From assembly GCA_037447655.1 (NCBI GenBank), contig JBBHKE010001064.1, positions 176,677-240,676 on the forward strand: a DNA stretch of 64,000 nucleotides, written 5' to 3'. A program made the translations under genes and the position numbers. The stretch's first letter is position 1; each line of letters opens with the position of its first letter. Shown one piece after another: positions 1 through 64,000 of the stretch. The notes under the pieces were generated by a model. The model was not told the DNA's origin, did no database searches, and saw only the letters and a list, made by a program, of their open reading frames with translations. This DNA comes from Zygnema cylindricum (Eukaryota > Streptophyta > Zygnematophyceae > Zygnematales > Zygnemataceae).

Positions 1-190
1 ATCTCCGTATGCCGCCAAAAATCTCACTTCGTGTGGCGGCTATAATGCCGGCCGTCCGATCAAAACATATTATACACGGTTTCAGATTCGCGTACATGCA
101 GAAATTGCTCCTTTTGGTTAGTTTGCTGTTAATTAGCTGTTTCGTTAATGTTTATATATTTATGAAACCCGCCAGGTGTATTGTTTCGTA

Positions 191-410
191 ACGCCTTAAT
201 GGTTAAGGCGTTAGGCCATATAGAATCTAGAGGTCACAAGTTCAAATGTAGACTTAGGCATCATTTTAGTAAAATACCCTTTACTTCAAAAACTGCCACT
301 TTTTAAATATGGCGGCAGCCATGGCGCGCCTTTGATCCTCACTCTCTTTCTTTAAAACAAAACTAAAATAGGGAAGTGAACTATTAATTACCTCTTTTCA
401 ACAGTAAAAG
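191..410 (+). repeat. tRNA-derived SINE, copy 1
   Basis: The head contains a pol III A-box (TGGTTAAGGCG, 200-210) and a degenerate B-box (AGTTCAAATGT, 239-249). It is followed by a body ending near a T-rich stretch and the motif CTTTTCAACA. The same head, the TTTTRGTAAAATRCCC linker and the same tail recur at 55,282-55,510, so this is a dispersed family of about 220 bp and not a tRNA gene. The body includes an AAACTAAAATAGGGA segment that matches copy 2. It is likely transcribed by RNA polymerase III if at all. Boundaries are approximate because no target duplication was resolved. Confidence 0.6.
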
Positions 411-1404
411 ACATGCGTCGTCACTTAAAAAACACAACAAGTGTTTTTCTGAAAAGCGTCGACATCCACATACGTGTGTCACACAATGGACGAGACAAAG
501 CAGTTGCGACGCAGATGGGACAAAGCAGCTAAGATGGACAAGGCAGCTGCGGTTACTTTTGGATATGATTTGGTAGAGGACGACGTAGCTGCTACGAAGC
601 TATGGTGACGTTGAATATGATCCGGAACGGGACATCGCAGCTGCAGTTGATATGAATCAAGTCAATGGACGAGATTCATAACAGGATCAGAAGTGATTTG
701 CTAGCAGGTGGTTTCGTAACATCTAGATGGACGTATCCGGACAATAGTAACCAAGCCGGTGGCAAGTAGTAGTACAATCAATCATTATTAATCTCTCAAT
801 AATATTGAGTTTACATGGAAGAATCAGCTTTAGCGTGATTAGGAGAACTTAGATCTTAGTAGTAGTTTGGTTTTTTGACGTATCTCTTTGGAAAACTTGT
901 ATCAGAAATACAACACTAAATAATATGAAAACTAGGAGTAGAAACTCATTACGAGTATAAGACTTAGGACTTAGAACATTTTGTGTATCCAGACTTCTAG
1001 AATGTGTAATCTTTAAATTGTTTTTGGGAAACTCCTGAGTTGCATATCTTCGTGTATATTATATCAATTGGGGTGAAACTTTAGGAGTTGTCAATCTTTG
1101 TTATATTCAATATTGTGGTTTAGTTTTAAGCAAGTTGAAAAGTTGTATCAGATTTGGTGAGCTGCAGAAAACAACAGTTTGGTAAGATTCTTGCTTAGCT
1201 TCTGCGAGTGAATTTTCTACTTCTGCTACTGTTGCTCCTCCACCTGAACATGTGGTCGTAGAACAACACATGGAAGCATAAGAGCGCACCAAATCAGCTA
1301 GTCAGCTAGTCTCACTGTATCGCGATGTTGGACTAACGCCGCATGGCAGTATAGTATCCCGATGTTGGACTAGCGCTGCATGGCAGTATAGCAGTGCAGC
1401 AACT
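411..1404. other. Non-coding interval, probable decayed LTR/flank
   Basis: No convincing coding sequence is seen. The interval lies directly downstream of the minus-strand copia RNase H and is where that element's 3' LTR should be, but I could not align it to the other LTRs. A two-copy tandem repeat with a 37-bp period lies at 1,322-1,395 (GATGTTGGACTARCGC...GGCAGTATAG). Confidence 0.4.
1322..1395. repeat. 37-bp tandem duplication
   Basis: Two adjacent copies begin with GATGTTGGACTA at 1,324 and 1,361 and end with GCATGGCAGTATAG. They differ at only a few positions. The repeat sits just past the 3' end of the minus-strand copia pol region. Confidence 0.7.
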
Positions 1405-1407
1405 CAG

Positions 1408-1920
1408 CTAGTCACCGAGTCCCACTACATCCCTACAATAATTCAACTTTGGAGTTGGAAGAGCTTTAGTGAGCATGTTAGGAATCATTTTTGCATCTGG
1501 CAAATAACATAATTTATTCCCTCGAGAAAACACCTTTTCTCTTACCAAGAGTAATCTTACAACTATGTGCTTGCTTTTGAAGTGGTGACTTGGGTTAGAA
1601 GCAATGCCAATGGCGGCCTGGTTATCACACCAAATCACTTGTGGAACAACCTGCATGTATCCGAATTCTTGCAACATGGATTTTACCCATAAGCGCTCTG
1701 TGGGGGTCGAGCTTCTTGCTATGTATTTTGACTCTATTGTCGACTGTGTCGTGACCTTTTGAAGTTTAATGTTGTAGTAGCAAGTCGCGTTCCCAATTTG
1801 CAAAACAAATCCCGTGGTGGATTTATGGCTTGGCATGTCGCCATAGCTTCCATCACTCCATGTTTGCAACTTCACTTCGCCTCCGCCTAGTGTGAGTTTG
1901 AGGTCTTTTGTTCCTGCCAA
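1408..1920 (-). pseudogene. Copia RNase H domain, open 170-codon fragment
   Basis: This is the C-terminal ribonuclease H module of copia relic M1. It is open for 170 codons. Visible family landmarks are WSDGSYGDMPSHKSTTGFV near the start, WCDNQAAIGIASNPSHHFKSKHI in the middle (cited here as a region, residues about 97-119), and LPDAKMIPNMLTKALPTPK at the C-terminus. In copia elements this enzyme removes genomic RNA and leaves the polypurine primer. The Asp residues of the first and third motifs are present. The module is cut off from its reverse transcriptase by upstream frameshifts, so it is a remnant of a larger polyprotein. Confidence 0.85.
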
Positions 1921-1970
1921 ATATCTTAAGACTCTTCTTGCTGTATCACGGTCAGATTTTCTCCGATTTT

Positions 1971-2664
1971 CTAGATTGTGCTCAATACCCCAACTGTTGC
2001 AAAAATGTCAAGTTGAGTAGAGTTCATGAAATTTATTAAACTTCCCACAATTTTTATGTAAAGTATTAGTGTCATAGGATCATCCTCCACTGACTCTAAA
2101 TACTCACTAACGATAACGTCTAGTTCTCTCTCTTCTCCCTCTAACTTTTGCCGAAACTCCATTGGAGTTAAACTTCCTTTTGCCCCTCGCATTCGATACT
2201 CATCTAACATGTTTCCAATAGCCTATTTTTGAGTCAATTTTATTAAATCTCTTATTTGTGTCCCTATTTACAAGAATACCAAAAATATATTTCGCCTCAC
2301 CAAGGTCTTTCATCTGGCACCGTGAATTTAAGGTTGTTTTGAAATTATTAATTTCAGCCATTGATTTGCTAATTAATAGTAAATCATCTTCATACATCGC
2401 TATGTACATTGTCCTATCCTCACCCTTTAGAACGTTGACAAAATGATCAGAGCTTATGCTTTGAAATTTTACGTTAGTTAAGAATTTATGAAGCTTCAAA
2501 TTCCATTGCATAAGGGCCTGTTTTAGAGCAAACAGAGATTTTTAACAATTTGCATACTAAGTGCTATTTTCCTGGCTCTGCATACATTTCACGTTGCTAC
2601 ATGAAAATGGTCTCTTCTAGCTCTCCATGCAAGAAGGGCGTTTTTACATCTATCTCATGTATTT
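1971..2664 (-). pseudogene. Copia reverse transcriptase, C-terminal half (broken)
   Basis: In three shifting frames this stretch encodes palm and thumb sequences of copia reverse transcriptase: an FLHGELEE-like motif near 2,640, WNLKLHKFL near 2,500, the polymerase box as MYEDDLLLIS near 2,390, and MKDLGEAKYIFGI near 2,310. The usual YVDD signature reads YEDD, although both catalytic aspartates remain. In-frame stops occur in the FLHGELEE region, and a frame change near 2,200 leads into the RNase H linker. The first part of this enzyme lies at 3,672-3,893, on the far side of the inserted LTR. Confidence 0.8.
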
Positions 2665-3671
2665 CTATTTAAATAACTAAATTTATTGAGCATTTTCTAG
2701 GTATAAATAGATTAGTGAAAATAGAAAAAAATAGCGCAAATAGTCTGCCTCCACCGCTTCTCTCTAGCCCCTATACTTGTTGTAGTCACTGAAAGAGAGA
2801 GAGAGTGGTGGAGCCATGGCTGCCTCAACTCTAAAAGGAGGACTAAAGAGCAACATAAGTCACTCTTAACAAAAGGTTGAGTCCGACAAGACTCAAACCT
2901 CTGACCAGCACAGCGAGGCGTAGCCGTTAGCTCTAACCGGTCTGTCGTAGGAGTTCGTTAAATTACATAAGGTGTGATATTTATTTAAACTGTGTTGTGA
3001 TCTCTAATCTGATAAACGGAAATACGAAAAAAAGGACATAGAACTTGTTAATTTATAGTGCGAACATGATCTCGCACAAAACAAATGAATCGGACATTAA
3101 AACATGAATCGGACAACGACGAACATTAAAAGTCGTTTTTTATCCAACGACACATGTCGCAGCCGAGATCTCGAAATGGTCAGGTTGGCGGTTTTGAGAC
3201 GCGACAAGATTGGCCCCACGTGGAGAGATAACATTTGAAAGCGGAAATCTCGACGACATAAGATCGAGTAAAAAAGAGACACGCGTCCACTTAATGGCCT
3301 TGTCGTACCCAGGTCGTACAGAAAGGACATCGGCCGTAGTACCTATAGTCAAATGATTGGAACGTACTGTAGTAGATAGGGGTTGTGAAAGGGGTTTGGG
3401 ACTTAACGTTTTTTAGTAGGCAGCAACCTCTCTCTTTGAGAGTTTGTATAAATTGGCATTTTTGCTGCTTCATAACTTATCGCGTGGTTGGGCGTTTCTA
3501 TTGACTCTTTCTGTTGTGGACTCAGGGGAGTCTAGACTGCATACGGGTTCAATTAGTTTGAAAAAATGTTTGTTTGATCAGCAGTGGTTGTAATCGAAAG
3601 AGGGATAGTAAAAACTACCTAGAGGCTTCCTGAAATATGTAGTCCAATGGAGGACACAATATTGCAATTTC
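2661..3671. repeat. 5-bp target-site duplication ATTTC flanking the solo LTR
   Basis: ATTTC occurs at 2,661-2,665 and again at 3,667-3,671, immediately outside the inserted LTR. Removing the insert and one copy restores a continuous reverse-transcriptase reading across the junction. A 5-bp duplication is typical of Ty1/copia integration. Confidence 0.8.
2666..3666 (+). mobile_element. Solo LTR, family L, copy 1 (1,001 bp)
   Basis: The insert splits the M1 reverse transcriptase and is bounded by a 5-bp duplication. Its first 36 bases align without gaps to the LTR that follows the polypurine tract of the right-edge copia element (from 63,811 on the minus strand). Both reach the shared block CATTTTCTAGGT. 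The 3' end is CA; the 5' end reads TA in place of the canonical TG, a single change. A TATA-like TATAAATAGA lies near 2,702. The downstream half shares the CTCAGGGGAGTC motif with copies at 54.7 and 62.9 kb. No internal coding region remains, as expected after LTR-LTR recombination. Confidence 0.75.
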
Positions 3672-3893
3672 CATATCTTCTATAGTAGCTAGGGATAGCA
3701 AAATCCTTACTATTGGAAATCTTACAACCGGAGAAAAAAATTCTTCAAAATCAATTCCTTCCTTTTTATTATACCTTTTTGCCACAAGCCTAGCCTTGTA
3801 TCTTTCAATGGTATAATCGGGATTTAACTTCACCTTGAATACCCATGTGCTGCCCATTGCTTTTCGGTCCGGAGGAAGATCCACAAGCTCCCC
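3672..3893 (-). pseudogene. Copia reverse transcriptase, N-terminal part
   Basis: This fragment encodes the fingers region of M1 reverse transcriptase: [20 protein letters not shown] at its start, then [20 protein letters not shown] and [14 protein letters not shown]. It is homologous to the B element region at 12,990-13,190. The reading ends at the solo-LTR junction, where the next residues switch from polymerase to LTR-derived sequence. Upstream linker sequence (about 3,900-4,000) continues the homology with stops. Confidence 0.85.
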
Positions 3894-3899
3894 TGTCTA

Positions 3900-4717
3900 A
3901 TCTTCCACGATCAACTTCGTTTGATCGTTAGCTGCCTCAATCTAGTGATGTCATTCAGGTTATGAGAAAGCCTCCCTAATGGTCACAGGTTCCCTTGAGG
4001 CTGCAGAGTAAGCAAAGTGGGAGTTTGCTTGCAACCGACTACTGGATTGTCTTCCCCTAAAATTTTTGAGGCTGAAATTGTCGGATCCCCCGCATTTCTC
4101 TTTTGTCTCTTTGTAGAATCCGTAGGATTCCAATTCTGGTCACCGGGTTGAAACTAAACTTGTCGAGGAACTTGGTCAGTTTCACACACCGGTGTCACCA
4201 CCAAAGGTCTTTGCATATGTGTGACAATCTCTTGTTTGCAATCGAAAATGATATATTGAATTATTTTTTGTTGCTTTTGTTTTTTTGGCATTTTAAAAAA
4301 TATATCGAGTCAAGCTCATCCTTTACAATAATATTCCTTGCAACAATTATTTTCTGTTTCTCAGATACTAAGACTCTATACCCTTAAGAGTTATCATCAT
4401 ACCCAACAAAATACTCGGAAATCCTTTCCGTTCTATTTTCCATCTTTCGTTAGATGTATATAAAATAAAATAAATTGCAACCAAAGACTATGAAATGACA
4501 AACATCTAGTTTTCTACTTGTCTAGTCATAGTAAGGTGTAGTCTCTATCGATCTTGACCCTATTCTATTCTTTGAATGCTTCAGCACAGAGTTTCGGATC
4601 CACGTCCGTATCTGTAAGCATGGACCTAAAGCTCTATGTGATAGTCATCTTTAGTATCTTTGAAACCCTATTTTGTTTCGGTGAATATGGAATAGTTAGT
4701 TGATGACTAATATCTTC
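3900..4717 (-). pseudogene. Decayed integrase C-terminal/linker region of M1
   Basis: This interval separates the M1 reverse transcriptase from its integrase core and should hold the integrase C-terminal domain and linker. Only short, frame-shifted similarity is visible. No open frame supports a separate gene. Confidence 0.5.
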
Positions 4718-5300
4718 CTATAGTAGGAAGTTTTCAAACTCTTTTGACATATATTCGTTGTTGTTGTCTGATACGAGTTCTAAAATTGGCAGACCACGTA
4801 GTTTCTCCGCCCATGCTTTGTAGTTTTGAAAGTGGATGAAGACTTCACTCTTATCTCTCAAGAAGTAGACTTTAGGAAACCTCAAAAAATCATCTGTAAA
4901 TTTAACCATAAATTTCATCCCCTTCCTCTTGGCAGATGGTATCTTTGCATGGCCGAAAACATCAGAATGAATTAGTTACAAAAGTTTAGTGGACCGGTGT
5001 TCAGATTCCTAAGGAAATGGTACTCTGTGTATTTTTCCTTGTGCACAGCCATCACACGTTTTAGCTGACCAATCTAAAAGAGTGACTCCTTCTAATTCAT
5101 GAGCATGTACCATTTTTTAAAAACTGTCAGAGGTCACATGGCCTAACCTCTTATGTCACAGCTCATGTGAAGATAATGCACCGAAATACAAAACATCATT
5201 TTCTTTAGTATCACGCATATCTATTCATACATTTTGCTGGCATCTCTAATGCATTTTTCCACAATATTTATATTCTTGCTAATTGTTGTTCCATGACAAC
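4718..5300 (-). pseudogene. Copia GAG-pre-integrase and integrase fragment of M1
   Basis: On the minus strand the pre-integrase zinc-binding pattern is readable across stops (LYFGALSSHELWHKRLGHV, then CDGCAQGK). It is followed by the integrase core with FMVKFTDDFLRFPKVYFL and the second acidic motif as SDNNNEYMSKEF in place of the usual SDNGGEY. Integrase inserts retrotransposon DNA into the genome through a DDE triad. The final Glu region is not readable here. Several in-frame stops and one frame change show it is inactive. Confidence 0.75.
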
Positions 5301-5344
5301 TTGTGCAGGTGGACCTGCAGCAGTAGTAGTAGAAGTAGACATAC

Positions 5345-6249
5345 TTAAGCAGAAGCTTTACAAGGATTCCTCACAAACAACAACTTTTGACACACTCTAA
5401 AACTTGACTCACAGATCTAATTACCCCAAGAATTGGCACACACATAGACTAGCACACACTCTGTTGATTCCCAAAATTACAGCATAAATGACCTCGTAAA
5501 CCATAAGATATGAGAGCAGCAAGTTTCCCAAAAATTGTCTTTCAATTTCCCATATTCCCAAAACAGGATACAAAAATAATTCTAAGTCATAAACTTAATG
5601 CACTTAGTGAGCTCCTATTGCTCATTAGCCAATCAGATGACCCTACCCTGAATAGTGGTACGATACTGTAGTACGACAAGGTACTCTAATGTACTTCTAA
5701 AAACCTAATTGCAACTACCCTAAAAACTAAATAGTGAAACATTATTTGATAAAACAGTAAGCAACAAGGAACTATTTCTTCAGGTATTTAGAATCTGACG
5801 CCGTACTCAAAATATTGCTTGCTTAGTCAGCCGCCATCTAGTATGTCTAACCTGTTGTGGTGATTTTGTACGGATATCTGGGGTGCTTCTAAGGCACCTC
5901 GTCACCTGTGGTCTCCACTCAAATCTCAACCGTTAACCTGATAAAATCCGACGTTAGGTTTTTGCCCTTCACAATTGTGTTCCCGGATGTCAAGTTCATT
6001 TCGCGTCCGCCCAATCTACCGAAGTCATCCGTTCGATAAGCGACATGTGTCTGGGTCCATTCCACTTTTTTTGCGTTATCTGAAATGCCGACGCGTGTCT
6101 TATATGACCGTACAAAATACTCTAGAGTAATACTTCATGTCACACTATTTAAGGTACGTATTACATCTAATTTCTCTAAAAATATTATAGGTGTTAAATC
6201 TCCCCTCACAACTCTATCTACCGAGGACAAAGCTTTGAAAACAACACTC
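5345..6249 (-). mobile_element. LTR plus leader, family K, copy 1 (minus strand)
   Basis: On the minus strand a polypurine tract (CTTTAGGGGAG, about 6,250-6,260) is followed by TGTTGTTTTCAAAGC. The same junction, CTTTAGGGGAG then TGTTGTTTTTGG, occurs on the plus strand at 9,521-9,545. About 0.9 kb further on the M1 gag start codon appears. This LTR therefore has a polypurine tract upstream and a gag start downstream, so it is shared between two tandem internal regions. The exact LTR end and the primer-binding site were not resolved. Confidence 0.6.
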
Positions 6250-6639
6250 CCCTAAAGCTTTAGACTCAGATAAGTTTTCCAAAAACTGACGACACAAATT
6301 ATTTCGCCCTCACCAAGCTTAACATGATGGAGGGAGAAAAAGACGTCGGGTGGATAATGGATTCCGTCACCTCATTGCATATGGGCTGGAACAAAGCGGT
6401 TTGCGGGGCGTGCTGTAGTGCAGCAATGGAGTATATATTCGAGTCGATGCGAGGGATATCGATTCGTTGTGTGATGAGGGGTGGTTAAAGGACGTTTATG
6501 TTGACGGCATGTACCGGGACTGAATGAATGGGTTTTTTGTCGGTAGCTGAAGGAAAGGCTATAAAATGGGAGGCCGTTTGGAAATGAGGAGAGTTGCTTT
6601 GGTGGGGAAAATAGAGGCCTAAACCTTTTGTACCGCATG
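6250..6639. other. Junction region between oppositely oriented copia relics
   Basis: The minus strand shows a remnant of copia 3' end and polypurine tract next to LTR K1. The plus strand begins copia element A at about 6,640. The intervening bases give no supported gene; the open frame at 6,372-6,638 has no recognisable similarity. Confidence 0.45.
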
Positions 6640-7444
6640 GACTTGGCTAATAAAACTGATTTTGCCCATACCTGTATTCCATGTGATAATGTTTTGTGGC
6701 ATAAAAGGCCTGGACATGTGCATCATGAGAGACTTAATAAGATAATCTAGCATGATATGATAGGAGTCAAACTTTGTCAAAAAAAGTCCCATGTTTGTGA
6801 TGGTTGTGCTCTCGGAAATTTTCACAAGCTTTCCCTTTCTCAAGTCGCTTACCACCAAGCCAAAAATCTTCTTGCTCTCATTCATTCAGATGTATTCGAC
6901 CCATCTAAAATTCCCTCTCTTGGTGGCACCCGATATCTTTTCACCTTTATAGATGAGTATTATCGCTATAGCCGCATATATTTTATGAAAGAGACGAGCG
7001 AAGTCTTCACTCACTTTAAACACTACAAAATCTGGGCGGGGAAACTTCAAGGCAAATCCATTCTTGCCTTGAGATGAGATAATGGTGGAGAGTATGCCTC
7101 CCATGTCTTTGCTGGTTTCTTGAAGAAAATGGTATATCTTATGAGATACTGTTCCGTACACTCCCGAACAAAATGGTGTGGCCGAGAGACTTAATCGTAA
7201 GTTGACTGAGTGTGCTCTTCCTATGATGGGTGATAAAGGTGTAAATCCAAAGTTCTCGGGTGAAGCGTTTCTTTGTGTTTTTTACATCAGAAATAGAGTG
7301 GAAAGAAGAGCAGTAAAAGATAAAACACCGTATGAAGTGTGGACAGGTAGAAAACTAAATGTCGGTCACTCTAGAGTATTTGGCAGCAAATGTTTCATCT
7401 TAGATAATCTTCTAGCACAAAGTCAGTTCACAATATATTCTTAG
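6640..7444 (+). pseudogene. Copia pre-integrase and integrase of relic A
   Basis: Pre-integrase zinc-binding residues are visible (VLWHKRPGHVHHERL, then HVCDGCALG). The core follows, with first acidic motif IHSDVFDP, FIDEYYRYSRIYF, second motif DNGGEYAS directly after a stop codon at 7,075-7,077, and third motif PEQNGVAERLNRKL (7,151-7,206) in another frame. Thus all three acidic residues of the DDE triad are still encoded, but one stop and a frameshift separate them. The integrase C-terminal GKxFG-like part (GSKCFIL near 7,385) follows. Confidence 0.85.
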
Positions 7445-7899
7445 GCTATGGTGATGAATCTGTAGGATATAGAGTGTTTAATCTTAATAAAGGTTGCCTA
7501 TAGATAGCCACGAATATTTAGATTAAGGACGAAAGTCAATCTGTTGACGTCTTTAGTATGGATGCAGTTGAGAGAAGTGAGAAAGTACAAGAGTATGTCA
7601 TTGATTAGCAGGTACCTTTTAATGCCTCCACCTCTGCTTCCTCTACCTCTCTGCCAAGTTCCTCTCAACCTCTTTGCCAAGTTCCTTTGGCTCGTCTGTT
7701 CCTTCTACCGGTGCAGCTCTACCTCCCCATCATCCATCCATTCTACGTCCTACCTTGCAGGGACCAGCAGTTCCCACGTCAGATTTTCCGAGGGGAAGAA
7801 TTCAAAGTGGTCGTGTTCGAGGCGACCGAGTGGAAAGTGCTTTTTCTGCAAGCTAAGGGGAACCGCTTAATATCCAGGAAGCTTTTTCAGCTCCTGCAA
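7445..7899 (+). pseudogene. Integrase/RT linker of relic A, frame lost
   Basis: This should be the low-conservation linker between integrase and polymerase. Three overlapping open frames (7,544-7,935) are Ser/Pro-rich and have no family signature. They are best explained as decayed linker sequence, not genes. Confidence 0.5.
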
Positions 7900-8640
7900 A
7901 TGATCATTGGATTTTGGCTGCAAACGATGAAATGAAATCAATTATGGAAGCCATAATATGGGAGCTTGTGGAGCTCCCACCGGACCAAAAAGCTTTTTGT
8001 TCTATGTGGGTCTTCAAATAAAAACTTAATGCTGACAATACAATTGAGAGGTAAAAGGCTAGATTGGATGGTAAGAGTTTTAGCTAATAAGAGGGAATTA
8101 ATTATGAAAAGACTTTCTCTCCCGTAGTTCGCTTTCCTACTGCAAAATTTTGCTATCTCTTACAGTAATAGAAGACGTGGAATTGCATCAGATGGATGTT
8201 TAGATTGCTTTCTTGCATGGTGATCTGGAGGAAGTCATTTATATGAAGCAGTCAGAGATGTATGTAGATAAAAGAAAGGAAAATGTGGTCTGTAAACTGT
8301 TGATTTCCCTGTATGGTTTGAAACAGGCTCCGCGACAATGGAATCTCAAGTTAGATGAGTTTCCAATTAATCTTGACTTTACCAAGATCAGTTCGTATCA
8401 CTCAATCTATGCAATGGAAGGTGAGAATAAAGTGATTTACGTTCTGTATATGTAGATGATTTGCTACTGATCAGTACATCTATAAATGAGATTAATGAAA
8501 TAAAATCAGCCTTGAATTCTCGTTTTGAAATGAATGACTTAGGTGAGGCTAATGACATCCTAGGAATTCAAGTAAAAAGAGACAGAAAACAAATATTTAT
8601 TTATTTGACTGAAAGAGAAGCAATAAGGTAGATGCTCAAA
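7900..8640 (+). pseudogene. Copia reverse transcriptase of relic A
   Basis: Recognisable polymerase blocks in broken frames include WELVELPPDQKA near 7,970, SPVVRFPT near 8,120, the LHGDLEEVIYMKQ block at 8,213-8,250, LYGLKQAPRQWNLKLDEF near 8,310, and MNDLGEANDILGIQ near 8,530. The YVDD catalytic box (TATGTAGATGAT, about 8,450) is present but one frame away from the preceding block, so the active site is encoded yet not readable in one protein. At least three stops precede it. Confidence 0.85.
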
Positions 8641-9425
8641 AAATTTGACATGTCAAAATCAAAGGGGAAAGCCACTCCTATGGAATTTCGGCATAAATTG
8701 GAGGGTACGGAAACGGATGGTGGTATCCTAGTTGATGATTTCTTAGATTCAACGGAGGCAAATTCTATGTCTTCCATTCCATACAGGCAGATTGTGGGAA
8801 GCCTCATTTATTTCATGAACTGTACTCGCCTAGACATCGCAGCAGTTGTTGGTGCCTTGAGCTGGAGTGTGCAAAATCCGAGGAAGTCGGATTATGTACT
8901 CGCCCAGACATCGCAGCAGTTGTTGGTGCCTTGAGCTGGAGTGTGCAAAATCCGAGGAAGTCGGATTATGATGCAGGAAAGAGAGTCTTTTGGTACCTTG
9001 CAGGAACTCGAAACCTCAGACTCGCTCTCGGTGGAGAGGAAGTCAAAATTCATACGTGGAGCGTTGTAAGCTATAGAGATATGCCCAGACGACGCTCCAC
9101 AACAAGATACATATTGAAGACTAGTGGCGGAACTTGTTGTTGGAGCAACAAACTTCAAAAGGTGACAGCTCACTCTGACATGGAGGTTGAGTACATGGCT
9201 GCAAGCTCAGCAGTCAAGTTGCTACTTTGGGTAAAATCTCTTCTCGAAAACCTCGTGTTTATGCAATATGGACTGCAAATAGTATGGTGTGACAATCACG
9301 CAGCAATAGCTATTGCATTTAATCTCAGACATCACTTAAAGAGTAATCACATTGATATCAAACTACATTTTGTCAAGGAAAAGGTGATGGGAAAAGTCCT
9401 AAAGTTGAGTTATTTATCGGATTAG
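8641..9425 (+). pseudogene. Copia RNase H region of relic A
   Basis: The connection domain (KKFDMSKSKGKATPMEF, then GSLIYFMNCTRLDIA) leads to an RNase H open for 164 codons (8,931-9,425). Landmarks are ALGGEEVKIHTW, YRDMPRRRSTTRYI, IVWCDNHAAIAIAFN and HHLKSNHID. An internal 74-bp tandem duplication shifts the frame at the start of the domain. The final motif MVADMKMKPFSAPK lies just past a stop at 9,423. Confidence 0.85.
8821..8968 (+). repeat. 74-bp tandem duplication inside relic A
   Basis: The segment starting TGTACTCGCC at 8,821 is repeated from 8,895 with one visible mismatch (TAGAC versus CAGAC). Because 74 is not a multiple of three, the second copy puts RNase H out of frame. The near-identity of the copies indicates a recent event, later than the element's inactivation or close to it. 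Confidence 0.9.
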
Positions 9426-9531
9426 CAAATGGTGGCTGATATGAAAATGAAGCCCTTCTCTGCACCCAAATTGAAGTTTTTTAGGGAGGCATGTGGCCTG
9501 AGTGGCTAGCATAGTCTAAAGCTTTAGGGGA

Positions 9532-10160
9532 GTGTTGTTTTTGGAAAGATTATCCTTTTTATGCCTCTGCTGTGAGGGAGAGAGAGTTGTTGAAGACTTA
9601 GGTTATTTTTAGCTGAGTCAGGTTTGGTAATTACCAAAATTAGTTTGACAATGAAGTTGGGAGTTCATGGATCAATCAAACTTGGGACATGCGTCATCGT
9701 TGGGGAGAAATGCGTGAGTATGTCCTCCATGGACGTACACAAATTCAGCAAGACCACATATATATATAAAGTCACATATCCTGTGCCAAATTTTTAAATT
9801 GGACGGCTGACAGCCGCCCCAAACGAATATTGACGAGGCAAGAATAGATGACGATATCTTTCCAAGTGGTTTAACGTCGGTGTAAATATTTGGTAGAACA
9901 TAATTTTGTATCTAGCGAATTAGTTCATTAGTATAGAGTATGTGATTTATGACATACGTGTTGTACACGGGTATACTCACAATATTTGTTATGTGAGGTT
10001 GTTAGACGTACGGCTAGAAAATCTTCGTACAGTTTAGTTTAGTTTCAGTTTATAAAAGTAGGACTTAGATAATTTTATTGATTTAGGAACAAATGTTATG
10101 GAAAACTGTATGTGAAGTTTTTATGTTTTTCATCTCTCAATATCTCATAGTTTGTAAGCA
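9532..10160 (+). mobile_element. LTR family K, copy 2, between relics A and B
   Basis: The LTR starts TGTTGTTTTTGGAAAG right after A's polypurine tract. It aligns along its length with copy 3 at 23,364: shared blocks are GTGAGGGAGAGAGAGTTGTT, CAAAATTAGT, GGTGTAAATATTTGGTAGAAC and ATTTAGGAACAAATG. A gag start follows at about 10,321. The element can be read as the 3' LTR of A and the 5' LTR or leader of B. The exact 3' end could not be set because no clear initiator-Met primer-binding site was seen. Confidence 0.7.
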
Positions 10161-10320
10161 CAATTGATTGAAATTTTGTGTGTGTGTTCCTTTTTATGTC
10201 ATCTACGTTGTAGTATATTTGTAAGACTATCGTGTCCCTATGCTAAAGGTTATTCTCCATCAAAATTGTTGTTTTGCCATCGGTCTTTTTGGAAGCTTCC
10301 TCAATTAATTTGTTCTATAA

Positions 10321-11070
10321 TGACTTCTATTGCTTCTTCTTCATCTTTAGTACCAGCGGCTGTCTCAAAACAACAGAAAGTCACACTAATAGTTAGTGTA
10401 TTGGTACCGATAGTTTGTGTTTAGTAAACTGAGGCAAATGATACAAAAATCTCAGACTTTAACAACACAGTGGCAACTCATTTTATTCTCGGGCGTCTCA
10501 CTCAAGCGAATGCCACACCTCACATGAATGTGGAGAAGGCGGCTGAGCTGTGGGAGGCTCTTCTAAGTGTTTACAAGAGTGGTACGATCAAGCAGCAAAA
10601 GCTGGCAGATCAATATGTACAAGCATATGTTTACAAAGAAGGAAAGATGTTAGACTTTTCTAATGATCTGTTGGAAATATATATGGAGTTCGAGATTGCC
10701 AAAAAACGAGAGATCGAGAAAGTAAAGGTGAATACTTTGTTGATGAAACTTTTGGATGATATTGAGAACAAAATTAAAAGGGTTCAAGATTTGCTAGATA
10801 ATTGATGGATCTGGAACCCCAATGATGGGATGATTTTAGTTCGAGAAAGTACAATTGAGATTCGAAGAGGGGGGAAGTGTTCAACCATTGGCTCCTAGAA
10901 CTGTCTTGAAGGATAATGATTCCTAGAAACCTTATGGAAACTTTGGTGGAGGAGGAAGAGGAAACCGATCACACGAATCTCTATTTAGGCCTCCGAAGGG
11001 GCTCTGTCCATTTTGTAAGAAGGCGGGATATTACATGGCGGAGTGTATTAAACTACAAGAGTTGATATTA
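10321..11070 (+). pseudogene. Copia gag of relic B
   Basis: The start reads Met-Thr-Ser-Ile-Ala-Ser-Ser-Ser-Ser-Leu (10,321), a serine-rich beginning shared with the gag start after LTR K3. An open 111-codon segment (10,470-10,805) carries the gag core: ELWEALLSVYKSGTIKQQ and DFSNDLLEIYMEFEIA. The nucleocapsid zinc knuckle near 11,010 reads CPFCKKAGYYMAEC, in which the usual histidine of CCHC is tyrosine. Several stops lie between the core and the knuckle. Gag packages the element RNA in cytoplasmic particles. Confidence 0.75.
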
Positions 11071-11469
11071 AAGGAGAAGCAGATCGGTAGATTAGCCGGA
11101 GAAAAAAAGAAGGCATTTGTGGAAACACAAGTCATAAGAGAGGATTCCGATGAGGACTATGGAGAACTCCTCCTCAACGAGAGGGTGGAGGTGAAAGGCG
11201 AGCCAAAAATTCCAATGAGGCAAAATTTTGCTTTCGGCGGAGTAAGAGAAGCTTCCAAAGAAGGTTGGATTATTCATTCAGGTGCCTCTATGCATATGTG
11301 TAGAGAAAAACAGTTGTTTACCAAAATGAGAGAAATCCCTATTGTAGAGATATATTATGGGGATGGGAGAGTAGTAACCACTACTTTAGTGGGATGTGTG
11401 GATCTAAAATTCTTAGTTGAAGGTAAGACAACCATAGTCACTTTCTCCGATGTTCTTCCTATCCCATAG
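11035..11469 (+). pseudogene. Zinc knuckle tail and aspartic protease of relic B
   Basis: This 144-codon open segment joins the end of the zinc knuckle to the retropepsin. The catalytic motif should be DSGAS but reads WIIHSGASMHMC, so the aspartate is replaced by histidine. The flap-side region (EIYYGDGRVVTTTLVGCV) and FSDVLPIP are intact. Retropepsin cleaves the polyprotein, and loss of its only catalytic aspartate would abolish activity. A stop after FSDVLPIP separates it from integrase. Confidence 0.8.
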
Positions 11470-11629
11470 TTGAACAATAATCTTATCTCTATGTTGGTCT
11501 TAGATGATAAGGGTTTTTAGACTAATACTAAGAAAAGAGTCTTTGTTGCTAGCTATGAGGAAGAAGTATATTTCATATCTCAAAAGGGTAGCCACAGAAT
11601 GTTTAGGTTGAATAATAATGGAAAGACGG

Positions 11630-12250
11630 GGGTTTACTATGCGGGTGTAATTGATTTGATGATTTGGCATAAAAGATTGGGACATGTGCATCTAGATAGA
11701 TTGAAAGAAATTAAGAAAATGGGTGTAGTTGAGGGAATTCATTTCAGAGATAATGAGACCTTGGATGAATAAAGTGGATGTGCTCAAGGTAATGCCCACA
11801 GATTACCTTTCCCAAAAGCAGCAATATATAAAGGTGAAAAGGTCCTAGATCTAGTTCATACTGACATGTAGGGACCAGCCAAAGTACTGTCAATTGGAGG
11901 AAAAAGATTTATGCTTACTATCACTCATGATTGGTCTACAAACTCTAGAGTTTATTTCTTGAAAAAAAAAAACCAAAGGCTTCGGCTTATTTTAAGGAGT
12001 ATAAAGCATGGAGTGAAAAGCTTCATGAGACACCTATAAAGAGAGTGAGGAGTGATAATGGGGGTGAATACACTTCTAATGAGTTTGAGGATTTCTTGAA
12101 AGAGGAAGGGGTTCAACACCAAAAGAATGTTCCAAAGAACCCAGAACAAAATGGTGTAGCCGAGAGACTAAATCGGACATTAAGTGATAGTGCCCGTAGT
12201 ATATTCTCGGATAAAAAGATAAGAAAAATTTTTGGGCAGAAGCTATGAAT
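11630..12250 (+). pseudogene. Copia integrase of relic B
   Basis: The pre-integrase zinc motif (MIWHKRLGHVHLDRL, then SGCAQGNAHR) is followed by DLVHTDM, a stop, FMLTITHDWSTNSRVYFL, a frame change in a poly-A run at about 11,963, RSDNGGEYTSNEF, and PEQNGVAERLNRTL. The three DDE acidic residues are present across frames. One open frame (12,045-12,248) covers the last two. A further frameshift near 12,245 moves to the C-terminal region, which reads TPYERWTGRKPNISHLKVFG. Confidence 0.85.
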
Positions 12251-12838
12251 TCTGCTAACCATCTCAAAAATAGAGTCCTTACCTTGGCGATAAAAGGACA
12301 AACACCTTATGAAAGATGGACAGGGAGAAAACCTAATATTTCACATTTAAAGGTGTTCGGAAGTCAAATGTTTAGTCTAAACACAGACAAATCTGATTGG
12401 AAGTTAGATGCAAGGGGAAAGTCCATATACCTACTTGGATATGATGAAAATGTAAAGGGATATAGAGTTGATGATCTCGGAAGAGAAGACATAATTCGAG
12501 TTAAACACTTGGTAGTCATGGATGAAACAAAGTCCATAGATCCCTTTAAATACACTATACCAGTTAGAATTAGAATTGAATCCGAAAATGAGTTGGATTC
12601 AAATTCTTCTAACCAAACTCCGAATCAGCCTGCCCTCTCTTGGAGTCACAGTTTTCGGGCTAAAACGAGGATGAAAACGAGGAAAGACCATAAATGGACG
12701 ATGAACGTCCGGAGATGGACTCCACAGATAGGGGAGAAGATGAAGTTGTTCGGAGAAATCCGAGATTACCCTCTATCCCATCATAAGAGTTTGAAAGAGG
12801 AAGGAGAAGCAGCAAGAGACGTCAAGAGAGATAGGTAA
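12245..12838 (+). pseudogene. Integrase C-terminal domain and linker of relic B
   Basis: This is a 197-codon open stretch. It begins with NSANHLKNRVLT and contains the conserved GQTPYERWTGRKPNISHLKV and FLLGY-like YLLGYDENVKGYRV blocks of copia integrases. It then passes into an acidic/basic low-complexity linker (about residues 105-197) before the polymerase. It would have been the middle of the polyprotein. Confidence 0.8.
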
Positions 12839-12864
12839 AAAACAAGGTAACTAAGCTGTCACAT

Positions 12865-13700
12865 TTGAGGGAACCCCATACTTACTTGGAGGCAATAAAT
12901 AGTCCGGAAAATAGTAGATGGATGACACCCATTAATGATGAGATGGCTTCCATTATGGAAGCAAACACATGGGAGTTGGTGGATTGTCCTCCGGACAGAA
13001 AGCCGATAGGATGCAAGTGGGTATTTAAGTTGAAACTCAATCCGGATAACACTATCGAGCGATACAAGGCCAGATTAGTGGCAAAGGGGTTCACACAGAA
13101 AGAAGGAATCGATTATGAGGAGACCTTCGCTCCGGTTGTTAGATTTCCCTCTGTTCGAATTCTACTTAGTCTAGCAGCAGCGGAAGACATGGAAGTACAC
13201 CAAATGGACAAAAAAACCTCTTTTTTACAAGGAGAATTAGAGGAAGAGATCTTCATGCGATAGTAGGAAGGGTTTGTGGAGAGAGAAGAAGAAAGTAAGG
13301 TGTGCAGATTGATAAAGTCTCTTTATGGACTAAAGCAGATCCATGCCAATGGAACAAGAAGCTAGACGAGTTTTTGACAAGTTAGGGATATATCCAAATT
13401 AGTTCGGATCACTTCATCTATCTATTTGAGGACGAGGAAGGTATAATTTTCATTGCCAACTTTGTTGATGATTTACTTGTTTTTAGTAAATCAATGGAGA
13501 AAATGAATGGATTAAAAAAAAAACTAACGAGTAAATTTAGAATAAAAGACTTGGGAGACACAAAATACATTTTGGGAATTCAGATGGAGAGGGATAGAGA
13601 GAAGAAAGTAATTAGGTTAACTAAAAAGAAAGTAATCTGATATATGATTGAAAAATTTCAAATGGATAGGGGAAATAGTTGTATAACCCTAATGGATTTA
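12865..13700 (+). pseudogene. Copia reverse transcriptase of relic B
   Basis: The first 132 codons (12,865-13,263) are open: [56 protein letters not shown], and the first catalytic aspartate in HQMDKKTSFLQGELEEE. A stop at 13,261 and a frameshift near 13,340 follow. The polymerase box is FVDDLLVFSKS near 13,462, with both aspartates kept, then DLGDTKYILGIQMERDR. The sequence is the closest in the window to an intact polymerase. Confidence 0.9.
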
Positions 13701-13779
13701 AAGAAGGCAAAAGATGTGAGTTTAAGAGGGGGAGTTGTGATCTTGGATGATGAGTTAGGAGGAGGAAAGCAAGTTTATG

Positions 13780-14382
13780 CAAAATATTCCGTATAGACAT
13801 GTTGTCGGTAGTTTGATCTATTTTATGAACTATACTAGTCTTGATATAGCTGCAGCTATAAGAATATTAAGTAAGAGTCTGAATGATCATAAGAAGAAAG
13901 ATTGGGAAGCGGCCAAGACAGTCATGTGATATTTTATAGGAACAAAAGATATGTGGTTGCATTTGGGACGGGATAATACTAACATCACCACTTCGAGTGA
14001 TGCCTGTTATGGGGATGCTCCGATGACGAGGTGTACTTTTGGATATGTGTTGCATGTTAGGAATAGGGGGTGGCGATGTAATGCTTGAAAGCAAAAAAAA
14101 GATGATTACTCGGTCGAGGACGAAAGGAGGAGAGAATCAGAGTATGGAGTCAATTTTTTTTTTATGATAATCAGCGGCAGTGCAATGCACGACAAACCAA
14201 AGCATCACTTTAGAGCAATGCATATGGATATCAGATTGTGCTTTGTTGGAGAAGGTTGAGAATAAAACTATTAGTTTGGAATATAGACGGATGGAGATGG
14301 TAACAGACATGATGACTAAACGGTTCCTTCTCCTATTTAGTATTTTGTAGATGTGGACTAAACAAAAGATAGATTAGTGGGG
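13780..14382 (+). pseudogene. Copia RNase H and 3' end of relic B
   Basis: GSLIYFMNYTSLDIAAAI (about 13,810) is followed by LSKSLNDHKKKDWEAAK and SSDACYGDAPMTRCTFGYV. The later part is scrambled by indels around a poly-T run at 14,153. The closing RNase H motif reads EMVTDMMTKRF near 14,300. A purine tract follows at about 14,368-14,381. Confidence 0.75.
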
Positions 14383-15170
14383 GATTTGAAAAGGTATTTT
14401 TATCTTCTATCTCTTTGACAGTATATGGTCTTAATACAACCCTCATACGTGTCGTTGTCATTGAAAAATAACAGGCAGCCATGGATGCCTTAGGCAGGCA
14501 AGGAGACATGCTAAAAGAGCACGAGGCATAGCCCTTTGCAAAAGATAGGCGGTTAGACCAAGATTTCATCCTAGGTCCCACCGAATGACCACCATTTGGC
14601 TTAGCCGTTTGCCTTATTGATTAGGTCTTGATGAAGCGTTGTGTGTATAGGGTATGAATGGTATTTAAACATATACACGACGACATATTCCATTTAATGG
14701 ATTGCGGTACACAATGAACATAAAACAAATAGGAATGCACGAAATACAGGACCGCAAGAAATGAACGAAAACACATTTAATTTCAACGGACGAAATCAAA
14801 TGTCAATTCCAGATCGACGGCTCACACTGGAGCCGACACACCGGAGTGGATATTTGGCGGTTTGCAAGCTAATGATGGCGGACGATATGTGGCGAGCCAT
14901 GAGTGGACAGCGGACATTACTAGTCGTGTGAAATATTTTCATGATATATTTGATGTTCGATATATCGAATATCGAATGGTCAGTAGGCTCTATAGATCGC
15001 TCTTGGACCAACAAAAAACAGTCGCGATATATTTGGTGGGAGGAAGGGGTACGTACGGATTCAGTATGGTAAATCGTACGCTAAATAACACAATAAATAT
15101 CACAATAAATCATGTAGATTCCCCTCCCCCTCTCCCCCCCCACTGAGCGAGCGGGGCTTTTCAAAATATT
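14383..15170 (+). repeat. Diverged family L-like LTR after relic B
   Basis: Blocks shared with family L copies are recognisable in order: GGCAGCCATGG near 14,474, GCATAGCC plus GGTTAGACC near 14,525-14,560, a purine-rich CGGACGAAATCAAATG stretch near 14,788, and ACACTGGAGCC near 14,825. Position after the RNase H end and polypurine tract suggests B's 3' LTR. Similarity is patchy, so this is an inference. Confidence 0.4.
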
Positions 15171-16015
15171 TAGGACATAACATCCCTTCGATATATCGCG
15201 GTTAAAATACATTGGGTTATCAGCCGATATATCGTCTCACTATCACAACATGAAGTTTATATATTGATTATCAGGTACTCAAAATTAGGTGCATATTGAA
15301 TATCCGCAAGGGGCCTTCGATACACAACACTAACCTTTGGTCTAATGGAGCATCACTTTTTTGTACTTAATAGCTACTCCGTCCGAACAGAAGTTACAAA
15401 CAATTTTTATAAATTATATTTATAAATCATATAGTACAAGGTTTATTAATTTAATGAACACACAATTGTGAGGACAACTTATTTGTCTCGGTTTAATATT
15501 TCACACTCCTTTTTCTTCCAATAACCAACATTATCATGTATAGAATTTATAGCGATAGGAAATTTATTGATAAACAACACTATCTAAAACCCTTGAATTT
15601 GTACAACGAGCTAGATTTGGTGTGTCCACATAAAAAATAAATGTAGATTAAGCGTACTAAACATTTTTCATACACACAAATCTCGAATAGTGTACATTCT
15701 CAAATTCATCACTGAATCGATAATTTAATAAGATAGAAAATTAGTCTGACAAATAAATACTCAAACAAATAAATTTACAAGTTAATAAACAAAACAACAA
15801 AAAAAATCTTTTTTTTTCATCCTCACAAAAATTACCTTTTTCCTCAAAAAAACGGAAGCTGTAGGTGAATCGATGTCAAGTTGGTCAGTTATTGACTGGT
15901 GCGTAGCGGAATAGTTATTGCCCTGACTAACACGCGTCGACAATCCCCACTTATAGATAATCCAAGTTGTCGACGTTTCCTTTCATCCAAGGAAACGGTC
16001 ATCCAAAGAAACCAT
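15171..16015. other. Non-coding AT-rich interval
   Basis: No gene or clear mobile element was recognised. Repeated CGATATATCG-type motifs (15,190-15,240) resemble ones at 60,460-60,500. Confidence 0.4.
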
Positions 16016-17322
16016 GCCATTGGGTGAAATTCAATGGGCTCCATTGCCACACAAAATTCGCAGATCAAAAGAAGTAAATCTAGATAGTGCCAACTCCAAG
16101 TTTATATAAACCCAAATGATTGACCCCTTGACAATCAAAACCCCATTACAACTTCACCCTTGTGAAATAAGACTTTCTGTGTGCTCAGTTCCACCACAGT
16201 ATGCAAAGTTAGAATATAAGATATGAACACATTCACCCAATTTGACTTTCCCTTAGAAATGCAGCCACCCTGGCAGGCAAAAAACTCTAACCGATTACAC
16301 CCCTGTGTAGCCTGGACTCCCTTAAGTCCGCAGCAAAAAGAGTCACTGAAAATGGTCAACTGAATTGATAGTTACTGCTGGCTAAAGTTTGCCTTTTATA
16401 CAAAGTTCTCTCTAGGAGAGACGGCTACCATGTATGAAAATATTCGGCACCACTCTAGGTCTGCCACGTGGTGAACAAGTCGTCGCTATTCTGTCTTTTT
16501 TTTTCTCCGAGATCCTATAGGATGATGCCGCGTGTCATTTTGACTCGCCGAACTAATTTTTGTTGACCGTTGAATTTCAACGGTCCTCGTTTCGCGTTGA
16601 CCGTTGAAATCCGCGTTAACATGGAACTAGTTGTAGTACATACCAATCATGTATGCACCATACAAGAAAGTACAGGTGTTGGAGTACTTTCTGTACGGTC
16701 AATGTATGACAACGCCATACTGCGACATTTGTCATATCGAGACTCGTCATCTCGGGTTCTGGAAATCCCGCAATCCTGCAGGAACATGCCACATGTCATC
16801 CGAGGTGGCGGTGCCCGAAACGCCACATCGCCCACTCTGGAATCCCGGCTCACACCACTGCCATTGACTCAGATCAAATATTCCATCCGGACCGTCGAAA
16901 TGAAATGCCATTTTGTTAATTTAATGTGGTCCGAATTACGTGCGGTCTTATTCTTTTCCATGTATATTCTGTTCTGTATTTTGTTAAATGAAACATACCA
17001 CTAGGTACATGTTTATATATTTATCACACCCTATGTCCTTTAGCACTAGTCCTAGACTATAAGATAAAGCTGACGGCTATTTGTGGTTTGGCAGAAGGTA
17101 GATACTAGGATCAAATCCTGGGTCTGTAAATTCCCATTTTGGTGAATCTACCAATTTCAACTCCTGTTTCTCTAGAAGGCCTAGGCAGCCATGGTTCTAA
17201 CTCCCTATCTAGCCTTTAGTGGCTACAACAAGTGTGGGGGCATGGAGAAGGGAGTTAGAGGCAGACTGCCTCTGCCATTTGCTATCCTTATAAAGACCTA
17301 GAAAATACATAACTATCAACAA
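16016..17322 (-). repeat. LTR family L, copy 2 (minus strand)
   Basis: On the minus strand this copy starts near TGTTGATAGTTATGTATTTTCTAGG (17,300-17,322 region). It contains the family's GGCAGTCTGCC block and the CATGGCTGCC block, then a TATA-like TATAAAAGGC at about 16,391-16,400, and ends in sequence shared with copy 3 (GGAGCCCA...). It matches copies 1, 3 and 4 in the same block order. No flanking coding sequence remains, so it is probably a solo or truncated LTR. No target duplication was resolved. Confidence 0.6.
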
Positions 17323-17560
17323 TGAGATCTAGGAGTATTTTGTTTATGCCAGTTCAACATAAATAAGGTGGTGTGCTTGTGTAACCAAAACTTCAGAATG
17401 TTACTTTGGATTTTAGCGCAGATTTTCCGGTGTACTCTTCAAAGTGCTTGTATGTCATTCGTTACTTGGGCCTTCGGTAATTTAAATATGTTACAATTGT
17501 ATGCGTCTACAAAATGTGCAACAGGAACGGAACAAAATATAGGCGACTAGAAAAATTGCT
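17323..17560. other. Short interval without recognised features
   Basis: No family signature or repeat was identified between LTR L2 and the large inverted repeat. Confidence 0.4.
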
Positions 17561-17564
17561 TTAA

Positions 17565-18040
17565 TTGATGAAGTCTACAAAAATGGTGATGGTTGTAGAC
17601 GTCGAGTTTTTTGAGACATTCTAGATGTTTAGGGTTTTGTGATATTGCGAAGTCATGCTACCTTGTGACCTCATTCATACGTAAATATTCCGCCATGGTT
17701 TCCCGATTTCTTTTATTTATATTACATCATTTAATATGCCATCAAACTACAACCAAAGATATTTAATATTAAAAAAAAAATCTCTTTCATTTGGTACTAT
17801 TATTGTTGTACTTCATTTTGAGAAGAGTGAAAGAGGAGCGGTTGAGTGAGAAAGAGTGGGAGAGATGAGGACGACATAGAATTTTGAAGAGGACCCATCA
17901 ATGAAAATGGAGGTCTAAGACCATTGATCATTTTTTTCCGTACATGCTCGTCATTATCCTTCGTACATGCGCATGACGAGCAAGGAAAAAAATAATGTGT
18001 ACTCTCCTTCGTGCCAAAAAATTTGAAGACGTTTAACACG
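17565..18040 (+). repeat. Left arm of a large inverted repeat
   Basis: This arm matches the reverse complement of about 19,620-20,045. Shared blocks in order include AGACGTCGAGTTTTTTG, GCGGTTGAGT, GGAGAGAYGAGGAC, GGACCCATSAAT, GGTCTAAGACC, GTACATGCTCGTCA and AAGACGTT. A third, single-arm copy lies at about 51,545-51,960. Arms several hundred bases long with about 1.6 kb between them suggest a foldback or long-TIR DNA transposon. Confidence 0.7.
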
Positions 18041-18797
18041 TGTGATAGCATTTTACTATTCGTCAATCGGCTATTATTTCTATTAAAATCACCTGGCGAG
18101 TCGCTTTTATTAAAAGTGTGAAAATGAGCCGGAAGTGGGTAGAAAGGATAATTATGCCAGATTGTAGTACTTTCAAAGTTTCAAAAGGACGCGAAATGTA
18201 CTTTCGTTCTTGCCCATTCTTTATACGACGTAAGATTTCCTCGTTGCAGTTCCCATTTTTTGTAAAAACGACGTACAAAAACCCACAGTGCCTAATTCGT
18301 ATATCCTAAAATATGCATTTTTTTTTAAATTGCGGAATAATATTTGAGGGCAGCTTGTTACTTGTTTTTATTAAGTCAAATGGTCAATTGAAAAAAAATG
18401 ACAGCTCAAAAGTTAGTGAGTTTGGTGCGTAAGGTCGGGGTTAAAGCTGGAGGCTTTGCAATCGTACAGACTACTTTAAAGGCTTTTGCAATTGTATGAA
18501 CAACTTTAAAGGCTGGAATATTTATAACCTGGTTACACAGGGTAACGTTTGTAAATGAACGTATTGACCGAGGCGGTGTGCCCATGTGTTAAAGTAAGGA
18601 TTTTCTTCTAAATGGGACATTAACGAGAAAATCTTGCGTCGTACTAAAAAAGTGTGAGAACCAAAATGAAGTTTTAAACGTACTCTAATTTGGCGTTATT
18701 ATCATTTCGACTCAATTCCACGTCATTCCAATTGATTTTTAAACTTCGAATAAAATAGACTAGCGAGATGATTCTATCTAGATTAATAGTCGACTAA

Positions 18798-19593
18798 GGG
18801 TGCGTCTCTATGTGGTTAAGTAAGGGTTTTTTTCTGTCGTTTTCCTGTAAAACTTAGAGCCGTACCGCGTAAGTTTCAACCGTACAATAAAATAGAAAAA
18901 AAGAGAAGTACATTTTGCGTCATCATTGGATTTAAAATGTACTACATCTTGTCGTCTTGTGTTCTTCGACCCACTTCGACGACAAAAAACGTCATCTTCA
19001 ACCTTATCTTTAAAATATAGGGCTGATGTGTTTTAAAATTAAGGATTTTCTATAAACAAATAGGAACACGTCTTCGCACGTGTACTCTTTTGTTCAAAAA
19101 TTCAAACGGTTTCAAGCGACGTGGAAGTGTACACGATTCGCTATATTTTGTCCGTTTTTGTTCAATACGACAAAGAGAAGTACACAGTTTGTTTTATTTT
19201 GTCTGTTTCCATCCGGTACGGATTTTTTTTTTGCAGGGGTCTCAAGGTTCCGATGCCATTTCACGTCGAGCCGACAATAGACGCAAAGGCAAAACGCATC
19301 TTCTTCAACGGTGAAACGGCACAGGCTGGAGGGCAGTAGGTCTACAATGTCACGAAAAATCAGTGACGTCACAAAAGTCACGCGACGTCACAGGCAGCTA
19401 CGAAAAATGACGTGGGTCATCACAGATTGTAGACGTTGACAGTCGTCACGGGCATTGTCGACGTATACAATCGTCACGCCTTAAGTGACAATTTCATTTG
19501 GTACACATAGGGACACCCGAAATCCGGGTCAGCCGGATCTGCGCTGAAAAACAAAAAAAAAACTGTAAGTTTGAAGTACATAGAGACGCACCC
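18798..19593 (+). mobile_element. PIF/Harbinger-like non-autonomous element G1 (796 bp)
   Basis: The terminal inverted repeat GGGTGCGTCTCTATGT occurs at 18,798 and, inverted, at the right end (19,578-19,593). TAA flanks both sides (18,795-18,797 and 19,594-19,596). A 3-bp TAA/TTA duplication with GGG-initial termini is the pattern of PIF/Harbinger and Tourist elements. No transposase is encoded. Internal blocks (CCGATGCCATTTCACGTC, GACAATGYACGTGACG-type motifs) recur in copies at 29.3-29.8, 53.5-54.2 and 57.9-58.7 kb. It sits in the loop of the large inverted repeat. Confidence 0.8.
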
Positions 19594-19619
19594 TAACTAA
19601 TAGGAAAGCATAACCTGAC

Positions 19620-20045
19620 TCGTCAACGTCTTAAATTTTATTTCAAAGAACGAGAGTTTACGCTATTTTTTGTCGCGCATGTACGTAGAAAATTGACGAG
19701 CATGTACACGAAAAAATTAGTAGCGGTCTTAGACCGCCACTTTTATTCATGGGTCCTTTGCAAAAGTATACGTTGTCCTCGTCTCTCCCTTTCATTTTAA
19801 CTCAACCGCTCTCCTCTCTCTCTCTTTTAGACATGAAATAAAACAATATAGTTTTTTTTTCCTTTTTTTTTAATACCTTTGGTCATAGTGTAGTGGCGTA
19901 TTGAATGATAATATATGGAAAAAAGAAATCGAGAAGCCATGATGGAAAATTTCGATACTAGTGACGTCACAAGTGAGCATGAATTCACAATATCACAAAA
20001 AACTCGACGTCCACAACCGTTGTTGTTTTTGTAGACGTCACCCAC
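19620..20045 (-). repeat. Right arm of the large inverted repeat
   Basis: This is the inverted partner of 17,565-18,040. The outer end carries the GTAGACGTC motif, as does the left arm's outer end. The arms diverge by scattered substitutions and small indels, so transcripts through the region could fold imperfectly. Confidence 0.7.
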
Positions 20046-20394
20046 TTTTTGGAAGGTTTGTAGTCATCTTCAAATGTTATAAAATTGTACCCACGTCTAC
20101 AACCGTTACATTTGAAAGTAATAATTTCGTTTTGAGACGTATGAACACTTTAAAAAGTAAAATGGAACGTTTTTTCTAAAATCCAAAGTTACATTCTGAA
20201 GTGTTGGTTACATAGGCACACCACCTAATGTTAAGGTTCTATTATGCGGTCTCAATAAACGTACGGATGCGTTTACTTAACACATGTGGTTCCATTACAT
20301 CTGGACAATAAAAATAGATGTCATATTTGTACGGATTTGGACTTTTTTCCGAAAACAACTTAGTATTCGTTTGTTTCGTAAATTTCGCAAATCT

Positions 20395-20885
20395 CGTAAA
20401 AAGACGTTGCTTCATCTGCGCGCGCGTATTTTTTATTTGTCCTCCACTCCGTCTTCAGAAGGAAGACGCCGTTGGAGACGCCATAAATTCTGCCACTCGT
20501 CGCTAGTTTGTTGCACTTTTCAAAGACGTTGTAAATTCCGTCTCTCGTCTCTTGTTCGTTGCACTTTTCAAAGAAGCCATAAATTTCGCTCAAATAAAAA
20601 TACGCGCACGAAAATGAGGCAAAAGTGTGAAAATGAAACAAAATTGTTAAGTGCAATGAACTAGAGGTGAGCGACGGAATTTATGGCGTCTTTGAAAACT
20701 GCAACGAACTAGCGGCGAGCGGCGGAATTTACGGCGACTTCCTTCTGAAGCCGGACTGGAGGACATGTTTTGCTTCATTTGCGCACTCGTATTTTTATTT
20801 CCTCCAGTCCGTCTTCAAAAGGAAGCCGCCATTGGAGACGCCGTAAATTCTGCCGCTCACCGCTAGTTCGTTGCACGTTTCAGTT
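20395..20885. repeat. Alternating inverted and direct repeats (hairpin cluster)
   Basis: A module containing GTCCTCCASTCCGTCTTC, GGAAGMCGCC, TTGGAGACGCC, TAAATTCYGCC and CGCTAGTTYGTTGCAC occurs in plus orientation at 20,400-20,520, in inverted orientation at 20,655-20,765, and again in plus orientation at 20,770-20,880. Neighbouring copies can pair into hairpins about 100 bp long. The open frames here (20,284-20,664 and shadows) have no family similarity and are by-products of the repeat. Confidence 0.8.
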
Positions 20886-21001
20886 TTAGGCTATTGAATA
20901 TTTAAATTTTTAATTTTAAAAGTAAAAAAAAAGTTAGAATTTTACTGCTAATTTTATAAAATTTGAAATTGTTTTCTACGCACTCTACGTAGTATTCGTT
21001 A

Positions 21002-21619
21002 CACCGCGAAATTGTAATTAGAGTAAATTACTCTAATTCGGTCGCTCGAAATTTCGACTCTATCACATCAAATAGAGTAATCGATTCTAATTTTTTCATT
21101 ATTCTAATTTAGGTGAGGTTTAATTAGCGTAAAAAATTCTAATATAGGTTATTTTTAAATAGTGTGGAGTATGGACGACGTCTACCGTGCAAAATTGTAC
21201 TTTTATAAGTAAAAAAGTACAAAAAATGAGTTAATAGAACCGCGCTCGCACGTGAAATCGCACTAAACAAAAAAATCAATCACATCGAAAAAAAGCCGTT
21301 TGCATAACTCTCGTCCGTCGACAGCATCGTCGTCAGTGTGAACATTAACTGACATTCAATGCGACAAATAATATTAGCGTCATAATGACGTCAATACTAT
21401 ACCGGACTGACACATTTTGTACGTCTACGTAATTTAGTGTTCATAATTATCGCGCACATAATTATCGCCGACATAACCCAATATAGAATAACTAAATAAA
21501 TTAGAGTAAACTTCATAGTATAAAAAGCTCTATCACATAAATTAGCGTCAATTACTCTAATTGTTTTTTTTTGTTTTTTTACTCTAATTTTTTCATTACT
21601 CTAATTACGATTCGCGGTG
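21002..21619. mobile_element. Stowaway-like element Z1 (618 bp)
   Basis: The termini CACCGCGAA... and ...ACGATTCGCGGTG are inverted repeats flanked by TA on each side (21,000-21,001 and 21,620-21,621). The interior is AT-rich with repeated AGAGTAAATTACTCT-like motifs. The family recurs at 49,044, 51,005, 57,643 and 62,499, always at a TA dinucleotide, as expected for Tc1/mariner-mobilised Stowaway MITEs. Confidence 0.75.
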
Positions 21620-21621
21620 TA

Positions 21622-22256
21622 GTTTACTCCGTGTATTTTATGCGCATAGGACATTTATGGCAATAAACCACTTTTTATTTGTGTGGCTTATATTAGCTGT
21701 TACCACATAGGTTACTATTATGATTATAAAAATCAACAAAGAATCTTTGAAAGCAAAGGTGAACGTAACATCTGTACTAGCGGAGGTGAAAAGTGACTCG
21801 TACGAGGTATATTATATTATACTATCTATACGCTCATAATTTATAGGGAGAATCTATAATGAGATGTAATGAAACAACGTTAAAGATTCTTGAAGCGCAA
21901 AATTTGGATAAAAAATTGTACGGGCGGATGAAACTTAAGATTTGCAAAAGCGGACGCATTTTTCAGAATATTCAGTGATTGGCCAACTGTCAAGAAAAAA
22001 TCCCCATTTTTCCGCAAATGGAACTTCACCCTAAGTTAAAAATCAGATATAGAAATCGTCGCAGATTTTACAAACCGACAAATTTCAATGTGAACTCTAC
22101 ACTTTTGTACTATATTGGTGTACGAAATATTCTCACTATGTTACTATACCACTTAAACCTCCTTTTAAAATTGTTGCCCGTAGAATTACAAAGACCTCCA
22201 ACTATAATAATGGCTTAACGCCTAACACCGAAAAAAAGTAAGTTGTTTACAAGAGT
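21622..22256. other. Non-coding interval with a dispersed repeat
   Basis: Sequence around 21,640-21,810 resembles 48,820-49,020, 52,350-52,440 and the reverse complement of 56,860-57,070 (blocks GTGTGGCT, AAAGAATCTTTGAA, AGCGGAGGT). The 79-codon open frame at 21,979-22,218 has no recognised similarity. No gene is called. Confidence 0.4.
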
Positions 22257-23340
22257 CTAAACTTCTACATACCTACCGAATTGTTTTTTAAAAACTGAAA
22301 AAAAAACATTGCATAAGATCCATCCAAGATTATCCAAGGGTCTAAGGTGCAATCGATATACCAAGAGGAAACCAGGCACGTGTATAATTATGAAAATTAC
22401 AGAAATAAAATGACCCGTGATGGACAATCCACAATGATCCTCCAAATAAACCAATTTTGCATATTTTAGAATACAATGCCCTATATAAACGACCGTCTTT
22501 TACTGCTCAAAATGATCCCTCCTCCCTCTATACATGTGGCTTTTCCACCTTTCTTCTCAAGTTGTGGAATGCTCTATCCTCCAAGATTGTAGATCACATT
22601 GTTGAATCGTACTCTATTAACTTTATTTTTCCCTTTTGTATCTTCCGTTGTGTCTTCTTAGTGTACTATTCCCACTATGTCAATAACCATTTTTGAATCG
22701 TTTGCCTCTCTGATCGATTTCAACACACCGAGCTTCTTGATGTCACTAAATAGACGATGATTTGAGCACATGTGATTTGTGCCACCTAAGTCTTTATTGA
22801 ATATCCCCTTGATTTCATTACCTTTTGTGTAGAGTAAGGCATGCTCTTTCTTTCCTTGTAATTCCTCAATAAGTGAAATGGAATACTCTTGATCTAGTCT
22901 CGATGGGCTATCCCCAACAAAATTTCCTATACCTGTAACTACCTCTTTTGCTTCCTCCGCCTCTAAATTATTCCCCTCCACAATTGTTTCTACTTTGATG
23001 GTAACAACCTCGACTAGTATGTCCCCTCTTGTGATAAGTGTTGCACTTCTTCCTATAGTCCTGGCATTCTAAAGAAGCATGGCCATTCTTTTGCAGTTGT
23101 AGCACATCATATAAGAGTTGCCGCATTGATATGATCCTAGTCTTGGTCCCTATGTCTTGCCTCCTCTTCCATTAGAGCCTCCTCTTCTACTTGTAGGTCT
23201 TTTAAAGGTGTATAACCCTCCGTTGTCCTCCTCTTCGAAACTCGGATAAGATGACCCATTATTCTCCTCTTTGGCTAGCCATCTTTCACTACTCAACGGA
23301 ACACATAAGGCTCCCATACCAATTCACCTTACCATACCTT
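22257..23340 (-). pseudogene. Copia gag-protease fragment, second copy of the M2 lineage
   Basis: On the minus strand this fragment parallels 25,740-26,700 in element M2. An open 107-codon stretch (22,981-22,658) includes GIGNFVGDSPSRLDQEYSIS, GTNHMCSNHRLFSDIKKLG and NDSKMVIDIVGIVH, which is the region around the copia protease. The usual aspartate of the protease D-S/T-G motif is not readable (GGTNHMCS). Zinc-knuckle-like cysteine codons lie near 23,040-23,160 in broken frames. The rest of pol is missing. Confidence 0.75.
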
Positions 23341-23363
23341 ACCCTACCAAGTTGACCTTCATG

Positions 23364-24226
23364 TTGTTTTTAGAAAACATTAGTCCTCTCTATGTCTCAG
23401 CTGTGAGGGAGAGAGAGTTGTTCAAGACTTAAGTTATTTTTGGTTGAGTTCGGTTCAGTACTTACCAAAATTAGTGTGACAGTGAAGTTGGGAGTTCACG
23501 GTTCATTCACACTTGGGACACGCGTCGTCATTTGAGAGAAATGCGTGAGTATGTCCTCCGTGGACGTACGGAAATTCGGCAGGACCACGGGAATTCGTGA
23601 AGTCAATTCTACGGTCCTAAATCCTCTAATCGGACGGTTGACAGCCGACGCCAACAAATACTGACGAGGCGTGACTAGATCACTATCGGCGAGACTAGAT
23701 CACTATCACTTTACGTTGTCTAAACTTCGGTGTAAATATTTGGTAGAACAGAATTTTGTATGTAGTGAATTAGTTGTTTAGTGTTGAGAATGTGGTTTAT
23801 GACATACCTTCAGTACACAGGTATACTCACAGTATTTGTTGTGTTAGAATGTTAGATGTACGGCTGGAATGCCTCCGTACAGCTTAGTGTAGTTTCGGTG
23901 TATAGAAGTAGGACTTACTGATTTTGATTATTTAGGAACAAATGATATGAAAACTGTACACTCAGTTTTATGTAATTTCATTTCTGCATATCTCAAAAAT
24001 CTGTCAGTGGAATTGATTGAAATTTTGTGTGTGTGTTCTTTTATAAGTTGTCTACGTTGTGGTAAATTTTCAGAAACATTGGAGCATTTCCTGGAAGATA
24101 TAGTCTGTCAAAGTTGCTGTTCAGCCATCGGTATTTGTGGAAGCTTCCTCTCTTGATTTGTTCTACGATGAGTACTGCTGCATCTTCTTCATCTTTAGTG
24201 CCAGCAGTTGTCTCAGAACAATAGAC
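23364..24226 (+). mobile_element. LTR family K, copy 3, with gag start
   Basis: This aligns with K2 across the LTR and leader. It ends in a gag start at about 24,169: Met-Ser-Thr-Ala-Ala-Ser-Ser-Ser-Ser-Leu-Val-Pro-Ala, close to B's gag beginning. A stop follows after Glu-Gln (about 24,221), and homology stops at the junction with the minus-strand M2 element at about 24,226. The rest of this plus-strand element is absent, so it was truncated by rearrangement or by M2. Confidence 0.7.
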
Positions 24227-24480
24227 TTAACCACATGAGCAAAAGTCTTTGTGTAGTCAATACCCTCCTTCTGTTGAAAGCATTTACATGAGGCTCGCGT
24301 CTGTCTTAAAAACCCACTTTTAGTCTATCGCCATCTTACCAAATGGTAAGTCTACTTCTTTGAATATCCAATTTGCTTTCACACAATTAAACTCTTTTAT
24401 AAACGTTAGTTTCCACTTCTCCTCCCATCCGTCCGATTTTCTAGCCTCTTGATATGATTGAGGATCAGCCGAACGATTTT
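24227..24480 (-). pseudogene. Copia reverse transcriptase N-terminus of M2
   Basis: The broken reading frame contains DPQSYQEARKSDGWEEKW, then a KWVF-like segment and QQKEGIDYTKTFAHVVK-like residues across frame changes. These are the N-terminal fingers of copia polymerase. Homology stops at the boundary with LTR K3. Confidence 0.7.
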
Positions 24481-25440
24481 TTGTAATTGCCTTTCTTAAG
24501 AGAAAGGATTCCGCCTGTCCTTCTCTTAGTTCGGAAATTGCCCTCTAGAATTTGGTTTGCTTTTTATAACAATACCCATGTGAGAATCGTTCCGGTGCCT
24601 TCCCTTTCGTTGATCTCTTGCTTTTCTGTACGTTTTTTTCAAATTCTTTATCTGAATCACTCCTCTCAATCTTGTCATTGCCCTCCTTCTCAATGGGTGT
24701 CTCTTTTGATATCACATTGTTCGTGTGAGTGGATTATTCTCTAATGACCTTGACCCCTTGTGCTTTGTTGCTGGTGGACTTAGGTTTCGGAACTTTCTCT
24801 AAAGTCTGCTCTAAAAATTGCACCTTGTTCTTTGTTCCTACCTCCATCAAGACATCTTCTTCTTCCTCCTCCTCTCATGTGAATTTATTATAATGACTCT
24901 TCTCCTTGTAATCTAAGGCCCGTTTAAACTCATTATCTCCTTTCACCATCCATACAAAATTTTCATTGAACTCCACATTTCTAGACTCTCGGACCCTTCT
25001 AGTAAGGGGTTATAAATCTTTTAGTGCATTAAGTTCTCATTGTACCCCACAAAGTATCCTTTCCATGATCGTGGCGCAAACTTCCCCTCCCGGTTTCTTT
25101 CCTCTACATACCCCATAGCCTCATATCCCCAAATCCTTAATGTTTTACTGTAGGCGCTTGTCCACTCCAAAGTTCCTCTAGTGTTTGTTACCTAATAACG
25201 AGTTGAATCTTAGATTGGTGACATAATCAGCCGCCCAAATTGCTTCTCCCCAAAGACGATGTGTGAGTTTAGTCGTATGGAGCATTGCCCGCACCATCTA
25301 TTGTAATGTCCGGTTCTTCCTCTCTACTATTCCATTCGATTGTGAGGAATAAGGAGCCGTGAACTGCTGCTTAATTCACGTCTCCTTACAACGTTCAGCG
25401 AAAGAAAGATTTTTTTCTCCATAGTCCGATCGTACTACTT
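24481..25440 (-). pseudogene. Integrase C-terminal region and linker of M2
   Basis: Sequence between M2's polymerase start and integrase core. Minus-strand fragments in shifted frames read like copia integrase C-terminus (for example around 25,100-25,180 and 25,280-25,380). The 85-codon plus-strand frame at 24,487 is a shadow. Confidence 0.6.
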
Positions 25441-25665
25441 TTACCTCCTCCCACTTTCCCTCTCAGCCATAACCACAAAATCTTTAAATGTCTCTAATGC
25501 GTCTGACTTTGCTTTTAAAAGATACACCCGTGTCTTCCTACTGAAATCATCAAGTATCATCATAATGTATTTACTTTTTCCAATGGTTTTTGGATGTATG
25601 TCACCACAAAGATCTAGATGAACTACATCTAAAGGGGCATCTGCCTTGAATTGAAGATCTTTCAC
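25441..25665 (-). pseudogene. Copia integrase core of M2
   Basis: An open 74-codon fragment carries the first catalytic aspartate in DVVHLDLCGDI, then KSKYIMMILDDFSRKTRVYL and a following lysine-rich stretch. Just upstream (25,666-25,790) are pre-integrase elements including a VGCTKGKH zinc-ligand segment. The second acidic motif lies beyond a frame change near 25,440. Integrase would insert the reverse-transcribed copy into DNA. Confidence 0.85.
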
Positions 25666-26399
25666 CGGACGAGGCTTCCTTTAATGTTTCCCTTTTGTGC
25701 ACCCTACATATCCGATGACCTTTTCTCCTATCGTCAGGTCTAGTCCTCGAACCGCACTATGACGAATCATCTCTTTGATGTTACTCTCCGAAGTGTGACA
25801 CATACGATGATGCCACAACCTGAGGTTCTCCTTGTTGACCTCTGCCGAATGGAGGTGCCCTTCTTAATCTACCGTCCTATTTTTGGTTTTTCCCAAATCA
25901 GCCTACTTTGCATATTTTTAGTTACAACCCCCTCTGCAAATGGTCTTGTTTTACTACTCAAAATGATTCTACCCCCTTCCAAGCGTGTGGCTCTTCCAAC
26001 TTTCCTATGTGGGACACTTAAAAGATTGATTCAACCCCATAGATTATAAAGCACATTATTAAAACGTACTCCATTGACTTAAGTTTTCCCTTCCCTATCT
26101 TGTGTCGGTAGATCTAACCATACTGTTCCCACTGTATCAATAACCTTCATTGAACTATTAGCCACTATGATGGATTTTGGTATAGTGAGTTTTCTAATGT
26201 CATTGAATAGTCTTGGATCTGAACACATATGATCTGTAGCCCTTGAGTCTATGATCTAACTGATAAATTTTCCTTTACTCGCATTGTCGCGTGTGTGAAA
26301 TAAGATATCCTCTTTTTCCTGTGATTCCTCCATGATTGAGATGAAAAGTTCCTGATCCTGTCCCACTGGCCCATCCCTAACAAAATCTCCTCTACCAGA

Positions 26400-27590
26400 T
26401 CAAGTAATTCCTCCACTTCCTTTGCCTCTAAATTGTCCCCATTCGCGATTATTTCCTTGGTTTTGATAACAACCGCGACTAGTATGTCCCCATTTATGAC
26501 AAAGGTTACTCTGTTTACTTTTGTCTAGGCATTCAAAAGAGCCATGCCCAATTTCGTTATAATTGTAACAAGTCATTTGACAGGTGTCACGTTGATATAA
26601 GCCTCTCCCTGGGCCATGTGACCTGCTTCCTCGTCCACGAGGTCCACCTCCTCTCCCCCTAGGTCCCATAAAGTTGTAAGCTCCTCCGTCATCCTCCTTT
26701 TGATAACTTGGATAAGATGACCCTTTGTTTTCCTCTTTCGATGTTGCCTTCTCATTCTCCGTAATCTTCACGTGATTAATAGCGTATGTCATTGTCGGTT
26801 TCTCTCGCCCCTTGATGACCTCCTTAGCTACCGCAAATTTGTATGGATGACTCCTCATAAAAACAAGCCTCTCTTTTTCTGTAGGGAATTTATTGAGTGA
26901 GTTAAGTTTTTTTATGATGACATTAAACGTTTTGACTCCATCATCAATGGACTCATTCTCCTTTAATCTAAACCCAATATACTCCTCAAAGAGATAACTT
27001 TCATTTGCCTCAAACCCCTTTTCAAACGCATTTTGCAAAGCGGCCCATTAATCATAAGCCCTATAATGAGTTAGGAGATGTTCATGGATAGAACTAGCTC
27101 AACTTTGAATTAGTGCGGTGGAGGCCGCCATATCCTTCTTGTCCCACTTCTTTGCTCCGGCTGGATCCACGGAAGGATCCGGTCATGTTTCTTCTCGATA
27201 ACGATGTCCGAAAGTTTTTTTGGTGTGAATGCTCCTCAAATGTATCGCTTCTAGATTGCATAGTTGGAACACGTGAAGACAGTGGTCTAATTAAACACTT
27301 TAAGATCATCATCTTTGCTTTCATCCTCTTCCTCATAAAGTGTAGATTTCCCTTTATTTTTCTTTATTTTCTTTGAGTTGTGTGAGTCTCCACTTACACC
27401 TCCATCTCGATCATCTCCCTGTGTTTTGAGAAAATTCTCAAAGCGGTCAAATATTCCCTTGTCCATCTTCACATTTTTCCCCCCCCATTCGTCAAACTCA
27501 TTGTATTGTGTCCTTGTAATTCCTCCTTCACTAACTCTCCCACTAGCTCCTCCACTAGGTTCTGCCAAGGAATTCCCTTTCTCCGCCATA
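26400..27590 (-). pseudogene. Copia gag of M2 with two zinc knuckles
   Basis: The likely start is Met-Ala-Glu-Lys-Gly-Asn-Ser at about 27,586, soon after the primer-binding site. It is followed by an acidic, lysine-rich N-terminal part. After stops near 27,290-27,040, a 212-codon open frame (27,038-26,400) contains the gag core (EEYIGFRLKENESIDDGVKT), a Gly/Arg-rich stretch, and two CCHC knuckles: MTCYNYNEIGHGSFEC, in which the second cysteine is missing, and NLCHKWGHTSRGC. The knuckles bind element RNA. Confidence 0.85.
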
Positions 27591-27613
27591 CCGGCAAGCG
27601 TTGCCAGTAACCT

Positions 27614-27625
27614 GCTCCTATACCA
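27614..27625 (-). promoter_or_regulatory. Primer-binding site of M2 (initiator Met-tRNA type)
   Basis: The minus strand reads TGGTATAGGAGC two bases after the LTR end. The copia consensus complementary to the initiator Met-tRNA 3' end is TGGTATCAGAGC, so two positions differ. Its location between LTR and gag fits the role of priming minus-strand DNA synthesis. Confidence 0.75.
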
Positions 27626-27627
27626 AT

Positions 27628-28130
27628 TGAAAGAAGACAAACCAAACAAAACATATACACAACAATAGTGTTCCTCCAAAACATTCAAGATATTATGCAC
27701 AATGCAAATACAACTCATTTTTTCTTCCTTTTTACCTCTGACCTTTCTACGCCTCCTTAATAAGCTACGCCTCTAAAAGATACCTCTACTACGAAGTCTC
27801 AACAAATATATATGTACACAACTAAAAACGCGGGGCAAAGTATAACGCTAACAAAAGTTAGTCGTCCTAAGTTAGTTGACCAACAATGAAAGTCAACTAC
27901 CAACCGACTTGAAATACACGGTACGACCACAACTTAAGTGAACCAAATTGACGAAACCATTTCCACGTCACTTCTATATTACGACTAGAACTCGCGCGAA
28001 ACAAAACGAACAAACAACTTTTACGTCACTTCAAATATCTAGGGACCAAACTACTTCCTCGCTGGTCGTCGCTACCTTAGCTACGAGAATGTCTCGTCGC
28101 TAAGTGAGTGCTCAGTACTTAATCCTAACA
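27628..28130 (-). mobile_element. 5' LTR of M2 (503 bp)
   Basis: The LTR begins TGTTAGGATTAAG at 28,130 and ends TTTCA at 27,628 on the minus strand, giving canonical TG...CA termini. A TATA-like ATATATATTTG lies near 27,805-27,815. The primer-binding site follows after two bases. No second copy of this LTR was found in the window. Confidence 0.75.
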
Positions 28131-28204
28131 GTAGTACCACTCAAAATGCTATAACTTTTCTTCTTAGTCATCTTAAAAGTAGACATCAAACCAGGTGGAA
28201 AAAC

Positions 28205-28972
28205 CGTTAATCATGTAACTCTAGAAATAGTGTCAAATAACCTTATATTATAAGCTTCGTTTTTCCACTCTAACCCTCCTATAAGAAACAAAAATTAAGT
28301 AATAGAGTAGTATGTATGTAATTGTTTTACTTTTTTTTTTCCTAGTGCTTTTATTAATTATTATCGTTGTTAGTTAACATCCATTGTTTGTTTTTTTTGT
28401 TTTTCTTTTTTGCGGTGCTTGTTCTTTGATGATGTTGTTGTTTATAAACAAATTTTTGTTTCATTTGTTGGTTATCCTTGTGTTTTTTTTTGCAGTTGAT
28501 GTGTGTTGTTCAACCGGGTTTAACATTGTATCAATGATGGCGATAGGTATTACCATTGTGTTTGTTTGCGTGGGTATATAATGTCTATTAACAACAGAGG
28601 AAAACCCATTTGTGCCCCACGTGAGTACTTTTCAAAACCACGTATGATTCCATTTATTGCATATTTTTTCTCACATATATACTTAAGAACGATGATAAAA
28701 ACTGATGAGTCTAGCTAAAGCATTCAATGGCCTAGTCAAAGATGAATCAATGACATCGTGAAGTTCAATTTTCATCTTCTTTTTTTAGTTCGCCTTCAGG
28801 TCTTAATTTTCGAGTATTTTCTTGTTATACATTTTTGCTCTCTTCTTCTTAAGACCTTTGTGAACATTGGTTGGTAATGTTTGTGAGGAGCGTTGACAAC
28901 AAAGGGATATTACTAATTTGTGCATAAATTTTTGCAGCGGTGGATGCTAGTTCGAATCTACCACAAACCTAT
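28205..28972 (+). pseudogene. Inverted partial copy of the mosaic protease gene (EGF2 exon to LysM exon)
   Basis: This plus-strand segment matches the reverse complement of about 33,893-34,700. It includes an intron part, the second EGF-like exon (28,495-28,611, preceded by TTTTGCAG), the following intron, and the first bases of the LysM exon (28,938-28,970, preceded by TTTTTGCAG). In the EGF exon about 16 bases covering the second cysteine are deleted. This shifts the frame and removes one disulphide partner. Homology ends abruptly at 28,972, where an LTR-like TGTTGGGATATTG begins. It cannot encode the module. Confidence 0.85.
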
Positions 28973-29270
28973 GTTGGGATATTGTTGTTTTCGCGACATT
29001 TCGCGAAGCGTCATTCCAACTTGAATTTGTTTGACGCAAACTGTCGAGTCATCATACAAAAGTACGACGTCGTTTCGCGACAGTACTTTTGATGTCCGCG
29101 AACGAAACATACTATTTCGTTTCGCGTCACTTGTTTGTTTCGTGCGCAGGTGTTTCAATTTGCGTGCAGGTGTGTTCGTGAAGCGACACGTGTGAAGTCA
29201 ACGTTTGGAGTTTTGTTGTTTCGAAGGAAGAAGCGTGTGCGCCTTCCTTCGTGGAATTTTCATTGAAGAG
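28973..29270 (+). repeat. LTR-like fragment beginning TGTTGGGATATTG
   Basis: The sequence starts with a copia-style TGTTGGG terminus exactly where the pseudogene copy stops, and contains repeated TTCGCGAAGCG/TTTCGCGACA motifs resembling those in the solo LTR at 45,122. It then merges into Harbinger-like copy G2. No complete LTR is present. Confidence 0.4.
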
Positions 29271-29804
29271 TGCACAGTCAGCTAGGGACAGACTTCGTCG
29301 CTACGCTAAGTTCTGCTTGTCCAAAAATTTCAAACGAATTCAAGCGACGGCGAAAGGTACACTGTTTGTTATGTTTTGTCCATTTGCTTTCAAGTACGAC
29401 GAAGTAAAGTACACAATTTGTTTGGTTTTGTCCGTTTGCGCCTGGTACGGATTTTATTTCTCTAGGGGTCTGAAGATTCCGATGCCATTTCACGTCGAGG
29501 CGACAGGCGACGCAAAGGCAAAGTGCATCTTTTTCAACCGTGAAAGGGCAAAGGCTTGAAGGCGGTACGTCTACAATGTCACGAAAACTCATGCGACATC
29601 ACAAGCAGTTTAAAAAAAAAACGTGCATCATCACAGATTGTAGACGTTGACAGCCGTCACGTGCATTGTCAGTGTATACAATCGTCACATCCTTAAGTAA
29701 CTATGCCCTTTTTACACATAGGGACACCTGAAATCCGGGTCCCCCGCACCGGCGCTAAAAAATAAAGTTTTTTCACTAAGCTACAAGTACATGGAGACGC
29801 ACCC
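29271..29804 (+). mobile_element. Harbinger-like element G2, 5'-truncated
   Basis: The internal blocks of G1 are present in order, including CCGATGCCATTTCACGTC (about 29,479) and the right terminus GAGACGCACCC (29,794-29,804), followed by TAA. The left terminus is missing and is replaced by LTR-like sequence. Open frames here are shadows. Confidence 0.7.
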
Positions 29805-29889
29805 TAATCTGCTAAAGTCAACATTGAACTTAGACAAAAAATGCGGCCCGACGCAAACTAAAACAACAAAGATCCTATACCACAACTTA

Positions 29890-30060
29890 ACTCGCACTGA
29901 AAACAAAACAAAACGAAACATGTAAAACGAACGAATCAAACAAAGTGAAATAAAATGTGCGGCGTAACATACGACCAACGTAACCACACCATCTACGAAC
30001 CGACATTGTTTCATTGACAATGACATTGCTTCCGGACATTGCAAATCTTAACAAAATATA
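29890..30060 (-). repeat. Dispersed repeat with a conserved frame, copy 1
   Basis: On the minus strand this copy encodes VNETMSVRRWCGYVGRMLRR in one frame. The copy at 57,130-57,300 encodes the same run with one change (PRW for RRW). Within the aligned codons several differences fall at third positions. No protein family was recognised and there are no clear start, stop or splice signals, so it is listed as a repeat. Confidence 0.5.
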
Positions 30061-30732
30061 TAAAACAATAATTAGTATGTAAACAAAACTAAAAATGGAG
30101 CTACGAGCTTCGGAATCAAGCATTGACATTGACGTCGACTCAAAAAAACACATAGAAAATTGACCAAACAACACCAGATTTTGAATATCTCCAATGCTAA
30201 TTGAAGGATCTAACAAATAAACACGCAAAGAATAGAAACGCGGAAGCAAAAAGATAGAGAAAAAACACAAGAAGAACCCTCAAGCAAAAGACGAATATAT
30301 TTCACCTGAAATTTTCCCCACAAAAAAAACAACTGTTCCCTTCCCTTCTTAACTCTACTCCAATTGAAAACGCTAAGTACGAGACAAAATGTACATAAAA
30401 CTAACGTACTACGGACGCCCAAATCAACACAAAGCGACGAAACTACATAAAAGTACCAACGTACGAAACCGAACCAAAAAAAGCGTCCAGTCAACATAGA
30501 CGCGAGTTAAAAAGTAAAACCGCAACCGAAACAAAAACGAAAAACACAAAAAGTATAATACGGCGCTCAACAAAACTGAGACGCGGTTTAGAAATGTACG
30601 CAACACGTTGAACGGCTGCACGGAAACTGAAAATCATCAAAACTGAAACGTCTCTTTACCTTTAGTCCACCTACATTCCATTCGATCTGTCAGTAATAAA
30701 TTCTAAGTCCACGCCACTATAATCAATTCTAC
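30061..30732. other. 3' flank of the mosaic protease gene
   Basis: This holds the expected 3' UTR and downstream sequence of the minus-strand gene. No clear AATAAA signal was identified on the minus strand. Parts recur at 58,810-58,930 as portion of the direct partial duplication. Open frames show no similarity. Confidence 0.45.
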
Positions 30733-30981
30733 TTAATAACACCCTGCCACTTTATTTCCCGCATTATTTTTACAAGATTTAGGGCATATAATTCTTCCGA
30801 CGGCCCAATCAGATCCACCTTTTACACATGCCCCGGCGTTCTTCCCCATACAAGCTTTCCACGACGAACGTGATCTCGATCCGCAAAACGCGGAAATTAC
30901 GGAATTACACGTGTCAGTTCTTTTCCACTTGTAGTACGGCTTACAAGCTAAGGGAGGGACGCTCTGAGAGGCCACACATAC
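30733..30981 (-). CDS. Exon 15: cysteine-rich C-terminal tail and stop
   Basis: The exon begins after TTTTGCAG and encodes VCVASQSVPPLACKPYYKW, RTDTCNSVISAFCGSRSRSS, CMGKNAGACVKGG and IICPKSCKNN, ending GCY then TAA (30,735-30,733). The module has regularly spaced cysteines and does not match a family I recognise. A similar sequence is duplicated at 59,740-59,935. Confidence 0.8.
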   Translation of the reverse strand, partial: VCVASQSVPPLACKPYYKWKRTDTCNSVISAFCGSRSRSSWKACMGKNAGACVKGGSDWAVGRIICPKSCKNNAGNKVAGCY

Positions 30982-33900
30982 CTGCAAAATATAACAAAAA
31001 GGAAACATTGAAATTTCAGTTAAGCAGCAGTGCTTCTCCCCCTCGTCCTCTTCCTTCCCCGTCTTCTTCTCTTCCTCTTCCTTTCCCTCACCATCTCACA
31101 AGCCCTTTCCCCCTCCCCTCCCCATCCCCCCCTTCCCCCTCTGCCACTATCTCCGCGTGAGCCACTGCCTTTACCTCCGCCTCCCCCTCTTCGTCTACCT
31201 CCTCTCCCTCGGCTCCTTCCCTTCCTTCCCTCTCCCTCCTCTCTGCCTCTGCCTCCCCTTTCTTTCTGGCTCCCCCACTCCCCCTCTCTCCCCCTCTCTC
31301 CCCCTGTTCCTCCCCTCTCCATTCCGCTCCCTCCCTTATCCCTTCCCCTCCCTCTCCCTCCCTCCCCCTCTCCCTCTCTCTCCCTCTCCCTCACCCTCCG
31401 TCTCCCTCTCACGCCCTCTCCTTCTCTCCCTCTCCTCCCTCCCTCCCTCCCTCCCTCCCTCTACCTCTCTTTCTTTTCTCTTTTTGATCTGATTGGATGG
31501 AAGCATCTCAAAAGAAAAATACGAAACAAAAAATTATAGAAAGAAAAAACATGGAGCCACAAGAGTTCTTATACATAAATTTGTGACAGGTGTCTCGTTT
31601 ACTCAAATTTTTATTATTTGCACTTTATGTCGAAATGTGTAAAAAACATTTCCAAGTTGTCTTTACCGTTTGTCCCACATAAAACTTTCCACAGTTGATG
31701 CCTCGGTTGATTTCAAAAAAGTCGAGTCGAGAGATTTTTGTCGTTCTTGCTCGAATCGAATCGCATGGAGAACTACTACTTCTGTCACTTTCTTGCACGT
31801 AAGCGACTTGATTACATACTTTGGTCGGATCTGGAGTCCCTTTTTGAATGCAAATCTGCACAGTTTAACACATTTTCCGTTCTTAGAATTTCAAGAAATT
31901 ACATTTATAGCCGTACATATTTCGAACCTTCAAAGTAGGCGTACAAAAAATTGCAACTTGCACTATGAAGTGGTCTAAATGTTAACAAAAAGTTCACCCG
32001 AGCGTAATTCTCTAGGAGATCTTTCCGGTTTATTTTTTTAACATTCTACAATGTCGAAACAAAAAGGATTTGAGGCATAAAGTGAGAATTTCGTTCTCTC
32101 GTTGTTTAAGGCTCAAAAACAAAAACAAAAATGCATTATGATTTTGTATTAGTAATTGAATCATTCTAAGGTGTACAAAGAATAGAACATAAAGATCGGT
32201 CAAACATGTTATTATGGATTGATTACTTGATAACATTATGAGGTCAAAATGCAGTTCATTTTCTGTGGACCAATATTTTCATGAAAAAGAAAAAAAAAAT
32301 GTAAGCTCCTCCGAGATAATTTGACATGCACTTCTAATTTCCCATTTATATCGATAGTTCATCCCTGCTAGTTAAGGAGGACGGATTCCCGCCAACTTAA
32401 CTCCCTATTTCAAAGAACTGTAGTTTATTTCATCAGGGCTTTTTCAGCTTTAGGATTTGTAGATCTTTCAGACATAAAGTTAGGATTTGCACTAATGATA
32501 GAAAGGTTTTTTTTATCCGAGCTTTCACGAAGGTTATATATTTCGTAATGAGATTCTAATGTTTTGGAAGGGTATATTCCCTAGAAATGATATCATTCTG
32601 AAAGCTTTCCTTCCACTCTTTATTTTTCGTTTTGTAGATTGTCTTTTGACTTCCTTTTTGTTTTTTTGTGTGTTTTTTACTTTTCTTTACCTGTTGCCCG
32701 GGTTGAATTCCCAAAGGAAAGCCCCCTGAAAAACCGATTGAACAACTAAGTCCAGGATTCAATGAATAGAGAGAGTTTGCCGGGAGATTAAATCCTTTTT
32801 CAATAGAGGAACAAGTATCTCCCTGAATAAAAAAGAAATTCAAGACAAAAATACCACTTAAACAAGGGGAACACAAAAGGACATGAAATTGAACAGAAAG
32901 GGAGGGAGCATAAAAATCTGAGTTTTCCCACCCTCAATCACGTAAGCCATTCAAAAAAAAATGGGTAAATAAATAACAAAAAAAGAAAAATACTTGTTTC
33001 AATTCGAAATAGTAGATTAAATATATGTTGCGTTTCCACGATAAGCATTTTTGTGTACTTGTTTTTTTGTTCTCTAAAAACAAAGATAAAACTGCAATAT
33101 ATACCCATGATGTTTAATTTACAGATTATGGGTATAATGATGTTATGTAAACAAACGTTTGTAAATCTTGTGAGCTATACTTACTAGTTGAATGCTGTAC
33201 AGAACTTTGCAAGAGCTTGCCGCGGGATTTGCAACTTTTAAAACATCTCCGCTCCGTAAGTTATTACAGAGATCCTACGTCGAAACAAAAAAAAAAGTGG
33301 CATTTAATAAAGTGAAGAAAAATAGTCAATTAACGTAACAATAATATATTTGGAAGTTATGCACACAACACAGAAAGTGGAGCCAACATATAAGCGTGCT
33401 GTTGAAAACTCCCACCACAAAACATGGATAAAAAGTGGTTAGGTTGCACTTCCATTTTTTTTTGAAGTTGTCATCATATTTCTCATTGAAGACAAATTCG
33501 GGGTTTCAAAACTTCCCAACTAGCCAAATCCGAAAAGACAAAATTAATCCGATCTACGTATAATTGCTCATCAACTAACTAACATCAACATCATCCACTA
33601 ATTACGAATTAAGGACTGATAATGAGTTTTTGAACGCATGAGGTGAAGCCTTTCACTACAATCATCGGTTAGTAAAAAGTGCACATCAAATGGAAAAAAA
33701 TGTGCGCAGGAGGGATTAGCTAACAACAGAGTTAAGTTCCAAATGATAGTCTAGGAATATATTAGTCATGAGAGGCGTAGAAACTTTAAAACAATAAATA
33801 ATTACCCCGCGTATGTTCGTATTTTGTTTTAGAAGCTGTGGAATAGTTAATCCGAAAGAATAAGAAATAACATAACAACTGTCGCCCGGAACTACTGTGT

Positions 33901-36900
33901 ACGTTTGTGGTACATTCGAACTAGCATCCACCGCTGCAAAAATTTACGTTGAAATTAGAAATATCCTTTTTTTGTCAACGCTCCTCACAAACACATCAGT
34001 ACCAACCATTGTTTTTTCACAAAGGTCTTAAGAAGACGAGAGCGAAAACGTATAACAAGAAAATACTCGAGAATTAAGGCCTGAATGCGAACTAAAAAAA
34101 GAAAATGAAAATTTAACTTCAGGATGTTATTGATTCATCTTTGACTAGGCCATTGAATGCTTTAGCTAGACTCATCAGTTTTTATCATCGTTCTAAAGTA
34201 AACATGTGAGAAAATGATATGCAATAAATGGAATCATACGTGGTTTTGGAAGATACTCACGTGGGGCACAAATGGGTTTTCCTCTGTTGTTAATAGACAT
34301 TATATACCCACGCAAACAAACACAATGGTAATACCCATTGCCATCATTGATACAAGATCCGGCACCACACAGATTAAACCCGGTGGAAGAGCACACATCG
34401 ACTGCAAAGAAAAAACAAGGATAACCAACAAATGAAACAAAAATTTGTTTAAATACAACAACAACATTTAAGAACAAGAACCGAAAAAAAAGAGAACAAA
34501 AACAAACTACAAAAAATGGTTTTCTACAAACAACAATGACATTTTATGGAAGCACTGGAAAATGTAAAAAGTAAAACAAATACATTCATTCTACTATTTC
34601 ATTTTTGTTTCTTATAGGAGGGTTAGAGTGGAAAGAAAACGAATCTTAAAAAGTAGGGTAATTTGACACTATTTCTAGAATTAGATGTACTGATGAGTAT
34701 ACTGACATCCAAGACTGAGTTTATGTTTTGAAGGAATACAGAAACATTGAGAAAATTTTCACCGAGGAATAGTAAATGTGGAACGACTAATACTCCTCAA
34801 TTTAGTGTACAGTGCTTACATATAAATGATTTACAAAGCTCAAAAAAAAATATGACTTTATGCTTTATCGGAAATGTTTTGCCCAAATCTCAAATATATA
34901 TGGTGTACAAACATATACTACAAATCGCATCCAAAGTTAAAACATAAATTTATAAACTTAAATTAAACATAAGTGGCGTACAAGGATTAAACAAAAATAT
35001 GTACAACGATTTAGAAATAAGGATACCCAAAGATTCAATAGAAGTGATAAGCTAAAAGATGAAACATTAATGGGCGTTAGCATAAATGACAAGCAAAGTT
35101 AAAAAAAGAATGAAATGCCCACAGCTCAAATATAAATCATCTACACCTACAAAACTCACGTATGCATGAATATAAAGATGCAAAATACTTACGAAGGGCA
35201 CACGTTTTGGTTTGGTCGGAATTTTTCACAGTAATGTAGCCCTTAGCCGTACATTTACACGTGTAAGAATTTGGGAAGGGAGAGGAAGAAGGAACGCATG
35301 TTCCCGATCCACACGGATTGATTCTGGAGTTACATGCATCGCTGTCAGGAGCTGCACCAAAAAAAAAAAAAAACTCTAAGTGATATTGAAAGGACGACGG
35401 GCAAAAGGGAAAGGAAGAGAGAGAAGAAGGCAGGAAAGGGAGGGGAGGGAGAGGAAGGAGCAAGGAGAAAGGAGAAAGAGAATGCGAGGAAGGAAGAGAG
35501 TAGAAAAGCGGGAGGGGGGGAGAGCGAGAGGTAGTGTGTGAGAAAGAGGGCCTAAGTCTTGGATTAAAATGTCACATTATGAATCCAAAAAACATAGAAT
35601 TTCGGTTCTTCATTTATTGACTACAAGCTCTTTTTTTCTGTAAAACATAAATTGATAGTAAACAACCAAAGTATCACTAAAACATACCGACAATGTAGAC
35701 TTGTAACAAACAATAACAGTTAGCAATAATGATCAAAATAGTAGTAAAAAACCAGATAGTACTAAAATAAGAAGAGTATTAAAGTTAAAAGTAAGGACAA
35801 CAACAATAGTAATAATAGATGATAATAACGATAGTAAACAGTAATTATAATAAATAACAAATATAGTAAAAGTCATAATAATCACAATAATTTACTGATA
35901 GTACCCAATGCTGATGAAGGTAATGATAGTAATTTTAATAATATTAGGAATAATAACAAAAATAACAAAAATAACAATAACAACAATAATCACAAGAATC
36001 ATAATGATGACAATAATAATTATAATAACATAAAAGCTAGTAACAATAACAACAATAATAACAATAAGAACGATACTAACAATAACATTAATCACAATTA
36101 CAATACTAATAATAGCGATAACAATTTTCCAAAAATTCTTCACACGAAAATGTATTATTTAACACAAATGGATCACGAAGCTTACCTGCGATAACTGGGT
36201 ATGAAGATGGAAGAGAATTAACTCCACATATTCCTCTTTTAATTCGCCCATACCCGTTTTGACCCCAACCAGATCCAAATGAATTGCGAATAATCCAAAA
36301 TGGAACACCATTTTCTGTACCGTATCCGAAAAGCGCCACGAAATGGTTCAACTGTGAATCAATTTGACAATCATTTCGAGAATCTGTGAAGATATCCCAC
36401 TATACAAAACAAAAGCAAAACAAAAGCAAGAACAAGTTAGAAGATAACAATAATGATAATGATAATCAGAACAATAATGATGATAGAAATACAATAATTA
36501 TATTCAACAGGATATCAATAACGACATAGATAGTAAAATCAATAAGGATAATAAGAACACCAACAACAAAAACACAATAATAACAACCACCATCACAACC
36601 AGTCCGTCCTGCCCTCGTCCTCCTTCTCCTTCACCTTCTCATTTCCCTTCTCCTTCACCTTCTCATTCCCCTTCTCCTCTGACTTCTCCTTCTCCTTCTA
36701 GATCTCTTTCTACCTCTCCCACTATCTCCTGTACCCTCTCCCTCTTCCATTCCATCTCCCCCTACCCCTCCCCCTCCCCCTCCCCCTCCCCCTCCCACCC
36801 TCTCCCACCCTCTCCCACCCTCTCCCACCCTCTCCCACCCTCTCCCACCCTCTCCCACCCTCTCCCACCCACTCCCACCCTCTCCCTCCCTCTCCCCCCC

Positions 36901-39900
36901 TCTCCCTCTCTCCCTCCCTCCCTCCCTCCCTCCCCCCTCTCCCTCCCCCTCCCTCCCCCTCCCTCCCTCCCTCCCTCCCTCCCCCTCCCTCTCCCCCTTT
37001 CCCTCCCTCTCCCCCTTTCCCTCCCTCTCCCTTCCACCTCTCTGCTTACCCCTTTCCATGCCATGAACGCGTCCGTCAACACCATGGCTGTGACGGCCGG
37101 CTGGCGACTTAATACCGACATTAGTGTGGAATCTGATTGGGCCGTAGTCAGCTCGTACCGTGTAACGTCCACCTCTTTTGGTAAGTATGCCGCCTGTTTC
37201 CAAGAATAGTTACGACAAATAGAAAATCTTGTTATAATTTGTGTAATGGTATTTTGTAGTTGTGAATGGTTTTGTTTACTTTTAGATGACTAAGAAAGAA
37301 AACTATAACATTTCAAATGGTACTTCGTGACTTCCTGTATTTTTCACCCGGTGTGTATGTTTTCCAGATGTCAAAGACAAATAAATTACAGATAACACGT
37401 CAGATCATTTCTCGGAACTCTATTTCCTTCACTTGGCTTGCTTGTTTCCAAAATGACAAAACAAAAAGAAAACAGGTTATAACATGTGGCGTCCTATCGT
37501 GTGCCTCTTTTTTTGCACCTTGTTTGTCTACTGCCTAGATGACATAAAAAGAGTCGCATCTTGTAACTCTCATTGTTTTTCTTCACGTGTTTTTTTTCAC
37601 GTGGCTTGTCTCTTTCCCAAATAAAATGAGAAACAGGCTATACCAAGTGGAGTTGTATCTAACTTTATTTTTTCCACCTGGCTTGTCTTTTACATGCTAA
37701 ATTGTACCTCGTTTCTTTCACCTAGCCACGCAACATCTAAACCTACACTATTTGGATGGCGCCTAGCCAAAATGATACAGGTAAACCGACAGAAATTTCT
37801 CACAATACAGCTTCCTATTACTGAACCTAATCTTACCTATCTTACATGATACTCAAAACAACTTCCTATTCCATGAAAAAAAAAAAAAAAAAAAGAAAAC
37901 TCACCCAACAGCTTAATGCACTAATAAACTAAAATTGAAAAGAAATATGAAAATCCTACCTTGCAGCTTCCGGAAGTTTGACCTTCATAAACTCCATAAT
38001 CTTTTTGTGTCACAAGACCTCCAGATCGTGAAGCCAACCAGTTAAAATTATCTTCGGCCCAACCTCCTTGGCAAGAACCAAAACAATCTAAAACTTGTTG
38101 TTCCGAAAATGCGTTAGGATTCACACTTTTTCCCAACCAAATGTTGTATGCTCCTTCAATTGCAGCAACAACCGCAAAAATCGAACATGCACCTGTGAAA
38201 AAAACGGCACAAGGGGGTATAAACAAGTATGTGCTTGTACACCAATGCTTCCAAATTGATAAGATCAGATTGACAATTTTCTCTTAGTTATGTGGCTCAC
38301 AATACAAAATGGCAATTTTTAAGTTTGGAGTTCTAGATTGTGTTGACGGTATTAGTGACAAATCGGGTGTGAAATTACAAAGCTTAGTTGACTTGATGAT
38401 AAAATTCAGAGACTTCTTTTTTTTTTACACATCATTATCGACAATCAACCACAAAAAAATTGAACTCTTGATACGGATGATTTGCGCATTTTTTCAAAAA
38501 AGAGATGTCCATAAAACCTAAAATTAGAGCATCAAATAGTACTTTTTCGAACTTTTTTGAATCTCTATTGTAAGAAAAATTTTCCGGTTAAATATATTCA
38601 TATAAACCGGCCTCCATTGCTTCTGTGATGATGATAAATTATATGCTTCCGCCTGCGTATATAGCTTTTGTGCTTATTTAGGTTCCTTTTACATCAAAAA
38701 GGTTCTTTTGGACTTGGAATTCTTCTCACTATGCAACCAGACTGCTAACTCACTACCTAACTGTACTAAACACGTTACGCCCACCAAAACACGTTGCACC
38801 CAAAGAGAACGTGCTTTGAACTGACACACGGTACCATTACCTACGTAAGAAATAACTTAAATACTGCCAATCTTACGAAACTCAAACTAAACATATTGGC
38901 ACGAACCCGGCCGATACGCCAATTCACACTAAGTATCCTAAAAGTAAGCAACTATAAAAAATGTATTACAAGAAACAAAAAATAGTGGTGATTTAAGCCA
39001 TTTACCGCATGAGCTTTGGTCCTTTACTGGTCCAATATACAACGACCAATCGACAGAAGCTGGAAGATTGGTAATGTGACTGTAATGTCGAGAAAAAACA
39101 TTCAAATTCGCAGTAATTGCAATAGGGTCTTTCGATTGAGAGAGACCCGAGGGCGCTGTTCATTAAAAAATGGAAAAAAACAAGATATGAAATAGAATGT
39201 TACACAACTGTAAAGAAAGAAACTTTGATTGAAGGGTTTTCAGCTGTATTTAAAGACATTCGAAAGACATACAAAAAAAGTAATGTAAGCGTTTTCAACA
39301 AAAGAGAGGCTCCTAGATAGTGTTAAAAAAATAGAGTAACCAATAAGCAAGCTCTAAAAGTCAAAGAAGGAAAAACATTTGTAGATGGCATGTTTTCTAG
39401 GATTTTTAAGGTTTAAAATGGTTATGTCCTCAGGAGTTTAAATGGTTACACACAAGAATCAGCATTTGCTGAAGATTTGGCTTGTGGTAACCATAGTTGA
39501 TTGCAAATATTCCCATCATTGACCAATTTGCATGTCCACTGTATTACGCAATCTCCAATTCCGCCACCTTGTCCATCAATACAATTCCCTGACATTTTAT
39601 TTTGCCATTGGGTTCCAGATTCCGTCTCTGTAGTAGAAAAAATTGGTGCCCAAAGTTGGCTATCGTGACGATTGCAATCTGAAAAAAAAAGAATGAAAGC
39701 GGGAGATACTTATGATGAGATTTAGGTGCAAAATGCCCTTTTATATTATTGCAACACAAAAGAATGGGAAAAGAAAGGATATGGTGAATATTTTATTGCT
39801 TGAGAAGTTGTGTAGTCATGGTAAGATAATAGAAGAAAGTAAAAAGGTTTAAGTTTTTTTAAATGGTAACCAGAAAAGATACCTAAGTACACATGAAACA

Positions 39901-42900
39901 TAAGTTGGTACATATGAACCAGATCTTGTTAGGCAGGAAAAGACTGCTCATGGGTTCGCGGGCAATTACTTGAAAACGATTGAGAAAAATAGAGAGCGTT
40001 TTACTGAAGGGTCCAATAGTACAAGAAATTTAAATGTAGAAACAATCGCAGAGCTAAATTCACTAGGTGAGAGATGTGCTGGTACAGGTAAACTTAGAGG
40101 TTGTGGTAGAGGTGAAGACCAGGGTGGTAGTTCAGACGGGAAAAAGAATACGGTTCAACTATAATTATTCATTTTAGATATTTTAAGCTTATCCATACTC
40201 GTTTTCATCATCCAGATCCTAATTTAACCTCCCCTTAATAGGGCCTTGATGGCTTTATCATTTACAAAAAAAGGGAGCTTCAAATGTGTGACAAATTTTT
40301 GTGTCGAACACGACCAGATACGTTCAATAATGTAGATCCCTAATCGACATTTTCATGAAGCGTCAAAATAGAATAAAGGAAGGGAAGTTTAAAACTTTTA
40401 TATTGACTGGGATTGAACAAAGCCAAAAAAAAAACATATTTACATTGATTAGGAAAAAAACTATGAAAAATACTTGAACATTGAAAAATGCATTAAACAC
40501 TTACTTGAAAGAATCACCTCTGATCCCAAAGTACTGGACGAAACCGAAAGACATTTCCCCGTGTTCTGTTGAAAATAATAATAGCCGTTATAAGCAACGA
40601 CGCTCCAAAGTCCTCCGACATTGTTATCAAAACCATTGGGATCTGTCCAAAGAAGAGAGAAGCCAAAAAAAAATACTTCAAAAAAAAGAAGAAAAAATGG
40701 ATCGTGTTCATCACAAACACCCAAAAGAAAACGAAACAGAAGGATGAAAAACGCTCGCAAACAGGAATGTCAAACAGCAGAATCAAAAATGGTTGCCGAG
40801 AGAAAATGTAAAAACTAAAAATACAACTTACACTACACAATGTTGTCTAAGAAGAACCAAAAACTGTTATATCGAAAAAAAAAAGGCAGAAGTTGTCAAC
40901 AAATAGAATGTCGATGAAAAATGTACATAAACCGGACCCATGCAATATATAAATAAAATTAATTCACAAACAAGAGATAAAAGATCAAATATTACAATGG
41001 TTAATAGCTAATAAGAAAGAAATGTCATCATACGAATTAAAAAATCAAATGTAAAAATTGTGTATAACTAAATGCAAAGGAATGTCAACATAAGAAATAG
41101 ATATTCTGAAATATATATAACAAAAGAAATGTTAAACCATAATCAAAGGAAATGCCAACGTAAGAAAAACAATGAACATACATTGCAATTAAGAAAATCT
41201 TATAACAAAAGAAAACCAAGAAATGGATAAAAAGTTAAAACACTTCAATTGTACATAACTAATAACAAAGGAAATGTCAACATAAGGGAGAAAATTTAAA
41301 CATGTGATTGCATTAAAATCAATAATAAAGTATTGTCAAAACAGGAGAAAAAAGTTCAAGAATTACAATTGTATAGCCGAATACGAGTTCCTTGCAAATC
41401 ACGGTTGTTTTCCGCCGACCAGGCATTGAAGGAAAGGGAGGGAATTACTAGAAATGGTCCTGAGCTCGGAGATGTCCATGGACTCACATCCACTGCCAAT
41501 GTACATAAAGAGAGGGGGGGAGGTAGAGGCAGAGGTTGAGGAAGTGGGAGGAGAGACAACAAATCCGCGTTGCAATACTACCACTAACCCTCATAGTAAT
41601 TCTTGGTGTACTTCAACACCAACACCAAAACATTAACTGTACTTGAAAACACGCTAAGCGCTTTGTGCCACTCTGTTGAGAAGGTACAATTAGTCCACAT
41701 TCAACAATTAAATATGCATGGCATCCATCACAAGATCATGCGGTTCTTTAATAATGCTACAGAGAGAAATCATTCCCATCTTCTAGGTACATTTCGAACT
41801 CCAATGTTGAGTAATTTGGGCAATGATCGAGTTGAGAGTGTCAATTTGTTAATAAGAAGTATATTTGGGCAGCCAGCATACAGTCATATGTTTACGGAAA
41901 GAATTACATTCACATACTAACAAAAACGAAGACATCCAATGGAACATGTAAAGACCAGCTTCTCTCTTGTTTCTAAATGAAATGTTGGAATAATGCTCAT
42001 CGATCCACATGTACATGTCGACACGTGGAGTGGCCAAATTCCTAAAAAATCGCTGGTTCACCACAGGTCACAAGCTCGACTTTCAACTTTTCTAATCCTT
42101 AAGAGAACATGTTTTTTGTGTAGTCTGGAATGCTAACAAATCCTAAAAAGATTAGGCATAATCGCCAACATATCTATAAACCTGACATTTTTTATCGGAA
42201 ACACCAAAACTGATAGTCATACAGTTAGCTTTATAAACAAGGTTGGTTATCAAAAATGATTCTCCGTAAAGGTTCTCCAGGTCTCCTAACAAGCAAGAAA
42301 TTGTTGAATGTTCACTTTTGTGTTTTCGATAGAAAAATGCTCTCTTATGACCTCATTCAACAACATGACATTGGTTTTCGTAAAAATCAAAAAATCATGG
42401 CGATGTCATAGCCAAGGTCAGAACCGATAGGACGAGATTGACGGAGACATCTCACATCAAATTTGAAGATGGTACAAAGCAACGAAAGCTCGGAAATGAG
42501 ATTTTTGTAAAAGTACAAAATCTCTCAAAAGCCATCGGTTAAATAATCTCCATTGGGCAATGGACACAACAAGGAATATTTGATTGACCATAATTGGTTG
42601 ACGGGACCAAAATAATGCAAATAGCAGGAATTCACCATGTGACATGGAAAACAAGAACTGGTAAACATATACATGATTGAATGAAAAATTTGGGTTTAGA
42701 GGCTTACAAGGTTTGACATACAAATCCAAATCAGTGTTATCTGTCAGTTTAGATTCCACTTCAATGAATTACTTGAGCCAACACATTTTGAATGAAGGCG
42801 ACAGATTGAAGCCTTTGCAACCGCAATCTTTGCCGCATACACCAGCACAGTAATTCCACGCATCGCTCGAGCTCAGGCTTGAAATTGGCAACCCTTGGAT

Positions 42901-45900
42901 GTCATTCCCGGGCGAATCTTTTCTTACAAACTCCTGCCAAGCGACGTTCTGTATGCATACTGAATCATATACACCAATGTTTTTGACAAGTTAGCTCTTT
43001 GTAATTGATTATTCATGCTTTTAACACTGCATATTTGTTACTTTTATATCATATTTAGCGTTACTTAGAGAGTCTTGAGAAATAGTTTATAGGTACGACG
43101 AATGTATAGCAATTCCTACAGAAAATCCTTCGACATTTTTATTAATCTTGTCATGAACATGTGTGCATCAGCTTAACAGTATAAGATAGACAAAGACGTT
43201 TATGTGTGTTCTCTTCTTAGCATAGAGCACAACTTTTGGGAGAGGGATTCGTTTGAAGAAGAATAAAGCTGAAAAAAAGCAGCTTATTTCTGAAGAAATG
43301 GAGACATTTGGAATTTTTGATTAAATATACGACCTTTGACCATTAATATACATCACAATATCGTAAAAACAATGCAAAAAAACAGAAAACAATCGTTTCA
43401 ACTATAGATGCAAATTTGGTCTAACTGAACATTATGAAACTAGAACTGTCACGAAATAGCCACCGTTGACAAATGTTAGGCTGTTTTTAATATTCACTGT
43501 GAAAAGTCCATTTTCCAGGCAAAAACTTTAAACACCAAAGGGACTAGGGAAAACTCCAATACTGATACAACAACAATAATAAAAAACGGCAAAAAAATTT
43601 GTTTTCAACCTTCAAAAACAGGTTTAAAGTGCACCCATTTCTAAAATTTGAAGTAAAGCATTCATGGCAAAAGAAGTGGTTAAGCTAACTCTTTTATACA
43701 CCAAATAGAAGGTGAGTGGATTAAACATATGGGCTTCAAAGAAAGACAACAATTACATAACCTTAAACCGTTTTGGAAGGAGAAGGGTTAGGAAAAAAAA
43801 CCACAAAAAGAAAAGTTAGCAAACATTATAACCTAGCGTTTCAAATTATGGCAAATAAAAGAATATATAAATTGAAAAAAAAAAAAATTACCAAGTTAAA
43901 GCCATCCATGTACCAAATAAGATGTTGTACCAAGAAGTTGAATGTGCGCTTTTGTGTTGTCGATAAAAATATATTCTCTTATGACCTCATTCAACAACAT
44001 GAAATTGGTTTTCGTAAAAATCAAAAAATCATGGCGATGTCAACAGCCAAGGTCAGAACCGATAGCACAAGATTGACTAAGGCATCAAATTTGAAGATGG
44101 TGCAGAGCAACGAAAGCTCGGAAAATGAAATTTTTATGAAAGTACAAAATCTCTCAAAAACCAACTCTTGGATAATCTCCATTGGGCAATGGATACAACA
44201 AGGAATATTTGATTGAACATATTTGGTTGACCATGAAGACACAATACAGCATGACCAAAACAATACAAACAACAAAAATATTTCATGTGACAAGTAAAAC
44301 TAAAACGGGCACATTTGTACATGATTGAATGAGAAATAAAGGTTTAGAGGCTTACGAGGCCTGACATACAAATCCCAATTAGCGGTATCTGTCAGCTTAG
44401 ATACCACGTCAATGGAAGACTTTAGCCAACACATTCCGAATGTAGGCGACAAATTAAACCCTCTGCAATTGCAATTTCTGTCGCATGCACCAGCACATTT
44501 CTTCAACGCGTTGCTCAAGCTAAGGTTTGAAATTGACAACCATTGGATGTCATTCCAAGGTGAATCCTTCGTTGCAAACTTCTGCCAAGCGACTATTTGA
44601 TTGCATACTGAATCACAAACACCAATGTTTATGGCAAGTTAGTTTTTGATAACCGATTATTTCATGTTTTCGACACTGCATAGGTGTTAAGTTTTATATC
44701 ATATTTTCCGTTACTTAGGGAGTCTCAATCAATGTTTTCTTGGAATGACAATTGTATAGTAATTCCTACAAAACACCTTCCGACCATTGGTTTCATCTTG
44801 TCGACATGTGTGTGTCAGCTTAACTGTAGAAGAAAGGAAAAGACATCGATTTGGGGTCTCTTCTTACAACAGAGCACAACTTTCGCTAGTGAGAGGAATT
44901 TGATTGAAGAACAGAGCTGAAAAAAAGCATCTTGTTTCTGAGAAAATGGAGATATTTGATTTTGCTAAATGAACATACGACTTTTGACCATTAATATACG
45001 TCACAATGTAATCATATTAATGCAAAAAACAAAAAACTAATCATTTCAACTAAAGATAAATCTAACTGAACAATATGAAAGACTAGAATTGTCAAAAAAT
45101 AGCACCGCTGACAGTTGTTAGTGTTACGATTCATTGAAATAATCGTACGCACGCGGAATCAGTTTGATTTCGCGAAAGAAAAACTGTACTTTCTAGAATA
45201 TACCGAAAGTACAGTTACGTGTGTTTAGATAAAGTTCTAGTTGTTTCGCGAAACATATTTGTCGTTTCGTTTCGCGTCTAGATTGTGGTACGTCTAGTTT
45301 AGTACGATAGTACTTTTAGATTTGTCTAGTACTTTCGTTTTGGTTTGTCGTTTTGCAATGCTTCAGTCCTTGGTGAAATTTAGAGTATTCTAGCTTAATC
45401 TGCGGACAGGTGGCAGATTTCTGGAGGCTTCTTGGCGGCGCACGCTCACACGTGTCACGCCATGGATGGTATTGTATTTAAGGGACACCATGACTGTGTG
45501 TTAATCAATCAATGAGAAATTGGAGGATTATATGGAGTAATAGAAGAGATAGAGAAGAAATTGTAATTTCAGTTTTTTGTTAATGTGAGAATTTTCTGAA
45601 ATGTCTCTTCAATGTTGATTCAATGTTTTATATTCTGAATGCTTCTGCTGCTATAAGTGTTTGTAAGTGAGCTCAAATTTATTTATCGATCCTTTCAGTT
45701 AGGCTGTTGTGAGTTGTCACTTTGAAAAATCCATTTTTTAGGCAAAAACTTTAAAAACCATGTGCGCGCAAGCATTCGTGCCAAAAAAAGGGGCTAGAAA
45801 ATCAGTAAACACGAAAATAAAAGTTAGCCAGCATCATAACACCATAACCTAGAGTTTCAAACAATGCCAAATAAAAGTATAAAAAAGCTAAAAAGAAAAA

Positions 45901-47451
45901 TTAATTATACCAAGTTAAGGGCATTCAAGTACCAAATAACGGGTTTCCAAACAAAGTGTACAATTTGGACTCCTTTTCACCAGTTTTTCATGGTCAAGCG
46001 TACACGCCAACCAACTTAGCTCTTTCGAATAGACGTTCTACTCAACAAGACAGAAATTGTAAGTTTTGGATTCCTATTGTCGGCTTAAGGACTAGACCAG
46101 GGACAGTCATCAACAATGACGTGGACTCCATAAGAGCTTGTTTTTTGCATTGTAGGGAGTTGCGCCATCAGACGTAGCGCCTTACTTTTAGCCTTCACCT
46201 CCAAAAGCAACGAAAATCGCACTTTTACGTTATTTTTTTAAGTTGCACAATTGAAAACGTCACCGTCAACAATGGTGACGATGGTGATGTGCACAAACTA
46301 TTCAGGTTGACGGGTAAATGTTTATGTGAAACGGATTGTTAGGATGCGTAATGTGCGGAATCAATTTCAATATCAATGTCAATGTCAATTTCAATGTCAA
46401 TGTCAATTTCAATGTCAATGTCAATGTCAATGCCAATGTCAATGTCAATGTCAATGTTAATGTCAATTTCAATGTCAATTTCAATGTCAATGTCAATGTC
46501 AATGTCAATGCATTTTCAATGTCAATTTTGCGATGCAAATCGCGAAACTATACTCAAATCGAATCGCGCCACGTAAACCAAAACATAGCTAAAACCTGCG
46601 GACCGCCTTTTTACAACATTGAACCTAACAAATTTATTTATGTTGATTCTTAAGTAGTGGGGGTACGCTCAGTCGCGCGTGACGTCACTCATTTTATTTG
46701 ATTATATTTCGGTGGTACTTTTTCACCGTGTGTACGTTTCGTTTCGTGTACACGTTTTGTTTCGCTTTGTTTTGTTTACGTCAAATTTACGTTGCGTCCA
46801 AGGTCAAATGTGTCGTTTTGCGGTTCAGATTTTTGAGTTAGATTCAATTTGCGGTTAAGTTAATTTGCCAGCTTGTGAGTGAGTGACTCGTGTGAATGAC
46901 AACGTGTGGAAAAAAACCACATAATGTGAGTGTATACCAGCATTGAATGGGATGTGATTTATTGATGTTCTTTATATGAGTTTATAAAGCTTCCCCATTG
47001 AGTAATTTTCAGTTTGTGTGCACTCCCATGTAGTTTGAATCCTGTCAAGAATGAGAAACTCGGGTTTAGACGCTAGAGGCTCACCTGCTTTTTTCACAAA
47101 CAAATCCAAACCATTGTTTACTGCCAATCGAGATTCCACTTCGACGTAAAATTTCAACCAACAAGTTTCGACGGAGTTTACTTTAGGCGACAGATTGAAG
47201 CCTTTGCATCTGCAATCTTTGGCGCATTCACTCGCACAAAATTTATATCCGTCGTCCCCGGGGTAGTTCGTCAATGTCCGCGGTGAGATATCATACCCAG
47301 GGGAATCCCGTCCTGTAAACTTTTGCCAGGAAACAGGATCTGTGCATCCTGAATCATAGGCTGCAAATAATCCCTCAGGGAAACCAGCGAGCATAAGAAA
47401 GACGGTAACGAATCGAATGATTTGTTTGCAGGAGTCTCCAACCATGGCCAT
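30733..47451 (-). CDS. Secreted mosaic cysteine protease: PAN-ricin lectin-papain-EGF-LysM (15-exon model)
   Basis: The gene model joins 15 exons with consistent GT-AG sites and phases and predicts about 904 residues. Order: signal peptide (1-30), two PAN/apple-like modules (about 35-205), ricin-B-type lectin region (about 207-355), papain C1A protease (about 390-605), two EGF-like modules (about 608-705), LysM region (about 715-825), Cys-rich tail (about 825-904). The catalytic set is Gln405, Cys411, His553, Asn573. No I29 (ERFNIN) prodomain was seen. It is predicted to be secreted and to bind glycans through its lectin and LysM parts. The combination is unfamiliar to me. Exon boundaries are inferred from sequence alone. 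Confidence 0.8.
30990..31480. repeat. Pyrimidine-rich tract in intron 14
   Basis: The plus strand is nearly all C and T from about 31,030 to 31,470 (TCCCTCC, CCCTCTC runs), so the coding strand is G/A-rich. Open frames here (for example 31,020-31,412 and 31,030-31,539) are artefacts of low complexity. A comparable tract follows the duplicated tail exon at 59,985-60,345. Confidence 0.9.
31500..32690. other. Remainder of intron 14
   Basis: AT-rich intron sequence with no recognised exon, repeat or mobile element. Frames at 31,670-31,978 and 32,030-32,236 show no family similarity. Confidence 0.5.
32691..32822 (-). CDS. Exon 14: LysM module 2
   Basis: The 132-bp phase-0 exon (ATTCAG/GGAG to CAACAG/GTAAAG) encodes GDTCSSIEKGFNLPANSLYS, LNPGLSC and PLGIQPGQQ. 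Joined to exon 13's YSIQL it forms a second LysM-like module (YxIxxGDTCxSI...LNPGLxC...IQPGQxVCV), closed by VCV from exon 15. Confidence 0.85.
33185..33274 (-). CDS. Exon 13: LysM module 1, C-terminal half
   Basis: The 90-bp phase-0 exon (CGTAG/GATC to CAACTA/GTAAGT) encodes DLCNNLRSGDVLKVANPAAS and CKVLYSIQL. CNNLxxGDVLxV closes the LysM fold begun in exon 12, and LYSIQL starts the strand leading to the next repeat. Confidence 0.85.
33806..33933 (-). CDS. Exon 12: LysM module 1, N-terminal half
   Basis: The exon runs from TTTGCAG/CGGTGG to CGCGGG/GTAATT (phase 1 to 0). It encodes NVPQTYTVVPGDSCYVISY and SFGLTIPQLLKQNTNIRG, which is the first half of a LysM (YTVxxGDSCxxI...LxxxN). LysM modules bind GlcNAc-containing glycans such as chitin or peptidoglycan. 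Confidence 0.85.
34261..34401 (-). CDS. Exon 11: EGF-like module 2
   Basis: The 141-bp phase 1-1 exon (TTTGCAG/TCGATG to CCCCAC/GTGAG) encodes VDVCSSTGFNLCGAGSC, NGYYHCVCLRGYIMS and KPICAP, again with six cysteines. This exon is the one copied in broken, inverted form at 28.5 kb. Confidence 0.85.
35193..35351 (-). CDS. Exon 10: EGF-like module 1
   Basis: The 159-bp phase 1-1 exon encodes a six-cysteine EGF-like module: ACNSRINPCGSGTCVPSS, then SYTCKCTAKGYITV and TKTCALR. The acceptor follows a long T-run (GGTGCAG/CTCC). EGF modules mediate extracellular protein contacts. Confidence 0.85.
35890..36130. repeat. AATAACA-type simple repeat in intron 9
   Basis: A run of degenerate AATAAC/AATAATAAC units fills this part of the intron. 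It produces a false open frame of Ile/Val residues on the minus strand. Confidence 0.9.
36186..36399 (-). CDS. Exon 9: papain His and Asn catalytic residues
   Basis: The exon runs from GTATAG/TGGG to GCAG/GTAAG (phase 0 to 1). It encodes WDIFTDSRNDCQIDSQLNHF with catalytic His553, then ALFGYGTENGVPFWIIRN with Asn573, NSFGSGWGQNGYGRIKRG and CGVNSLPSSYPVIA. These are the classic C1A C-terminal blocks. The protease domain ends here. Confidence 0.9.
36590..37045. repeat. C/T-rich tract with 10-bp CTCTCCCACC repeats in intron 8
   Basis: The plus strand is pyrimidine-rich, with about eight tandem CTCTCCCACC units at 36,797-36,880, then CCCTCCCTCCC runs to 37,020. On the coding strand this is GGTGGGAGAG and GGGAGGGAGGG, starting only a few bases after the exon 8 donor. 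Runs of three or more G could form G-quadruplexes in pre-mRNA. Open frames rich in Gly/Glu/Arg here are artefacts. Confidence 0.9.
37050..37193 (-). CDS. Exon 8: papain central region
   Basis: The 144-bp phase-0 exon (GAAACAG/GCGG to AAAGGG/GTAAG) encodes AAYLPKEVDVTRYELTTAQS and LMSVLSRQPAVTAMVLTD, then FMAWKG. This corresponds to the stretch in papain-family enzymes where the chain crosses to the right domain (xxxALxxQPVxVAI). The following intron begins with a long G/A-rich tract on the coding strand. Confidence 0.8.
37960..38192 (-). CDS. Exon 7: papain active-site cysteine region
   Basis: The exon runs from TTTTTCACAG/GTGC to TGCAAG/GTAGG, entering phase 1 and leaving phase 0. It begins ACSIFAVVAAIEGAYN with catalytic Cys411; the residue after it is Ser, where papain has Trp. 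It continues FSEQQVLDCFGSCQGGW (the conserved SEQxLxDC and QGG motifs) and ends YEGQTSGSCK. This is the left domain of the papain fold. Confidence 0.9.
39006..39155 (-). CDS. Exon 6: protease N-terminal part with Gln405
   Basis: The 150-bp exon (AACAG/CGCC to ATGCG/GTAAA) encodes a short linker, NLNVFSRHYSHITNLPAS, then the papain mature start VDWSLYIGPVKDQSSCG. The Gln of KDQ is the oxyanion-hole residue. A canonical I29 inhibitor prodomain is absent here and in the preceding exon, which is unusual for a C1A peptidase. Confidence 0.85.
39454..39678 (-). CDS. Exon 5: ricin-type lectin repeats, second half
   Basis: The acceptor is preceded by a strong polypyrimidine tract (TTTTTTTTTCAG); the donor is ATTCTT/GTGTG. 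The exon completes the previous repeat as NCNRHDSQLWAP (the CN...QxW signature) and adds SGNCIDGQGGGIGDCVIQW and NICNQLWLPQAKSS. Reading past the donor would reach a TAA within a few codons. A shorter isoform ending here is therefore possible if the intron is retained. Confidence 0.8.
40505..40642 (-). CDS. Exon 4: ricin-type lectin repeat
   Basis: A 138-bp exon with acceptor TTTGGACAG/AT and donor TTCAA/GTAAGT, phase 1 at both ends. It encodes PNGFDNNVGGLWSVVAYN, then YYYFQQNTGKCLSVSSS and GSEVILS. The GKCLSV and VILS segments match the conserved core of ricin-B lectin repeats, which bind galactose-type sugars in characterised proteins. Sugar specificity cannot be told from sequence. Confidence 0.8.
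41367..41459 (-). CDS. Exon 3 (probable): first ricin-type lectin repeat
   Basis: A 93-bp symmetric phase-1 exon is bounded by CTCAG/GACC and AATT/GTAAT. It encodes PFLVIPSLSFNAWSAENN and LQGTRIRLYN. The GTRxRLYN pattern is typical of ricin-B beta-trefoil repeats, whose next residues would be CN...QxW. Splicing to exon 4 places GGLW soon after, in the position of QxW. The donor is weak, so inclusion is likely but not certain. Confidence 0.55.
42708..42959 (-). pseudogene. Damaged third PAN/apple exon (in-frame stop)
   Basis: This is a tandem copy of exon 2 with identical length (252 bp) and splice sites in the same places (CAG/TATGC acceptor, CCTT/GTAAG donor). It retains VAWQEFVRKDSPGNDI, CAGVCGKDCGCKGFNLSP and MCWLK, but the next codon is TAA. 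Because the exon is phase-1 symmetric, skipping it preserves the frame, so the gene can tolerate the stop. It may act as a premature-stop exon when included. Confidence 0.8.
44356..44607 (-). CDS. Exon 2: PAN/apple-like module 2
   Basis: This 252-bp exon is symmetric, phase 1 at both ends. The acceptor is GATTCAG/TATGC and the donor CCTC/GTAAG. It encodes VCNQIVAWQKFATKDSP, the cluster CAGACDRNCNCRGFNLSP, and MCWLKSSIDVVSKL, closely paralleling exon 1. The polypyrimidine tract before the acceptor is weak. The same exon is duplicated at 42,708-42,959 in damaged form. Confidence 0.8.
45122..45697. mobile_element. Solo LTR of a copia-type element (576 bp) in intron 1
   Basis: The insert starts TGTTACGATTC and ends CCTTTCA, and is flanked by the 5-bp duplication GTTAG (45,117-45,121 and 45,698-45,702). 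The uninterrupted sequence exists in the paralogous tandem unit near 43,480, where the flanks are joined directly. This proves it is an insertion after the tandem duplication. It contains a TATA-like GTATTTAAGG near 45,474. There is no internal coding region. Inferred orientation is plus from TATA placement, but this is uncertain. Confidence 0.9.
46361..46526. repeat. TCAATG/TCAATT hexanucleotide array in intron 1
   Basis: About 27 consecutive hexamers alternate between TCAATG and TCAATT with few interruptions (one TTAATG, one CCAATG). It gives repetitive frames on both strands, none of them a gene. Confidence 0.95.
47085..47451 (-). CDS. Exon 1: signal peptide and PAN/apple-like module 1
   Basis: The start is the first Met of MAMVGDSC, followed by a hydrophobic run (FVTVFLMLAGFPEGLFA) typical of a signal peptide. 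The module contains CTDPVSWQKF, then the cysteine cluster CASECAKDCRCKGFNLSP, and CWLKFYVEVESRL. The donor is GCAG/GTGAG at 47,085/47,084 and leaves phase 1. PAN/apple modules bind proteins or carbohydrates outside the cell. A second in-frame Met two codons later (MVGDSC) is an alternative start. Confidence 0.85.
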
Positions 47452-47720
47452 TTTTAAGGAGAACGTCCTCTCTCTTCCTCTCCCGCCTTATGTCTCTTTC
47501 TTGCTCCCTCACCTCCTTCCTAAGTTCTTTCTTCTCACTCTCCTCCTTCCTCTCTCTCCCTCTTCTCCCCTCTTTCTTTCCTTTATCTGTTTGATGGTCA
47601 GCTTAATCACTGCAAAACGCCAAAATTTCTGAGGAAATAGTTAGGTTTTGATTTTTGAGTAATCATTTGTATTTTGTAAAACAACAACAAAAAATTATAA
47701 TCGTACTTTTATAAAATTTG
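47452..47720 (-). promoter_or_regulatory. Candidate promoter and 5' UTR of the mosaic protease gene
   Basis: On the minus strand a TATA-like TATAAAAG lies at 47,713-47,706, about 255 bases upstream of the start codon. The stretch between (47,455-47,600) is purine-rich on the coding strand, consistent with a 5' UTR but not proof of one. Plant pol II promoters commonly have TATAAAAG-like boxes. No other element is claimed. Confidence 0.4.
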
Positions 47721-48032
47721 TATCGTATTCATCGTCCCTTCAGCTTATAACATAAATATAAGTGAGACGTTGACTGATAAACGTCTTTGTAAGTGAATAA
47801 ATGTAGCAAGATTCCTGGATTCTGATTACAATTAATGGTAAAAAGCAAAGGAAAAATATTACATTACACAAAATTACCATGCATGATATATTGCATAATA
47901 CAAATTAGCGCTATTTAAAATCTAAGGCTTGGCACGATTTGTAAAATGGCTTATAATTATGCAGAAATTTAACGGAAGACAAAAATTATAACAAAAATGT
48001 GTTGGAAAACTACATTCTAATTCGTTCCAGTG
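47721..48032. other. AT-rich intergenic interval
   Basis: No gene or repeat recognised. Confidence 0.4.
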
Positions 48033-48774
48033 TCGTGGAATTTTGTGCGGTGAAATATCTGCGTCTGTCAGCGCTATATTTTGTTTTTTTTTTTAAACCA
48101 AACAGCTAAACCTACACTTAATTTGCAAACGAGAGGAAAGGCTGAAAAAAAAAAATTTTGCAGTTTTTTAGGTTCGATCCATCCGTTTATGCGAACATCC
48201 AAAACAAGAACCGTTGCGTCAACAAACAGTAGAAAGTGAATCGAGATCGTGACACGTGTCCGGCGACGAAAGAATCAGTTGAAGGTAATCCTGGCCATAA
48301 ACCTACATACGCCTTCTCTGTAAAGCAGGGGAATTCGAAGCAGAAGCCTCGCTAAGGGGAAATGAATCTCAAAAGAGTAAAAGAGTAGAGGAAAAAAAAA
48401 TTAGCAATTCAGCTCTTTTATGTTTAAAAAATAATCAACTAAAAAATTGTAAGTTTAATATCATACTCTTTTGGCGCCTAGTACATACTTTAATTAACCA
48501 GGATATTAGAAGCTGAATATGACCATCCGAAATATATTCCAAGCAAAAATGACAAGAAAAACTTTTGCAATTTGTCGCTACGGCGACGAGCATGGAAAGA
48601 GGATCGAGACCTGTCGCAAACTGTCGCAAGAAAAGTCGTCACCGACAATTTTTTTCATTTTGTTTCGGGCAAGTTGTCGGCAAAGTTTGTCCCAATGCCG
48701 TACGGTGGTCGGTTGGGTGGCTCTGTAACTCTACCGCCCATTGTAACTCCACCGCCCATTGTTGTATGAGGTAA
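48033..48774 (+). repeat. Direct duplication D, copy 1, with a 69-codon ORF
   Basis: This copy aligns with 49,222-49,998. Shared landmarks are GTGGAATTTTGTGC, TTTGCAAACGAGAGGAAAGG, GACACGTGTCCGGCGAC, GTAAAGCAGGGGAA and GCCTCGCTAAGGGGAAAT. Both copies carry an open frame in the same place; here it is 48,519-48,728, starting MTIRNIFQAKMTRKTF. The ORF ends CRTVVGWVAL. No family was recognised. It could be a small gene with its upstream region or the body of a non-autonomous transposon. Confidence 0.7.
48519..48728 (+). CDS. Small ORF in duplication D1, function unknown
   Basis: The 69-codon frame aligns with the D2 frame over nearly its whole length: IFQAKMTRKTF versus IFEAKMARKTF, CRKLSQEKS, FFILFRAS and RTVVGWVAL. 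There is no signal peptide or known motif. A TGTAAAG box lies about 200 bases upstream, where D2 has TATAAAG. The alternative start is the internal Met of MTRKTF. Conservation of the frame may simply reflect the recent duplication. Confidence 0.3.
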   Translation: MTIRNIFQAKMTRKTFAICRYGDEHGKRIETCRKLSQEKSSPTIFFILFRASCRQSLSQCRTVVGWVAL

Positions 48775-49041
48775 TAAGGGTGGCCTTCCAATATGCGTTT
48801 TCAGTAATTGTACGGAAACGTTTAATGAAGGGCGTGCCCTCCATTATGTCGCGTCAATAAAATAATTTTTATTTGCGTGGCTCATTCTGGTTGGTAGCAC
48901 GTAGGTTAATATTCGATGCTAAAATTTTTGAAAGAATCTTCGAATGCAATGTCTGAACGCAATATCTATCTGTAGGAGCAGAGGTACAATACCTGTACCA
49001 GCGTAGATAATATCTGTACCACCGTAGATAAACATCTTATG
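48775..49041. other. Dispersed repeat between D1 and Z5
   Basis: Blocks such as TTTATTTGCGTGGCTCATTCTGG and AAGAATCTTCGAATG recur inverted at 56,860-57,060 and in part at 21,650-21,800. No gene is present. Confidence 0.5.
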
Positions 49042-49043
49042 TA

Positions 49044-49219
49044 CACCGCGAATCGTTATTAAAGAAAAAATTAGCCTCATTCATTCTAATATAGTGCCGG
49101 GAGACGTGGCAGATTATGGTCCACGTCCTTAAATAGTGTAGTTTATTCTATTTAAGGTATTAATGTCAAAATTTTGGGGTGCCGATATAGAGTTCATAAC
49201 GATAATAACGATTCGAGTG
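49044..49219. mobile_element. Stowaway-like MITE Z5 (176 bp)
   Basis: Termini CACCGCGAATCGTTATTA and the inverted ...AATAACGATTCGAGTG are flanked by TA (49,042-49,043 and 49,220-49,221). It sits immediately left of duplication D2. Confidence 0.75.
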
Positions 49220-49221
49220 TA

Positions 49222-49998
49222 GTGGAATTTTGTGCAGTGAAATATCTGCGTCTGTAAACGCTATATTTTGTTTTTTTTTTTAAACCAAACTGCTAAACCT
49301 ACACTTAATTTGCAAACGAGAGGAAAGGCTGAAAAAAAAACCTTTGTCAGTTTTTTAGGTTCGATCCATCCGTTTATGCGAACATCCAAAACAAGAACCG
49401 ATGCGTCAACAAACAGTAGAAAGTGAATCTAGATCGTGACACGTGTCCGGCGACAAAAGAATCAGTGGAAGGTAATTCTAGGCAGGAACCTACATACACC
49501 TTCTCTATAAAGCAGGGGAACTCGAAGCAGAAGCCTCGCTAAGGGGAAATCAATCTCGAAGGAGTAAAAGAGTAGAGGGAAAAAAAAGAAGCAATTCAGC
49601 TCTTTTATGTTTAAAAAATAATCAACTAAAAAATTGTCAGCTTCATTTCATACTCTTTTGGCGCCAGTACATTCTTTAATTTTACCAAGATATTTGAAGC
49701 TGAATCTGACAATCCGAAAGATATTTGAAGCAAAAATGGCCAGGAAAACTTTTGAAGTCTGTCCGGACGGCGACGAGTACTGGAAGAGGGTCGAGAGCTG
49801 TCGCAAACTGTCGCAAGAAAAGTCGCAACCGACAAATTTTTTCATTTTGTTTCGCGCGACCTGTCGCAAACTGTCGCTAGGAAAGTCGCAACCGACAATT
49901 TTTTTCATTTTGTTTCGCGCGAGCGGTCGGCAGAGTTTGTCCCAACGCCGTACGGTGGTCGGTTGGCTGGCTCTGTAACTCCGCCGCCCATTTTTATG
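49222..49998 (+). repeat. Direct duplication D, copy 2, with a 114-codon ORF
   Basis: This is the second copy of D1. It differs by an extra in-frame repeat: a block of about 66 bases (TGTCGCAAACTGTCGC...TTTTGTTTCGCGCGA) occurs twice in tandem at about 49,798-49,925, lengthening the ORF by about 22 codons. The ORF, 49,634-49,978, ends RTVVGWLAL. A TATAAAGCAGG motif lies at about 49,507. Copy 2 lies next to MITE Z5 and copy 1 does not. Confidence 0.7.
49634..49978 (+). CDS. Small ORF in duplication D2, function unknown
   Basis: The 114-codon frame contains IRKIFEAKMARKTFEVCPD, YWKRVESCRKLSQEKSQ, a duplicated NFFILFRA/IFFILFRA unit, and RTVVGWLAL. The translation likely begins at the internal Met of MARKTF, which aligns with D1. 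There is no recognised domain or transmembrane segment. It may be a transposon-internal frame. Confidence 0.3.
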   Translation: MSASFHTLLAPVHSLILPRYLKLNLTIRKIFEAKMARKTFEVCPDGDEYWKRVESCRKLSQEKSQPTNFFILFRATCRKLSLGKSQPTIFFILFRASGRQSLSQRRTVVGWLAL

Positions 49999-50251
49999 TG
50001 AGTTAATACTGTATCACACAATCGGGCGCGCGACTTTTTCTGGCTGAAATAATAAATTATTGGGAAAAACGCTATTTAATGTTAAGGACTGTTAGTAGGC
50101 CACGTCTTCTTACATTAAACGAGAGTGGTATCATACATTGTAACGGTACTTTAGCATGTAACTGAAACTTTAGTCTTGCAACTTTGTTTTAGGGAAGATT
50201 CTCCGTACTACTTTCAGCGAAGACTCTCCGTTCTACTTTCAGAGTATTCGT
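49999..50251. other. Interval without recognised features
   Basis: Short AT-rich non-coding stretch. Confidence 0.4.
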
Positions 50252-50259
50252 ATGTAAAT

Positions 50260-50888
50260 CATACTTCAAAAGTAGGTGAAAGTAGGCCCATACAACATGC
50301 CTATTGTACGCAAAACATACAATATGGCCTTAAGACCAATATTGTATTGGTCGCAAAATGAAAAATAATAGTAACAGGGTTGAGTTGCACATCGATCAAT
50401 AGAGAATTAAACGTCATGTCTAAATTTTGAAAAACATTTGGACAAATTTTTATTTTTCCGTGAGTTTTGAGGTATTTTTTATTTAAACCGACAGATTTGG
50501 ACAATCACACGGTCGCTGATCAAAGTAGCGATCAAAGAAGATCAAACGAAAAGCCCATAACACAACTTACGATAGGACTTACGTCCGCGTTTTTTTTTTC
50601 CGGGTTTTTTTTTTTTTTGTTTTTTTTTTTTCCGGTTTTTTTTTTTTTCGGGTTTATTTTTTTTTCGGGTTTTTTTTCCCGCGGAATGTCATCCTACGCC
50701 GTGTCAGTTCGCTAAAAAATTTCGTCCGGCGGCGTGCGCTGTACATGATGATACGGTCAAATTCGTATGTTCGTACAGGGGTGTGCACAATGCACACACA
50801 TATAGTATGCCTACTCTGCGCGAGTTTTGTGCCACGTTTTGTGCGCCTACCAAAGGCCTACCATAAAAACGCCTATTTTTGAACTATG
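50260..50888. mobile_element. hAT-like non-autonomous element X1 (629 bp)
   Basis: The terminal inverted repeats are CATACTTCAAAAGTAGG at the left and CCTATTTTTGAACTATG at the right. Perfect 8-bp duplications, ATGTAAAT, flank both ends (50,252-50,259 and 50,889-50,896). An 8-bp duplication is characteristic of hAT transposons. There is no transposase. The middle carries a poly-T tract with CCGG/CGGG interruptions (50,588-50,680). Related sequences lie at 61,192-61,498 (inverted) and 61,941-62,398. Confidence 0.85.
50588..50690. repeat. Poly-T tract with CCGGG interruptions
   Basis: Runs of 8-14 T are separated by CCGG, CGGG or a single G, inside hAT-like element X1. It creates a false Phe-rich open frame. 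Confidence 0.95.
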
Positions 50889-51004
50889 ATGTAAATAAAT
50901 GAAATCGTTACTTGATTTCGTTGTGACGGATGTAGACGTGGGTGTAACGTGTGACGGTTAGAGTCGACTACAAAACAACCGACAATTGATGACGTTTACG
51001 TCTA

Positions 51005-51541
51005 CACTGCAAATCGTTATTAGTGTCAAAGTCACTAATTTGGGTTCTTAAAATTTTGTTTTTTTCCTCAAATAGGATACATGATTTTAATTTTTCCTTG
51101 ACGTTAATTAAGGTACCATACAAAATAGCATAAAGCCCGAAAGTACAATCAATATAAATAGTGTGGTGTACAGTCGATGTCAGACCATACATAAATGTAC
51201 GTTTTCAAGTGAAAATTTACAAAAAATGAATTAAATCAGACGCGCACGCATAAGAACGTGTGCTCAAGAAAACGAGATTAGTCTTACACGTAAGTTAGTA
51301 TGGCATGTACGAAAATTTTAAATTCGCGACGGCGTACAATTTCTAATATTTTGTACGGATAAATATATAACAGTATATAATCGTATGGCGAATATTCCAT
51401 TTTTGTTGTTCCCAAATTAGCATAAAAGCCAAATTAGAATACACCTTTTTTTTGAAAATTTTTAAATTCTTAATTAACATCAAGTGCGGTAAATTTTCTT
51501 AAACTCTATTTAAACTTTGACACTAAAAACGATTCGCGGTG
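51005..51541. mobile_element. Stowaway-like element Z2 (537 bp)
   Basis: Termini CACTGCAAATCGTTATTAGTG and inverted ...CACTAAAAACGATTCGCGGTG are flanked by TA (51,003-51,004 and 51,542-51,543). The subterminal TAGTGTCAAAG is mirrored by CTTTGACACTA at the other end, extending the inverted repeat. The interior is AT-rich and non-coding. Confidence 0.8.
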
Positions 51542-51544
51542 TAG

Positions 51545-51990
51545 CTACTGTGACATTGTAGACGTGTAAGGTTTGTGACATTTTGACTTCACGCACAAAT
51601 TATGACAACGTTGACTTCACAAATTCTAAAAAATTTCCGCCATGGTTTCCCGATTTTGTATTTTAGTCTTTTTTAACTCTACTTGCCATCAAAATAAGCC
51701 CAAAGATAGTTTTTAGAGATATTTTATTTGATACCATTGTTGACGTCTTCATTACAAAAATTGTGAGATAAACACGGTACTGGGAGAGGGAAAGAGAGAG
51801 AGGCGCTTTTACGGACTTCATTTCTGAGAAATGACGCTCGTTGGTCGAAACCCGCTCCACGGTCCCTGACACAAAAAAAATCGCACGGAAAAATGTCACG
51901 CACAAGTTGGAAACGTGTAGTGGGTTTTTTTTTGGTACTCCGAGAACAAAAATTATCAAAAACTTCCAACACGTGCAACAACATCTGCCT
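51545..51990 (+). repeat. Third arm-like copy of the large inverted-repeat family
   Basis: This aligns with the left arm at 17.6-18.0 kb: CCGCCATGGTTTCCCGATTT, CATCAAA, GGGAGAGGGAAAGAGAGAGAG and AAAAATTATC...ACACGTGCAACA. No inverted partner was found nearby, so it is a single-arm copy. Frames here are shadows. Confidence 0.55.
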
Positions 51991-53477
51991 ATTGGCTCAC
52001 CTCATGGAACTTTATTAAAAATCACCTTGCAAGGTGATTTTATATAAAGTTTGAATATAAGTTTGAAGGACGCAAAAGTGGGTCGAAACGCACTAGACGA
52101 CAAATTGCATCGCGCTTCTCCAGTATACATAAAGTTTCAAGGTAACGCAACTTGTAGGGTGGTAATTTTATTTTTTTGGTACGGTTGCGGATTTTCTCTT
52201 AATTTTCTAAGTTATGGAGGAAAACGACGAAAAATTACTATAACTTTAGCACATGCGAAGGTACCTTAAGGGTGAAGTTCCGTCGGATGAAATGGGAGGT
52301 TGTTTACAAAAATCCGAACCACTTCGTACTACGCTGTACCAATTGCGTCTATGTTCCATTATATGGTTTCATTAAACGTACGGATATAATGACCTACTAT
52401 TTATGTGCATGGCATATTTGGTTGGTAAATCGTAGTAAAGCATAGAGGTTTCATTTGTTAAAATTTTGAAATTTTACAATTATGCATTATTTTTAGGGTT
52501 TTTTTAAAATTTTCGTAAATTTCGTCTACTTTTTGTGTTCGGATGTAGTGTACGCATATAACGTACGGAATTTATAAAAAAATGTTAAAAGTACACTGTG
52601 AATCGCTGTTGGAGTTAAGAAGTCGATACAATTTCCCATGCTTTTAGGGTAGAAGCGAAAGATTGTGTTCATATATTCGACTCTTGAATATGTGGGAACA
52701 CATCCTCGCGTTTTTCTCTCGTTTTTTATGACTTCTAAATTTGAGTACTCTTTTCTATGCAACGCATTCAATTTGCCTTGTCGACGCCATTATTTGACAC
52801 TAATTTTGTACATCTCTACATAATATAAGCAGTTCTACGTCTGTATAGAATAATCAGAAGTTCTAGTAGGTGGTGACACATTTTCCCTTATCTTTTTTGA
52901 CTTTGAATCAAATCTGAGTGCGCTTTTTTGTGCGACTCACTCAATTTTCCCTTTCCACACCATTCGCTGACACTTATTTTGTATGTCTGTACGAAATAAT
53001 GAGCAGTTTTAGTACGGACTAACACATTTTTACATTACACTATCTATAAATATTCAACATTAAAATAATTAACGCTAATTAAATAGTAATAATGTTGATG
53101 AAACCTTTTTTTTTTAGTTAAATTTGATCAACTGCAAAAATTTTATGTACATGCGTATGATGGGCAATGATAGAATTTCGTGCTAATAAAAAATGTGGTA
53201 CTTTAATACATGGGCGCAAGCCCTAAGTTGTAGTAGTACTTTTGATGATTTTTTTTGTATTTTTATTTTATAATTAAGTCAAAGTCGGTCAACGCATTAT
53301 TAAATAATCTGAAATTTTTGAATAATGTCGTATGCATTCTTTTTCAGGGTTTATAATCATGCGCGTACTGAGAATGAAACCTCTATGTAGTAAAGTAATA
53401 CGATTCTACAAATCTATAAATAATCTTTGGCACCATAGTGTGAACAATATATGTGTACTGGCGGAGGTAAAAAGTGA
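51991..53477. other. Intergenic interval with repeat fragments
   Basis: No gene is supported. A lone left terminus of the Stowaway-like family (TACACTGTGAATCGCTG) lies at 52,589-52,605 without a matching right end. A dispersed-repeat block (GGATATAATGACCTACTATTT) lies near 52,390. Confidence 0.45.
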
Positions 53478-54227
53478 GGGTATGTCCCTGTGTGGCTAAG
53501 TAATGGTTTTCTTTAAGTCATTTTCCAGTAAAACATAGCGCCGCACCGCCTAGGTGACAACTGTACAAAGAAATCTAAAAATACAAAGTACATTTTGCAT
53601 CATCGTTGAACTTAAATTGTACAACATGTTGTCATTTTGTGTCTTTAGACCCACTACCACGAAAAAAAAACGTCATCTTCAAAGTTTTTTTTAAAATACA
53701 TGGAAGATTTGTTTTAAAACAAAGTATTTTCCTCAATCAAATAGAAACACATGTTCTCACGTGTCGTAATGTTCAAAAAATTCAAATGATTTCCAGCGAC
53801 AAAGAAAAGTACACAAATTTACTATGTTCTATCCGTTTGCGTTCAGTACAACAACGAAAAGTACCGGTACGGATTTTGTTTTTGTTGGGGTCTTGAAATT
53901 CCGATGCCATTTCACGTCTACCGGATAGGAGGCGCAAAGGCAAAGCACATATTCTTCAACCGTGAAACGCCATAGATTGTAAGGTGGTACATCTACAATG
54001 TCACGGTAAAACACGCGACGTCACAAGCATTTCCAAAAAATAACGTGCGACAATACAAATTGTGGATGTTGACAACCGTCAAAGGTATTGTCGACGTATA
54101 CAATAGTCACAAATGTAAGTTACGATTTTGTTCTTACACATAGGGACATTTGAAAACCGGGTCCGACGGATCCGTAATAAAATACAAAGTAAGTTTGCTC
54201 AATTACAAGCACATGGGGACATACCTT
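53478..54227 (+). mobile_element. Harbinger-like element G3 (about 750 bp)
   Basis: Termini GGGTATGTCCCTGTGTGG and inverted ...ACATGGGGACATACCT match the G family with transition differences. The right flank is TAA and the left TGA, so the duplication is imperfect. Internal blocks match G1 and G4 (CCGATGCCATTTCACGTC, GTACGGATTTTGTTTTTG). No transposase. Confidence 0.7.
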
Positions 54228-54589
54228 AACTCGCATAAGGTATTGAATAAAAATGTGTATGGGCGAGCGAAACTTAAGTTTATAAAAGTTTATGAAAATG
54301 TCAGAATGGTTAGTCGATGGCAACAAAAACGTCAAGAAATATCCAACGTCAAAGATTTTATTGCGACTTTTGGTGGCCTCACATCCACGTTGGCGTAAAG
54401 CACACAGCTTATGCGATGTGTAGCCACTTGATCTCGCGTTTATCGTGGATATTTTTTCACGTTTCTACGCCGCACGATGATTCACATTGTTTGTGGAAAA
54501 TGTCCCTAAAAAATGTAATTCTTTGGCTGAAAGGTTCTACCGATGACGTATCTCATTCTTTGTGTCATAATATCCGATAGTCAAGGTTT

Positions 54590-55150
54590 ACGCCTATAAC
54601 CATTGAAATTTTGTGGGCTCCGTTGCCCCACAAAATGCACAGTTCACAAGTAGCCACTAGGATAACATCAACCCACTTTGGTTTCGCATAATATCGCCAC
54701 CGTGGAAGGCAATGACTATGACCAGCCTCACTCGTGTGAGGACAAGACTCCCCTGAGTCCAACGCAAAAAAAATCACCAAATTTTCTCCCCTGAGCAATT
54801 AGTTATGGTTGGCCAAAGACAGCCTATTTATATAGAAGGTCACCTGGAGAGAGGAGCCTCAAATATTACTAAGTCCTAGTCTTCCTACTCTCAGCTATCT
54901 ATTACTAAACCCTAGTCCAATAGGAACACTATATAGTAGCAAAGGTACAGTGGCCGATGTACTTATTGTACCACCATTGTACAACATGGCCTTCAAGGTG
55001 ATGCTTGTCAAATCGAGAGCCATGGTTCCTCCTCCCATCTTCTGTGGTATCCAAATAGTGTGACGCCACGTGGCATTGCGTGTAGTTATTTCCAAAGGCC
55101 GCCAAAAGCGCATTCTGGGTGGCAGCTGCAACGAAGACCGTGCAATCAAT
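54590..55150 (-). repeat. LTR family L, copy 3 (partial, minus strand)
   Basis: Blocks shared with L2 and L4 include CTCCCCTGAGTC, TTAGTTATGGTTGGCCAAAG (on the plus strand) and a TATA-like TATATAAATAGG on the minus strand near 54,825-54,836. The left end shares the GGGCTCCGTTGCCCCACAAAAT segment with L2 (16,030-16,060). The upstream half of the LTR is not recognisable. Confidence 0.55.
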
Positions 55151-55281
55151 TAAATTTACAAGGTTCAGATTCGTGTTCGTGCATGAATTGTTTCATATGC
55201 GTCTAGTAGTCAATTTGGTGTGAAGTTGCCATTGTGTCACAGTTTAAGTATGTATCAAATCCTATACTTTCATCGTTTTGA

Positions 55282-55510
55282 GTGCCTTTATGGTTAAGGC
55301 GTCTGGACACATAGAATCTCAATGTCGTAGGTTCAAATCCAGCATAAGGCACAATTTTGGTAAAATGCCCATCTACTTTAGTCTGCACCTTCTAAATAGT
55401 GGGGTAGCGTTCTATTATTCTCTCTTCTCTCTCTCTCTCTCGCTCTCTCTCTCCCGTTAGAGACTAAACAAAAATAGAGACAAGATATAAATTACCTTTT
55501 TCAACAACCA
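55282..55510 (+). repeat. tRNA-derived SINE, copy 2
   Basis: The head is a recognisable tRNA-like sequence of about 71 nt (55,282-55,352) with a perfect 7-bp acceptor-like stem (GTGCCTT with AAGGCAC), A-box TGGTTAAGGCG (55,291-55,301) and B-box GGTTCAAATCC (55,330-55,340). The D and anticodon arms do not fold properly, so it is not a working tRNA. The body includes a CTCTCTCT run (55,425-55,453) and the tail seen in copy 1. This is the better-preserved copy. Confidence 0.75.
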
Positions 55511-56138
55511 TGGTCAATTAAAGCAGTCATTCAGTAACCTTGTTTTTATGACAAAAAAATAATAGGTACAAGGTTGTGCGAAATCCCGCTGTCGTAATTT
55601 TTTTTTGTACTTTATTTTGTCATATCTATAATTTGATACATAGGATTGATGTTTAGACAAAAGGGTTGCGATTCGTTACAAATAAAAATCCTATATCTGT
55701 ATGAAAATAATTGCTATGGATAGAATAGCTTTCATAAATTTCTTTAGGATTTGATTGGCTTTTATTAGGTTGTGTAGTTGTAAATTCCTTTGTGATGTTA
55801 GCCGTTATCGAATGGCAAAGGGATATATTGCTCATAGAATAATAGATTAATCATCGCCGATATATATAGATAAAGTTTCAAAATTTACTTTTTGTACGTT
55901 TGTAAACCTATTTTTTTTTAAAAATAATGACCAGGTTTAGTAGGGACTGACAAATTTTGTACATTGTACTATTTAAAAACGGTCGAATCAGATTAATTAA
56001 CGCTAAATAAATACTTCCTTATATTAATGTAAAAATAAAGACAATTATCAATTCTATTTTAGATTTGAGGCTCAAAATATGGGGGCGCCTTTTTAGCGAT
56101 ATTAACGTTAATATCGCGTTTCACGGTGAAGAGATATT
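55511..56138. other. AT-rich intergenic interval
   Basis: No gene or recognised repeat. Confidence 0.4.
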
Positions 56139-56560
56139 GCACGATTCACACTAGAAATGGACGAAGGATGAGATGAAGAAATGATTGTCCTTTTTTTTTT
56201 GTTTGGACGTGAATCGCCTTTGACGTCATCTCACGTCACAAAAACGTCGCGATGTGATTCATGTTGTTGTACGATTCATTCATTCGGGATACAACTTCCT
56301 GTTTTTTCAAAGTCACATTTCTGCATTCCTTTCCGGAAAAGAGGATGATATACCACAGTTGTCTAGTTTTGACGCACTTGACCGTATGTTTTGTCTTTCC
56401 CTACGCTCCAAATCGTATATTTTGTCCGTCTCTACGCTCCATAAAAGGTTGACAGCCGAGCGGTCGACCTGTCTGGCGCCTCTGTTTTTGTTTTTTTGGG
56501 CCCTGAATGTACGGGATAATTCGTTTCCCCATCTCATTCGTCATCTAGTGTGAATCGTGC
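56139..56560. mobile_element. Small element with perfect 16-bp terminal inverted repeats
   Basis: GCACGATTCACACTAG (56,139-56,154) is the exact inverse of CTAGTGTGAATCGTGC (56,545-56,560). The motif AGAGATATT borders the left end (56,130-56,138) and recurs five bases outside the right end (56,566-56,574), a possible displaced target duplication. The interior has no transposase; the 99-codon frame at 56,254-56,553 has no similarity. Superfamily is unclear. Confidence 0.6.
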
Positions 56561-56859
56561 TATAGAGAGATATTTGAAGCGACATCGAAATGGGTTTCGC
56601 TTCGTTGGCCGCGTGGAAAAGAGAAAAAATATCTCGATGAGCGCGCGATTATGTGCGTACACGTCGCATGGGCCATGTGCCTTCCGCCAGCGTGGATATG
56701 AATCCGCCGAAATTATCCCGTCACGCTCCCAACATCAATGTTTGGTGCCTCTTTTTTGTAGTTTCATCATTAAATTTTAGATGCGAGTCATAATTTACGT
56801 GCCGCACCCTTTTTGTCGTTTCTTTTTGATATTATAGATACATTTCATTAATAACTACC

Positions 56860-57350
56860 TCCGCTGTACACCGCTGTCGTACATTATTTACCTCGGGTGG
56901 TACAGATATATCTTTAATAATTTGCCTACAAAGATTCTTTGAAGATATTTGTCGTCGAATTTTAACCTACGTCGTACCAACCAGAATGAGCCACGCATAT
57001 AAAAAGTAGTTTGCGGACGCGACATAAAATGGAAGACACGGCAATCAGTAAAAGTATCCGTACATTTATTGAAACCGCCAATGGAAGTCCAGCGTAAGAA
57101 AGAAACTAATATGGCCCGACGTGAAATGAAACATCAGAGGTCTTGTACCATAAAAACGTACACATAAAACGTACAAATGAAACAAAATGAAATAAAACGC
57201 GCGACGTAACATACGACCAACGTAACCGCACCATCTAGGAACCGACATTGTTTCATTCACAATTGAGATTGATTCCGCACATTGCAAAAAGTTAAAAGGA
57301 TATAAGTACAAAACAGGAATTAATGTGTAAAGCTGTAATCGGCCGTCGCG
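56860..57350 (-). repeat. Dispersed repeat, includes conserved-frame copy 2
   Basis: 56,860-57,065 is the inverted counterpart of 48,820-49,020. 57,130-57,300 matches 29,890-30,060 and on the minus strand encodes VNETMSVPRWCGYVGRMLRR. No gene structure is visible. Confidence 0.5.
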
Positions 57351-57642
57351 GATCTGTCGCGCCGCCATCTACAGAAGTTTGTCGTTACGTTACATGTGTG
57401 GTTTTTGCTTTGATTTGGTTTTGGATACTTATGTAGATTATTGGTCTTGCGTAGATTCGGTTTGGCGACGGTCAAGTTTAAAAATCTTTTGGACTGTAAG
57501 CTTGTTTGTTGTGTACGAATGAATAGTACGTTAGTACTTTGTTGTTTCGCTTATAGACGCGATTTTATTGGTGGGCGGTTCGTGCGCACTTCATATTTGT
57601 TGGTTTTTTTTAGTTTGAAGTAGTGACGCTACGTTTAAAGTA

Positions 57643-57849
57643 CACCGTGAATCGCTATTAGCGTCAATGACTCTAATTGCGGTACCCCGTTTTCTTACCC
57701 AAATTCTCAAATAGAATTAATAAAAGCCCTTTAAAAAACAAATTAGAGTAAACGATTTCCTTCAAAACCCCCAAATTCCCAAATAGCGTTAATAACGCTA
57801 TTTGTTCATAACGCTATCTATTTCTAAACGCTAATAGCGATTCACGGTG
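57643..57849. mobile_element. Stowaway-like MITE Z3 (207 bp)
   Basis: CACCGTGAATCGCTATTAGC and its exact inverse at the right end are flanked by TA (57,641-57,642 and 57,850-57,851). This is the best-preserved copy, with near-perfect inverted repeats and an AT-rich hairpin interior containing further CGCTATTTG repeats. Confidence 0.9.
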
Positions 57850-57886
57850 TACTTTATATTGAAGCGTAGAGCGGGAGGAAGAGTTA

Positions 57887-58667
57887 TGGTGCGTCTCCAT
57901 GTACATGAAGCTTAGTGAACTTACTTTGTTTTTTAGCGCAGATCCGGCAGACCCGGATTTCAAGTGTCCCTATGTGTGCAACGAAAATGTTACTTATGGG
58001 TGTGACGATTGTATACGTTGACAATGCCCATGACGACTGTCTAACTTCTACAATTTGTAATGAGACAAGTTGTTTTTCATAACTGCTTGTGACGTCGATG
58101 ACTTTCAGTGACATTGTAGACTTACCGCCTTGGACACATTGTAGCAGTTTCATTATTGAAGGAGATGTGCATTGCCTTCGCGTCTTCTGTCCGGTTGACG
58201 TGAAATGGCATCGGAATCTTGAGACCCTTGCAAAAAAAATAAAATAAAACTGTAACGGACGCAAACGGACAAAAATAAAACAAATTATGTACTTTTCATT
58301 GTCGTATTGAACGGCAACGGAGAAAACATAACGAATAGTGTACTTCTCATCGTCGGTTGAATTTGTTTGAAATTTTGGAAAAATTTTACAAGTGCGAATA
58401 CGTGGTCCTAATTGTCTAACGAAAATACATTATCGTAGAACACATCGCCCCTTTATTTTAAAGAAATGTTTGAAGATACGTTTTTTGGCGTGGCCGTGGG
58501 TCGAAGAACACAAGACGACAACATGTAGTATATTATAAATACGACGATGACGCAAAATGTACTTATGATTAATTGTATTTTTTTGTACGGTTGAATACGC
58601 GGTATGACGTTGACTTTTAGAGGAAAACGACAGATAAACCCTTACTTTGGCACATGGAGACGCACCC
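57887..58667 (-). mobile_element. Harbinger-like element G4 (781 bp)
   Basis: Left terminus TGGTGCGTCTCCATGT and right terminus (inverted) GGGTGCGTCTCCATGTG are flanked by TTA (57,884-57,886 and 58,668-58,670). The interior is inverted relative to G1 (GACGTGAAATGGCATCGG near 58,197). It has no coding capacity. Its right end adjoins the duplicated 3' region of the protease gene. Confidence 0.8.
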
Positions 58668-58809
58668 TTAATCTTTGTGAAGAAAAATTTCTATGAAATA
58701 TATTGGCTTCTGTGGACAACTCTCTTGCTCTCTCTCTTGTGCTCTGTCTCATGTGATTTTTTGTGAATGTTTTCGTTGTCTTTTGCACTCTGCATTCGTT
58801 GTAATATCT

Positions 58810-60350
58810 TTCATACCAAACTAAAATTATAGCTAAGACCTTCCAAATCAAGCATTGACATTGACATCACCTCCAAAAAAAAGCCAAACTCACAGATAAT
58901 TGAAGAAACGACACCAAATTTCAAGTATAAAGCATCAGGAATAACTCTACATGAAACAAAAAAAAACCACGACTTAAATGTAAAATGTTGGACATTAAAA
59001 TGAAAACATAGAACCTTTGACATCAAAATTCATATTTAAAATTCGACATCAAAACCCGAACATAAGAAATATCAAATATCCGGGGGATCATACTTCAAAC
59101 ATAAAAAAATTAAAAGGAAAGAGGAAAAAGTAAATAAATAAAAGAAGGCAATAAAGTTCAAGCATCGAGCATCGGACATGAAAATTCAAACATGAATAAT
59201 AGCAAATCCAAACATCACACATCCAACATCGTTATTCAAGCATCAAACAAAATCAAAGATGCATTTATTTATTTTTTAAGACTTTCTTTGGAAAAAAAGC
59301 AGCACATAAGTTTTCCCAGGATGCTCCGATCAATGCAAAGGTATTTCAGGATCCAATGTCTAATATAAATCAATAAAACGTGTGCTAGATAAGTTCTCAA
59401 GGTTGCCTTTTGTGGCATTTAAGATGATTTCACCGGCATTATCGATTGCCATTCAACTTCCTTTGGTCCTCACAATTGTCTACCTTCAAAAATGTCCATA
59501 TTTTGGAATTAGCATTAAGACTTCAACATATGGTCGCCGACCTCCCTTCATTTCAGTCTTGGAAAATTTGTTGAACGACCACATGGGAATTGAAAATCAT
59601 TATAACAGACGACAGTATCTTAACCTTCAGTCCAACTACATTTTATTCATCTATCAGCCATAACTTCTGAGTCCTCGCCAGACAAACATAATAAATACTA
59701 GTTTACACACCTTGACACAAGATTTTTACACACTGGATTTTTACAAGTTTTAGTGCATATAATTCTTTCGATGGCCCAAATAGATCTTGTTGGGACACAT
59801 AACGCAATGTTACTTCCCATACACTTTTTCCACGACGACCGTGATCGCGGCCCACAAAATGCGGAAATTACGGAATTACACGAATCTCTCCGTTTCCACC
59901 TGTAGTAGGACGCTCAGAGAGGCCACACATACCTGCGAAAAGTGACAAAAGAAAACATTCAAATTTGAGTTAGGCAGGCTGCCCCTTCCCCTCCACTTCC
60001 TTCCCCCTCTTTCCCTCCCTCTTCCTCTACCTTTCCTTCACGTCCTCTTCCTTTTCTTTTCCCTCCCCTCTCCCCCGCTTCCAAACCCGCCTCCCACCAC
60101 ATCACCCACCCGTTCCCCCTCCCCTTCTCCCTTTCCTTTTATGCCTTTGTCTTCGCCTCTCCCTCTGACTCTTTCTCCCGTCTCATTCTCCCGTCTTAGT
60201 GTTCGTGTGCCTCCCCCTCTCGGCTCCTCTCCCTCGGCTCCTCCTTCCTCCCTCTTCCTCCTCTCTGTATCTACCTTCCCCGTCCTCCCTCTCCCTTCTT
60301 TGTCTTTGCCTCCCCCTTCCTCTCTATCTCCCACTTCGGCTTGTACAAAT
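58810..60350 (-). pseudogene. Direct partial copy of the protease gene 3' region
   Basis: This matches 30,070-31,460 in order: a downstream segment (AATCAAGCATTGACATTGAC, about 58,845), the tail exon (59,740-59,935, acceptor TTTTCGCAG/GTATG), and the following pyrimidine-rich intron tract (59,985-60,345). The exon keeps YYRWKRRDSCNSVISAFCG and the later cysteines, but a deletion of about 17 bases near its start shifts the frame relative to the acceptor. No upstream exons were found, so it cannot encode a full protein. Confidence 0.75.
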
Positions 60351-61191
60351 TATTAGATTGGTAAACACCTCAATAGATAGGGGTTGTGAGTAGGGCGCGT
60401 TGGTGGAAAATCACGTACAGTTGAGTGAACTAGCTCTACGATATTTTGTACACTCCTTACATATATCTCCGTACCGATATATCGATTATCGGCTACCCGA
60501 AATAAGGCCCATGTCAGTTATCGACAAATCCTTACCGATACAAAAACTAAGAATTTCACAAAAGCGGCAAATGAAGGCAAAGTAACTAGGTACAGTACTT
60601 AATAAGAGTTTAGAGTGGGTAGAGGAATAAACAAATCACATATGTGGCCTTCGGGTGAAGTTTCATCATACGTTTCTGTAATTGTGCGGCAAACTCTACA
60701 AACCGGGTCGACTGAGTCGATATTCCATCACGTAGAGTTAGTAAGCCACGTGTTCTAAATTGACTGGCATCACGCAAGCTACTATCTGATATTGAATATC
60801 TTTCAGATTTTTAGCATCGACAAACTTAACTTCAAATCTTGTCTTGCGTACCATGTAGCTGCGTATAAAGTAATCATACGACAAAACTTTTATACTTTTT
60901 GCAGACGTTAGTCTATACGCCAACTCATTTTTTAGGGTATCAATTTTTGAACATAACGAAAGTCTTTTGATAGAAATAGTGTGAAAAACAAAAGTTACTG
61001 AAAATAGCGTGACGAGGGAATGTTACGAAATTCCGTTTTTATTTTCGGTTGTATTTTGGAAACCGCGTGACATGTGCAAATCTTAAGATTTTTTGTTGGT
61101 TTTCCATCATGACACGTAGCTTCATCGTCCAACGTGTCACAATTTTTTTTCTTTGTATTTGCCAACCCACCTTTTCGAGGTGAGTTGACAG
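60351..61191. other. Intergenic interval without recognised genes
   Basis: Short motifs ATATATCGATTATCGG (60,476-60,495) resemble 15.2 kb. No gene, LTR or TIR element was resolved. Confidence 0.4.
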
Positions 61192-61498
61192 CATACTTCA
61201 AAAGTAGGCGTTTTTATGGTAGGCCTTTTGTAGGCGCACAAAACTTGGCATAAAACTCGCGTAGAGTAGGCATACTGTATGTGTGTGCGTTTGTGCACAT
61301 TTTTGTACGAATGTACAAATCTGACGTATGATCATAGTAAGCGCATGCCGCTGGACAAAATTTTCAGCGAACTGACACAACGTAGGATGAGTTGTGTTAT
61401 GGGCTTTACATGTGATCTTCTTAGATTGCTACTTTGATGAGCGACCGTCCGATCGTCCAAATCTGACGGTTTAAATAAAAAACACCTCAAAACTCACA
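61192..61498 (-). mobile_element. hAT-like element X2, inverted partial copy
   Basis: It begins CATACTTCAAAAGTAGGCG and matches, inverted, the right half of X1 (GGCCTACCATAAAAACGCC, GAGTTTTGTGCC, CACACACATATAGTATGCC). It stops at a poly-T run at 61,499, where a tandem repeat begins. The other terminus is missing. Confidence 0.65.
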
Positions 61499-61509
61499 TT
61501 TTTTTTTTT

Positions 61510-61940
61510 TACACGTTTATGGTTTTTTATTATGTGTTTTTGTTTTTTTGTTAAACAAACAAAAACACAAATAATTAAAAACCCTAAACATATGTATATA
61601 TTTAAAAGGTTGCGCGGCGCGGCGCATCGTAACACGATATGGTGACGGGGGGGCGACGTGGATCTCTCACAATGCGCGAAACGAACCTCGCAGGCTCACA
61701 GAGCCGAAAAAAATAACGCAAGATTCCTACCTGGTATTTGGTTAGGGTTTTACACGTTTAGGTTTTTTAGAGTGTGGTTTGGTGATTTTTATATAAAAAA
61801 AGCCACAAAATAATAAAATACCCTAAACATATATATACACTTTTAAGGCCGCGCGGCGCGGCGCGTCGTAAAATGAAATAATGATAGGGGGTCGACGTGG
61901 ATCTCTCACAATGCGCGAAACGGACCTCGGAGGTTCACAG
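61510..61940 (+). repeat. Tandem repeat with GC-island core (two units)
   Basis: Units begin TTTTACACGTTTA at 61,510 and 61,749. Each has, in order, an AT-rich part, CCCTAAACATAT, a GC island (GCGCGGCGCGGCGC), TCGTAA, and CGACGTGGATCTCTCACAAT followed by GCGCGAAACG. The first unit is about 239 bp, the second about 190 bp. The array lies exactly between the two hAT-like fragments X2 and X3. No protein is encoded. Confidence 0.85.
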
Positions 61941-62398
61941 CATAGTTCAAAAGTAGGTGAAAGTACACCCATCTAAAAAAACCCTATTGTACGCAAAAAA
62001 TACAATATGCCCTTAAGACCCATATTGTGTTGGCCGCAAAATGAAATAAAATAGTAGCAGGGTTGAGTTGCACATAGATCGATAGAGAATTAAACGTCAT
62101 GTCTAAATTTGAAAAAAAAATCGGACAAAAAAATCTTTTTCTTTGAGTTTGAGCGACTTATTATTTAAACCGTCAGATTTGGACAATCTCACGGTCGTTG
62201 ATGAAAGTAACGATCAAAGAAGATCGCATGAAAAGCCCATAACACACTTTACGATAAAACTATCGTCAGATTCGGAGGATCGGACGGTTGCTGATGAAAG
62301 TAGCGATCTAAGAATATCACATGTAAAGCCTGTAACACAACTTACGCTAAAGGCGGCCTACAAAAGGCCTACGAAAGAATGCCTACTTTTGACCTATG
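61941..62398 (+). mobile_element. hAT-like element X3 (about 458 bp)
   Basis: It begins CATAGTTCAAAAGTAGG and ends CCTACTTTTGACCTATG, inverted repeats of the X family. Internal sequence matches X1 (GTTGAGTTGCACAT, AATTAAACGTCATGTCTAAAT). An 84-bp-scale internal repeat of GGTTGCTGATGAAAGTAGCGATC-type sequence appears twice (about 62,195 and 62,283). No clear 8-bp duplication was seen. Confidence 0.7.
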
Positions 62399-62498
62399 GT
62401 GTAGAAACGTTATAGTTACCTGAACAAGTGTCAACATTTATTTTGGACACTCGTCAGTTTTTAAAGTGAAGGATAATTGAGTCCACTATTGTACAGTA

Positions 62499-62699
62499 CA
62501 CCGTGAATCATTTTTAGTGTTTATGATTTTTTAGCCACATTCTATGCACACGTTTCTGGATAATGGTTGGCGATCAGCAATCGGAAGATGAGAACTATAC
62601 CTTTCAATCGCCATTGTCAGATTGAAAGTCCAACAGTGTGCACAGAGAAAATATGTTTTGTGGCTAAAAATACATTAACACTAATACCGATTAACGGTG
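62499..62699. mobile_element. Stowaway-like MITE Z4 (201 bp)
   Basis: CACCGTGAATC and inverted ...GATTAACGGTG termini are flanked by TA (62,497-62,498 and 62,700-62,701). Inner GTGGCTAAAAA and TTTTTAGCCAC are also inverted, extending the hairpin. It abuts the end of LTR L4. Confidence 0.85.
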
Positions 62700-62702
62700 T
62701 AC

Positions 62703-63811
62703 TGTAGCCACGGTCGCCAACATAAACAAGTTCCCCTTGAAGATTGAAACTCTGAGACCTCTATATGTCCTCAGAGTGGACAGCTTCCAAGAAGCCTCTA
62801 GGATAACCTTGACCCCTTTGTGTTTCAGCAAGAAAAACAGCCACCTTGGCAGACAAAAACTCTGACCAACTTCACCCCTGTGAAGGCAAGACTCCCCTGA
62901 GTCGATAACAAAAATAATCTCTGAATTTGCTCCCCTGAGTAGTAAGTTATGGTGGGTCAAAGTTGACCTTTTGTACAGAAGCTCTCTGGGAGAGAGGGTC
63001 ATATCTCATTATTTTTCTAAGTCTTATCTCTCTCACAGACTCTATCTACTAATGAACGGAGCTAATCAGATTATACTTCTGTACACAAAAGTATAGCTGC
63101 CGGTGTACTTTCTGTACGAACATTGTATGACATCGCCTAAATGTCGGCACGTGGTATATCCGGATTTTCTCCCTTAATCCTCGGAGATGCTGCGATTCAA
63201 TGTCATTCGGCCACGTGTCATCCGATGTGGCGATGACCAAAAACCGCCGAAATTCTCTTCTACGATCTTGGCGTTTAATTTCGGCCGTCCGATTAAATTC
63301 ACATTTAATCGTAGCCGTAATAAATACATGCGCGGTATTCGTTTCGCCAAAGAAATAAATGCGCGGTATTCGTTTTTTATCTGTACCATAATCCATACTT
63401 TTACATTACTGGATCTATGTTTCCCGTAAAACTATTTCAGTTAAATGAACTATCATACGTATTAGTGTTTAATTAATTATCAAACCGTGCAGTACATAAC
63501 ACTATGTCTAAACTTAACGGTTAAAGCTACCGGCTACCGGCTGTTTACAAGCCGACAAGTTCTAGGATCAAATCCTGGAGGTGTCACATATAATTTTAGT
63601 AAATAAACCATAATTATAAATAAACTAATATTTATATCCCCTAAACCTCTGGATAGCCTAGGTAGCCATGGCTCTAGCTTCCTCTCCAATTTCTCAGTGA
63701 CTGCAACAAGTTTGAGAGTTGGAGAGAGAAATTAGAGGTAGACTGCCTCGGCTTCTTTCTATATTTCTATTCACACCTAGAAAATGTTATAAAAGACCAT
63801 TAATTTCTACA
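62703..63811 (-). mobile_element. 3' LTR of a copia element, family L, copy 4
   Basis: On the minus strand the LTR starts TGTAGAAATTAATGG immediately after polypurine tract AAGGGGAG (63,819-63,812) and the RNase H stop codon. It runs to about 62,703, ending ...GGCTACA. It contains the family's CATTTTCTAGGTGTG, GAGGCAGTCTACC and CATGGCTACC blocks, then an AGGATTTGATCC motif and CTCAGGGGAGTC. This copy anchors the whole family as LTRs, because it is attached to coding sequence. Confidence 0.75.
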
Positions 63812-63819
63812 CTCCCCTT
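63812..63819 (-). promoter_or_regulatory. Polypurine tract of the right-edge copia element
   Basis: AAGGGGAG on the minus strand directly precedes the LTR and follows the stop codon by five bases. In retrotransposons this primes plus-strand DNA synthesis. The same GGGGAG core precedes the K-family LTRs. Confidence 0.75.
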
Positions 63820-63824
63820 ATTTT

Positions 63825-64000
63825 CTACTCAATCTTTAATTTCAGACCACACTTCTCCTTGCAGAAAATTAGCTTAGGGGAAGGCACAGGTTTGGTCATC
63901 ATATCTGCTACCATCTCACTATCTGGACGGTACTCTAAACTGATTATTTTGTTTTCTACTTTCTCTCTAACAAAGTTGAGTCTAATGTCCTTGAGTTTGG
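63825..64000 (-). pseudogene. Copia RNase H C-terminus (partial, right edge)
   Basis: The frame is open from the window edge to a stop at 63,825-63,827. It reads LKDIRLNFVREKVENKII, then SEMVADMMTKPVPSPKL, the diagnostic RNase H tail of copia polyproteins, and ends KLKIE. No damage is visible in this 58-codon fragment, so the element extending beyond the window may be better preserved than the others. Its intactness upstream is unknown, so the pseudogene label is provisional. Confidence 0.8.

Follow-up and report, generated by a model that had tools for sequence, protein, structure and literature searches.

What does a papain-type protease do when it shares a chain with PAN, ricin-type lectin, EGF-like and LysM modules? 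The question is raised by the window analysed here, a 64-kb stretch of Zygnema cylindricum DNA. Open reading frames, splice sites and homolog guidance describe a single gene on the minus strand, 47,451-30,733, with 16 coding exons and 978 amino acids. It opens with an ATG at 47,451 and closes with a TAA ending at 30,733. From the N-terminus, the modules are a signal peptide, two PAN modules, a ricin-type lectin, a C1A protease, two EGF-like modules, LysM modules and a Cys-rich tail; the gene, its strand, both ends and this order are as an initial annotation had claimed. That annotation had also counted fifteen exons with consistent phases. The phases stand, since all 15 introns of the 16-exon model are GT-AG with matching phases; the usable exons number 16. 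The exons, with one duplicate that has to be skipped, are as follows.

47085..47451, minus strand: E1, start codon, signal peptide and PAN-like module 1; paralogous loci C1920 and C225 have almost the same start and signal peptide
44356..44607, minus strand: E2, PAN module 2, phase 1-1; above the PAN_1 cut-off as an exon alone
42708..42959, minus strand: E3, duplicate PAN exon, phase 1-1, with an in-frame TAA at 42769-42771; skipping required
41367..41492, minus strand: E3b, first repeat of the ricin-type lectin; placed by homologs
40505..40642, minus strand: E4, ricin-type lectin (Pfam)
39454..39678, minus strand: E5, ricin-type lectin with QLW motifs; weak donor GTGTGT before a TAA near 39,445
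39006..39155, minus strand: E6, pre-protease segment with an FSRHYS motif, then the start of the C1 domain with the active-site Gln
37960..38192, minus strand: E7, C1 domain with the catalytic Cys (GACSIF)
37050..37193, minus strand: E7b, middle part of the C1 domain; placed by homologs
36186..36399, minus strand: E8, C1 domain with the active-site His and Asn
35193..35351, minus strand: E9, EGF-like module 1; below the Pfam cut-off, with relatives P0003 and P0005 above it
34261..34401, minus strand: E10, EGF-like module 2, from the exon translation; below the Pfam cut-off
33806..33933, minus strand: E11, first part of LysM (Pfam and sequences of solved structures)
33185..33274, minus strand: E12, end of the first LysM and start of the next
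32691..32822, minus strand: E13, LysM
31667..31855, minus strand: E14, divergent LysM-like module
30733..30981, minus strand: E15, Cys-rich C-terminal module and stop codon

E3b and E7b are absent from a model built on open reading frames and splice sites only, and were added by a scan guided by protein relatives. Upon addition of E7b, the match to Peptidase_C1 (PF00112) rose from 115.4 bits in two pieces to 144.1 bits in a single stretch (profile positions 1-216 of 220), above the cut-off. A protease lacking the segment between E7 and E8, as in the 15-exon model, is ruled out by the recovery of E7b. LysM (PF01476) scored 68.0 bits against a cut-off of 20.9, and Ricin_B_lectin (PF00652) 30.5 bits against 29; these three calls on the spliced protein agree with the initial annotation. 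Its PAN and EGF calls were borne out in part: PAN_1 exceeded its cut-off only when exon 2 was scanned by itself (23.2 versus 21.4 bits), PAN_1 and PAN_4 fell slightly below theirs when the whole protein was scanned, and the EGF profile was below cut-off in the exons of the window gene and above it in P0003 and P0005, the relatives from which the EGF modules are called. The LysM region matches the sequences of solved structures, namely a chitinase-A LysM, Ecp6 and peptidoglycan endopeptidases; the ricin region gave weak matches only to PDB sequences (best E 0.015). E15 had no match among solved structures and none in NCBIfam, in which P0001 had only sub-cut-off matches. The N-terminus is signal-peptide-like, and none of the eight strongest 15-residue hydropathy windows falls outside the signal peptide and the active-site helix. 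Scans with Rfam and for tRNAs across the window returned 0 matches each.

All four residues of the Gln-Cys-His-Asn site that had been claimed are present in the translated exons, in the contexts VKDQ (Gln), GACSIF (Cys), LNHFV (His) and RNSFG (Asn). The catalytic Cys is followed by Ser, not Trp, and NSF stands in place of NSW, both of which are unusual for C1A. An I29 propeptide is usual in the C1A family and is not its defining domain; no match to it (PF08246) was obtained at E up to 10 with the incomplete model or 0.01 with the full model. A short segment before the protease is shared with P0001-P0003, P0010 and P0017, reading FSRHxS or FSRYVS.

The genome (352,776,454 bases in 2689 contigs) was searched with the protease-EGF part of the protein, and 116 of 400 candidates were scored. 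Eight loci make up the paralog set, with usable exons as follows: C1920, 16; C1597, 16; C2476, 15; C695, 15; C1552, 13; C2211, 13; C225, 7; and C1615, 3. C1552 and C1615 lie at contig ends; loci from the same search left out of the set include C437, C1482, C1242, C120, C1638 and C2007. Among 98 exon copies at the eight loci, counted without any E3 copy and without six misaligned rows (C225, C2211, C695 and C2476), 89 of 94 acceptors have AG and 91 of 93 donors have GT; a single copy, E1 of C1920, contains an in-frame stop. To judge from these counts, exon and splice conservation exceeds chance. Compared with the eight paralogs, the window gene has a dN/dS ratio of 0.40-0.67, with bootstrap upper bounds of 0.54-0.90 for six of them. 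Pooled per module over seven genes, it was lowest in C1 (0.30), followed by ricin (0.43), EGF and LysM (0.48 each), PAN (0.60) and the C-terminal module (0.79), although 0.60-0.79 in PAN and the tail can also mean weak constraint. These values suggest that the whole frame is constrained, and the protease most. Some copies are damaged: E1 of C1920 carries its stop, C2211 lacks E7b, and C225 lacks E8-E15, which we read as the birth and death of copies.

A C1 search of the same genome gave 150 scored matches from 303 candidates, merged into 138 loci. Up to 10 kb upstream of C1 and on its strand, a legume lectin is present at 16 of the 138 (downstream 1, opposite strand 1), a ricin lectin at 12 (downstream 1, opposite strand 0), and PAN at six (downstream 0, opposite strand 0). 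With PAN allowed to 20 kb, PAN and ricin both precede C1 at six loci, i.e. C791 (the window gene), C1597, C1920, C2211, C2476 and C695. At C1824, C2027 and C1773, exons for PAN, a legume lectin and C1 are collinear on one strand, possibly a second PAN-bearing architecture; the lectin precedes C1 by 2.5-4.6 kb and PAN by 6-13 kb. On the evidence of these searches, the window gene is a member of a multicopy family and no one-off.

Elsewhere in the window, an E10-like fragment (94% identity over 31 residues) and an E11-like fragment lie downstream of the gene on the opposite strand (28495-28972, plus strand) and appear to be a partial inverted copy. The Cys-rich C-terminal module has a copy at 59737-59907 (minus strand, 70% identity) and recurs many times elsewhere in the genome, with no nearby protease match among those listed. 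Open reading frames at about 1.4-2.5 kb (minus), 6.7-13.3 kb (plus) and 22.7-27.0 kb (minus) resemble, by eye, pieces of copia-type retrotransposons.

A protein search brought 31 relatives: three with the same module order (P0001-P0003, 41% identity), two from Mesotaenium, 24 from Closterium, and two LysM proteins without C1. The family, multicopy in this genome, has more distant members in Mesotaenium and Closterium. A region-limited search for the C-terminal half gave 3 protein matches, one of them a fungal LysM protein. P0004 and P0005 of Mesotaenium endlicherianum share the C1-EGF-EGF-LysM core with the window protein at 34% identity, but lack any PAN or ricin match and carry Ser for the catalytic Cys; moreover, P0005 begins with an LRR (LRR-C1-EGF-LysM). 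In Closterium, P0017 and others place the C1-EGF-LysM core behind a lectin, as in the window protein, but P0017 has an LRR and a legume-type lectin in place of ricin and PAN, and such LRR-legume-lectin-C1-LysM proteins have Cys or Ser at the active site depending on the member. The N-terminus of P0002 contains a hevein-like stretch (PF00187, 23.2 bits against a cut-off of 27.8; Arundo donax lectin, E 0.00024). The pattern of Cys residues in EGF and LysM is common to the members of the C1A-EGF-LysM core. When 5318 word-sharing candidates were scored with a profile of this core, 15 proteins matched at E up to 1e-10; among these candidates, no C1 plus LysM protein outside Zygnematophyceae reached that E value, and the matches outside the group had C1 or LysM only among their listed domains. 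In trees of the C1 domain, the window gene, five paralogs and P0001-P0003 form one clade (support 100/99). Taken as a whole, paralog splice conservation, the single open reading frames of relatives and selection support one protein with PAN, ricin, C1, EGF and LysM modules, as predicted.

We favor, at about even confidence, the view that the product of this one gene is a soluble C1A cysteine protease, secreted and anchored through its own glycan-binding modules, with defence as the most likely use. The LysM modules would bind GlcNAc polymers of the chitin or peptidoglycan type, and the ricin lectin would bind other sugars; the protease would thereby be concentrated on microbial surfaces or on the alga's own mucilage, where it would cut proteins. 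In place of an I29 propeptide, the conserved short stretch ahead of the protease or the flanking modules presumably restrain activity. Microbial defence is put first because the binding modules evolve faster than the protease, because copies have been gained and broken, because the N-terminal module is exchanged among relatives (LRR, legume lectin, or a hevein-like module below the Pfam cut-off), and because one relative has that hevein-like module. The process would be glycan-anchored extracellular proteolysis, probably antimicrobial.

The main rival to microbial targets leaves the protein as it is and changes its substrate. Held in the wall by lectin and LysM, the same secreted protease could act on the alga's own matrix, in mucilage turnover, filament separation, or changes to the wall during conjugation or in the zygospore. 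A secreted protein with many adhesion-type modules would suit such a task, and LysM, lectin and PAN alone cannot tell self from non-self glycans. However, changing copy number, broken copies and the faster evolution of the binding modules fit a housekeeper less well, and the relative's hevein-like module points to chitin. We therefore regard this role, and with it the wall-held protease on which it depends, as possible and somewhat doubtful.

Another alternative concerns E3. E2 and E3 are a tandem duplication with a spacing of 1.65 kb, intron sequence included. If E3 were included, the product would end after three PAN modules; its in-frame TAA rules out E3 as part of the protein. No stop occurs at this position in the PAN exons compared, i.e. 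two in C1920, one in C2476, two in C1597, and E2 itself. The window copy might accordingly be a recent pseudogene of a genuine family, its translation ended by that TAA; other copies, in C1920, C2211 and C225, are damaged too. Yet E3 is of phase 1-1 and can be skipped with no shift of frame; PAN copy number differs among paralogs, and the remaining 16 exons are all open. Loss of the window gene is thus unlikely.

A C1 domain that no longer cuts would instead make the protein a lectin scaffold or a receptor-like binder. Suggestive in this respect are the Trp-to-Ser change beside the Cys in the window gene's own clade and the state of the active site in relatives. Among the 31 protein-search matches, the Cys position is occupied by Cys in 15 and by Ser in 10 (P0004-P0006, P0011, P0014, P0015, P0018, P0021, P0027 and P0030, hence both Mesotaenium proteins and several from Closterium), is unreadable in four, and falls in no C1 domain in two. 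P0003, of the same architecture, has Ser aligned at the active-site Asn, and in P0006 Glu replaces the Gln. With Ser at the Cys position in 10 of the 31, some members of the wider family may not be cysteine proteases; no paper on papains with a Cys-to-Ser change was found in the open-licence literature. On a 26-row tree, the Cys/Ser label requires two changes, a count that cannot separate gain from loss, and an AU test rejects the grouping of every Ser row in a single clade (p-AU 0.0015); both results are limited by long branches and by the uncertain placement of P0006, which differs between two trees. Eight Closterium Cys rows are nested inside a group of Ser rows, so that Cys may have been regained. 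Within the window subfamily, on the contrary, the Cys is kept at 10 of 10 loci picked by a pattern scan that can miss diverged copies (C791, C1920, C1552, C225, C1615, C1597, C2211, C695, C2476 and C1482), the surroundings of His and Asn are conserved in all six fetched paralogs in which E8 remains, and dN/dS is lowest in the C1 exons. A non-cutting protein at this locus is improbable.

The remaining concern lies at the junction of lectin and protease, where the initial annotation had allowed for two genes. The in-phase donor of E5, GTGTGT, is weak and directly precedes the TAA near 39,445, and the gap between E5 and E6 is 298 bases. Nonetheless, GT occupies this donor position in 8/8 fetched paralogs, as GTGAGT in C1615. 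In P0001, P0002 and P0003, from contigs of at most 2.9-3.7 kb, the lectin continues into the protease as single predicted proteins, and in P0002 a single open reading frame spans both. The Zygnema counterpart of P0002 is the following locus.

C1525:271801-274841: L055, truncated where the contig ends; a hevein-like exon, then ricin exons and E6

Matches run at 79% for its hevein-like exon, 74, 61 and 83% for the three ricin exons, and 64% for E6. Where lectin and protease join, this locus has a 311-base intron with a canonical GTAAGT donor; within the ranges scanned, no other GT/AG pairing is free of stops. P0002 reads straight through at the homologous place. Finally, model residues 370-500 contain no Met, so E6 and E7 provide no start for a separate protease. 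A PAN-ricin lectin gene ending at the TAA immediately after the weak donor, followed by a separate protease gene, is rejected as highly improbable on donor conservation, the relatives' fused proteins, the C1525 intron and the missing Met, and the worry over two genes is largely answered.

With the single-gene, glycan-held protease as the preferred reading, a wider one can be put forward tentatively: Zygnematophytes may possess a diversifying set of secreted sensor-proteases, immune or mating effectors built on a constant C1-EGF-EGF-LysM chassis with switching between Cys and Ser. Equally tentative is its exchangeable N-terminal slot, filled by PAN plus ricin, hevein-like plus ricin, LRR, or LRR plus legume lectin. 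Cys was perhaps regained in one Closterium branch. Such proteins could conceivably be extracellular effectors that carry their own pattern-recognition domain; to our knowledge, a protease fused in this way is not a layout of land plants. Papain-like immune proteases of the RCR3/PIP1 type act in the apoplast of land plants, are secreted C1A enzymes like the window protein, and may act on microbes. They carry an I29 propeptide and are not known to be fused to lectin or LysM modules.

The initial annotation knew of no plant or algal protease of this kind. That holds for the PAN-ricin-C1-EGF-LysM order, which was not found in searches of the open-licence literature; it does not hold for C1A with LysM, a combination that the available part of PMC6362431 reports from non-vascular lineages of Archaeplastida, as not retained in vascular plants. 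Those proteins join a papain-type domain to LysM in one chain, as here; unlike the window protein, none is named there with the full order. The accessible portion of PMC11289646 makes no mention of the fusion, and that of PMC11096116 describes many Lectin_legB combinations in Zygnema. The host is a green alga of the group closest to land plants, and a family uniting glycan recognition with proteolysis in a single secreted protein would show how extracellular recognition was built before the receptors of land plants. Through its split between Cys and Ser, the wider family would in turn offer a natural series in which to study at what point a protein of papain fold ceases to be a cysteine protease.
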